IMG/VR virus record: IMGVR_UViG_3300032249_000527
Span: 1-39,067 of that record
Direction: 5' to 3' (one strand)
DNA from: a virus
Length of the DNA: 39,067 nt
Part shown: positions 1 through 39,067 of the stretch, piece after piece
How the letters are laid out: each line of letters begins with the position of its first letter
Position numbering within the stretch: the stretch's first letter is position 1
Notes under the pieces: generated by a model
Database searches by the model: none
What the model was told of the DNA's origin: nothing
Seen by the model: only the letters and a program-made list of their open reading frames with translations
Made by a program: the position numbers and the translations under genes

Positions 1-123
1 ACCACCAGCACCAGCGACCGCCGTGACGCTAGAGGCACGAAAGCCACGTCAGCAGAAGACCGTAGACCTCATGGAGGCGGATCCTGTTTCAGCACGCGAA
101 TCCCTAGGTCTTGTCGGACAAAT
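1..123. repeat. Left copy of the 123-bp direct end repeat (circular overlap)
   Basis: Bases 1-123 are identical to bases 38945-39067 by direct reading. Removing one copy gives a 38,944-bp circle. The repeat lies within an open frame that runs across the junction, so it looks like assembly overlap of a circular or permuted genome. Physical terminal repeats usually lie between genes. Confidence 0.95.
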
Positions 124-3100
124 TCCACTGACGAAGTCCGGGACTCCGACCAAGGCTGGCGCGAATAAGACTCGAGATGTGGGACTCGCATTGTCCCGCC
201 GCACGGTTCGTGCCGGCATGCAAATTGGTCGCAAGGATTATTCGGATCGCGCTGCTAACACACTGGCTTCATCTCTTGCAAGTGAAGTCGAATATCACCT
301 GACCAACTCTGCCGAATCGGGAACTGGCGAAGGGTGGTACAGCACCAACTGGCCGAATGCGGTCTCGCGCTTGTCCGAATATTTCCCAGAACTTGTCGCG
401 GCAAATAAGACGCGAAAGGCACAGGCTTCCGCCAGGCAGTATCGCGCAGTCCTGACGGCCTTCATTGCCATCTACTCGAATGGCGAAAAGGTGTCGATCA
501 ACCTAAACAACGCTATTGCTGCATATGGCAAGTGGCGGTCTGGTAAAGCGCCAAGTTCGATCAACATTGGTTCGCGCCGGGATATGGAGTCCGGGCTTGC
601 TGCAATCGAGGAAGTGCTCTCGCAGTTCGGAATGGAGGGATTTGAATCCCACTTGCGTGAGACGATGACCGTCCGAGAGATCAACAAGGCGCTTCGCGAA
701 AAGGGCGAAGATGCCATGTCCGACTACCCGGCAGACGCCACGCTTCCGCTCGCCGCGTTCTATTTCGGAGCAAAACTTGGCGCGTTCTATGCCAACCTGA
801 TGGGAGACGCCGGCTATCTGACCATGGATCTGTGGTGGTGCAGAACCTTCAACCGTATGCGTGGGCAGTTGAAGACCACCATTTCGCCGCAGCAACTCGA
901 AGCCTATCGAAAGAAGATGGGTCTCCCCTCGACCACGTCTCGCGCGGCGATTTTGAAGCGATCGGACGAAGCGCGGAAGCCGTATGAGGCCCGAAATTTC
1001 CAGTCTCGACTCGAACAGATCATGGGTCGCAAGGCTGGCAAGAATGCCAAGGAACGCGCCAAATTCGAGAAGGATGCAAAAGCCAAACTTGGATCGAAGT
1101 TTGCTGCGCTATTCCGCGAGCATTCACGAGAGAAGGCAAGCAACACGATTGCGAAGAATGCTTTCGACCAAATGGAAGAAGCGCCGTTCGGTGCTGCCGA
1201 CCGGGCATTTATGATCGACGTGGTCCGCCGCGTTCAGGGTATTCTTGAAGAGCGCGGACTGGAACTGACCATTGCCGACATTCAGGCAGCAGCCTGGTAC
1301 TACGAAAAGGATCTCTATGCAAAACTCACAGGCAAGTCAGGCGAGCGAATCGGATATGCAGAAGGAGTCGATGCGTGGATTGCCGAGCGCAAGCGTCACG
1401 GAAATCGTCCCTTCGGACGGCTTGTTCGCGGCATGGCGCAGGGCGTTCAGCAACCTTCCGCCAAAGGAGCGAGCGAAGCAGATGGTCGAGTTGATGAAGG
1501 GCGCTCTGTCCGCCCGGAACAGCGCCGCACCCTCCTCGCCCTCGACGCCCGCCGAGTAAGTCACGAGGCACGTCCGCAACTCCCAGCCGGCTTCTACTCC
1601 GCCCTGACTCGCGGCATTGATTCTCTTGTCGCCAATTCGATGTCTGCTGATGGATGGAAGCAGCAGATCAAAATGCTGACGAATAAGGGGCTCGTGAAGC
1701 AGACTGAAGTCGAATGGTCTGGCATCAATGAGTGGCTAGACACCCAGCCTGGAAAGGTCGAGAAGGCCACGGTCGCAGAATGGCTTGCGGAGAATGGGGT
1801 GTCGGTTCAGGTTCTTCGATTCACGGACAAGGCTCGGAAACCAAAACTCGTAAAACGATATTCCGAATACGTTCGCGAGTCTTACGTAGATGAGGACGGT
1901 GTTGAGCAAGAGGGAACCCTCGAACATGTAACAACACTGTACGACGAGAACACAGACCATCAGTTTGAAATCTTCCATGACGAGGATGCTGGCAACGTCC
2001 GTGTTGTTGTTGACGGAGTTGAGCACCTAGAGGTCAAGGCGAAACTCAATAACCAGCGGTATGAAGACGCCATGATGGTGATCACTGAATTCCTTACAAA
2101 AACTCCGAAGGGATTCGATGGCAGGGCCGGCTTTGAGGAGTACAGAATTCGTGGGGCTGGAAGTATTCAGAAGGCCAACTACAGAGAACTTACTGCCTCA
2201 CTTCCCGATGTCTACGCAAATCGCGCTGTGGTAGAGCCCTATATCTACGAGCAGCATATGCTGTATAAGCGCGATGCAGATATCAATCGCCTATATCACA
2301 TCCGAATGGAAGACCGTCAATCCACTGACGGCAAGAAGATTCTGTTCGTGATCGAGATCCAAAGCGACTGGGCGCAGAACATCAGGCGTGGCGAACGAAT
2401 GGAAGGTGGCGCGCGCGCCGACGTCTACGATCGATTCCGAATTGTCGATATTGACACGAAGCAGGTCGTGTCTCGGCATGCGACTGACAAAGACGCGCAA
2501 GAAGAATTCTCCCGTAAGGGCTACGGCGAGTTGGACAATCTGAAATATCGCGTTGAAGAATTCCCTCCCGATGCTCCGTTTGTCGGAACAACCGATGCCT
2601 GGCTTGCGCTTGCACTCAAGCAGATTCTGCTAGAGGCCAAGGACGGTGGCTATGACATGATTGCATTTGCCAAGGGCAATCAGGTCAACAACATGTTTGG
2701 CAGCGTTATGGCTGGCGCTCGAGGCAATGGAAACCTCAAGTTTTATGACGAGATTTTGCCAGCCGCCATCTCGAAGTTGATGAAGAAGATGGGTGGGCCT
2801 GCGTTGTCAAACGTCCAGATCAAGGGCGCGAAGGGAACGCAGGATGTTCGCATCGAATTCAATGACCCCATTGATGTTGCGGACTTCCTTACAAATGTTG
2901 GGGCAGAAGGTCTGGAAGATCGCGACTATGGAAGAGATGTTGAAGATCGTGATGGCACGCGCGTTATCGCAACACTCGACTATGTGGATGTTGGACTGTT
3001 CAAAGAGTTGGCAGAAGACGTCAACGGGGAGTTGACGGTTGTAAAAACATATCCGAGTGATGCCACCCAACCATCGTTGGAACTGACTCCAAAGTTGCAA

Positions 3101-6100
3101 GAGACATTGCAGGCTCCCATTGCCCTGTTCGCTCGCAAGCCGAAGCGCCAGGAATCCATGGCGTATGAGATTGGACGCCGCTCCGGCCAGGTCGCCGGCG
3201 TGATGCGCGGCCGTAAGGAAGGCATGCGCGAGCAGCAGGATCGCGAGCGCGTGAAGCAGGTATCGGAACGACGGAACATGCGTGCCAAATTCAAGCAACG
3301 GCTTGAAGATGTCATGGAGCGCATTCGACGCGACGCCGATCGAATCGGTGATCTTCGCGACAGGCTCGACGCGGCAGATCGCGCGGCTCGTGCGGACAAG
3401 GTTGAACTCGCGGAGCGCATGGATCAGCAGACCCTGCTGGCATGGTTCTCCGGAATGCAGAAGGGCAATGTCGCCGGCTACAACCAGGCCAAGAAGGACA
3501 TGGAGCAGATTCGACGCGAGGTCGTTTCGATCATCGCCATGCTGCCACAGAGCATGCGCGGCTCCTACAACCTAGCGATTGCGACAATGAAGCAGTCGGA
3601 TGCTGGAGTTCTCAAGATCTCCCAGCAGGTTGTGCGAGACCTGGCTACAGCCGATGCGATTGATGTCGTGAATCAGATCGTCCGAACGCGCAAGCGAGTC
3701 AAGAAGGCTGGCATGCGAAACGAGACGCGAGCATCCATCGATGCGAATCTCGATGCGGCACAGGCAATGCTGACGAGCGCGGTTCGCCGGCTGAAGGAAT
3801 TCACCACGTCCGCAGATCTTGTGCAGCGGACCAATGCAGCCAACGCATTGCTCGAGCAGGCATTCGATGACTATGACATTGAGCGGAGCGAGTACCGCGA
3901 AGGCCGAACGGAGATGGCGGAAGTCGCCGCGCAGGATGCTGCCCAGTTTGCCGACACGATGGATGGGGTGGCTGGCCTCCCCGCCGAGCCGCTTGCAGAG
4001 CGTGCTCCGCAGCGCACGATTCCGCAGCAGGTAGCGATCCGCAACGCCGATGCATACACCCTCATGGAGAAACTTGAGGGATCGCAATCCGGGATCATGG
4101 GAAAGATCTGGGACACCTTGGCAGCAGCCAAGGACACCATGTTCAAGGCCCGCAGAGAGATCGACAGATCGATCGAAGTGGCCCTTCGTGCCGCTGGATA
4201 TACAGGGTATGACGGGTATGCGGCTCGCGCCGCCGGCCTGTATGGTGATGCGTCAGCCGAGACCACGGTTGTCCGCATGGCTGGTCAGGACGTGACCATG
4301 TCCGTGGACAAGATGCTCAACTTGGCGGCGCTTGATCCGGATACGGTTTCGACGTTGACCGACGAGCAGAATCCTGATCAGCCTGGCAGCGGGATCGTGT
4401 TCGATACGAACCGCCAGGCGACGCCGATCAAGTTCACCCAGCAGGAACACGCCGCCTTGGTGGCAAGCCTGACGCCGCAGCAAAAGCAACTGATCGACGA
4501 GATGAAGAACATCCTCGAACAGCGCATCCGACCGGATGTGTTCGAGATTCATTTCCAGCAGCACGGGCGTCAGCCCCCGATTGTCGATAGGTACTTTCCA
4601 CGATATCGCCTCGGAACCGAGGTGCAGGAACTGGGGATCGATTCGGTCAACATGCAGCCGGGGCAGGTGGTACAGACCATGCTGTCCAATGCGGGGTTCC
4701 TGAACAAGCGAGTTCAGTCACGTGCATCGCTGGTCATCAGCGGACTGATTCGAGTGATGGACTCACACGTGGATGAATCGCTTCGCGTCATCCATCTGTC
4801 GCTCGCACTTCGGTACGCGCTGACAGTGATGCGATCTGCTGGCGTGCGCGCAAATATCGAACGGATCCTTGGAGACAAGGGAACAGACCTCATCCGCAAG
4901 ATGCTCTTGAATGGAGTCGGCCTGTCCGGCAAGCCGGTCGGAGACATCGTCGAGAACATCAACGCGAACATCGCGGGTGCAAACCTGACGATCAACCCGA
5001 AGACTTGGCTGCGGCAGTTGGGTGGCATCGCTCGCCTGTACACCGAGATGAGTACTGCGGCCTTCGCGGCCGGGATGGCTTCGGTCACCACCATGACTCC
5101 CGGGACACGGGCGGAGATGGCGCGTCGGGTCGAGGAAGTGAATGGTTACTTCTACGAACGCCATCGTCGCAGCCAGGTCGGTATCTTCGCGAACGTACTT
5201 GGCGATCCTCGCCAAGGCACGGAGCAGTGGTCGAATGCTTTGGCTGCTGTGGGCCGCGCATTCGCTACAGCCGGCAACGATCTCGCGGCTGGGCGATTCG
5301 CCCGTGCGTCTCGAGACGCACGCCAGGGCGCAAGCGCATTCACGCGAATCATCCGAAGTGCGGACATGTTCCTTCGGACCATTGACAGGCAGGTGATGTT
5401 GGCGGCATTCGCTGGATACCGTTCGGAACTGGCGCGCACGAATCCGCGCATGACCAATGACGAGTTGGATATGGCTGCGGCAAAGATGGCCGAGGCCGCA
5501 TTCCGCAGAACACAGAACGTGTCCGATCCGTTGGATGACACGGTTCTTGCAGCCGAAGGAAAGTTTGATAGAGGGATCACGCGCTTCCTGTTCCCATACT
5601 CAAGCGATCCGCTGAAGGGGCACAACCAATTGCGTCGCGCTTTCTCGAGCCGCGACCCAGAGAAGATCGCGAAGGCGACCGCCGGCGTCGGCATGAACAT
5701 GCTGTGGAGTGCCGCCGTCAATCCGGCGTGGGCTGCTGCATTCGCAGGATTGTCTGCCCTGCTGGGCGGAGACGATGACGAGGATGAGAAGGCGATCGCG
5801 GCGATCCTCACCGAGCGCGAAATGAAGCGCATCGTTGCGCGCATCAGTGCAGAAACAGCAGCCCAGGCTTTGGGGTATCCCGGCACGTTCGCGAACGAGG
5901 TGTTGAATGCGGCGCTGCTTGGATTCAGTGGGGCAGCAGAGGGAGTCGGCGAGCCGTTGGTGATTGCATCGATGGGTGAATTGGCACGCAGCCTAGTCGA
6001 GGGCAAGTTCCTTCAGGCGGCTACGACTGCGGCGACCATGTCCGGCATTCCCGTTGCCGCGCCGGCTCGGGCTATTGCGGGCGCGCTGCCGAGCAATGTC

Positions 6101-6238
6101 GCACCAGAGGCAAAGTTGCTGACCTACTACCGCAAACTCCGCAAGGATCGGAAGTTGACGCCTTCGCAGGCGCAGCGGCTACAGGTTCTTGAGGCACGCA
6201 ACAGACTCCGGAAACTTCAAGAGTCCGCTAACGACTAA
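1..6238 (+). CDS. Giant virion-associated polyvalent protein, C-terminal two thirds (continues from 35988 across the sequence ends)
   Basis: This is the 3' part of one 3,064-aa gene that starts at 35988; residue numbers refer to the full protein. A local GTG at 23 gives an apparent 2,071-aa gene, but the frame is open upstream through the circle junction. Residues about 1228-1278 (FYFGAKLGAFYANL...WWCRTFNR) resemble a conserved domain of large phage polyvalent proteins. So do 1533-1565 (GWKQQI...VEWSGINEWL), 1748-1777 (LYHIRMEDRQ...VIEIQSDWAQ) and 1851-1880 (WLALALKQILLEAKDGGYD). Residues about 2040-2290 are highly charged and probably coiled coil. Residues about 2886-2910 are hydrophobic, followed by an acidic GGDDDEDEKA stretch. 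By position after tail and internal proteins, it is probably packaged in the virion and ejected with DNA. Peptidoglycan-degrading or enzymatic activity is not demonstrated. The family resemblance comes from memory of such proteins, so the function is inferred. Confidence 0.85.
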   Translation, partial: PPAPATAVTLEARKPRQQKTVDLMEADPVSARESLGLVGQIPLTKSGTPTKAGANKTRDVGLALSRRTVRAGMQIGRKDYSDRAANTLASSLASEVEYHLTNSAESGTGEGWYSTNWPNAVSRLSEYFPELVAANKTRKAQASARQYRAVLTAFIAIYSNGEKVSINLNNAIAAYGKWRSGKAPSSINIGSRRDMESGLAAIEEVLSQFGMEGFESHLRETMTVREINKALREKGEDAMSDYPADATLPLAAFYFGAKLGAFYANLMGDAGYLTMDLWWCRTFNRMRGQLKTTISPQQLEAYRKKMGLPSTTSRAAILKRSDEARKPYEARNFQSRLEQIMGRKAGKNAKERAKFEKDAKAKLGSKFAALFREHSREKASNTIAKNAFDQMEEAPFGAADRAFMIDVVRRVQGILEERGLELTIADIQAAAWYYEKDLYAKLTGKSGERIGYAEGVDAWIAERKRHGNRPFGRLVRGMAQGVQQPSAKGASEADGRVDEGRSVRPEQRRTLLALDARRVSHEARPQLPAGFYSALTRGIDSLVANSMSADGWKQQIKMLTNKGLVKQTEVEWSGINEWLDTQPGKVEKATVAEWLAENGVSVQVLRFTDKARKPKLVKRYSEYVRESYVDEDGVEQEGTLEHVTTLYDENTDHQFEIFHDEDAGNVRVVVDGVEHLEVKAKLNNQRYEDAMMVITEFLTKTPKGFDGRAGFEEYRIRGAGSIQKANYRELTASLPDVYANRAVVEPYIYEQHMLYKRDADINRLYHIRMEDRQSTDGKKILFVIEIQSDWAQNIRRGERMEGGARADVYDRFRIVDIDTKQVVSRHATDKDAQEEFSRKGYGELDNLKYRVEEFPPDAPFVGTTDAWLALALKQILLEAKDGGYDMIAFAKGNQVNNMFGSVMAGARGNGNLKFYDEILPAAISKLMKKMGGPALSNVQIKGAKGTQDVRIEFNDPIDVADFLTNVGAEGLEDRDYGRDVEDRDGTRVIATLDYVDVGLFKELAEDVNGELTVVKTYPSDATQPSLELTPKLQETLQAPIALFARKPKRQESMAYEIGRRSGQVAGVMRGRKEGMREQQDRERVKQVSERRNMRAKFKQRLEDVMERIRRDADRIGDLRDRLDAADRAARADKVELAERMDQQTLLAWFSGMQKGNVAGYNQAKKDMEQIRREVVSIIAMLPQSMRGSYNLAIATMKQSDAGVLKISQQVVRDLATADAIDVVNQIVRTRKRVKKAGMRNETRASIDANLDAAQAMLTSAVRRLKEFTTSADLVQRTNAANALLEQAFDDYDIERSEYREGRTEMAEVAAQDAAQFADTMDGVAGLPAEPLAERAPQRTIPQQVAIRNADAYTLMEKLEGSQSGIMGKIWDTLAAAKDTMFKARREIDRSIEVALRAAGYTGYDGYAARAAGLYGDASAETTVVRMAGQDVTMSVDKMLNLAALDPDTVSTLTDEQNPDQPGSGIVFDTNRQATPIKFTQQEHAALVASLTPQQKQLIDEMKNILEQRIRPDVFEIHFQQHGRQPPIVDRYFPRYRLGTEVQELGIDSVNMQPGQVVQTMLSNAGFLNKRVQSRASLVISGLIRVMDSHVDESLRVIHLSLALRYALTVMRSAGVRANIERILGDKGTDLIRKMLLNGVGLSGKPVGDIVENINANIAGANLTINPKTWLRQLGGIARLYTEMSTAAFAAGMASVTTMTPGTRAEMARRVEEVNGYFYERHRRSQVGIFANVLGDPRQGTEQWSNALAAVGRAFATAGNDLAAGRFARASRDARQGASAFTRIIRSADMFLRTIDRQVMLAAFAGYRSELARTNPRMTNDELDMAAAKMAEAAFRRTQNVSDPLDDTVLAAEGKFDRGITRFLFPYSSDPLKGHNQLRRAFSSRDPEKIAKATAGVGMNMLWSAAVNPAWAAAFAGLSALLGGDDDEDEKAIAAILTEREMKRIVARISAETAAQALGYPGTFANEVLNAALLGFSGAAEGVGEPLVIASMGELARSLVEGKFLQAATTAATMSGIPVAAPARAIAGALPSNVAPEAKLLTYYRKLRKDRKLTPSQAQRLQVLEARNRLRKLQESAND

Positions 6239-6264
6239 TTGCGAATCTTCTCATGTTCGTACTG

Positions 6265-6287
6265 TACAGCATCCGATGCATGCTGTA
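6265..6287. promoter_or_regulatory. Perfect inverted repeat upstream of the possible RHH gene; candidate operator
   Basis: TACAGCAT (6265-6272), 7-nt spacer, ATGCTGTA (6280-6287). It ends 11 nt before the ATG at 6299, so it could be an operator or an RNA hairpin hiding the start region. It overlaps a TACTGTAC sequence that also occurs in the minus-strand promoter near 15910. Autoregulation by the downstream small protein is an inference. Confidence 0.5.
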
Positions 6288-6298
6288 TGGTTCACCGC

Positions 6299-6514
6299 AT
6301 GAGTACGAGCAAGCGTTACACGGCATTGATGATCCTCACGCCGATCGCGAATCGCCTGCGTGCGCTGGCGAAGAAGCGTGGCGAGACGATCTCGAAGTGT
6401 CTCGAATGTGTCCTTGGAAATGAGGAATACTCAAGCATGGACAAGGCGAACGAGCCATTGGTTCGCACTGGTCAGGGTGACTTCGAAACGGTGCTTCGAC
6501 CCACCGACATCTAA
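6299..6514 (+). CDS. Small protein, possible ribbon-helix-helix (Arc/CopG-like) regulator
   Basis: 71 aa from the ATG at 6299; an in-frame upstream TTG at 6239 is less likely. The N-terminal half has the layout of a ribbon-helix-helix DNA-binding fold: a short strand (RYTALMIL), a first helix (TPIANRLRALAKKRG) and a second helix after a Gly-Glu turn (TISKCLECVLGNEE). The C-terminal 25 residues look unstructured. Proteins of this fold bind DNA as dimers and often repress their own promoters. The perfect inverted repeat just upstream would suit that. No strong Shine-Dalgarno sequence is visible before the ATG. The fold is assigned only from pattern. It could equally be an unrelated small phage protein. 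Confidence 0.6.
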   Translation: MSTSKRYTALMILTPIANRLRALAKKRGETISKCLECVLGNEEYSSMDKANEPLVRTGQGDFETVLRPTDI

Positions 6515-6519
6515 AAATA

Positions 6520-6550
6520 GCCCGCCGTCCGATTGGTCGAAACGGCGGGC
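6520..6550. terminator. GC-rich hairpin after the small regulator gene
   Basis: GCCCGCCGT (6520-6528) pairs perfectly with ACGGCGGGC (6542-6550) across a 13-nt loop, starting 5 nt after the stop codon. The T-rich tail (from AAAAATA at 6513-6519) lies on the minus-strand side, so as an intrinsic terminator it scores better for leftward transcription. On the plus strand it may only attenuate or protect mRNA ends. Confidence 0.55.
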
Positions 6551-6567
6551 CTGAATTGGAGTTTCAA

Positions 6568-7425
6568 ATGTTTGAGCCACAGGAGTGGCCGAGCGTCGAG
6601 TACGACTTGGCCGAGTCAGTATACCACAGCCTCAACTACATGAGTGCATCGAGGTTGAAGGTGTTGAGTTCAGGGACATCCCTGCACCTTGATCACGAGA
6701 TCCGGAACCCGCGCGAAGACAGTGATGATCTGATGATCGGGCGCGCGCTTCATACGTTTGTGCTGCGGCGTCTCGCCTTCGACTCGGAGTTTGCAGTGAT
6801 GCCGAAGGTCGATGGTCGCACCAAGGAAGGCAAGGCAGCCAAGGAACAGTTCGCGATCGAGGCTGCTGGCAAGTCCGTCCTGACAACCGATCAGGCCGCG
6901 CAGGTCGAGGCTATGGCCCTCTCCATCGCTGCACATCCGGAGGCGTACAACCTGCTTCGCAACCTGCCTGGACGCGAAGAGGTCAGCGTGTTCGCAGAGA
7001 TCTACGGCATCCAGTCGAAGTCGCGAATGGATCGCATCTTGGATATCGATGGATCGCGCGTGATCTGTGATCTCAAGACGGTGCGAGACGGAGCCGGCAG
7101 GCGCGACTTCGAGCGCACTGTGTGGACGTACAACTATGGTCTTCAGGCTCTCATGTATTCGCGCATGGCGAACGCGGCGGGGCTGGGTCCGATCTCTGAC
7201 TTCGTGTTTGTGGCGGTGGAGAAGAAGGCTCCGTATGCGGTCGCCTGCTATCGCCTTCGAGACGAGGTGCTTCAGGCGTTTGGACCGCGACTCGATTCAC
7301 TGATCGCGAAGTACAACGACTACCTCGAAGCCGGGCCCGTGGGCTACACGGGCATCGAAGACTTGGCCGTGCCCGCGTGGGCGCTGCGTGAACTGGAATC
7401 TGAAATTGGAGAAAGCAATGTCTGA
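6568..7425 (+). CDS. RecE-like PD-(D/E)XK exodeoxyribonuclease
   Basis: 285 aa. The ATG at 6568 is preferred because TTGGAG (6556-6561) sits as a ribosome site 6 nt upstream. Motifs of the exonuclease VIII/YqaJ type PD-(D/E)XK nucleases are visible in order. They are GRALH (residues 59-62, with the conserved Gly and His), Glu144, MDR with Asp155, CDLKT with the catalytic Asp168 and Lys170, and YNYGLQALMY (Tyr190, Gln193, Tyr197). These enzymes resect double-stranded DNA ends 5'-3' to give single strands for annealing. The stop overlaps the next start by 8 nt (ATGTCTGA). The neighbour is a likely annealing protein, so the two form a recET-like pair. Its role would be recombination-dependent replication and concatemer formation before packaging. 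The family call is fairly secure; the substrate is inferred. Confidence 0.85.
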   Translation: MFEPQEWPSVEYDLAESVYHSLNYMSASRLKVLSSGTSLHLDHEIRNPREDSDDLMIGRALHTFVLRRLAFDSEFAVMPKVDGRTKEGKAAKEQFAIEAAGKSVLTTDQAAQVEAMALSIAAHPEAYNLLRNLPGREEVSVFAEIYGIQSKSRMDRILDIDGSRVICDLKTVRDGAGRRDFERTVWTYNYGLQALMYSRMANAAGLGPISDFVFVAVEKKAPYAVACYRLRDEVLQAFGPRLDSLIAKYNDYLEAGPVGYTGIEDLAVPAWALRELESEIGESNV

Positions 7426-8401
7426 CATCGTGAAGAACAACATGGCAAACGCGATTGAACAGGTCGTGATCGGTGGCGACCTGTCGAAACTGACCGCAGA
7501 GCAGCGCGTCGCATACGTCCGCACCGTGTGCGATTCGCTCGGCGTGAACCCGGCAACAACCCCGTTTCAGTACATCGTGCTTAACGGCAAGTTGACCCTG
7601 TACGCAACCCGCTCGGCAAGCGAGCAGTTGCGGAAGATCCACGGCGTGTCGATCGCTCCTTTGGAGCGTTCAATGATGGCGGAGGCGGGCCTGTATCAGG
7701 TCGTGGCGCGAGGCAAGGATGCCACTGGTCGCGAGGATGAGGCGAGTGGCGTAGTCACGATCTCCGGGCTGAAGGGAGAGAACCTGGCAAACGCCATGCT
7801 GAAGTGTGAGACAAAGGCAAAGAGGCGCTTGACCCTGTCGATCTGCGGGCTCGGCATCCTCGACGAGACCGAGGTATCTGACATCCCCGGTGCAACCATG
7901 CCAACGGCCGCTCCGGTGTCGATCGCCAAGCCTGCGCTTGAGAGCGCGCCTGCCCCAGTTTCCAAGTCTGTCGGCAGCGGTCTCGCGAAGTTGCGCGAGA
8001 AGGTCGCTTCGGCTACCGTAGTCGAGCAGGACACTCCATCCACGAGCCCCCGGAAAGGCGGGGGTGCCCCGGTTTCAATGCCGGCGAGCGCCCCCGCTTC
8101 CGAGGATGAATCGGATGATGAGGGCGATGAGTACATCTCGGTGACGTTCAGGTACGTCGATCGCAAGCAGACCAAGAAGGGCAACGACTACGTCGCGGCA
8201 AAGACCGCCGACGGGTCGCGCTACGTCTGCTTCGATGAGAACCTCCTCGACACGATCGAGGAGACCAAGGGCCAGGCGCTCCGGGTTCTCGTGGAGCCCG
8301 GCGATGGCGGGAATCCTGACCGGATCCTTGAGATCCGATCCGGCGCGGCGGCTGCGGAGCAGCGGCACGTCGAGGTGCCAATGGATCAAATCCCGTTCTA
8401 A
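7418..8401 (+). CDS. Putative single-strand annealing/recombination protein (RecT/Bet-like partner of the exonuclease)
   Basis: 327 aa from the ATG at 7418, with TTGGAGAAAGCA providing a ribosome site, overlapping the exonuclease stop. Residues about 27-75 contain LGVNPATTPFQYIVLNGKL followed by TLYATRSASEQLRKIHG. This resembles the LNP...F.yi..nGkl.ly pattern of Bet/RecT-type phage annealing proteins. Residues about 115-150 hold NAMLKCETKAKRRLTLSICG, a second hallmark of this protein group. The middle (about 165-230) is Pro/Ala/Ser-rich. A separate C-terminal domain of about 75 residues begins near EYISVTFRYVDRKQTKKG, preceded by an acidic stretch. The acidic tail-like linker and added domain are reminiscent of ssDNA-binding proteins. 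Pairing with a RecE-like nuclease supports the role. It could also be a non-annealing DNA-binding protein of unknown class. Confidence 0.65.
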   Translation: MSDIVKNNMANAIEQVVIGGDLSKLTAEQRVAYVRTVCDSLGVNPATTPFQYIVLNGKLTLYATRSASEQLRKIHGVSIAPLERSMMAEAGLYQVVARGKDATGREDEASGVVTISGLKGENLANAMLKCETKAKRRLTLSICGLGILDETEVSDIPGATMPTAAPVSIAKPALESAPAPVSKSVGSGLAKLREKVASATVVEQDTPSTSPRKGGGAPVSMPASAPASEDESDDEGDEYISVTFRYVDRKQTKKGNDYVAAKTADGSRYVCFDENLLDTIEETKGQALRVLVEPGDGGNPDRILEIRSGAAAAEQRHVEVPMDQIPF

Positions 8402-8410
8402 TGCCTTGCG

Positions 8411-8442
8411 GGGGTCGCCGGCGCGACGGAGCCGGCGGCCCC
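8411..8442 (+). terminator. Strong hairpin after the annealing-protein gene
   Basis: GGGGTCGCCGGC (8411-8422) pairs with GCCGGCGGCCCC (8431-8442) with one G-T wobble and an 8-nt loop. It begins 9 nt after the stop. The following TGCTTTCC is a weak T tract. It is probably a partial terminator or an mRNA 3' stabiliser, and it also hides the region before the next gene. Confidence 0.6.
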
Positions 8443-8453
8443 TGCTTTCCACA

Positions 8454-8768
8454 ATGATCTACCAATCCATCATTTCAATTGCTCTCGGCGCGGACTCGTT
8501 CTTCAACTACGGGACGTACTCGATCCTCAACAACAGGCAGGTGGTGTCCATACCCGCCGCTCGAACGATCATGTGGGATCGAGGGCAAGCGACGCACCTC
8601 GCGCCAGGGGTGTGGATCGGTTACGGCTGGGAGGAGTTCCCCGCTGGCGCGTCTGCCCTGTTCCTGCTTGCCGCGACCGAGTCGGCTCCTGCTCACGATA
8701 CGAAGTACGTATCGAACCCCTTTGGATTCCTTGAGGCACACCGGCCGATAGGCGATCCCCAAGAATGA
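8454..8768 (+). CDS. Hypothetical protein
   Basis: 104 aa from an ATG at 8454, 11 nt after a strong hairpin. No convincing ribosome site is visible, so the start is uncertain; the frame is open further upstream into the preceding gene. The sequence is Gly/Ala/aromatic-rich (IGYGWEEFPAGASALFLLAA) and has no motif I recognise. A second strong hairpin follows directly. The gene sits between the recombination pair and the DUF1376 gene, so an early or replication-linked role is possible but unsupported. Absence of a ribosome site leaves a real chance that it is not expressed as drawn. Confidence 0.45.
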   Translation: MIYQSIISIALGADSFFNYGTYSILNNRQVVSIPAARTIMWDRGQATHLAPGVWIGYGWEEFPAGASALFLLAATESAPAHDTKYVSNPFGFLEAHRPIGDPQE

Positions 8769-8772
8769 AACA

Positions 8773-8796
8773 GGGGGGCGGCCGAAGCCGCCCCCC
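8773..8796 (+). terminator. Perfect 10-bp hairpin with CGAA loop
   Basis: GGGGGGCGGC (8773-8782), loop CGAA, GCCGCCCCCC (8787-8796), 4 nt after the preceding stop. There is no T tract on the plus strand. On the minus strand the loop reads TTCG, a very stable tetraloop. Probably a terminator or RNA-stabilising element; it lies 42 nt before the DUF1376 start. Confidence 0.65.
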
Positions 8797-8838
8797 AAAC
8801 CCTTGAATCAGCCCCGCGTCATCCACGGGAGACCCAAT

Positions 8839-9576
8839 ATGAGTATATCAAAAGCCCGTGGCAGCCTGCCATGGTTCTCGTTCTATCCTGCCGATTTCCT
8901 GTCGAGCACCGCAGATATGGACCCTGCCTGCGTGGGTGCATACATACGCATGCTGTCGTGGCAGTGGGTCAGGGGCGTCATACCAGACGATAGTGCCATA
9001 CTGTCGAGGATCTGTGGTGGATTCGATCCACAGTGGTGGGCCCTGATTCGACCGCGATTAGTCGAGGTGCCAGGAGGACTTGCACACCCTCGCCTGCTAG
9101 CAGAACGGGAGAAGGGAGAGGCCGTGGCTGCCAAGCGACGCGCCAACATTCAACGCATCAATGATCGTGCCATTCATCGTCCCATTGATCGTGCCATTGA
9201 ATGCCCCACAACCACAACCACATCTACAACCACAACCCCTCCGGGGGGTGCAGGGGGACAGGTGGTCATTTCAGAGGCATGCATGCAGGCGATCTGCCGC
9301 CGGGAGCGCAAGCCCGAAGCCGAGGTGCAGCCGATCGTCGAGGCTGTCCACAGGGTCCTAATCAGGAACCTCGAGAAGGCAGGAGCCTCTCCATCCATCA
9401 CCAATTCAGCATGGCTAGCAGCCATCGATTGGTGGGCGACCACTGGGGTGCGGCCAACCGACTTCATCAGGCAACTGACAGATAACATGGATGACGCCAA
9501 TGATGTCGATCGGATCATCGCGTACAGGATTACCAATCGCCACACCAAGCGCACGTGGAAGCGCCAGGCTCGATAG
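8839..9576 (+). CDS. DUF1376 (YdaU-like) replication-initiator-type protein
   Basis: 245 aa from the ATG at 8839, preceded by GGGAG. Residues about 11-105 match the DUF1376 pattern. WFSFYPADFLSST is followed by GAYIRMLSWQWVRGVIPDD and then ILSRICGGF. This helical, winged-helix-like domain is common at the N terminus of phage replication or DNA-binding proteins. A low-complexity linker follows: a repeated DRAI/HRPI segment and then a threonine run, encoded by 12-bp tandem repeats and a C/A-only tract. The C-terminal part (from about 138) is a separate helical domain rich in Trp and basic residues. By comparison with initiators that carry the origin within their own gene, this gene may both encode the initiator and hold the origin. 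The DUF1376 match is firm; the initiator role is inferred. Confidence 0.8.
   Translation: MSISKARGSLPWFSFYPADFLSSTADMDPACVGAYIRMLSWQWVRGVIPDDSAILSRICGGFDPQWWALIRPRLVEVPGGLAHPRLLAEREKGEAVAAKRRANIQRINDRAIHRPIDRAIECPTTTTTSTTTTPPGGAGGQVVISEACMQAICRRERKPEAEVQPIVEAVHRVLIRNLEKAGASPSITNSAWLAAIDWWATTGVRPTDFIRQLTDNMDDANDVDRIIAYRITNRHTKRTWKRQAR
9163..9248. repeat. Three 12-bp iterons plus a G-free tract inside the DUF1376 gene; candidate replication origin
   Basis: GATCGTGCCATT (9163-9174), CATCGTCCCATT (9175-9186) and GATCGTGCCATT (9187-9198) are head-to-tail. Bases 9204-9242 contain no G on the plus strand (C/A-rich), followed by CCCCTCCGGGGGG, which can fold. Iterons next to a strand-asymmetric tract within an initiator-like gene resemble the lambda O-gene origin layout. 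Alternatively this is only linker-coding microsatellite DNA. Confidence 0.5.
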
Positions 9577-9602
9577 GAAGACCTATGGGTGGGCGGAGAG
9601 AC

Positions 9603-10010
9603 CTACCCGTATGCCGGATCGATCTCAATCAATCGTAGGGCCTGATCCATGGGGCGTGCCGTAATCACCACCCGCGCCTTGAACCCAGCCCCCTCGCCGG
9701 GAAACCATCGCCGGATCGTAGTCGCCCGGATGTCCCTGTCATCGCGCCACCACCCAGCGGAGGTCAGGCCATCGATGAAGTACTTGCACCGGCCGTGGGC
9801 GTTGTCGGTATCGATCATGCGGCGCGTCGCGCAGTACCAGTCGATGACCAGGGATACCACCTTGATCGGTTGTTTGGGTCCGACGATCGCCCCATACAAC
9901 GACGCAAGTTGTTTGTCAGACTTGGCTTGCGTGTTCCTAGCACGCCAATGACTGCGCCCGTTTGGCCCCTCGTATTTGGGCATCGGCAGGATGACTCGGA
10001 ATTCATTCAT
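9603..10010 (-). CDS. RusA-like Holliday junction resolvase
   Basis: 135 aa from the ATG ending at 10010; a TTG two codons upstream is the alternative. It overlaps the preceding stop as ATGAATGA. The RusA active-site pattern is present: Asp67 and Asp69 in RRMIDTDN, then Lys76, Asp80 in FIDGLTSAGWW, and Asp90-Asp91 in RDDRDI. RusA enzymes are dimeric and cut four-way DNA junctions symmetrically. In phages they resolve recombination intermediates before packaging. Family length (about 120-140 aa) fits. It is the second gene of a two-gene minus-strand unit and ends convergent to the DUF1376 gene, with 26 nt between stops. It complements the RecE-like/annealing pair. Confidence 0.88.
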   Translation of the reverse strand: MNEFRVILPMPKYEGPNGRSHWRARNTQAKSDKQLASLYGAIVGPKQPIKVVSLVIDWYCATRRMIDTDNAHGRCKYFIDGLTSAGWWRDDRDIRATTIRRWFPGEGAGFKARVVITARPMDQALRLIEIDPAYG

Positions 10011-10344
10011 CTTCAATCCTGCTCGAGAACATGATCGTGTTCACGTTCCCACCAGTGATGTCAGCCCACTGCTTCACCAAGTACGCGAGCGCCTGGCCCA
10101 TGCGTGCCGCAGCAGGGTCGCTGCGCTGGCATTCGATGTCCGATACTCGGTTGCAATGCGCGCGCAGAAGATCATCCAGCCGAGCGACCATACAAGCGCG
10201 AACGGATTCTCGCTCATGCGCTTTCTCCACCTCTCGCATCGCCCATTTGATGATCTCCTCTTGGCTCATTTGCTTGAGGTCCGCGACTCGTTCGGTCTGG
10301 CTCTTTGCCCTGCGTTCGTTCCATCCAGTCAGTCTTGCTCGCAT
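10003..10344 (-). CDS. Hypothetical helical basic protein upstream of the resolvase
   Basis: 113 aa, ATG ending at 10344, with GGAG (in CGGAGACCC) upstream. The sequence is strongly helical and charged (KQMSQEEIIKWAMREVEKAH) with a C-terminal segment AYLVKQWADITGGN. No known motif was recognised. It is translated ahead of, and overlaps, the RusA-like gene, so both are probably co-expressed in a short leftward transcript. A DNA-binding or resolvase accessory role is possible but not shown. Confidence 0.7.
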   Translation of the reverse strand: MRARLTGWNERRAKSQTERVADLKQMSQEEIIKWAMREVEKAHERESVRACMVARLDDLLRAHCNRVSDIECQRSDPAAARMGQALAYLVKQWADITGGNVNTIMFSSRIEDE

Positions 10345-10494
10345 GTTGGGTCTCCGTCCTGAAGATTGAAGGGTTTGTTTGCAGTTCCACAAAATGAGAG
10401 TACCAAACGCCTGCAACTCTTGATCGTGGCTGGATCTGGGTCGCATCATGTACTCGTGCCAAAGGAAATCATCACCCAACCGAAGAAGATCCCT
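10345..10494. other. Divergent intergenic region
   Basis: About 150 bp between the leftward helical protein/RusA unit and the rightward phosphoesterase gene. It must hold the promoter of the leftward unit and possibly that of the rightward one. The plus-strand frame is open back to a TTG at 10366, so part could be coding. TTGCAG and CTGCAA form a loose inverted pair. I cannot point to a convincing sigma-70 promoter. Confidence 0.4.
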
Positions 10495-11415
10495 ATGCGG
10501 AAGCGCGGCTGGAAGGTTGAGCACCATGGCTCCAACATCCACGTCGTGAAGATCGAACGGCCCCGATGCTCCCTTGACTTCGAGCACTGGATCCTGCTGA
10601 TGGCTGACAACCACGTCGATTCGACTGCAAGCCGGCTGGACATCGAACGCAAACTGCTCGACGAGGCGATCAAACGCGACGCCACCATCTGCTTCATCGG
10701 CGATACGCTCGACTTGATGTCTCACAAAAACGATCCGCGCCACACCAAGGGCGGGCTTCGTCGAGAACTGTTGTCTGACGGGTACTTCGACAAGATCATC
10801 GACATGGCGGCTGACCACTACGCCCCGTATGCCAGCCACGTGGTCATGTGGGGCGTTGGAAATCACGAGTCCAACTATCTGAAAAGGATGGAGGTTGACC
10901 CGACTGCCAACCTGGTTCGCGCGATCAAGTGCCGCGCTGAAACAGATGCTATCGCTGGGGGATACGGCGGCTGGATCAAGTTCCAGATCAAACTGGGCAA
11001 CAACTGTAGCGGATACACAGTGAAGTACATGCACGGTGGCGGAGGATCCGCAGCCATGACCGGCGGGACATTGGACTCGAAACGTGTGTACTCCTGGCTC
11101 GAGGGAGTTGATTCACTTGTCTACTCACACCTGCACACCTCGAACGTCGTCGGCCTCCAGCGCCTGTACTTGAGTGACCACAAGGGCCACTACGAGGAGA
11201 AGTCTAGGTACTGCGATTGCATCCGAATCGGCACGACCAAGGATGCATGGGGCAAGACTGGCGGCGCATACGGGTTCGAGGTTGAGCGTCAGTTCGGACC
11301 GGCTCCGTTGCGTCAGAAGTGGATTCGATTGAGGATTGAATGGGAGACAAAGCGAGACGGCACACAGATCCGCAGCACCCCGAAGTTGGTGTGGGATGTG
11401 ATGGATGCCTACTGA
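10495..11415 (+). CDS. Calcineurin-like metallophosphoesterase
   Basis: 306 aa from the ATG at 10495, with GAAGAAG upstream; an in-frame TTG at 10366 would add 43 residues of poor quality. The dimetal phosphoesterase motifs are all visible: MADNHVDS (Asp38, His40), FIGDTLDL (Gly69, Asp70, Asp73), GVGNHES (Asn123, His124), YMHGGGG (His180) and YSHLHT (His212, His214). This superfamily includes nucleases, phosphoprotein phosphatases and cyclic or dinucleotide hydrolases, so the substrate cannot be told from sequence. Its stop overlaps the start of an HExxH protein by 11 nt, so the two are translationally coupled. A role in degrading host nucleic acid or signalling nucleotides is conceivable but unproven. 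Confidence 0.8.
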   Translation: MRKRGWKVEHHGSNIHVVKIERPRCSLDFEHWILLMADNHVDSTASRLDIERKLLDEAIKRDATICFIGDTLDLMSHKNDPRHTKGGLRRELLSDGYFDKIIDMAADHYAPYASHVVMWGVGNHESNYLKRMEVDPTANLVRAIKCRAETDAIAGGYGGWIKFQIKLGNNCSGYTVKYMHGGGGSAAMTGGTLDSKRVYSWLEGVDSLVYSHLHTSNVVGLQRLYLSDHKGHYEEKSRYCDCIRIGTTKDAWGKTGGAYGFEVERQFGPAPLRQKWIRLRIEWETKRDGTQIRSTPKLVWDVMDAY

Positions 11416-11752
11416 CTTCATCGTCGAGATGAATGGTCGGCGCTGGACGTTTCGATTCAGCCCACCACGGAACATGGGAACGGACTGGGGGCGGTGCTGG
11501 GACAAGGACAAGGCCGCGCGGACTGGCCTGATCGAAATCAGGCGCAGCCTGCGCGGCCTTCGCATGCTCGAGGTCATCATCCATGAGGCGCTGCATGCAA
11601 GCGCACCCTTCCTCGACGAGCCTGCTTGCGATCGAATCGCAGCAGACCTAGCCCGTTCCGCTTGGCGCAGCGGCTACCGCATCACTTCGCGGCCCTCCAC
11701 ACGATCGCCGGGCGGCCCGAGCGGGTCGGCCGACGCACGCCCGAGTCGGTGA
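11405..11752 (+). CDS. Small HExxH zincin-like protein
   Basis: 115 aa from the ATG at 11405, overlapping the phosphoesterase stop. Residues 57-66 read VIIHEALHAS, with zinc ligands His60 and His64 and catalytic Glu61. A nearby Glu72 (FLDEPACD) could be the third ligand, but that is a guess. The preceding residues (PRNMGTDWGRCWD...LIEIRRSLRG) resemble small phage SprT-like or minimal metallopeptidase proteins. The last 24 residues are Ser/Pro/Arg-rich and are encoded in DNA shared with the convergent winged-helix gene, so they probably have no conserved function. It could be an anti-host protease or a virion maturation protease. Confidence 0.65.
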   Translation: MPTDFIVEMNGRRWTFRFSPPRNMGTDWGRCWDKDKAARTGLIEIRRSLRGLRMLEVIIHEALHASAPFLDEPACDRIAADLARSAWRSGYRITSRPSTRSPGGPSGSADARPSR

Positions 11753-11984
11753 TCCAGCCCTCGCGCATCAGCGCATTCACCGCCGCGCTGATGGACTGGT
11801 GCGTCCCCTCGAGCGACTGCTCGACCTCGTCGCAAGTAGATGGGTGCGAGCGGATGACAGCGAACACCTTCGCCGGCATGAGTGGTGAGGCGAGCATGAA
11901 CGCCACGTCCTGTGTCTGCCACCGCGTCGCTTGCCTCCTCGTGCGACGCGGCGTCTCGATGTTGGTGTAGAGGTCAGGTTCCAA
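11682..11984 (-). CDS. Winged-helix DNA-binding protein
   Basis: 100 aa. A TTG ending at 11984 is chosen because AAGGAG sits 7 nt upstream and the start overlaps the preceding stop by 11 nt. The C-terminal half is a winged helix: a first helix AKVFAVIRSHP, TCDEVEQSLEG, recognition-like SISAAVNALMREGWI, then a wing ITDSGVRRPTRSGRPAIVW. It resembles MarR/ArsR-type regulators or phage HTH proteins. It is the last gene of the minus-strand operon and overlaps the 3' end of the convergent zincin gene by 71 bp. It may regulate the divergent control region or its own operon, which the sequence cannot show. Confidence 0.65.
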   Translation of the reverse strand: MEPDLYTNIETPRRTRRQATRWQTQDVAFMLASPLMPAKVFAVIRSHPSTCDEVEQSLEGTHQSISAAVNALMREGWITDSGVRRPTRSGRPAIVWRAAK

Positions 11985-12339
11985 GGCAGTGCTCCTTGAA
12001 CATCTCGATGATCGGTCCGCTCGTGATCGCGGACAGGAACTGCCGCGCCGTGACGTCGGCTTGCTCCGAAGTGATGTCACCAGGAACTTCGCACGACATC
12101 CGATGCCGCGACGTCGGGCCGATCGCCTCGAAGGTGATGGTCCTCGACTTGTGTGTTCCGACCATGTCATTCACAGCCCGCTCCACTCCCTTCGCGGATT
12201 CAAGGAACGACTCAAAGAGAGTGGTCATCATCTCATACAGGCCACAGCCACGCTTGAATCGAAACTCGAACGTCCAGGCGATCGGGTCAATGTTGTCGAA
12301 CGTGTACTCGATGGTCACGTTCCAATATGGGTCTTTCAT
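11974..12339 (-). CDS. Hypothetical protein
   Basis: 121 aa from the ATG ending at 12339, with AAGGAA upstream. The N terminus alternates as a beta-type sequence (WNVTIEYTF...WTFEFRFKRG), followed by a helical middle (LYEMMTTLFESFLES) and a C-terminal helix with EMFKEHC. No motif recognised. It lies between the PAPS-reductase-like gene and the winged-helix gene, with only 7 nt to the former and an overlap with the latter, so it is co-transcribed with them. Function unknown. Confidence 0.7.
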   Translation of the reverse strand: MKDPYWNVTIEYTFDNIDPIAWTFEFRFKRGCGLYEMMTTLFESFLESAKGVERAVNDMVGTHKSRTITFEAIGPTSRHRMSCEVPGDITSEQADVTARQFLSAITSGPIIEMFKEHCLGT

Positions 12340-12346
12340 GGGTTCC

Positions 12347-13150
12347 TTACTCCGTGCAGTCGCACGGGATTGTGATGTCATTCGGGTCATCCGACTCCGG
12401 GAACAGCCTGCCCTGAATCGTCACTTGGTGCAGGATCGTCGCATACGGTGGACGGTCCTTGCGAAACGTGCCACCGATCTCTTGCTCGAGATCGATCCAC
12501 CATTTCGCTCGCGCTGGCTCCGCCTCCATCACTCGGTCGGTTGCCGCTCTGTTCTTGAGGAAGCACAGATCGCAGTTGCCGAAGGCGCTATCGCCGTTTG
12601 GTAGTTGCAGATCGAACGGTGCGTTGCGCCACCACTCCTTCACCATCTCGGAGTGGACCCCGGCGTCGGCCAATGGCATGGCAATGTCGCGGGACTGGTC
12701 GCCGCGCAGTTTGGCTACGCGCCTCTGCTCGTCGGCCCGAAGCCCTATGACGGTGGTGAACTCGGGGTATCCCCGAGCCTCCATCCACCTCCGCATGGGG
12801 ATGACCTTCAGGTCACTTGTGCAGAACCGCGCGATCGGATTCGGAAGGAACTTGCGCTTCCGAATCAGGGCCGCGAACGGTTCTCCGTTGCGGCTTGCCG
12901 TCGCCGGCGTCACCTCCAAGAATCCACCCAGTTGCCACTCCACCCACGTGATGGGACACCAATCGCGCCCGACCCGTTCGACGAACTCGAGCGTGCGGCC
13001 GTGTTCCTTGCCTGTGTTCGCGAACAGGACGTGCCCGCCATCGGGCAGCGACCCACCCCATGCATCGAGCACGTGCCGCAGCATGTAACCCGAGGTGCGC
13101 CCGCCGCTGAAGGAAACGTAGAACGGTGGTTCGATTCGGTATGGGTTCAC
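12347..13150 (-). CDS. PAPS-reductase-family adenine nucleotide alpha-hydrolase
   Basis: 267 aa. A GTG ending at 13150 overlaps the upstream stop (GTGA). The N-terminal PP-loop SFSGGRTS (residues 13-20) binds ATP or adenylylated substrate. VLFANTGKEH (41-50) and RFCTSDLK with Cys110 are further hallmarks of the PAPS reductase/DndC superfamily. Cys193-x-x-Cys196 (GNCDLCFLKN) and a terminal CDC (263-265) could, with Cys110, hold a metal or iron-sulfur cluster, as in DndC-type proteins. Phage members are often linked to sulfur or nucleotide modification, but no sulfur donor, desulfurase or other modification gene is present here. A tRNA or nucleotide thiolation, DNA modification, or host-takeover role is an inference. 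Superfamily call is strong. Confidence 0.82.
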   Translation of the reverse strand: MNPYRIEPPFYVSFSGGRTSGYMLRHVLDAWGGSLPDGGHVLFANTGKEHGRTLEFVERVGRDWCPITWVEWQLGGFLEVTPATASRNGEPFAALIRKRKFLPNPIARFCTSDLKVIPMRRWMEARGYPEFTTVIGLRADEQRRVAKLRGDQSRDIAMPLADAGVHSEMVKEWWRNAPFDLQLPNGDSAFGNCDLCFLKNRAATDRVMEAEPARAKWWIDLEQEIGGTFRKDRPPYATILHQVTIQGRLFPESDDPNDITIPCDCTE

Positions 13151-13542
13151 GATGGGACCCCTGTCGCTTGCCGCCGCGCGGCGTCGGCTTCCTCGGGATC
13201 GATCAGGCTCTGCTGATAGTGTGTCCACATCCTTGAAGCCGAGTCCACGGCGTGCTTGCCATGCTCCCATCCGGCAAACGGTCCGATGTTCCACACCAGA
13301 CCCTTGGAACAGATCATCCGGACAGTCGCACGCCGACTGTATTCTCCGTTGCGGAATACCATTTGGCTGGTCACGAACAGGCAGCCGCCCGCGACCTTCT
13401 TCGAGACCCGCATCGGAGCGAACTTCTTTCGGTCGAAGAACCCGGGGATGGCCGCGCGAATCGCTGCCATCGAAGCGAACCGTCCAGGCTGCACGCCGGG
13501 ATGGTTCTCAAGGAACTCAAGTAGGGCTAGGTGGTTCGTCAT
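13147..13542 (-). CDS. Hypothetical protein
   Basis: 131 aa from the ATG ending at 13542; this start overlaps the previous stop as ATGA and its own stop overlaps the next start as GTGA, showing tight translational coupling. The N terminus (LALLEFLENHPGVQ) could form helices. The middle contains MAAIRAAIPGFFDRKKF and AGGCLFVTSQMVFRNG, followed by a Gly/Trp-rich stretch (GLVWNIGPFAGWEHG). No motif recognised. It could work with the PAPS-reductase-like protein, which it precedes. Confidence 0.68.
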   Translation of the reverse strand: MTNHLALLEFLENHPGVQPGRFASMAAIRAAIPGFFDRKKFAPMRVSKKVAGGCLFVTSQMVFRNGEYSRRATVRMICSKGLVWNIGPFAGWEHGKHAVDSASRMWTHYQQSLIDPEEADAARRQATGVPS

Positions 13543-13952
13543 CCCATGATCCTCTCGCGCTGGGGGTCAAGGTTGGCGAGCGCCATGATGGACCGAGCCT
13601 CGGCTACCGCCACCGCCCGGATGTACTCGGCCGCCACGTAGGCCATGGCAGCCGCGAGCGCGGCGCGTGGGCTGCGCTTGACCTTGCCGTCCCGCGTGGA
13701 GAAGAACACCGAGATGCCCCCGGCGTGGACGGGACCGCCCACCACCGCGTAGTACCCATCGGATCCGCCCTCAACGTAGTAGCCGCCGCAGCGATCGAGC
13801 GCGCTGCGATCAGCCCCGTCCGGAAACGCAAGGCCGATGGCCGTCCACTTGGACTCGGACCCGTAGCCGTACTCTTGCTCCGTTGCGACAAGCCAATCGA
13901 CCGAAATGCGACCAACGCGCGTCGAGCGCGTTCGAGAAGTGAGCCTTGTCAT
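13539..13952 (-). CDS. Hypothetical protein
   Basis: 137 aa from the ATG ending at 13952, with AAAGG upstream. It opens with Arg/Thr-rich residues. A Tyr/Gly-rich middle follows (GGYYVEGGSDGYYAVVGG) and a long Ala-rich helix closes it (AALAAAMAYVAAEYIRAVAV). No motif recognised; the Ala-rich C-terminal helix is not obviously a membrane segment. It is preceded by one of the four hairpin leaders of this operon and coupled to the following gene. Confidence 0.65.
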   Translation of the reverse strand: MTRLTSRTRSTRVGRISVDWLVATEQEYGYGSESKWTAIGLAFPDGADRSALDRCGGYYVEGGSDGYYAVVGGPVHAGGISVFFSTRDGKVKRSPRAALAAAMAYVAAEYIRAVAVAEARSIMALANLDPQRERIMG

Positions 13953-13970
13953 GTGTGACCTTTCTCTAGG

Positions 13971-14024
13971 ATTCAGAACAGCCCGCACGATGCGGGGGCA
14001 GGGCGGCCCCGGGATGGAGCCGCC
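13971..14024 (-). promoter_or_regulatory. Hairpin leader, copy B
   Basis: Between the clamp-like gene and the 13952 start. CCCGCA (13982-13987)/TGCGGG (13991-13996) forms a 6-bp stem with a 3-nt loop. GGCGGC (14002-14007)/GCCGCC (14019-14024) forms a second stem. In the sense of the gene, the first hairpin is followed by GTTCTGAATCC and AAAGG, and ends 30 nt before the start. Confidence 0.55.
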
Positions 14025-14042
14025 GAGCCCACCACCGTGGCG

Positions 14043-14699
14043 TCAACCGTTGAACCGCTTGCCCATGGGGAACGCGCCCTTGTAGATGCCCTCGGCTCGC
14101 TCGCGCGAGCCCTCGTCGCCGCAGAGCATCAGCAGCCCGACGCCGTTCGGACCGACCACGGTTGCGGGCTTGTGATCCCCGACCGGGAACATGATCGTAA
14201 CCACCCCATCCTTGCCGATGGCCTCTGCCATCTTCGCGAGGAGCCGGGCGTTCAGGGTGATCGACTTGTTCGAGGGGTCGAACACGTGCGCCGGGTTGGC
14301 CCACAGGTCGTCGGTGGGCGGGAAGGCCACGCCGTCCTCCGGCAGGTCCTGCACTTCGGCGTTGCCCTTGAGGGTCGGGCGGGTCGCCTTGCCGTCGGCG
14401 ATGGTCACGGCGAGCGGAACTTTCTTGAACCCCAGTGGCGCGCGCTTCACCATCGAGGGGTCGAGGTAGTGCTTCGCGCCGACCTGGCCGTCGGTCGCGT
14501 CGGCGAACGCCCGGGTGATGCAGCGCCCGTCGGTCGTCGTGACGTAGGCGCGCCCGCCGCCGCAGCCGAAGGTGACCTCGGCGAGGTTCATGGCGGTGAA
14601 CTGCCGATTCTCGCCGGGCTCGGCAGCGCAGGCTGCGAGGTTGCGGTCGGTCGGGATCGTGATGCGAGCGGGACGGGTAGCGGTTGCGATCTCGGTCAT
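14043..14699 (-). CDS. Putative DNA sliding-clamp-like protein
   Basis: 218 aa from the ATG ending at 14699. AATCGGAG upstream is the ribosome site. Two segments recall the DNA polymerase III beta clamp. Near residue 50, GGGRAYVTTTDGRCITRAFA resembles the clamp pattern of a strand followed by ATDG. Near 160-205, NARLLAKMAEAIGKDG, VVTIMFPVGDHKPATVV and GLLMLC resemble the clamp C-terminal domain (f....L..a......v.i......p......). It is shorter than a bacterial clamp (about 370 aa), which would suit a two-domain phage clamp. No polymerase gene was found, so it would have to act with the host enzyme. The alternative is an unknown beta-rich protein; confidence in the clamp call is only moderate. 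Confidence 0.6.
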   Translation of the reverse strand: MTEIATATRPARITIPTDRNLAACAAEPGENRQFTAMNLAEVTFGCGGGRAYVTTTDGRCITRAFADATDGQVGAKHYLDPSMVKRAPLGFKKVPLAVTIADGKATRPTLKGNAEVQDLPEDGVAFPPTDDLWANPAHVFDPSNKSITLNARLLAKMAEAIGKDGVVTIMFPVGDHKPATVVGPNGVGLLMLCGDEGSRERAEGIYKGAFPMGKRFNG

Positions 14700-14739
14700 G
14701 GTGTGCTCCGATTCTGCCCCTGTGGGGCTTGGGTTGGTT

Positions 14740-14781
14740 CCTACACGACGGTGCAGGCCCTCCTCCCCCATGTAGGGGGAG
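14740..14781 (-). promoter_or_regulatory. Hairpin leader, copy C
   Basis: CCTACAC (14740-14746)/GTGCAGG (14751-14757) with one mismatch (a G-U pair in the minus-strand RNA), and CTCCCCC (14763-14769)/GGGGGAG (14775-14781). Located 41 nt before the clamp-like start. It shares GAATCGGAG with copy A as the ribosome-site context. A further CCCC/GGGG hairpin lies between hairpin and start. Confidence 0.55.
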
Positions 14782-14795
14782 TCGGGCTCGTGCCG

Positions 14796-15170
14796 TCAGG
14801 CTTCGTCGCGCTTGCGGTTCAGGAAGGCGTCCATGCGCTCGCGCGCGGACTTGGCATCCTCATGGCGCTTGGCGTCGGCCTCGCGCCACGCCTTCATCCC
14901 GTCGAGCATGGCGTGCATCCGGTTGTACAAGTCGCGCTTGCTCACGAACCCGCACCCGAACACGTGGGAGCACCCGCCCGACTCGTTCACGATTCGTTCG
15001 AGGGTCCACCCGCCGTAGGCCCCTTGCAGGTAGCAGCAGCCCACGCGCTTCTCCGGCGGCAGGTCGTTAGGGTTGTCTGTGGTGTAGCCGACCAACTCGC
15101 CGTTGATCCGCCGGACCGCGTCTTCGAGGTGGTACTTGGTGATGCGGTTGCGACTAGATGAGAGGGACAT
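14796..15170 (-). CDS. Hypothetical protein
   Basis: 124 aa from the ATG ending at 15170, with CGGAG 6 nt upstream. The N-terminal half contains several Cys and Gly residues (GCCYLQGAYGGW and CSHVFGCGFVSKRDL); the pattern Cys44-Cys45...Cys67...Cys73 could bind metal, but the spacing matches nothing I recognise. The C-terminal 45 residues are a charged helix (AWREADAKRHEDAK), probably coiled coil. Second gene of the minus-strand operon. Confidence 0.7.
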   Translation of the reverse strand: MSLSSSRNRITKYHLEDAVRRINGELVGYTTDNPNDLPPEKRVGCCYLQGAYGGWTLERIVNESGGCSHVFGCGFVSKRDLYNRMHAMLDGMKAWREADAKRHEDAKSARERMDAFLNRKRDEA

Positions 15171-15180
15171 AGAGACTCCG

Positions 15181-15236
15181 ATTCAGGGGTTCAGAACGTC
15201 CTGCACGGTGCAGGGCAGCCTCCCCCGAAGGGGAGG
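15181..15236 (-). promoter_or_regulatory. Hairpin leader, copy A
   Basis: CCTGCA (15200-15205)/TGCAGG (15209-15214) with a 3-nt loop and CCTCCCC (15219-15225)/GGGGAGG (15230-15236) with a TTCG loop on the minus strand. In the gene's sense the first hairpin is followed by ACGTTCTGAACCCCTGAAT and CGGAG, ending 30 nt before the start at 15170. Confidence 0.6.
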
Positions 15237-15256
15237 GAGCCGAGCGTCGTGCGGGG

Positions 15257-15859
15257 TCAGTCGGTCCACCACGAGGGGAAGAAAAAGTTGCCCGAGCCGG
15301 GGTGGCTCGCCTTGATAGACGTCTCCAACTTGGACTTGCTGCGGGGGGCGTCCAACGCGCCCAAGTTCGGGGTCCACGACCGCCACTCGTCACCGACCCG
15401 GAACACCACCGACCCCCTCTTCACGCGGCTGCTGATCCACCTGCGGATGCTCGCCTCTTCGCGCTTGTCCTCGATGGCCTTCAACTTGGCGGCGGCGGCG
15501 TCATCGAGCCACGCTTCGAGGTCGAACCGCATCCCCATGTTGGTCTGATCGCCACCGAGGCACGTGGCCCATTGATCCTTGACGCGCTTCAGCATCTCGA
15601 ACTTGCCCGTCTTCGGACACACGAACGTGTTCCCACCGCAGCCGTCATTCTTGGCGTGAGCGATCGCCACCTTGCCGAACTTGACGGTGCAGGTGAAGGC
15701 GACCGTCTCCTCGCTCATGGAGGGGACCACCTTCATGTTGGTGATGCTCAAGCACGCGAGCACGCCTCGGACGGCTTCGCGATCGCGACGCATCTGCACG
15801 TCGATGTCGCGGCTGATGCTGTCCTGAATCGAATCGAGACCGGGGATGGAGTCGGACAT
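15257..15859 (-). CDS. Hypothetical protein, first gene of the minus-strand operon
   Basis: 200 aa from the ATG ending at 15859, with CAGGAG upstream. The N-terminal 30 residues are helical. Then comes a beta-type segment (EETVAFTCTVKFGKVAIAH) with Cys, GCGG and CPKTG. This hints at a small metal-binding or Gly-rich core. A helical region (AAAAKLKAIEDKREEASIRR) and a C-terminal aromatic tail (GNFFFPSWWTD) complete it. No family recognised. As the promoter-proximal gene of the leftward operon, it is probably expressed earliest and most strongly, as is typical for host-takeover or ssDNA-binding proteins. That is context only. Confidence 0.72.
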   Translation of the reverse strand: MSDSIPGLDSIQDSISRDIDVQMRRDREAVRGVLACLSITNMKVVPSMSEETVAFTCTVKFGKVAIAHAKNDGCGGNTFVCPKTGKFEMLKRVKDQWATCLGGDQTNMGMRFDLEAWLDDAAAAKLKAIEDKREEASIRRWISSRVKRGSVVFRVGDEWRSWTPNLGALDAPRSKSKLETSIKASHPGSGNFFFPSWWTD

Positions 15860-15889
15860 TGGAGTGTCTCCTGTTCAAGGGGTGAGAAT

Positions 15890-15906
15890 GTCGGCACGTT
15901 GCCGAC
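15890..15906 (-). promoter_or_regulatory. Hairpin leader, copy D (5' end of the minus-strand transcript)
   Basis: GTCGGCA (15890-15896)/TGCCGAC (15900-15906), 3-nt loop. It is followed in the gene's sense by ATTCTCACCCCTTGAA and CAGGAG, ending 30 nt before the start at 15859. The predicted transcription start falls at about 15906, so the RNA may begin with this hairpin. Confidence 0.6.
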
Positions 15907-15912
15907 CCGTAC

Positions 15913-15941
15913 AGTATGACACAGGCATCGGCAATCCGCAA
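15913..15941 (-). promoter_or_regulatory. Candidate sigma-70 promoter for the minus-strand operon
   Basis: On the minus strand: -35 TTGCGG (complement of 15936-15941), 17-nt spacer, -10 CATACT (complement of 15913-15918). The -10 box matches the consensus at 4 of 6 positions. The upstream TTTCGA sites lie directly behind the -35 box, well placed for activation or repression. Confidence 0.5.
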
Positions 15942-15945
15942 GCAC

Positions 15946-15976
15946 TTTCGAGAGCCATTTCGAAAGGTACTTTCGA
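15946..15976. promoter_or_regulatory. Three TTTCGA sites in the divergent control region
   Basis: TTTCGA at 15946-15951, 15958-15963 (within the palindrome TTTCGAAA 15958-15965) and 15971-15976, spaced 12 and 13 nt. Two are in the context ACTTTCGAG. The spacing is slightly over one helical turn, which suits cooperative binding of a phage regulator between the leftward operon and the rightward packaging genes. The regulator is unknown; the winged-helix or RHH proteins are candidates. Confidence 0.55.
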
Positions 15977-16028
15977 GCGCACTAGGGGGGGGTTGAGTGA
16001 CCCTGTACAGGATGGGCAGAATGGGGGC

Positions 16029-16511
16029 ATGGAACAGCACCAGAGCCACGAGAAGCCAACAGCCAGGCGCAAGCCAGGACGCCCCACCAAGGAGCAAGCC
16101 GAGGTAATCGAAGGGCTGAAAGAGAAGTGGCTTGACGCGTACAGGCAGGACGGGTGGACGGCAGCCTGCCACCTTGTGGGGGTCAGTTTCAGCACGCCCT
16201 CGTGGTGGAAGCACCATGACGTGCACTTCCGCGAGGCGTTCGAGGAGGCGCAGCCCGCCGTGGCCGACCGCATGGAGCGCCTCGCCGAGGAGTGCATCCA
16301 AGGCACGCGCGAGATGGACCGGGCAGCCATGACCCTCCTCATCTTCCGACTGAAGGCCCTCCGCCCCCACCTGTACAGGGACCGCGTCAGCCTCGAACAC
16401 ACGGGAGCCGGCGGGGGTGCGATCAAGGTCGAACAGCAGGGCGACGCCGGCCGGGGCGCGCAACTCCTCGAAGAGTGGGCCGGACGCCTCCGGCAGCCCA
16501 CCGGGAACTGA
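16029..16511 (+). CDS. terS: Terminase small subunit
   Basis: 160 aa from the ATG at 16029. The basic N terminus (TARRKPGRPTKEQAE) with an AT-hook-like RKPGRP leads into a helix-turn-helix segment (GWTAACHLVGVSFSTPSWWKHH). This is typical of small terminases, which recognise the packaging site and recruit the large subunit. Helices with oligomerisation character follow (FREAFEEAQPAVADRMERLAEECIQG), and the C terminus is Gly-rich. Context is decisive: two tiny genes later the large terminase begins. The ribosome site is poor (only a G run directly upstream). A possible -10 (CAGAAT, 16017-16022) lies so close that the message could be leaderless. Assignment is from motif plus position. Confidence 0.75.
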   Translation: MEQHQSHEKPTARRKPGRPTKEQAEVIEGLKEKWLDAYRQDGWTAACHLVGVSFSTPSWWKHHDVHFREAFEEAQPAVADRMERLAEECIQGTREMDRAAMTLLIFRLKALRPHLYRDRVSLEHTGAGGGAIKVEQQGDAGRGAQLLEEWAGRLRQPTGN

Positions 16512-16513
16512 CC

Positions 16514-16720
16514 ATGCCGATGCGCGACCCCCAGTCCGAGATGCCGATGCACGAGTCGCTCATCCGGCGACTCGGCAACGCGCTGCGCGCCATCATCGAC
16601 CGCAAGGACGCCGAGATTCTGATCCTCGAACGCGAGGTGGAACTGATGCGGCAGCGCATCCTCGCCCTTGAGGAGCGCCTCGAAGCCGAGGCCGGGGTCC
16701 CGGCGCACCGCATCCCATGA
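16514..16720 (+). CDS. Small coiled-coil protein between the terminase genes
   Basis: 68 aa from the ATG at 16514, 2 nt after the small terminase stop. After a Met/Pro-rich start, residues 15-60 form one continuous amphipathic helix (ALRAIIDRKDAEILILEREV...LEERLEAEAG), probably a coiled-coil dimer. No family recognised. Its stop overlaps the next start as ATGA. It may assist terminase assembly, but this is based only on position. Confidence 0.6.
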   Translation: MPMRDPQSEMPMHESLIRRLGNALRAIIDRKDAEILILEREVELMRQRILALEERLEAEAGVPAHRIP

Positions 16721-16944
16721 CCACGCCACACGAGGAAGTGCTCGCCCTCATGCACACGCGGGCGTTCCTGTTCGACCTGCTAGACACCGCCGCCACGCCG
16801 AGGGTCCCGCGCCCGGTGCGCGAGCGCGCCCGAGCCTGCCTGCGCCACTTCCCGCTGCTGCCAGGCCAGGAGCACGCCTCCGCCCTGCTAGAGCGCGCTT
16901 GGGCTCGTGGCGGGGCTGGTGGGCGCAGGGCCGGGGACGCATGA
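16717..16944 (+). CDS. BPSL0761-like small phage protein
   Basis: 75 aa from the ATG at 16717, overlapping the previous stop and itself overlapping the large terminase start (ATGA). The sequence EEVLALMHTRAFLFDLLDT, followed by RVPRPVRERARACLRHFPLL, matches the pattern I recall for the BPSL0761 family of small phage and prophage proteins (treFL..L.....rvP..vR..A..lLRHyP). Function of the family is unknown. Predicted to be a compact helical protein in the packaging operon. Confidence 0.6.
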   Translation: MTTPHEEVLALMHTRAFLFDLLDTAATPRVPRPVRERARACLRHFPLLPGQEHASALLERAWARGGAGGRRAGDA

Positions 16945-18653
16945 CAGACGCGGTCCTCGCCCTTCGCCGGGCCGTTCTCGACGCCAAGGATGCCGACCGG
17001 GCCGACCTGCGCGCGGCGTTTGCGGGCTCATTCGCCGCATGGTGCGAAGCCTGCGCGTGGACCTACCGGGTGAAGGAACTCGACGAGACGGGCCGCGAGC
17101 GCCCGGCGCGGATGCCGAACGTCCCCTTCACCCTGTGGCCCTGCCAAGTCGAGGCAGCCGACGCCGTCATCGAGAGCGTGACGAACGGCCGCGACGTCGT
17201 GATCAAGAAGTCCCGCGATATGGGCGCGTCGTGGCTCATGTGCGCGATCGCCACATGGGGGTGGATGTTCCACGGGTGGCAGACCTTGCTCGTCAGCCGA
17301 GTCGAGGACCTCGTGGACCGCACGGGCGACCCCGACTCGCTGTTTTGGAAGATCGACTACCTCGTGACCGCGCAGCCCTCGTGGCTGCTGCCATGCCCGT
17401 CGGGGGACCTTGAGAAGGGCAAGAAGTGGCGGCAGCACCTGATGCTGCGCCATCCGACCACGGGCGCGACGATCGCCGGGCAGGCAAGCACCGAGCACAT
17501 CGGCCGAGGTGGCCGTCGCACCATGGTCGTGTTCGACGAGTTCGCGGCGCTCGACAACGCGGCAGCAGCGTGGCGCAGCGCGGCCGACTGCACGTCGTGC
17601 CGGGTGGCGAACAGCACGCCCATCGGCGCAGGCACGGAGTACGCGCGCCTGGTCAGCCAGGCGAGGCTGCATGGCGAGCCGACCCTCGTCGAACTCATGT
17701 ACCACGCGCACCCCGAGAAGGGCCGAGGGGCCGAGGTGCGGATCGATGACGATGGAGAGGTCACCGGGTTCGCCGGGGCCGAGTACACGTGGACCCCGTG
17801 GCTTCAGGACCAACTCCGGCGTCGCGACCGGATCGACCTGTGTCAGAACGTCTTCGCCGAGAGCGTCGGCAGCGGAGCGTCGTTCTTCAGCGCCCACGTG
17901 GTCAGCACCCACCGGGGGGCGCATGGCCGGGAGCCGAGGCGCTGCGAGGTGCTTCGGGGCCGCTTGGAACAGCACCCCGAGGGACGGTGGCGGGTGTTCA
18001 CCGAGCCGACGCGCACGACCGAGTACGTGGTGTTCCTCGACCCGTCATACGGTACGGGCAACGCGAACGCGGCCGCCTGCATCATGGACGCCGAGAACCG
18101 GGAGGTGGTCGCCGAGTTCGTGGACCCGAACATCAGCACCTACGACCTCGCGCTTGAGATCGCGCAGATCTGCCGCAAGGTCTACAAGGGGCGGAGGGAG
18201 CCGCTTGTGGGGTGGGAGATCAACGGACCGGGCGCGAACCTCCAGCACGACTTCGAGCGCGCGCAGTACCGGACTGTGTACAGGGAGCGTCAGACGGGCA
18301 CGAAGAGCGAGAGTCGTACACGTCGGGTGGGGTGGAACTCGACCAAGCGCACCAAGCGGGTGCTCCTCGGCGGGTTGGCTCGTGCCATGGCGCAGGGCGA
18401 ATGCTGTATCCCGAGCGAGGACACACTCGACGAGATGCTCGAATACGTGGTGCTTGAGGACGGCAGCATCGAGGCGGGCAGTCGGCGTGACGAACAGTCG
18501 GGTGCGCGAGAGGCTCACGGCGACCGGGTGATCGCGACCGCCGGGGCGCTGATGCTCTGCGACGAGGCCGGGTACACGGCCGAAACACCCCCCGCATACG
18601 AACGTGAGACCTTGGGGGCTATTCTGAAGCACGATGAGATCCAAGATGGCTAA
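16941..18653 (+). CDS. terL: Terminase large subunit
   Basis: 570 aa from the ATG at 16941. The N-terminal ATPase shows a Walker-A-like VVIKKSRDMGASWL (residues 87-99), with Lys and Arg as in large terminases. The Walker B is TMVVFDEFAA (194-203), with Glu200 catalytic. The C-terminal nuclease domain (RNase H-like fold) shows VVFLDPSYGTGNANAAA (Asp about 362), a middle motif VGWEINGPG and a late acidic AHGDRVIATAGA (Asp about 526). The enzyme drives ATP-dependent DNA packaging into the prohead and cuts concatemers. Which packaging type it is (headful or site-specific) needs a tree. Circular permutation of the assembly favours headful. The region is very GC-rich compared with the fibre genes. 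Its stop overlaps the next gene. Confidence 0.92.
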   Translation: MTDAVLALRRAVLDAKDADRADLRAAFAGSFAAWCEACAWTYRVKELDETGRERPARMPNVPFTLWPCQVEAADAVIESVTNGRDVVIKKSRDMGASWLMCAIATWGWMFHGWQTLLVSRVEDLVDRTGDPDSLFWKIDYLVTAQPSWLLPCPSGDLEKGKKWRQHLMLRHPTTGATIAGQASTEHIGRGGRRTMVVFDEFAALDNAAAAWRSAADCTSCRVANSTPIGAGTEYARLVSQARLHGEPTLVELMYHAHPEKGRGAEVRIDDDGEVTGFAGAEYTWTPWLQDQLRRRDRIDLCQNVFAESVGSGASFFSAHVVSTHRGAHGREPRRCEVLRGRLEQHPEGRWRVFTEPTRTTEYVVFLDPSYGTGNANAAACIMDAENREVVAEFVDPNISTYDLALEIAQICRKVYKGRREPLVGWEINGPGANLQHDFERAQYRTVYRERQTGTKSESRTRRVGWNSTKRTKRVLLGGLARAMAQGECCIPSEDTLDEMLEYVVLEDGSIEAGSRRDEQSGAREAHGDRVIATAGALMLCDEAGYTAETPPAYERETLGAILKHDEIQDG

Positions 18654-18882
18654 ACGCAAGCGCGGCCCATCCCTGTCAGTCGGTCGCGGCGAGAAACTCT
18701 CGGTCAAGGCGGGCGGCGGGCTGACGGCGAAGGGACGTGCCAAGTACAACCGGGCGACCGGATCGAACCTCAAGGCTCCGACCAAGGATAAGTCGAGCGG
18801 CCGTCACAAGTCATTCTGCGCTCGATCGCGGTCCTGGAAGGGCGAGCGCGGGCTCGCAGCACGCAGAAGGTGGGGATGCTGA
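18646..18882 (+). CDS. DUF6321-like small basic protein
   Basis: 78 aa from the ATG at 18646, overlapping the large terminase stop (ATGGCTAA); an ATG at 18634 would add four residues. The core GGLTAKGRAKYNRATGSNLK, followed by SGRHKSFCARSRSW and a C-terminal RRWGC, matches the DUF6321 pattern of small phage proteins. It is very rich in Lys, Arg and Gly. The invariant FCAR and terminal WxC are visible. Function is unknown. As a basic protein next to packaging and head genes, it may bind DNA within the virion, which is inference. Confidence 0.7.
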   Translation: MAKRKRGPSLSVGRGEKLSVKAGGGLTAKGRAKYNRATGSNLKAPTKDKSSGRHKSFCARSRSWKGERGLAARRRWGC

Positions 18883-18883
18883 T

Positions 18884-19018
18884 ATGGCGAAGAAGAACTC
18901 ACTCGTCGGAAACATCAATCGTCGCAAGCGTCTGGGCATCTCGCGCCCCAAGTCGCAGTCAACAGTCAGCGCGAAGTCATATTCCGCCATGAAGCGCGGA
19001 TGGAAGAAGAGCAAGTGA
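18884..19018 (+). CDS. Small lysine-rich phage protein
   Basis: 44 aa from the ATG at 18884, with GGGGA upstream. The sequence carries NSLVGNINRRKRLGISRPKS and SAMKRGWKKSK. It resembles short basic proteins (SLVGNINRRK..G.SRPKSKSTVS) that I recall in many phages between terminase and portal. Its stop overlaps the next start (TGATG). Function unknown. Confidence 0.65.
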   Translation: MAKKNSLVGNINRRKRLGISRPKSQSTVSAKSYSAMKRGWKKSK

Positions 19019-19128
19019 TGCCGAAGGTCGGAAAGAAGAAGTTCCCGTACACCGCGAAGGGCAAGGCCGCAGCCAAGTCCTACGCGAAGAAGACTGGCAA
19101 GAAGATGTCGAAGAAGATGGGCTACTGA
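19018..19128 (+). CDS. Lysine-rich micro-protein
   Basis: 36 aa (reading FPYTAKGKAAAKSYAKKTG in its middle) with about one third lysine. It starts at the ATG overlapping the previous stop and its stop overlaps the next start, both as TGATG. Such translational coupling argues it is real despite its size. Function unknown; charge suggests nucleic-acid contact or packaging with the genome. Confidence 0.6.
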   Translation: MPKVGKKKFPYTAKGKAAAKSYAKKTGKKMSKKMGY

Positions 19129-19262
19129 TGCCGTTCAAGAGCAAGGCACAGCAGCGGTTCATGTTCGCCACCATGCCGAAGACGGCCAAGAAGTGGGCGA
19201 AGAAGACCAAGTCCATGAAGAGCCTCCCGGCTCGCGCGAAGAAGAAGGGAGGTCGCAAGTGA
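19128..19262 (+). CDS. DUF3008-like small basic protein
   Basis: 44 aa from the ATG at 19128. The sequence KSKAQQRFMFATMPKTAKKW and a SLPARAKKKGG tail match the DUF3008 pattern of short basic proteins (KSKAQ.RFM....P..AK.w....SIK.LP). It is coupled to both neighbours by TGATG/GTGA overlaps. Function unknown. Confidence 0.65.
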   Translation: MPFKSKAQQRFMFATMPKTAKKWAKKTKSMKSLPARAKKKGGRK

Positions 19263-19297
19263 AGAAGGGCAAGAAGAAGGGCGGCAAGAAGTGTTGA
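19259..19297 (+). CDS. Possible 12-residue lysine/glycine micro-protein
   Basis: A GTG at 19259, overlapping the previous stop as GTGA, reads KKGKKKGGKKC and stops at 19297. It continues the coupled start-stop pattern of this cluster and places ribosomes at the start of the next gene. It is too short to be confident; it may only be a translational bridge. Confidence 0.25.
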   Translation: MKKGKKKGGKKC

Positions 19298-19506
19298 TTC
19301 GCACCTCCAAAGGCGACTATGTTCCGATCTCATCTGTTCATCACATCTCTCCGGTCGGTGGTGACTTGGTTCTCTACACGACTTTGGGGCAGACATTCCA
19401 CGTGTCGGGCGCAGATGCAGAAGCCGTGCGCTCGCTCATCATCACTCGGCCGGCAAAGTCCGGCAGGAAGGCCACGCATGTACGGCAAGAAGAAGAAGGC
19501 GGGTAA
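19291..19506 (+). CDS. Hypothetical protein
   Basis: 71 aa from a GTG at 19291 (a TTG follows immediately). The N-terminal 45 residues look like a small beta domain (RTSKGDYVPISSVHHISP, then GDLVLYTTLGQTFHVSG). The C-terminal tail is basic then acidic, and overlaps the next gene in another frame. No family recognised. It sits between tiny basic genes and the portal gene. Confidence 0.5.
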   Translation: MLIRTSKGDYVPISSVHHISPVGGDLVLYTTLGQTFHVSGADAEAVRSLIITRPAKSGRKATHVRQEEEGG

Positions 19507-19612
19507 GAAGGTCGGCGGATCATCCGGAAACCGTCGCGGCATGCACGGCCACGACAGTGGTGGCAAGGGCGGCGGCTTCGGTGGTGGCAAGGGCGGCGGC
19601 TTCAAGAAGTGA
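19478..19612 (+). CDS. Glycine/lysine-rich small protein
   Basis: 44 aa from the ATG at 19478, with AGGAAG upstream. It opens with YGKKKKAGKKVGGSSGNRRG and ends with repeated GGGF/GGGKGGGF. Low-complexity, basic, and predicted unstructured. It is the last of the lysine-rich micro-gene string, immediately before the portal gene. Function unknown. Confidence 0.6.
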   Translation: MYGKKKKAGKKVGGSSGNRRGMHGHDSGGKGGGFGGGKGGGFKK

Positions 19613-19615
19613 TCG

Positions 19616-21358
19616 ATGCTTTCATTCGACCTAGCATCCCTTCAGCGTGAGATTGACGCGGCGGAAGACTTCCGCGATCGCCACATCACCGAGTGGCGGC
19701 GTCTGATCGAGCGTTACCATGGTCCTGCCTTCAAGCCAGGAAACGAATCCGAAGACGATCCGGAGAACTTCGTGCATGAGTACGTGGCTTTGCTGTTGCC
19801 ACGCATCATCCACGACAGCCCGAAGATTCGCGTGAAGAGTGCTCGCCCGGTCACGCAGGGCCAAACGGCCCCGCTGATGCAGGTCGCCATGAATCGCTGG
19901 GTCAAGATGACCAAGTTGCGCCGCACGCTTGAGCGGATCGCGGTGGACATGCTTCTCGGCTTTGGCATCGGGATGGTGGTCAACGAGCCACGCAAGGGAT
20001 ACCGAGCGTCGGACGATGCAGATCCGTTCTTGCCTCGCCTGTATCGCATCAGCCCGGATCGGTTCTTCATCGATCCGGCAGCGACAAACACGGAAGATGC
20101 CCGGTATATGGGGCATTGTTGGACGATCGACAAGGAAGACCTCCTTGCGATGGCGGATGCACAGGATGGTTGGAACGTCGAGATCATCGAGGGCATGGGA
20201 GCCAACAGCGGCATCGACGAACTGCGTGATGACTTGGACACGCGGCGCGAAATCCCTGATCGCAAGGAACTTGTGTTGTACGAAGTGTGGGTTCCTGAAG
20301 TGCGCGATGCTTCGGTCGAGGCCCTCGACATGGCAGCCGGCGGAGGTATGTTCAACGGCACGATCTACACGGTGCTGAAGGGACAGTCCTCGACCGGAAA
20401 GGCGACCTACGAGTTCGCTCGTGAGCCTCGCCCATACTGGGGTCCGCGATCAGGTCCGTACACCGTGTTCGGCGTCTACACGGTTCCGGATGACCCGTAT
20501 CCCCTGTCTCCGATCTTGGCCCTCGTGCCGCAGATGGATGACGTGAACGCCCACCTGCGGGCCATGCGGTACAGCGCGAGCGCATACAAGCGCATCGTCG
20601 CGGTGGACAGCCGTAACCCCAAGTTGGCACAGGACATACGTGACAAGGATGACCTCTTTGTGGTCATGGTGGATGGTCTGGATCCGACCAACGTCGTGCC
20701 GCTCGAGGTGGGTGGCATCACGCAGCAGCAGGTGGCGTATTCGCAGCAGGCGCAGGATCGCCTCGACCGGGTGTCAGGCATCCACGATGCCATGCGCGGC
20801 AACGTGACCGGGCAGCCCACGGCAACTGAAATCGCCATTGCCGAGAGCAGCAGCGGCCTTCGCATGGCCCATCTCAAGAAGCAGTATCAGGAAGCCGTCA
20901 ATGACGCCCTGCTGACGGCTGCGTGGTACTTGTTCCACGATCAGAAGGTCATGTTCCCGCTCGGCCAAGATGGCGTGGCTGTCATGGGTGAGGCGGAACC
21001 CATCTTCAGCCCGATGGTTCTTCAGGGAATGTTCGACGATCTCGAACTTGAGATCGAGGCCATGAGCATGGAGCGCGTGAGCGAGGCCGTCATGCAGCGC
21101 CGCGCGATCGAACTTCTGCAAGTCATTGGAAACATCAGCCAGTCGGTGATGGCCGCGCCGCACGTCAAGTGGCGAGAGGTGATGAGCCTCGTCGGAGATG
21201 CGCTCAACATCCCAACTCTCGGAGATCTGATCGACGTGGGCATGGCAAATCAGATGCGCGCCGGCGCGGCGCAAGGCGCTGCAATGCAGTCATCGCAGCA
21301 GCGACAGGGCGAGAGTCCGCAGGCCATGATGCAGAAGTCCATGAACCGCACTTCGTAA
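19616..21358 (+). CDS. Portal protein
   Basis: 580 aa from the ATG at 19616. The N terminus (LREIDAA-type helices, then WRRLIERYHGPAF) and LYRISPDRFFIDPAATNTED are typical of podovirus-type portal proteins. A repeated feature is YMGHCWTIDKEDLLAMAD. A long helix follows the central wing: TGQPTATEIAIAESSSGLRM. The C-terminal tail is Gln/Met-rich. Portals form the dodecameric channel through which DNA is packaged and ejected; they dock the terminase and later the tail adaptor. Position directly before a scaffold and the capsid protein supports the call. Confidence 0.88.
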   Translation: MLSFDLASLQREIDAAEDFRDRHITEWRRLIERYHGPAFKPGNESEDDPENFVHEYVALLLPRIIHDSPKIRVKSARPVTQGQTAPLMQVAMNRWVKMTKLRRTLERIAVDMLLGFGIGMVVNEPRKGYRASDDADPFLPRLYRISPDRFFIDPAATNTEDARYMGHCWTIDKEDLLAMADAQDGWNVEIIEGMGANSGIDELRDDLDTRREIPDRKELVLYEVWVPEVRDASVEALDMAAGGGMFNGTIYTVLKGQSSTGKATYEFAREPRPYWGPRSGPYTVFGVYTVPDDPYPLSPILALVPQMDDVNAHLRAMRYSASAYKRIVAVDSRNPKLAQDIRDKDDLFVVMVDGLDPTNVVPLEVGGITQQQVAYSQQAQDRLDRVSGIHDAMRGNVTGQPTATEIAIAESSSGLRMAHLKKQYQEAVNDALLTAAWYLFHDQKVMFPLGQDGVAVMGEAEPIFSPMVLQGMFDDLELEIEAMSMERVSEAVMQRRAIELLQVIGNISQSVMAAPHVKWREVMSLVGDALNIPTLGDLIDVGMANQMRAGAAQGAAMQSSQQRQGESPQAMMQKSMNRTS

Positions 21359-21365
21359 ATCGACC

Positions 21366-21659
21366 ATGCCACTGTATCCTTTCATCAATGCCGATGGCTC
21401 GTGCGCTGAATTCGTGTTCAGCATGAAAGACGCACCGTCAATCGGAATGACTGTCACTATCGATGGGACGGACTGGGTTCGCGTCGCGAGCGACTTCACG
21501 GTCGATCCTGGCTCGAACAGATACCAGTACCCCTATGTGTCGAACGCACTTCCTCGCAACCTCGAGGGGTGTCCGAAGACCAAGCAGGGGAAACCCGTCG
21601 TCATGTCGCGGCGACATGAACGCAACATCGCCGCACGTCACGGATACGCCAAGGACTAG
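21366..21659 (+). CDS. Hypothetical protein between portal and scaffold
   Basis: 97 aa from the ATG at 21366. The N-terminal part resembles small phage proteins (MPLYPFINADGSCAEFVFS, then MKDAPSIGMTVTIDG), a beta-type fold reminiscent of FmdB-like proteins but lacking their zinc-binding Cys pairs. The C terminus is basic (MSRRHERNIAARHG). Function unknown. Placement in the head cluster suggests a structural or assembly role. Confidence 0.65.
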   Translation: MPLYPFINADGSCAEFVFSMKDAPSIGMTVTIDGTDWVRVASDFTVDPGSNRYQYPYVSNALPRNLEGCPKTKQGKPVVMSRRHERNIAARHGYAKD

Positions 21660-21665
21660 GACACG

Positions 21666-22604
21666 ATGAGTGAACCCGAAAGCCAGGTTGTAGAGGTCGA
21701 GCAGGACAACAAGCCTGCCGACGCTGTCACTTCGTCAAAGCAGACCGACACCGCAGAGGAAGACGCAATCCTCGATCGGCTCATGTCCAGCAACGATGAT
21801 GTTGCTGAACCGGAGCCTGTGCCGGCCAAGGCCGAGACACCAGAACCAACCGCCGCACCGAACCCGGATCGCGAGCGGGCAATCGCCGCCCTCAAGAGGG
21901 ATGGCGTTCCCCAGTCCATCATCAGCCAGACGAGCAACGAAGATCTGCTCGCATGGGGGCTCAAGGCCGCCAAGCGACAGGCCGACGTCGATGAGTTCGG
22001 CAACAAGATGAAGGAACTGGAGAAGAAGGTTTCCAAGTCAAGCGATACAGCGAAGAAGGAAGACGCGGCAGAGCAGGAGGACGGCAATGATTCCGAACCC
22101 TCCAGCGACGTCGAAGAGTCGGCTTCAGACGCCAACGATCCGCTTCACGACGTGGAAGAACTTCTCGGAAAGGACGCTGCCAAGCCGTTGCGGGCCATGG
22201 CTGACGAACTTTCCAAACTGAAGCAGTCCCAACAGGATCTGGTTCAGCAAGCGTATGCGGTTCAAGCGGAGTCTGCCGAGTTCAGGTTGCGAGGTCTATA
22301 TGGCGACAAGTCGCCAACCACCGAGCAACTGCACGCGGAAGTCGCCCGACTTGGATCCGCCAAACCAGGAGCATTCACCTCGGTGTTGCAGATGGTGACG
22401 GAGGCTTTCTCCAATCTGACCGGAGTTAGCCCAGAGGAGGCGAGTCGCGCCCCCGCGAAGCGATCGAACGTGCAGCCAACCCCGGCAAAGGGCGTGTCCC
22501 GAGCCGAACGGCCTGTCTCGAAAGCGGATGCAGAAGACGCGATCCTCGAAGCCCTGCTTGATGGCAAGCCCGCCGCCGAAGCACGCCGATTGACCAGAAA
22601 GTGA
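21666..22604 (+). CDS. Capsid scaffolding protein
   Basis: 312 aa from the ATG at 21666. It is strongly acidic, with a Pro/Glu/Ala-rich disordered N-terminal region (residues 1-70), helical coiled-coil segments (FGNKMKELEKKVSKSS) and an acidic stretch (AEQEDGNDSEPSSDVEESAS). The basic C-terminal helix (DGKPAAEARRLTRK) is typical of the capsid-binding tail of scaffolding proteins. These form the core around which the procapsid assembles and then leave or are degraded. It lies immediately before the major capsid gene (7 nt). Call rests on composition and position. Confidence 0.78.
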   Translation: MSEPESQVVEVEQDNKPADAVTSSKQTDTAEEDAILDRLMSSNDDVAEPEPVPAKAETPEPTAAPNPDRERAIAALKRDGVPQSIISQTSNEDLLAWGLKAAKRQADVDEFGNKMKELEKKVSKSSDTAKKEDAAEQEDGNDSEPSSDVEESASDANDPLHDVEELLGKDAAKPLRAMADELSKLKQSQQDLVQQAYAVQAESAEFRLRGLYGDKSPTTEQLHAEVARLGSAKPGAFTSVLQMVTEAFSNLTGVSPEEASRAPAKRSNVQPTPAKGVSRAERPVSKADAEDAILEALLDGKPAAEARRLTRK

Positions 22605-22611
22605 GCAAACC

Positions 22612-23889
22612 ATGGCTGGTACCCCCATCCAAACCTTCAACGATTTCATGAACGCAACGGGTCCGACGTACATCACGTCGGCGGACGCAGTGATCAACGA
22701 GGCCGTCAAGAACACCTACGCCTTCAGCCGTCTTCTCAAGGAGAAGACCAGCGAAGCAACGGTGCAGGGCGGCAACGAAATTCGCGACGTCATCATGTTT
22801 GATGACTCCTCGACCTACGATCACTACCTTCCCAATGACACCTTCAACTGGCGCAACGCGCAGACGCTCGACACCATTCGAGTGCCGTGGCGCTTCAGCA
22901 TCGACCACATGGCGTGGACTGACCACGAGGTCGAACTGAACGGTGGCGAAGGCGCTGGCCGCGATTACGTGAAGTCGCAGTACAAGCGACTGAAGCGGAC
23001 GAAGGAACAGCGCATGTGGACGAGCCTGATCAACGGCTTCGAGAACGATCTGTGGGCCACCACGTTCGGCAACTACTCCAACATGGAGTCGTCCGGCGGT
23101 CGTCTGCCCTACAGCCTGCCTGCGTTCATCACCGAAGTTCCTGACGCCGGCAACACGCTCGGCCTGCGCGGTGGCAAGCCCATCGGCTGGACGAACGTGA
23201 TGAACATCGACGTCAGCACCGAGGATCGTTGGACCAACCAGATCTCGTACTACGACCCTGGTCTGGCATACAACGCCGCCAAGGTCGAGGCGACTGGCGT
23301 TCAGAACGTGGGAACCGGAGCGAACGATTATTCCACCACGATCTTCAATCTGATCGCGGCGTTCGATGACATGTTCCTCAAGTGCGACTTCCAGCCTCCG
23401 AGCACCAAGCAGGAGTACTTCGAGAAGCCGGTTCTGAATCGGCAGATGATTCTGTGCTCGCGTCTCGGTCTGAACCAGTACAAGTCTGCTCTCCGTAGCA
23501 GCAACGACACGCTGGTTTCGTATCAGGATGCTGCGTACAACAATCCCGCGTATAGCGGCATTGAACTGATGTACTGCTCGAATCTGGACACTGCTGCCAT
23601 CTTCCCCGGTGGCACGCAGCGCACCACGTACGGTCAGAACATCGACGCAAGCACGACTGGCGCAACTGAAAGTGCCGCTGTTGACCAGGGTGCTCGCTAC
23701 TTCTGGGTGAACGGTAACTACCTGACCCCAATCTATCACGCTCGTCGCTACTTTGAGAAGCACGACGTGCTGCGTCACCCCAACCAGCCCTTCACCTATG
23801 TGCAGGTGGTGGATTGCTGGTGGAACCTGTTCTGCAACAGCCGTCAGCGCCAGGGCATCGTCGCCCCGCTGGACTCCTCGGCCTCCTGA
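22612..23889 (+). CDS. Major capsid protein
   Basis: 425 aa from the ATG at 22612. The N-terminal AGTPIQTFNDFMNATGP, the helix TYAFSRLLKEKTSEAT and the segment IRDVIMFDDSST resemble HK97-fold coat proteins of podovirus-like phages. The C-terminal part (RYFWVNGNYLTPIYHARRYF) is typical of the A-domain of such coats. It forms the icosahedral shell. It is the third member of the portal-scaffold-capsid order and is followed by a strong terminator-like hairpin, as expected for the most highly expressed gene. Confidence 0.88.
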   Translation: MAGTPIQTFNDFMNATGPTYITSADAVINEAVKNTYAFSRLLKEKTSEATVQGGNEIRDVIMFDDSSTYDHYLPNDTFNWRNAQTLDTIRVPWRFSIDHMAWTDHEVELNGGEGAGRDYVKSQYKRLKRTKEQRMWTSLINGFENDLWATTFGNYSNMESSGGRLPYSLPAFITEVPDAGNTLGLRGGKPIGWTNVMNIDVSTEDRWTNQISYYDPGLAYNAAKVEATGVQNVGTGANDYSTTIFNLIAAFDDMFLKCDFQPPSTKQEYFEKPVLNRQMILCSRLGLNQYKSALRSSNDTLVSYQDAAYNNPAYSGIELMYCSNLDTAAIFPGGTQRTTYGQNIDASTTGATESAAVDQGARYFWVNGNYLTPIYHARRYFEKHDVLRHPNQPFTYVQVVDCWWNLFCNSRQRQGIVAPLDSSAS

Positions 23890-23897
23890 ACCTGAAG

Positions 23898-23926
23898 GGG
23901 GGCGGTCGGTAACCCCGGCCGCCCCC
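23898..23926 (+). terminator. Hairpin after the major capsid gene
   Basis: GGGGGCGGTCGG (23898-23909) pairs with CCGGCCGCCCCC (23915-23926) across a 5-nt loop with one G-T pair; it starts 8 nt after the stop. There is no T tract. It probably terminates in part or stabilises capsid mRNA. Confidence 0.65.
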
Positions 23927-23951
23927 ATCACCACACAGAAAGGAATCAAAC

Positions 23952-24500
23952 ATGATTCTCGCTCCAACCTCTGGTCCGATCGGCATTTGGCCGCACGGAC
24001 ACGTCGCACGAATGATCAACCGCTCCGGCGGCGCTCTTGTCCTCGGCGATGTCGTGATCACTTCGTTCAACCACACCAGCGCCGCATATAGCGCGGCTCC
24101 GGAAAATGATGCGGCACTTCGACTCTCTCCATTCGCGTGCGTCAAGAAGGCTGATGGAGATGCTGCTGCTACATCCGGCAATGGCGCGCACTCGCAGGCC
24201 GGATACATCGGCGTCGTGGTTGGTCTCGGTAACTTCACCGGCGCTGATAGCACCGAGGTCGATGTGCAGTTTGGCGGCATTTGTGCTGCGACTGTGTTCG
24301 CAAACACAAACAACGTCGTTCTCGGCTCAAAGTTGTTCTTGAGCGATACGGCCGGTCGGCTCGGCAACGAGGGCGACTCGGCAAATCCCGACACGACCGT
24401 CGCGATTTCTCTCGGTTCCGTGACTGCCGCTGCAAGCGGAACGATCAACGTTCTGCTGTTCAACGGCCCGATCGACGGCACGGCGACTGCCCTGACGTGA
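23952..24500 (+). CDS. Putative capsid decoration/structural protein
   Basis: 182 aa from the ATG at 23952, with AAAGGA upstream. It is Gly/Ala/Thr/Val-rich and beta-type throughout (GGALVLGDVVITSFNHTSA, then AGYIGVVVGLGNFTG). The C-terminal part (GSKLFLSDTAGRLGNEGD and GSVTAAASGTINVLLF) recalls DUF2190-like head decoration or minor structural proteins, which have a small beta-barrel. It follows the capsid gene after a hairpin and is itself followed by another. Decoration proteins bind the shell; this role is inferred from position and fold type. Confidence 0.6.
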   Translation: MILAPTSGPIGIWPHGHVARMINRSGGALVLGDVVITSFNHTSAAYSAAPENDAALRLSPFACVKKADGDAAATSGNGAHSQAGYIGVVVGLGNFTGADSTEVDVQFGGICAATVFANTNNVVLGSKLFLSDTAGRLGNEGDSANPDTTVAISLGSVTAAASGTINVLLFNGPIDGTATALT

Positions 24501-24521
24501 TCTGACTTCAGAAAGCAACAC

Positions 24522-24549
24522 CCGCTTGGGGGGGAAACCCCCCAGGCGG
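24522..24549 (+). terminator. Hairpin with GAAA tetraloop after the decoration-protein gene
   Basis: CCGCTTGGGGGG (24522-24533), loop GAAA, CCCCCCAGGCGG (24538-24549), with one G-T pair. It ends 6 nt before the next ATG and is followed by CTTTC. The stem would also cover the ribosome-site region of the adaptor gene, so it may tune its translation. Confidence 0.65.
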
Positions 24550-24555
24550 CTTTCA

Positions 24556-25299
24556 ATGCCTACGTTCATCGAAGCCAAGAGACATGCGATCCTTGCAGTT
24601 GGCGGATATCCGTCGCTGGCTCCTGGGCAGACGCAATCTGCGCGCCTTGCGGAGATCGTGAATCAGGCTGGACAGCACCTATTCTCAAGGCCGTGGCGCT
24701 TCCGTGAACGCACCACGAAGTTCATCAGCCTGGTAGCGGACCAGTCGTATGTGGCATTGCCATCAGACTGCGAAGAATTGCTGTCTATCATTTCGACGCA
24801 GTCTTTGGGATACCTGATCGAGATGGTCACCCCAGACCACCTCGAGCAACTCCGCCAACTTGGATTGACCATGACTGGCCCTGGCGTGACCCATGCATGC
24901 TTCACCCGGCCACCGCCAACAACCGCCGGAGATGCTCTTCCAGCGGCGCGCATGGATATCTATCCGACTCCATCCGCTACCGTGGCGGATGCCATTGCCG
25001 TGCGATACAGGGCTGCGTGGGAAGAGATCTCGTCCGGAGCGGCGGATACCTACGTCATTCCTATTCCGAAGTACGCAGACGCCCTGCTCCTCGCGTATGT
25101 GCGAGCGTTTGCACAGGCGTATGAAGACGAAGGTCTTTCGATGAAGATTGCAGAAATTGAGGCAGGACCGCTACTTGCAACTTCACTGACCAAGGATGGA
25201 TTGTTGCAGCGCGACATGGGTCGCATTCGACCGACACGTCCAGCAAACAGTTCCAATTGGACTAGGCCCGACTACGGATACGTCCAGAACCCCAACTAA
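24556..25299 (+). CDS. Head-to-tail adaptor/tail-tubular-A-like protein
   Basis: 247 aa from the ATG at 24556. The N-terminal helix bundle (IEAKRHAILAVGGYPSL) with RLAEIVNQAGQHLFSRPWRF leads into a strand segment ending in SYVALPSDCEELLSI. This pattern (...y.LP.d......i) is usual in adaptor proteins that sit under the portal. The rest mixes strands with a C-terminal helical part (KYADALLLAYVRAFAQAYED). It follows the capsid block and precedes fibres, fitting a portal-tail adaptor. The exact family cannot be told; the start has no clear ribosome site because of the hairpin upstream. Confidence 0.65.
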   Translation: MPTFIEAKRHAILAVGGYPSLAPGQTQSARLAEIVNQAGQHLFSRPWRFRERTTKFISLVADQSYVALPSDCEELLSIISTQSLGYLIEMVTPDHLEQLRQLGLTMTGPGVTHACFTRPPPTTAGDALPAARMDIYPTPSATVADAIAVRYRAAWEEISSGAADTYVIPIPKYADALLLAYVRAFAQAYEDEGLSMKIAEIEAGPLLATSLTKDGLLQRDMGRIRPTRPANSSNWTRPDYGYVQNPN

Positions 25300-25302
25300 C
25301 CA

Positions 25303-26160
25303 ATGCGATTTCGCGGCTCATACAACCCATCATTTGTCTACATGACGAACGACATCGTGTATCACGATGGCTCCTCGTACATCGCCAGCAAGGTCGTGAC
25401 CATCAATACGCCACCCCCGGCGGACGGATGGCTTGTGCTTGCGTTGGGAGGTCGAGATGGCAAGCCAGGACTTCTTGGTGCAGCCGGCGCAAATGGTCAG
25501 CCAGGCCGAGGAATTCCGGATGGCGGGTCTGTCGGTCAGGTTCTGTGCAAGACCGGAAATGACTTCTGCGACGCCCAGTGGCGCACTCTGGAGGCCGGTT
25601 CGGTTGGTGCGGCTGCTGCCAAGCATCGGCATTCGATTGCAGAGATCGACGGCCTTGAGGCAAGCCTTGGAATGAAGGCCAAGGCGTGGCACGAACACGA
25701 CTTGGATCAGGTGCATGGGCTTCGCACGGAATTGAATTTGCGCGCAGCGGTCAGGCACTCGCACACAAGTGAAGAAATCTCCCCCGGCAACATGAGGTGC
25801 ACTGCGCTGTCGATCCGCTCCAACGCGAATGCGACCATCGCCATGAGTGGGGCAGATGGATCGTCTGGTGTGATCATCACGCATGACACGTATGAGACGT
25901 CGATCGATTCGACCGTTCCAGTCAAGATCGATGTGCAGGGACAGGAAGCCGCCGTGTTCCACGCCGGGAAGGTGATGACGCCTCTTCCGGTGTTCTGCCG
26001 CAAGATCAACACGACCGAAGGAATCAACCTCGGTAATGCATCCACTCCGAAGAGTGGCAGCGACACCGGCCAGCCCGGAGACGTGCGCTGGGACACGAAC
26101 TACATCTACGTATGCGTTGCGCGAAACACATGGCGCAGAACAGCACTTGAAACCTGGTGA
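25303..26160 (+). CDS. Collagen-like tail fibre protein
   Basis: 285 aa from the ATG at 25303. The N-terminal YNPSFVYMTNDIVYHDGSSY is a small carbohydrate-binding-like motif (Y..nDiV.y.G..Y). Next is a collagen-like Gly-x-y tract (GRDGKPGLLGAAGANGQPG). Histidine-rich repeats follow: KHRHSIAEIDGLEASL, WHEHDLDQVHGLRTEL and RHSHTSEEI. These resemble fibre-shaft repeats (H.H....i.gL...l), which form trimeric metal-binding rods. A C-terminal beta domain follows. It is a receptor-binding or fibre-shaft candidate; the target is unknown. Confidence 0.72.
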   Translation: MRFRGSYNPSFVYMTNDIVYHDGSSYIASKVVTINTPPPADGWLVLALGGRDGKPGLLGAAGANGQPGRGIPDGGSVGQVLCKTGNDFCDAQWRTLEAGSVGAAAAKHRHSIAEIDGLEASLGMKAKAWHEHDLDQVHGLRTELNLRAAVRHSHTSEEISPGNMRCTALSIRSNANATIAMSGADGSSGVIITHDTYETSIDSTVPVKIDVQGQEAAVFHAGKVMTPLPVFCRKINTTEGINLGNASTPKSGSDTGQPGDVRWDTNYIYVCVARNTWRRTALETW

Positions 26161-26168
26161 GGTAAGAC

Positions 26169-26708
26169 ATGCCAAAGGGTGATTTCTACAACACGCTGAA
26201 TGTGCTCGCTCAACTCAAGACGGAGCCGCGCGCGCTGCAATTGGCTTCGACAACCAATGCGACAGTGACCGCAAGTGCAGTGGCAATTTATGCGACCACT
26301 ACTGTTCCTACGGCGTCTGGACGCGCTGCGTCGCATTGGATTCGCACAGAAGGCATGACATACATGAAGATCATGCCGTTCATTGCATCAACGGCTACAA
26401 GCCCAGCCATTCGCATAATTGGATGGGATCAGCATACCTCCAGCGGCCTGTATGTACCGCAAATTCTGTGCGATCTTTCGATCACGCTCACTGCCAACGA
26501 CAACACGATCAACAGCGCATCATTGCGCCAGGCGCGGTCGTTTACCAAGAACAATGGCGACGCAAAATTGTTCAACAGTGATGCAACGCACCTGTCCGGC
26601 GCGTTTGCTCTCATCGATACCTGCGGGTGTGGACTGATTGAAATCCACTATCGCGCAGCGAGTGTGTCTTCATCGCCGGCTGCGAACATGTTCTATTCAA
26701 GCCTCTGA
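26169..26708 (+). CDS. Hypothetical structural protein in the fibre cluster
   Basis: 179 aa from the ATG at 26169. Thr/Ala/Ser-rich and beta-type (LASTTNATVTASAVAIYATT, then MKIMPFIASTATSPAIRIIG). It looks like a small jelly-roll or virion-surface domain. Its stop overlaps the next gene's start (TGATG). Probably a virion protein; no family recognised. Confidence 0.6.
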   Translation: MPKGDFYNTLNVLAQLKTEPRALQLASTTNATVTASAVAIYATTTVPTASGRAASHWIRTEGMTYMKIMPFIASTATSPAIRIIGWDQHTSSGLYVPQILCDLSITLTANDNTINSASLRQARSFTKNNGDAKLFNSDATHLSGAFALIDTCGCGLIEIHYRAASVSSSPAANMFYSSL

Positions 26709-28402
26709 TGCATAGGACTCGCACATGGGAAATGGTCCCTGCGGAGTTGCGAGTTCGCAACAGAACTTTGCCATTCAATGCAGCAGATGGCGCGACACTA
26801 TCACTCGATTTCACTGAACTGTCAGCACTTGATTCGCGGTTCACGTTTAGCAGAAGTAGCCAAGCCACTTACATCAACAGCAGTGGATTTGTCGCGTTTG
26901 CAGATAACAACCTCATTGTGAATAGCACATTCGGATCTTCCGCAACCCCGCAGGCTTGGTCTGGTTCTACTGGCGTCAATTTGACTATTCCGGCAGTTGG
27001 TGTACGAAGAGCGGTTACAACAACAGCAGCGCAGAATTTCATTGGATCATCCAACATTTCAACCAGCACTGGCTTGACATACTCAAGTTCGGTGTACATC
27101 AACGAGGTATCGGGGCAGCATTACGCAAACACTCTTGCTGTTACTGCTAATCCAACCAGCGTGTCTTACTATCGAAACGGAGTTGCAGTTGGACAGTTCG
27201 ACACGGCGCAGCCAGGATTTATTAGCATGACTTGGACTGCATCCACCGCATTCGGACACGGACTGCGAGTAGGAGTCGGGGCTACTGGAGCGAATGTTGC
27301 AAGTGCAGTATGTGAGTTTACTGCTCCGCAAACATCCCGTGGCACAAACACGCTTCCGACCTATATCGCAAATGAAAGCACGACATCCGCGTATTACGCC
27401 CCGCGTTTTGATTATTCGCCAATCACCCTATCCCCTCGCGGGCTGCTGATTGAGGGTAGTTCTACTAATGAACTAACCAATAACGAGACATTTGGAACTG
27501 GCTGGACAGATTCAAACATCACGCGCAATAGCACGAATAACACCAGTCCACGAAATGATGCTACTGCTCTGCGTGTGACCGCATCTTCGGCGAATGCGAC
27601 CATCATTCGGAGTGCCGCGATTGGCACCAGCGCACAAAGAACTCTTTCGGTGTGGCTACGAAGGGTGAGCGGTACAGGCAACATCGATTTCACAACAAAC
27701 AACGGTACCAATTGGACAACGCAAGCCATCACATCATCATGGGTTCGATATACATTCGCGGCCACAAGCGAGGCGCAGCGAGTGGGTTTTCGCGTCGTGG
27801 CGAGCGGTGACAGCATTGAACTTTGGGGCGCTCAACTCGAAGCAGGATTCCAATCCAGTTCCTATATCCCTACGGGCTCAAGCACCGTGGCGCGATCAAG
27901 GGATGAGATGACGATGGCAAACATCTCCGCGCTGAACTTCAATCAGACCGGCGGAACGGTGTTCATGCGGCTGGAAGAAAATCCAAGGGATCGAGATACC
28001 AATCCGTACTTTGGGCAGTTTGAGGTGTCGCCATCTGGCCGAGGATGGGCGTTTGCTCGCTTCAATCACAGCGCCTCCTCTGGACGCCGCATGTTCCCAA
28101 TTGCATTTAGTGGCCCTTCCACAACTCTCATTGCATCAAGCACCGTTACCCGAAGCGTAAGCGGCGAATACAAGTTTGCCACGACTCTCGAACCATCGGT
28201 TGCGCGAATGACTGTTGTCGTAAGCGGAGGATCTCCAGTAGTAACCACTGCTACCGCTGGAACGCTCACTACGATTGGCGCATTGAAGTTCAACAACACG
28301 TCGGAATCTGTTGCAACTGACTTTTCATCAGTATGGATCTCGCAATTCGAATATTGGCCCACAGTGCTTCCAAGCGAAACCCTTCAGAGTCTTACCGCAT
28401 GA
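26708..28402 (+). CDS. Lectin-like head-spike/tail fibre protein
   Basis: 564 aa from the ATG at 26708. Residues about 33-60 (LDFTELSALDSRFTFSRSSQ, then ATYINSSG) and GLLIEGSSTNELTNNETFGT (about 247-266) match the pattern of phage spike and fibre proteins. These carry concanavalin-like or carbohydrate-binding modules. LWGAQLEAGFQSSSYIPTGS (about 377) and TVARSRDEMTM complete the domain order. The region is AT-richer than the packaging genes. It probably binds host glycans. The next gene starts within its stop codon. Confidence 0.7.
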   Translation: MHRTRTWEMVPAELRVRNRTLPFNAADGATLSLDFTELSALDSRFTFSRSSQATYINSSGFVAFADNNLIVNSTFGSSATPQAWSGSTGVNLTIPAVGVRRAVTTTAAQNFIGSSNISTSTGLTYSSSVYINEVSGQHYANTLAVTANPTSVSYYRNGVAVGQFDTAQPGFISMTWTASTAFGHGLRVGVGATGANVASAVCEFTAPQTSRGTNTLPTYIANESTTSAYYAPRFDYSPITLSPRGLLIEGSSTNELTNNETFGTGWTDSNITRNSTNNTSPRNDATALRVTASSANATIIRSAAIGTSAQRTLSVWLRRVSGTGNIDFTTNNGTNWTTQAITSSWVRYTFAATSEAQRVGFRVVASGDSIELWGAQLEAGFQSSSYIPTGSSTVARSRDEMTMANISALNFNQTGGTVFMRLEENPRDRDTNPYFGQFEVSPSGRGWAFARFNHSASSGRRMFPIAFSGPSTTLIASSTVTRSVSGEYKFATTLEPSVARMTVVVSGGSPVVTTATAGTLTTIGALKFNNTSESVATDFSSVWISQFEYWPTVLPSETLQSLTA

Positions 28403-28686
28403 GTGATTATTACCTGCGAACTGAAACAGAAGCGCAAATGATGCGGTCGTTTGCGGACATCGGTGTTGAGGTGAAGCGCGTCGATGGAGAGCGAAATAGC
28501 CTAGACGGGCAGCGCATCGACATCGGCTGGATCGGCCCTGTGACCCGCATTGTGGATGGAGAGCCGGTTACCGATGCTCGCTTCCATGCGAACCTGCGCG
28601 TAGCCGGGGAACTCACTCCGGAACAGATTGAGGCCCTTCCCATTCTCGATCCGCCTCCATCAATTCCGATGAGGGTCTGGGCCTAA
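28399..28686 (+). CDS. Hypothetical protein, possible fibre chaperone or cap
   Basis: 95 aa from the ATG at 28399, overlapping the spike stop (ATGA). Sequence includes YYLRTETEAQMMRSFADIGV and a Pro-rich end (ILDPPPSIPMRVWA). Size and place immediately after a fibre gene resemble small fibre-associated or assembly proteins. No family recognised. Translationally coupled to the spike gene. Confidence 0.6.
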   Translation: MSDYYLRTETEAQMMRSFADIGVEVKRVDGERNSLDGQRIDIGWIGPVTRIVDGEPVTDARFHANLRVAGELTPEQIEALPILDPPPSIPMRVWA

Positions 28687-28698
28687 CCAGGTTGCGAC

Positions 28699-28905
28699 AT
28701 GACCCTAGAAACAAACAACGCAACCGTACACCTGTCGTTCCGAGATTGGATCGCCATTGGCGCGATCGCGGTGACGATCCTTATCTCCCTTTTGGCGTCA
28801 TACCTACACCACGATAGATTGTTGGTGCAGGTATCTACGCAACAGCAAGCCATGTCACACCGCCTCGACCGTATTGAGGCCAACCTTGATAGGAGCACAC
28901 CATGA
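28699..28905 (+). CDS. Single-spanning membrane protein, holin- or spanin-like
   Basis: 68 aa from the ATG at 28699. One strong transmembrane segment (residues about 17-37, WIAIGAIAVTILISLLASYL) is followed by a charged coiled-coil-like tail (QVSTQQQAMSHRLDRIEANL). This topology fits a class III-like holin or an inner-membrane spanin subunit. It overlaps the next membrane protein by 4 nt. Part of the lysis cassette by position. Confidence 0.55.
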   Translation: MTLETNNATVHLSFRDWIAIGAIAVTILISLLASYLHHDRLLVQVSTQQQAMSHRLDRIEANLDRSTP

Positions 28906-29111
28906 AGTTCTTTGAAACCACCAGTTGGAAGACCACGGGCGCTGGTTTGAGCGCGATCCTCATTGCCGTCGGCTCGGCCATCAAGGCCCTGACCGACAAT
29001 GATCCAGCCACGACCATCGACGTCGGCTCGCTGGCGGCAGCCCTGATGGCCGGCATCGGCCTGATCTTCGCTCGAGACAACGACAAGACCAGCAAGCAGG
29101 TCAAGGCTTGA
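28902..29111 (+). CDS. Two-helix membrane protein, putative holin
   Basis: 69 aa from the ATG at 28902. Two hydrophobic segments (about 11-30 GAGLSAILIAVGSAIKAL; about 41-58 VGSLAAALMAGIGLIFA) are joined by an acidic loop. The end ARDNDKTSKQVKA resembles a very common small phage protein (GLIfARDnnvTS.Q). Small two-helix proteins next to a lipoprotein gene are often class II holins, which open the inner membrane at lysis. The call is by topology. Confidence 0.6.
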   Translation: MKFFETTSWKTTGAGLSAILIAVGSAIKALTDNDPATTIDVGSLAAALMAGIGLIFARDNDKTSKQVKA

Positions 29112-29317
29112 CCTGGCTGGGAGACGTCATACGTGGCATCCTTGAAGCAATCCTTCGGCTCTACGGCGGTTCGATCGGAAAGACGGTCGCCAAGGACGCT
29201 GTTCGCGACGAGGCTGCTCTGCGCCGCGCTGGCTCTCGCATTCGTACATGGATGCAGTCGCGTGACTCTGGTCAGCGAGGGGGCTCCGATCAGGGTCGGC
29301 CCGGAGACCAAGGCTAG
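29108..29317 (+). CDS. Possible small protein nested with the lipoprotein gene
   Basis: 69 aa from a TTG at 29108 (overlapping the previous stop). The first 50 residues look protein-like (MTWLGDVIRGILEAILRLYG, amphipathic helix). From 29133 to its stop it shares DNA with the lipoprotein gene in another frame. Nested small reading frames of this kind occur in spanin pairs. The TTG start and Gly/Arg/Ser-rich end make it uncertain. Confidence 0.35.
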   Translation: MTWLGDVIRGILEAILRLYGGSIGKTVAKDAVRDEAALRRAGSRIRTWMQSRDSGQRGGSDQGRPGDQG

Positions 29318-29420
29318 GGTGTATGTCTACGAAGACGGGCAATGGGTCCTGTCATCTAACCAAATGATCGTTCCAGAGGGCTGGTACTGCGTGCCGCCCT
29401 CCTACGTGGAGAACAAGTAA
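29133..29420 (+). CDS. Lipoprotein, putative outer-membrane spanin
   Basis: 95 aa from a GTG at 29133. After a basic N-terminal region, residues 27-41 (RLLCAALALAFVHGC) form a signal peptide ending in a lipobox-like VHGC, so Cys41 would be lipidated. The mature part contains VSEGAPIRVGPETKARVYVY and QMIVPEGWYCVPP, a pattern I recall in small phage lipoproteins. Outer-membrane spanins bridge to an inner-membrane partner and fuse the membranes at lysis. The start is uncertain: a signal peptide would normally begin nearer the N terminus, so a later start may be used. Confidence 0.6.
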   Translation: MASLKQSFGSTAVRSERRSPRTLFATRLLCAALALAFVHGCSRVTLVSEGAPIRVGPETKARVYVYEDGQWVLSSNQMIVPEGWYCVPPSYVENK

Positions 29421-30766
29421 TGCCAACGGTTATTCAAGTTCGCAGAGATACGGCTGCTGGTTGGACTTCAGCAGGAACCACACTTGCTGCTGGCGAGATC
29501 GGTTATGAAACCGATACTGGCAACTTCAAGGTCGGAGATGGAACCAATGGATGGACGGCTCTGGCATATCAGATGCCGTACATCAATACTGGCTCTCTTA
29601 CCAACGGCAAGACCAGCACGGTCAAGGAGACTCTGGTTGTAAACCATGAGACTGATCGAGTCGGCATTGGTACCGCAACCCCAGCACAGAAACTGGATGT
29701 CGTTGGCACTGCTGCAATTAGCGGAGCCACAACGATTGGATCAACGCTTGCAGTTACTAGCGACACCACGCTCACCGGAGATCTGGCTGTCAATGGTGGT
29801 GACATCACGACTACTTCCACTGGCACCGCTACGGTCTTCAATACCAACGCCACAACGCTCAATGTTGGTCAGGCTGCAACCACTGTTTCGATTGGATCGA
29901 CAAGCGGTACCGCCACGATCAGAAACGCCACTACTGCAATTACTGGATCGCTCGCATTGGCTACCGATAAGTTGACTGTTGCTGCTGCGACTGGAAACAC
30001 GGCAATTGCTGGAACTCTTGGAGTCGCAAGCGATCTTGCGGTTGCCACAAACAAGTTCACGGTTGCCGCCGTAACCGGAAACACCGTTGTTGCTGGAACT
30101 CTTGGTGTAACTGGAAATGTCGCAGTCAACACTAACAAGTTCAATATCACTGCCGCTAGCGGAAACACTACCGTTGCTGGAACCTTGGATGTCACTGGCA
30201 AGTTGACATATCCATATCCACAGGTTGTGATGAACAATGTGATTACAGCAACGCAGTATTCCAGTCCATCTGTCAATACGACGGATGGAACTCAAACGAA
30301 GGCGCAGGCGGGAACAATCTCGCTTCTTGATACTTCGATCACACCCAGATACACGACCAGCAAGATCTTGGTAACTTTCTCGTTTTGTGGAGAGTTGACT
30401 CAATTGGATTTCGATCCTGAAACTGGCGAAAATTCAATGTTCTTGATTTACCGTGTGGTTGGTGGAAATGAAACTGAATTGACCACATCGGCGCAGGTTG
30501 GAACTCGACAATACGGATTCAAGAGTGCTGGATATGACACAAATGAAAACAACACTCCTATCAATTACAACTTCGTCTATCTAGACTCACCATCAACAAC
30601 CAGCGCAGTAACTTACCGCCTAAAGTTTTGGGATGCGCGTGGACAAAACGCAAATAGACTCATTTTCAATTTGAACGCCGGATATCGCGATATGGAGGGA
30701 GACGCTTCTGCTCGCAATTTTGAGCGAACGACATCGCAGGTAATCCTTCAGGAATACTTTGCCTGA
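29420..30766 (+). CDS. Tail fibre protein with tandem shaft repeats
   Basis: 448 aa from the ATG at 29420. The N-terminal IQVRRDTAAGWTSAGTTLAA, followed by GEIGYETDTGNFKVGDG, is the common fibre attachment domain found in many phage tail fibres. A Thr/Gly/Ala shaft follows, with three 28-residue repeats ending in NTxVAGTLxV (residues 178-261). The C-terminal globular part (from about 262, YPYPQVVMNNVIT) is probably the trimeric tip that contacts the host. Stop and next start overlap as TGATG. Confidence 0.78.
   Translation: MPTVIQVRRDTAAGWTSAGTTLAAGEIGYETDTGNFKVGDGTNGWTALAYQMPYINTGSLTNGKTSTVKETLVVNHETDRVGIGTATPAQKLDVVGTAAISGATTIGSTLAVTSDTTLTGDLAVNGGDITTTSTGTATVFNTNATTLNVGQAATTVSIGSTSGTATIRNATTAITGSLALATDKLTVAAATGNTAIAGTLGVASDLAVATNKFTVAAVTGNTVVAGTLGVTGNVAVNTNKFNITAASGNTTVAGTLDVTGKLTYPYPQVVMNNVITATQYSSPSVNTTDGTQTKAQAGTISLLDTSITPRYTTSKILVTFSFCGELTQLDFDPETGENSMFLIYRVVGGNETELTTSAQVGTRQYGFKSAGYDTNENNTPINYNFVYLDSPSTTSAVTYRLKFWDARGQNANRLIFNLNAGYRDMEGDASARNFERTTSQVILQEYFA
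29951..30202 (+). repeat. Three 84-bp tandem repeats in the fibre gene
   Basis: Units 29951-30034, 30035-30118 and 30119-30202 encode 28-residue repeats with the common pattern (L/V)AxxTxKxxxxAxxGNTxxAGTLxV. This is a regular shaft. Such in-frame repeats allow the fibre length to change by recombination. Confidence 0.8.
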
Positions 30767-32952
30767 TGCCGTACCTGCCCGGCAAACTTCCGTACCGTGG
30801 CTGGATCACGGATTGCCCGTACTCGAATGTGCCGGAAGGGTATAGCACTGACATCTGGAACATCCTGCCAGCGGATCCTTTCCGTAGGCGCATTCGACTT
30901 GGCACACGCCCTGCGATGAACCGGGTGTATAAGTTTGCCAGTCACGAGATTCAGGGAATGTTCCGTTGCATTGCATACACCGGAAGTCCTCCGGTACGCA
31001 AGGATCGGATCATCATCGTTGCCGGCGGCAGAGTGTGGTGGATGGATGCCACATCAGTCAGCCCAACCCAGGTGACGGTTGTAAACGGATCAAGCGGCCA
31101 AAGTGGCGCACAGTTGAATACAACTGGACGCGTCGATGGCGTTCAGTTGGGACGGTATCTGTATCTGGTGGATACGACATTTACCAGCACTACTGCCGGA
31201 AGCGTTTCGCACCCATCTGCATATTGGAAGGTTGATCTTCAGGCCAGCGGATTGGCATTGTCTTACTGGCATCATTCAGGAACAAATCAAGGCCCAGAAG
31301 ACGCTGTCAAAAACCTGATCGGATCCAACTATTATTACGCACAGTCCATATCAAAATATGGCGCTCGAATTGTGCTTTCTGGAGTGAAGGGAATTGAAAA
31401 CATCTGGTTTATGTCGGATGTCGATAATCCAGAGCATTGGAACGCCGCTGCTCCATCAGACAATGGTAATGCTATTGCTGGCAATGTTGCGGATCAAACA
31501 CTTGGTCCTGCTGGCGATGAGATCATCGCGAGCATTCCACTTGGCGAATCTGGTCTTCTGTTTGCATCCAAAAGAAGCCTGACATATCTGAACATCGATC
31601 CAGCCGTGGATCCGACCAGTGCGCGCTTGAATGTGATGTCCAACACCGTTGGCATTGTTGGACACAAAGCGTGGTGTGAGGGGCCGGAGAAGAGTGTGTA
31701 CATGCTCGGCCAGGATGGTCTTTATCGCCTTCGCCCAAACGACTTCGCAGTTGATCGCGGCAATCTTGTGTCTCTCAACAAGTTGGATTCGTGGTTCAAT
31801 TCCCTGCGGTTTGATCTACTGGATGTCAAGTTGCACTACGACATCGAGCGCCGTGGCGTGTGGATTTGGCTGACTCGAACGGATGGCCCAGAGAATTCGA
31901 CACACCTGTTCTATAGCGAGCAGACTGACGGGTTCTTTCCAATTCGGTTGCATGATCCCCTGATCTACGGTGCGTCATATGCATGCCAAGCGCCTACGGC
32001 AGACGGTCGCAATCAAATCATGCTGTGCGCCTACGGGTCAATGATCGGGTTCTTTGATCAACGTCTTGTCAGCGGTGTCGATGGTCTCCCTGCAAGCGGA
32101 TATACGGATGCATCTGCCGCCGGCCCATCTACTGACGCGGATAAGTTGGCCCAGTTGATTGATTCTCGAGTGAGCATTGGCCCGATGCTTGCCGCACAGC
32201 CTGCGCTTGTGATGATCAAGGAAATCCAGATCGAGTTGGGGATCGACGATTACCTCGAACCATCTTCCGTTGTCGGCCTGGCTGCAAATCCGTATGCGGA
32301 ACTTGTAACTGCGGAAACTTCGATGGAAGCGATCGCACAAGATGACACGGCTCTTCTGTTTGAAGAAACTGCTGAAACGATTGACGGCAATGCCACTGGG
32401 TCAACTATCGATGGCAACTCCGGATCTGCGGCATATGACTGCCAGTATGCGAGACGCGCTGCTGGTGTATATGCAACGCAAGACACATCAGTGGCTTTGA
32501 CGTCTCGCAAGTACTACAACGAAACCAACTCATATGTGTTTGAGCGCATTACCTTTAGCGGAGAGCCCCGATGGGTCATTCGATGGGCAAATGCCACCAT
32601 TGTGAATGGTGCATCTGGACAACCGGTGCTATTCTCGCAGGTGCCATTCAGTGGCTTTGTTGCTGTCGCAAGCGATGATCCCGAGGTTGGCGTTTACCAC
32701 TACGCACCCAATGGCGTTCACACGCCAACATCCGTTGTGACTGGAACGATCAGCAGAAACGACTTTGCTGGCGCAGATGTCACCAATCTTGGCAACATTC
32801 AAGAAGGCATGAACAACCGAATGCGCGTCCGCCAGCGGGCTGGCTCTGCGTACATCAAGATTCGGTCGCTTGGATATCCATTCGCAATCGAACGAGTGGC
32901 GGCGCTCGTTGATCCGATCAGCACTCGCCGCACAGTAACGGAGATCACATAA
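30766..32952 (+). CDS. Tail hub/nozzle (tail tubular B-like) protein
   Basis: 728 aa from the ATG at 30766. The N terminus (YLPGKLPYRGWITDCPYS, then NVPEGYSTDIWNILPAD) and repeated blade-like beta segments such as RIIIVAGGRVWWMDAT and GRYLYLVDTT suggest a beta-propeller. Later segments include KSVYMLGQDGLYRLRPND and IERRGVWIWLTRTDG. Podovirus nozzle proteins (gp12 type) have this build and length. A C-terminal part of about 180 residues is more variable. It would form the lower tail tube. Position before internal proteins agrees. Call is by fold pattern and order. Confidence 0.68.
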   Translation: MPYLPGKLPYRGWITDCPYSNVPEGYSTDIWNILPADPFRRRIRLGTRPAMNRVYKFASHEIQGMFRCIAYTGSPPVRKDRIIIVAGGRVWWMDATSVSPTQVTVVNGSSGQSGAQLNTTGRVDGVQLGRYLYLVDTTFTSTTAGSVSHPSAYWKVDLQASGLALSYWHHSGTNQGPEDAVKNLIGSNYYYAQSISKYGARIVLSGVKGIENIWFMSDVDNPEHWNAAAPSDNGNAIAGNVADQTLGPAGDEIIASIPLGESGLLFASKRSLTYLNIDPAVDPTSARLNVMSNTVGIVGHKAWCEGPEKSVYMLGQDGLYRLRPNDFAVDRGNLVSLNKLDSWFNSLRFDLLDVKLHYDIERRGVWIWLTRTDGPENSTHLFYSEQTDGFFPIRLHDPLIYGASYACQAPTADGRNQIMLCAYGSMIGFFDQRLVSGVDGLPASGYTDASAAGPSTDADKLAQLIDSRVSIGPMLAAQPALVMIKEIQIELGIDDYLEPSSVVGLAANPYAELVTAETSMEAIAQDDTALLFEETAETIDGNATGSTIDGNSGSAAYDCQYARRAAGVYATQDTSVALTSRKYYNETNSYVFERITFSGEPRWVIRWANATIVNGASGQPVLFSQVPFSGFVAVASDDPEVGVYHYAPNGVHTPTSVVTGTISRNDFAGADVTNLGNIQEGMNNRMRVRQRAGSAYIKIRSLGYPFAIERVAALVDPISTRRTVTEIT

Positions 32953-34040
32953 TGCCCCTTCCACTACTAGCCATTGGAGCAGGAGTCGTTGCTGGCGGTT
33001 CTATTTTGGGTGGCATCTTTGGTAAGAAAGGCGCAGATGCACAAAAGCGTGCGCTAGATGAACTGCGTTCAAACGCGCAGCGGGAATACACGCAACTTAC
33101 CAATTATGGTCTTGAGCAGAGTAATGAAATCCTCAACTCATTCCTTGCAGAGCGATCGGCAAATATCGGCGATTACAAGCAGACATATGAGTCTCTGATC
33201 GCGGATTTTGATTCTCGATATAGCGAATTGAACAACGCATATTCCGCCAACATGCGCGACGTGTATTCGCAGTTTGGTGGCGGAATGGCTGCCATCGAAC
33301 GGCAATACGAAGCCGGAATGGGAACCGCATACCAAACCATGGCGGGTGGTCGCGAAGCAACGCTCTCAACGATTCGTCGCGCCACGCGATCTTCCGTTGC
33401 TAGGGCAGCCCAGTCGCAGGCTCTGACTGGACTTGGTGGCACGACGTTCGGCCAGGCTGCCTTGTCCGCGCTTGAACAAGAGGGTGCTCTGCGAGAAGGT
33501 GTGGTGCAGGAGCAATACGCTTCTCAACTGGCGCAAATGCAGGCACAGACCACTGCGGGCTTGACCGGACTGGCGCAGCAGCGTGTTGGCGGCCTGACCA
33601 ATCTGGAAAGGGAGCGAATCTCTGGAGAGCGTCAGTTGGGCTTGGGAAGGGTGTCCGCAACCAGTGGAATGCGTACAGATCTTATGAACCAGATTCTTAC
33701 TGCTGGTCAACAGACTACGGGAACTGCCACCGCAATGCGACAAACATCTTTGGACAACTACACCAGAATGCAACAGGCTCGCATTGGAGCAGTGCTTGGT
33801 ATTCAGCAGCAGCAGTCTTCACTTTCTGGTGCTGGATGGGCGGCTGCATCCGGAGCAATGGGTGGTATCGCCAGCGGCATTGGCGGAGCCCTGATGATGG
33901 GTGGATTGAGTGGGGCATTCGGCGGAGCGGGCGGAGGCGCTGCTGCTGGCGGGGCAGCCGCAGGAGCCGGCGGCGGCGGATTCACGCTTCCCGCAACTTC
34001 GCAAATTGGATCGAACCCGTTTGCGGGAGTTACTTTCTAA
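32952..34040 (+). CDS. Internal virion/DNA ejection protein
   Basis: 362 aa from the ATG at 32952, overlapping the previous stop. A hydrophobic Gly/Ala-rich start (LLAIGAGVVAGGSILGGIFG) is followed by a long Gln/Ala-rich helical region (about 30-290). The end is another Gly/Ala-rich hydrophobic stretch (GAMGGIASGIGGALMMGG) with a low-complexity tail. This build is typical of internal ejection proteins of podoviruses that exit the head and form a channel in the cell envelope. It leads a run of three such genes up to the giant protein. Confidence 0.65.
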   Translation: MPLPLLAIGAGVVAGGSILGGIFGKKGADAQKRALDELRSNAQREYTQLTNYGLEQSNEILNSFLAERSANIGDYKQTYESLIADFDSRYSELNNAYSANMRDVYSQFGGGMAAIERQYEAGMGTAYQTMAGGREATLSTIRRATRSSVARAAQSQALTGLGGTTFGQAALSALEQEGALREGVVQEQYASQLAQMQAQTTAGLTGLAQQRVGGLTNLERERISGERQLGLGRVSATSGMRTDLMNQILTAGQQTTGTATAMRQTSLDNYTRMQQARIGAVLGIQQQQSSLSGAGWAAASGAMGGIASGIGGALMMGGLSGAFGGAGGGAAAGGAAAGAGGGGFTLPATSQIGSNPFAGVTF

Positions 34041-34103
34041 AACAAAATCATGGTGCAGATGACTGCATTCATGCCTAGCGCATTCGAGTAACAAAGGAAC
34101 AGC

Positions 34104-34619
34104 ATGTACAACAAGCCACAGACAAGTAGGTTTCCGACTGCCGAAGAACAGGACAGCGGCGGTAACAGCATGGGCAATCGCACTCTCGCGCTTGCCATCA
34201 TGTCTGGATTGGCTGGTGCTGGCGCAGGCATTGCGGCATCTGATCCTCGTCGCCCATATGCAGGTTTCGGAACTGGCATGGCTGCAGGAGCGGCTGCGCC
34301 ACTGTCATTCGCCACCGCTGGGTTGCAGCAGGCATTCAAGCAGCAGGCACAGATGGAGAACCTTGCGCTCGATGAACAGACTGCTGCACAGCGTGGGCGA
34401 ATCCAAGGCGTTGCAGAGGGAGAGCGAGCGCGCTCTCGAGCAGAATCGCGGCGACAGCAGGAGCGTGAAGAGTCCCAGGCTGACGTTGAGGACTTCGTTC
34501 CAGGAGTTTCGTTTATGACTCCAGCCAATAAGGTGTTCCTTGGTTCAATCGCACAGGGAATAGCGCAGCAGTCCGCCACCCAGCGAGCCGCACAGTACTT
34601 CCAGCGCGGGGGCCAGTAA
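34104..34619 (+). CDS. Hypothetical internal virion-type protein
   Basis: 171 aa from the ATG at 34104, with AAAGGA upstream. Gly/Ala-rich hydrophobic segments (LALAIMSGLAGAGAGIAA; GMAAGAAAPLSFATAGLQ) are followed by a charged Gln/Arg/Glu helix (EGERARSRAESRRQQEREES). It resembles the preceding ejection-like protein in composition. Coupled closely to the next gene. Probably part of the same virion-internal complex. Confidence 0.6.
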   Translation: MYNKPQTSRFPTAEEQDSGGNSMGNRTLALAIMSGLAGAGAGIAASDPRRPYAGFGTGMAAGAAAPLSFATAGLQQAFKQQAQMENLALDEQTAAQRGRIQGVAEGERARSRAESRRQQEREESQADVEDFVPGVSFMTPANKVFLGSIAQGIAQQSATQRAAQYFQRGGQ

Positions 34620-34620
34620 T

Positions 34621-35991
34621 ATGAACCTTCCAGAATCCATTCAGAATGGCCTACAGGCTGGTGTTGCCATGGCCGGACAGATGCCACAATCCAGCATGGG
34701 AGCACTGTCTGGCATCGAAGACGAAGATATTCCGCCAGAGACGAAGAAGTTCGTAGAGCGCGCAGATCAAGATTCGTCCATTTATGAACCAAGCCCGATG
34801 GTTTCCGGACCAACCTCGTTTCAGCGCGCTATTGCGGGTATTGAAACGGGCGACTATCAGGGTCTCGAGATGCTGGAATTTGGGTCTGCTCGAGGCCAGC
34901 CGGCGGTAGCGTTCAAGGACGAGGATGGTCAGCGGCAGGTGATCAAGGTCACCATGCCGCAATGGATGGCAATGATGGAGATGCGTTCTCGTGGCCGCAA
35001 GCAATTGCAGGATGCCGTGAAACTGGATGCCACCAAGAAGGCGCTGAAGCCGCAGTTCGACAGCCTGTCCCGAATGGCCCCTGGCTATGAGGATCCAGTG
35101 GTCAAGCAGGCATACTCCGACCTGTATGAATTGGCTCCACAAGACGCCATCAAGATTCTTGGAGGCAGCGTCGGAAAGACTGCTGGCGACGCTATTTATC
35201 GCGGCCGTGCAGTTACTGACGCCGAGGGCAAGGCGTTCACTGCGCTCGACAAGCGCATGTACGACAATCGCGCTGCGCGCCTAGATGGGCTGGTCCAATC
35301 GACCAACGACACCGCAACTCGCCAGGGCGTCGGCATGCTTCGGAATCTGATCCGTCCTCCAGAAGCATCGTCGATGCCGCCGGATATGACCGTGCTCGAT
35401 TGGATTCAGCAGAGCGGAATGGGTCCGCTGTCCGTCGCAAATCTGATCCAGCAAATGACAATGGTCAACGGGATGCCGAGCGTGTCAAAGCCGGTCATCC
35501 CGCCTGTTCGAGATGCGTCTGGTGAGTACAACCCGAATCAGTTGATGCAGTTCTCGTCGCAGTTCAACAACGTTGTTGCCAACGACCTTGGCTGGGCTCC
35601 GATCGATCTCCGCAACGAAATGCATTTAGACTCGATGATCCGTGCATTGGATCAGTACAACGGTCAGCCTCCTGCCGCTCGGGCGGGTATCCAGCCGACC
35701 GTGCAGCCGCGACCGCAGGTGGACCGATATGCGATGCCGGAATCGCAGTCCAGAGCCCCGGCTGCTGGAGATGATGCCGCAATGATTCTTGAGCGGTATA
35801 TGGGTGATGCGGTAAAAGGTCAGCAGTTCGACTCTCCAGACGAAAGGCAGTACCAAATGGGCCGCATGATGATTGCCGCATACAAGGAAAATCAGCGCCG
35901 CCAGAAGGCGAATGAGCAGCCACTCGACTACCCGCCGAAGGAGGTCGTTGATCGCTTCTACGCCCTGCTACAGGCGGGGTCCGCCAAGTGA
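34621..35991 (+). CDS. Hypothetical internal virion-type protein
   Basis: 456 aa from the ATG at 34621, immediately after the previous stop. Largely helical and Gln/Met-rich (MDAYAPQD-type and AMMEMRSRGRKQLQDAVKL segments). A low-complexity Pro/Gln linker lies near residues 350-380, and the C-terminal helix is basic (YKENQRRQKANEQPLDY). No family recognised. It ends with the GTG start of the giant gene overlapping its stop (GTGA), so the two are coupled and probably made together. Confidence 0.65.
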   Translation: MNLPESIQNGLQAGVAMAGQMPQSSMGALSGIEDEDIPPETKKFVERADQDSSIYEPSPMVSGPTSFQRAIAGIETGDYQGLEMLEFGSARGQPAVAFKDEDGQRQVIKVTMPQWMAMMEMRSRGRKQLQDAVKLDATKKALKPQFDSLSRMAPGYEDPVVKQAYSDLYELAPQDAIKILGGSVGKTAGDAIYRGRAVTDAEGKAFTALDKRMYDNRAARLDGLVQSTNDTATRQGVGMLRNLIRPPEASSMPPDMTVLDWIQQSGMGPLSVANLIQQMTMVNGMPSVSKPVIPPVRDASGEYNPNQLMQFSSQFNNVVANDLGWAPIDLRNEMHLDSMIRALDQYNGQPPAARAGIQPTVQPRPQVDRYAMPESQSRAPAAGDDAAMILERYMGDAVKGQQFDSPDERQYQMGRMMIAAYKENQRRQKANEQPLDYPPKEVVDRFYALLQAGSAK

Positions 35992-38900
35992 GCCAGTTCT
36001 CAAACGCATTCGATCGCCTGCGATCGGAGTTGGATGTTGAGCCGAAGAGCGATCCGATGGAGCGCCTGCGTCGCGATATGCGCCTGGAAGAGTCGCCTGG
36101 CTATCGGTCTGAAACCGAACAGTCTGCCAGATCCGTCGGTGCATTGGGCATGGCATCGTTGCAGGAACTGGCGTCCATGGCCTTTACTGGTCCGGGGCGT
36201 GTCGGCACGCCGCCGATTGCCACCGCGACCATTCTCACGGAGACGTTTGGCAAGGAAGATCTGACTCCGGAGCAGCGATCAGAGCGCGCGCAAATGTCCG
36301 AAAGCATGATGGCTCGCGCTGCGGAAGAGGGCGGGACGCTGGAGCAATTGAAGTATGGTGCCATCAAGGCCGGCGCTGGAAAGGTTGCTTCGACGGCTCG
36401 CGGCGTTGCGCTGCTGACGCCACTTCCATTCGGCGCGCGAGATACGTTCGAGGCTGCCGCAGTCGGTATGCAGGAGGCCGCGACGCCAACCCTTGACACC
36501 GTGCCAGTCAAGATAGCGGAAGCCACCACGCAGGGCGTCATCAGTCTTGGAACCTTCATTGCTGCACCTTGGCTGATGGGCGGGCAGATGTTCCTTGAAG
36601 GCGCTGGCGGAGGCGTGGCGCAGTACGAGGCGCAGAGAATCGAAGAGGGCGGCGCTCGCACGGAAGCCGGCCGAATCATGTACGGCCTGGCGGCGGGTGG
36701 CGTAGAGGCTGCTACCGAAACTCTTGGAAACGTGGTTGGTGCGAAGATCGCGAAGTCCACGGTTGGAAAACTGCTGGATCCACGGACGTATTACCGCGAG
36801 GCATTGGCGGCAAAGAAGATCACCGCAGCGCAGTTCGCACAGGAAATGCGAAGGCTTGGACCGGAGGCCCCGCTGTGGCAGGTCGGAAAGGGCTTGGCCG
36901 CAGCGTATTCGACAGAGTTCGCAGAAGAGGCTGGTGCGGAACTGGGCGGTGAAGGCATTGCTCGCATTAGCGGATTCCGAGGACGCGATGCGGCAACGCT
37001 TGCTCTCGACACAATTGAGTCGGGCGTGTACGGCGGTCTTGGTGGTCTTGGCGGACAGGGCGTTGCGATGCCCGTATTTGCGCTACAGGCTGCTGGAGAA
37101 CGTGCGGACAAGCGCGCGAAGATCGTCTCCTACCTGAAGAACACGGAATACGAAGATCCCGAAATCTGGACAAAGATCGCCCCATCCAAGATTGCGGCGA
37201 TGCGTTCAATGACTCCGGACGAACAGGTTGCCGAAGTTGAATCGAGTCGCCAGGCTGCACTGACTGCGCGAGCCGACCTTGGAATGTCTCTGTCACAGCG
37301 CGCAGACATGGAGCGAAAGCGTGTTGAGTTGGCACAAAAACTCGCAGCAGCACGCAAGCGAAAGTCTGCGGATGCTGTCACGAAACTGGAATCGCAGATC
37401 GGAGAAGTGCAGACGCGGCTGGATGCGCTCGAGCAGGCCACATCAGTCTTGGCCGCAGACGCCACTGCTGCTGAAACTGCGTACCTTGCTGCCGCCGCCT
37501 TCGGCGCTAGCAATGCGCCACAGGCTGCACCGTTGCCGCTTGATGATGTGCTTGCAAACCACAACGCGACGTCGGTCAATCCGTCCACCGAATCTGATAA
37601 GGCTGCCCTTACCGAACTGACGAATCTGGGATACAACGTCGTGTTCTACACGGGCGGAGATTCGGATCAGCAGGATGCGTTCTACGATCCGACATCTCCG
37701 AACACACTGTTCATTCGCGCCGGGCAGACGTCGGCCGCGAGGGCGATCAGCCTCGGATACGAAGAAGCGATTCACGCTATCCAGTTCACCGACGCGGCAT
37801 TGTGGTCGAAGTTGCGAAAGATGTTCGACGAGCAATCGGTGATCGATGCGGCCGTCGAATACTTCCAAGATCAGACATCGGCGGTTGACGTCGCGGCGCA
37901 ACGCGCAGCCATGCAGGCCATGGCTCGTCCAGAGGGGCCACAGCAGCCCGCCGCGCTCGCGCAGTTGCGAGCCGGCCAGGCACTTGTCGAGGCCGAAGGT
38001 ACGGCGAACGAACTGCGCGCTGGCGTGCAGGCGATGTTCCAAACGGGAAAGGCTCCTGGCCTACTTGGAAGGATCATTACCCGCATGGGTCTGCGGGGCC
38101 AGCAAGCGGCAACGGCATTGCGAGTGCGTTCCGAAATTATCGCGTCGGCCAAGCGTCGATCGACGCCGAAGCAAACGGAACTTGGGCAGCGAGTGCGCGA
38201 GGCGTTCGCAGTTATCAGATCTCGCGAACAACTTGACACGGATGCAAAGGCAGCGGTGCAGGCAAAGCAGGCCGCACAGGCTGCTGCACAGGCAGCGACG
38301 GCAGCGACGGCAGCGACGGCAGCCGCACCAGCAGCAACTACGACAGCACCCGCACCCGCTACGGCGACCGCGACCACTACGACCACGGCCCCGGCTCCGG
38401 CACCATCCGCCGCGCCTGCGCCGGCCACGCCTGCACGCTCCGCAAATTTCCTCGAGAGCGTCAATGACGCGCTGGGTCAGATCCGCAGGAAGTCTCCAGA
38501 CTTTGCACAGGGAGTAGACGCCTACTCCATCGTTGAGAAATTGCAAAAGCCCGAGACCGCGCAGACTCTGACCCAGCGAGAACGAAAGATCGGCGAGCGC
38601 ATTCAGCGCATGCTGGTCAAGAGGTTTGGCGAGGACGTCACAAGCCTTTGGGCCAAGCGGCCTCCGCGCCTGTATCCGGAATTGGCGGCACTAAATAACC
38701 GATACGGGTCGGGTATTGGTGGCGACTACATGACGGCTGAAGATCTAGCGGATGAGATCGAGGGCCTCGACGATTCTGGTGCAGCCATTCCTCCGGCTGT
38801 CCTAGACGCCGTCAAGGCGTATCGCACGGCTCGTGGTGAAGAGTCTGGTGAGTTCGGTGAACGTGGTGGAACGGATGTGGACGCGGCAGACGCCCTTGAG

Positions 38901-39067
38901 CGGGCGGTGGCCGAGGCATCTAGCGAACGCGCGGCTCCAATTGAACCACCAGCACCAGCGACCGCCGTGACGCTAGAGGCACGAAAGCCACGTCAGCAGA
39001 AGACCGTAGACCTCATGGAGGCGGATCCTGTTTCAGCACGCGAATCCCTAGGTCTTGTCGGACAAAT
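35988..39067 (+). CDS. Giant virion-associated polyvalent protein, N-terminal third (continues at 1-6238)
   Basis: Starts at a GTG (35988) overlapping the previous stop as GTGA. The frame has no stop up to the end of the window and continues in register into base 1 of the circle, giving 3,064 aa. Residue 994 corresponds to the GTG at 23. Residues about 130-250 are Gly/Ala-rich and amphipathic (FIAAPWLMGGQMFLEGAGGG...AAGGVEAATETLG), a pattern of large polyvalent proteins. Residues about 440-490 are a charged coiled coil. Near residues 590-597, GYEEAIHAIQ resembles a zincin motif in which the first His is replaced by Glu. A Thr/Ala/Pro low-complexity linker follows (about 766-820). The probable role is as an ejected or virion-internal multi-domain protein; enzymatic activity is unproven. 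Confidence 0.88.
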   Translation, partial: MSQFSNAFDRLRSELDVEPKSDPMERLRRDMRLEESPGYRSETEQSARSVGALGMASLQELASMAFTGPGRVGTPPIATATILTETFGKEDLTPEQRSERAQMSESMMARAAEEGGTLEQLKYGAIKAGAGKVASTARGVALLTPLPFGARDTFEAAAVGMQEAATPTLDTVPVKIAEATTQGVISLGTFIAAPWLMGGQMFLEGAGGGVAQYEAQRIEEGGARTEAGRIMYGLAAGGVEAATETLGNVVGAKIAKSTVGKLLDPRTYYREALAAKKITAAQFAQEMRRLGPEAPLWQVGKGLAAAYSTEFAEEAGAELGGEGIARISGFRGRDAATLALDTIESGVYGGLGGLGGQGVAMPVFALQAAGERADKRAKIVSYLKNTEYEDPEIWTKIAPSKIAAMRSMTPDEQVAEVESSRQAALTARADLGMSLSQRADMERKRVELAQKLAAARKRKSADAVTKLESQIGEVQTRLDALEQATSVLAADATAAETAYLAAAAFGASNAPQAAPLPLDDVLANHNATSVNPSTESDKAALTELTNLGYNVVFYTGGDSDQQDAFYDPTSPNTLFIRAGQTSAARAISLGYEEAIHAIQFTDAALWSKLRKMFDEQSVIDAAVEYFQDQTSAVDVAAQRAAMQAMARPEGPQQPAALAQLRAGQALVEAEGTANELRAGVQAMFQTGKAPGLLGRIITRMGLRGQQAATALRVRSEIIASAKRRSTPKQTELGQRVREAFAVIRSREQLDTDAKAAVQAKQAAQAAAQAATAATAATAAAPAATTTAPAPATATATTTTTAPAPAPSAAPAPATPARSANFLESVNDALGQIRRKSPDFAQGVDAYSIVEKLQKPETAQTLTQRERKIGERIQRMLVKRFGEDVTSLWAKRPPRLYPELAALNNRYGSGIGGDYMTAEDLADEIEGLDDSGAAIPPAVLDAVKAYRTARGEESGEFGERGGTDVDAADALERAVAEASSERAAPIEPPAPATAVTLEARKPRQQKTVDLMEADPVSARESLGLVGQ
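38292..38318 (+). repeat. Three 9-bp tandem repeats in the giant-gene linker
   Basis: GCAGCGACG occurs three times head-to-tail (38292-38318) and encodes Ala-Ala-Thr three times, within a longer Ala/Thr/Pro-rich linker (to about 38440). A flexible hinge between domains is likely. Confidence 0.85.
38945..39067. repeat. Right copy of the 123-bp direct end repeat (circular overlap)
   Basis: Identical to bases 1-123 by direct comparison, extending from ACCACCAGCA to GACAAAT. It lies within the giant gene frame. See the left copy for interpretation. Confidence 0.95.

Follow-up and report, generated by a model that had tools for sequence, protein, structure and literature searches.

A repeated two-hairpin leader in the small-gene arrays of uncultured phages

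Small-gene regions of phage genomes turn over fast, and how newly arrived genes come to be properly expressed is an open question. The window examined here (the whole stretch of DNA that was analysed, a virus record of 39,067 nt) carries a block of small genes with hairpins in front of them, and we asked what these hairpins are, where else they occur and what they might do. The record has 123 identical bases at its two ends, which indicates a circular genome of about 38.9 kb. The phages that carry this type of leader are uncultured and of freshwater type, and the leader stands before most genes of a variable small-gene block.

Leader copies in the window

The array consists of small minus-strand genes and is divergent from the genes for the small and large terminase. 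No Pfam family matched genes A-D, and a PHROGs search with the four genes gave a weak match for gene B only. A search of viral contigs gave one close relative for gene A and one for gene C, and none of the phage records was similar in DNA sequence to the window across 12-18 kb. The gene after D overlaps the stop codon of D. The features of the array are listed below in the direction of transcription.

15913..15941, minus strand: inferred array promoter, TTGCGG and CATACT 17 nt apart; hairpin A begins at its predicted +1, 15906
15890..15906, minus strand: copy A, consisting of a hairpin 2 alone, GTCGGCA-ACG-TGCCGAC; 30 nt upstream of the gene A ATG
15257..15859, minus strand: gene A, 200 aa; homologue 93% identical in L001/L004
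15213..15241, minus strand: copy B hairpin 1, GGC-UC-CCUCCCC[UUCG]GGGGAGG-CU-GCC; R1 match 15200-15240, E = 1.4e-13
15200..15214, minus strand: copy B hairpin 2, CCTGCA-CCG-TGCAGG; 29 nt upstream of the gene B ATG
14796..15170, minus strand: gene B, 124 aa; weak phrog_15017 match
14757..14787, minus strand: copy C hairpin 1, GCCC-GA-CUCCCCC[UACAU]GGGGGAG-GA-GGGC; R1 match 14740-14785, E = 0.0063
14740..14757, minus strand: copy C hairpin 2, a divergent form that includes one G-U pair, CCTGCAC-CGTC-GTGTAGG; 40 nt upstream of the gene C ATG
14043..14699, minus strand: gene C, 218 aa; homologue 90% identical in L002/L005
13996..14030, minus strand: copy D hairpin 1, GGGC-UC-GGCGGCUCC...GGGGCCGCC-CU-GCCC; R1 match 13982-14028, E = 3.7e-5
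13982..13996, minus strand: copy D hairpin 2, CCCGCA-TCG-TGCGGG; 29 nt upstream of the gene D ATG
13539..13952, minus strand: gene D, 137 aa; last leader-bearing gene

A sequence-only reading of this DNA had placed hairpins before four minus-strand genes (starts 15859, 15170, 14699 and 13952), and they are located there. Its hairpin-to-start distances hold for copies A (30 nt) and B (29 nt), while copy C lies at 40 rather than 41 nt and copy D at 29 nt. The sequence (A/G)TTCT(G/C)A that it described after the hairpin is seen in copies A, B and D, but GAATCGGAG, said to be common to A and C, is actually common to B and C. A second GC-rich hairpin had been assigned to A, B and C; it is present in B and C and absent from A, and D has one instead. 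In place of a second hairpin, copy A sits behind a likely promoter. Two points were missing from that reading: copies B-D are each a single composite two-hairpin structure, and the elements are located at gene-cassette boundaries.

Both hairpins are present in 60 of 104 non-redundant leaders. Hairpin 1 consists of a lower stem, a small internal loop (mainly 2x2, often UC/CU), a GC-rich upper stem of 7-10 bp and a terminal loop. Its lower stem reaches at least 3 bp in 39 of 50 cases, compared with 11 expected, and extends to hairpin 2, whose first base it can share. Hairpin 2 abuts hairpin 1, has a stem of 6-9 bp and ends about 29 nt before the ATG. The two hairpins differ in their loops. UNCG or GNRA loops close 28/60 of the first hairpins and 3/104 of the second, whereas an NYGU loop, counted as the triloop plus its 3' closing U, occurs in 43/60 of hairpin 2, 2/60 of hairpin 1 and 1.7% of hairpins in shuffled leaders. 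Stems tend to uniformity within a genome and to differences among phage groups. On the 3' side of hairpin 2 lies a G-poor stretch with the ribosome-binding site (GGAG), followed by the ATG. A test for intrinsic terminators, defined by a GC-rich stem and a U-tract, found none in the array region, and hairpin 2 is not followed by a U-tract (mean of 1.5 T in the next 8 nt; at least 5 T in 1 of 104 leaders). Copy C has an extra small hairpin close to its ribosome site.

The individual motifs show no enrichment in the window: taken by itself, the loop motif GCANCGTGC was found 3 times against 4.2 expected, and the tail GTTCTGAAYCC 23 times against 17.4, which we counted as not enriched. Significance must therefore rest on position, structure and relatives. 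The minimum-energy folds of copies B and D prefer a partly different pairing, and two promoter-proximal leaders fold with ordinary energies (z about -0.5). The full element in the window is far beyond chance.

Relatives, position and paired changes

Relatives were gathered by TerL, which gave 28 loci at 54-100% identity, and a five-sequence profile added about 50. Most relatives with enough sequence have a similar small-gene block divergent from the terminase. Genes were called with a home-made procedure based on codon usage and ribosome sites, and leaders of at least 45-60 nt were examined after near-duplicates had been removed with an 85% filter. The sample is mostly metagenomic contigs, and the hairpin score cut-off of at least 6 was our own choice. 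Hairpins end 26-33 nt before an array gene start in 38 of 116 leaders, compared with 1.0 expected from dinucleotide shuffles, an expectation in which kinship is handled by the 85% duplicate filter only. A second peak of hairpin ends in these 116 array leaders, at 42-57 nt before the start, corresponds to hairpin 1. Neither peak is present at the late genes of the same contigs. The element is not universal within arrays: at many junctions it is absent or the spacer is short, and leaders of the L027 group carry a single hairpin only. One pattern match, in L003, lies within a head gene and was set aside as chance.

A covariance model (R1) was built from 13 elements of relatives with the window group left out. 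Its top three matches in the 39 kb of the window are copies B, D and C (E = 1.4e-13, 3.7e-5 and 6e-3, values that are rough because of a short calibration), and outside the window it gave 130 matches in 66 other loci. In 52 of 65 cases the match lies 15-45 nt upstream of a called start, and the matched element usually starts about 10-18 nt past the upstream stop codon. A few matches lie on the opposite strand because the hairpins are nearly symmetric.

Orthologous leaders, selected by gene orthology and not by pairing, carry compensated changes. In L029/L031, GCGCGTCA is replaced by GCTCGTCA with the 3' side matched (G-C to T-A); in L055/L063, CCTGCA by CCTACA (G-C to A-T); and in L018/L048, CGCACC by CGCGCC (A-T to G-C), again with matched 3' sides. 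Leaders of a DUF932 gene have a hairpin in the zone in 13 of 16 distinct cases, with several unrelated stems, and the remaining three include L013, whose hairpin lies further upstream. Both-sided changes also occur at six pairs in sequences preselected for perfect stems; the percentage of paired cells is for that reason partly circular, and the weight rests on the position test, the paired changes in orthologues, the lower-stem count and the held-out R1 model. Wobbles in otherwise perfect stems, compared as a possible sign of an RNA role, numbered 11 G-U against 8 A-C. Support for selection on RNA structure, which had been proposed from the window, comes from the relatives, from the compensated changes between orthologous leaders and from the held-out model, and a leader family of repeated structured RNA is strongly supported.

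A TerL search of bacterial genome contigs returned no relative. The hairpin pattern gave 97 single matches in bacterial contigs, none of them multi-copy and none with a strong R1 match; the best R1 match there reaches E = 1.8e-4 (over 0.6 Mb), among sites already selected by their hairpin 2. From these searches no host or prophage was found. The isolated phages searched have no convincing leader of this type.

Cassette boundaries, promoters and proposed role

The loci L004 and L005 have flanks about 96-97% identical to the window, but their array genes differ, with the boundaries at leaders. Across the relatives, 132 pairs of leaders at least 90% identical stand before non-homologous proteins (pairs that are not independent events), and homologous proteins are also found behind different leaders. 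The leader serves as a cassette boundary.

Behind promoters, hairpin 1 is missing and hairpin 2 stands alone. Transcription from sigma-70 promoters begins about 7 nt past the -10 box. Promoters with p of about 0.1 or less were counted as clear; at these, hairpin 2 begins 6-8 nt past the predicted -10 in L029, L067 (three times), L074, L083, L101 and L103 (twice), which makes it the predicted 5' terminus of the message. The exceptions are L018 (14 nt), L049, L072 and L093, in which the scan may have chosen a different site. Window copy A has a 6-nt spacing too, behind a promoter that is weak against the consensus. A strict sigma-70-type consensus scan of 13900-16020 gave no match and thus does not list this promoter, which is inferred by comparison; other host promoter types are possible. 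The same hexamers and 6-nt spacing are present in the close relative L008, and other relatives have far stronger promoters with the spacing to the hairpin seen at promoter A. The orthologue of hairpin A is GTCGGCA-GCG-TGCCGAC in L004 and GTCGGCG-ACG-TGCCGAC in L008.

The reading that we prefer, and to which we give an even chance, is that of a modular leader which shields mRNA ends, insulates each ribosome-binding site and doubles as a crossover point. We infer a mechanism of mRNA-end protection and ribosome-site insulation. At the 5' end of an mRNA, hairpin 2 would block 5'-end-dependent decay in the manner of ompA, provided that the phage host has RppH or RNase E. The sequence-only reading had listed a role as mRNA 5' stabiliser, and this is supported for the promoter-proximal copies, where hairpin 2 starts at the predicted +1, 6-8 nt past the -10. 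A 5' hairpin impedes RppH and stabilises bla mRNA in E. coli (PMC3997798). Between genes, hairpin 1 would shield the 3' end of the upstream message, and the stacked hairpins would keep the next ribosome site clear of folds with upstream sequence, so that any gene inserted into the array would be expressed alike. Sequence common to the leaders would supply crossover points and, through them, the turnover of cassettes. The boundary is in itself a standard RNA part, present in dozens of contigs at fixed distances from the preceding stop and the following start. Should it insulate expression, it would be the natural equivalent of engineered insulators such as RiboJ. Leader sequence also flags cassette boundaries and may thereby aid in finding host-takeover genes.

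The conserved loop may be read by a factor. Stabilisation and insulation alone do not explain NYGU conservation, which points to a reader protein or RNA. It is possible, though we think it rather unlikely, that the NYGU hairpin is the tag of an RNA-binding factor and that genes recombined behind the tag share post-transcriptional control; if true, RNA element and protein would together form a novel system of plug-and-play gene cassettes. As an alternative to the modular leader, hairpin 2 could be the site of a dedicated phage or host RNA-binding protein that reads NYGU and jointly switches translation or stability of the early set. Although the stems vary, 43/60 tandem copies and many promoter-proximal ones retain the loop, the loops of hairpin 1 in the same molecules are of other kinds, and stem uniformity within genomes with differences between phage groups also suits such a site. 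However, no candidate protein is known, 6-nt loops (AACGTC, AATGCC) occupy this place in L067, L074 and L083, and window copy C has a different loop. We regard this protein-site alternative as rather unlikely. The conserved loop makes a binding factor directly testable.

RNase III cuts T7 early RNA, and an endonuclease might likewise cut between hairpins 1 and 2 to release single-gene mRNAs with a hairpin at both the 3' and the 5' end. Hairpin 1 does accompany gene ends and hairpin 2 gene starts, and hairpin 2 is alone at the predicted 5' end of promoter-proximal copies. The gap between the hairpins is nevertheless at most 4-5 nt and largely paired in the lower stem. In internal copies this stem can pair as far as hairpin 2, which leaves little single-stranded RNA to cut; the gap is also not A/U-rich, and the stems are below the typical length of an RNase III site. 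Processing of this kind appears improbable.

HK022 put, which consists of two neighbouring stem-loops near early promoters, offers another model. By analogy with put or lambda nut, the leader would be a cis-acting antitermination RNA that loads or modifies RNA polymerase and thereby lets it read through the array. The two stem-loops resemble put and are transcribed in the early direction, but only hairpin 2 is present at promoters whereas put needs both, and one site per operon suffices where here there are 3-7. The region has no terminator-like site with a U-tract and matched no Rfam family at gathering score, and we consider antitermination very improbable.

The inverted repeats might instead act as DNA, as repressor operators or sites of recombination for cassette exchange with no RNA role. 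Hairpin A spans predicted +1 to +17, the usual place of an operator, and the elements coincide with cassette boundaries. The stems vary within the window (GTCGGCA, CCTGCA, CCCGCA), unlike the sites of one DNA-binding protein, the internal copies have no recognisable promoter, and no recombinase of the site-specific type was identified next to the array. RNA is the better fit for the constant spacing to stop and start codons and for the UNCG/GNRA and NYGU loops, and a purely DNA role has in our view hardly any chance of being correct. Promoters of the N4 virion RNA polymerase type, which are DNA hairpins and were considered because the genome encodes a giant protein, were dropped: that protein matched nothing in Pfam, PHROG or PDB, the loops are not of constant length, and several promoter-proximal copies stand behind good sigma-70 promoters. 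Integron attC sites, considered because of the cassette array, were set aside, as no core sites were seen by eye and no integrase was identified.

Comparison with known elements

The leader is not in Rfam, and the nearest known kinds are T4 PeSLs, the SAS/ESAS of mycobacteriophages and 5' stem-loops of the ompA type. PeSLs of T4-type phages are repeated intergenic stem-loop cassettes in a variable gene region and are proposed to mediate modular shuffling (Arbiol et al. 2010, doi 10.1093/gbe/evq006, as cited in PMC4177764). As in T4, the stem-loop cassettes described here lie in a variable region and exchange occurs at the cassette, since gene content differs at leaders. PeSLs are the best analogue for the shuffling, but they are described as carrying an early promoter. 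Unlike PeSLs as so described, window copies B-D have no promoter at strict sigma-70 consensus, and the leader has two abutting RNA hairpins with distinct loop classes at a fixed distance from the start codon.

The SAS and ESAS of cluster K phages lie at translation starts of some non-structural genes, with ESAS adding an upstream inverted repeat, and their function is unknown (PMC3203893). Both these repeats and the leader are tied to translation starts. The SAS sequence, GGGATAGGAGCCC, is conserved over 13 bp and lies beside the start codon, and the ESAS repeats, 17 bp long with a spacer of 4-13 bp, are conserved in sequence (PMC3203893), whereas in the leader structure and loop are conserved. 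A search for GGGATAGGAGCCC with up to 3 mismatches gave 5 matches against 9.9 expected, none of them at array genes. The 17-bp dyad repeats of cluster O, made up of 7-bp inverted repeats around a 3-nt centre, are in many cases intergenic, and genes are gained and lost by recombination between copies (PMC4351075). They share with the leader short inverted repeats, many of them intergenic, and an association with gene exchange, but differ in their invariant arms and AAA/TTT centre, in being one third intragenic and in having no fixed start distance (PMC4351075).

In ompA and papA mRNA, a stem-loop at the 5' end or adjacent to it precedes a ribosome site that is unstructured (Emory 1992; Bouvet and Belasco 1992; PMC3997798). 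Hairpin 2 is likewise upstream of the ribosome site and, behind promoters, at the predicted 5' end. The ompA and papA stem-loops are single copies in host genes, unlike the leader, which is repeated through the operon and joined to hairpin 1 between genes. The CUUCGG intercistronic hairpins of T4 are very stable UNCG hairpins located just past stop codons; they resemble hairpin 1 but lack an NYGU hairpin directly downstream.

No family in Rfam 15 matched the window at gathering threshold, and seven relatives searched at permissive E-values gave nothing relevant. Whalefall-1 RNA (RF01762), which is also composed of two stem-loops, had no match in the relatives. It is the nearest Rfam match to copy B, scoring 17.4 bits (E = 0.31) where the gathering threshold is 37.

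Leaders in two other arrays

Leader hairpins are also present in two further arrays, those of the loci L067 and L027:

L067, 679-4940: array in which several genes each have a strong promoter to themselves
L027, 147-3366: array with one hairpin at each junction, of the CCCCCC-NNNN-GGGGGG type

At each of these L067 promoters, the -10 box is followed at a distance of 6 nt by GTCGGC-AACGTC-GCCGAC or a sequence very like it. The leader is therefore present promoter by promoter in this array. At the L027 junctions, the hairpin is followed by GCTGATC-TGACCGTTC, and this leader is of a different, though related, type.

Hairpins before late genes

Window, 23899-23927: strong hairpin GGGGGCGGTCGG...CCGGCCGCCCCC, upstream of the late gene at 23952

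This hairpin ends 25 nt upstream of the late gene. Late genes in three other contigs (L014, L015 and L030) have strong hairpins with the same placement that are unrelated to that of the window.

Genes outside the array

Window, 12347-13150: gene resembling PAPS reductase, lying downstream of the array
Window, 35988-39067 joined to 122-6238: single giant open frame spanning the contig ends

The PAPS reductase-like gene is conserved among other virus contigs. The predicted product of the giant frame, approximately 3,060 amino acids long, has no match in Pfam, PHROG or PDB. It shows weak similarity to genes 8-10 kb long in Limnohabitans phage DC33 (PQ492659.1; L109) and in two Manatee Spring phages. 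The database record of DC33 assigns it to the Inoviridae, a label that looks wrong for a 39-kb genome that includes a 9.4-kb gene.
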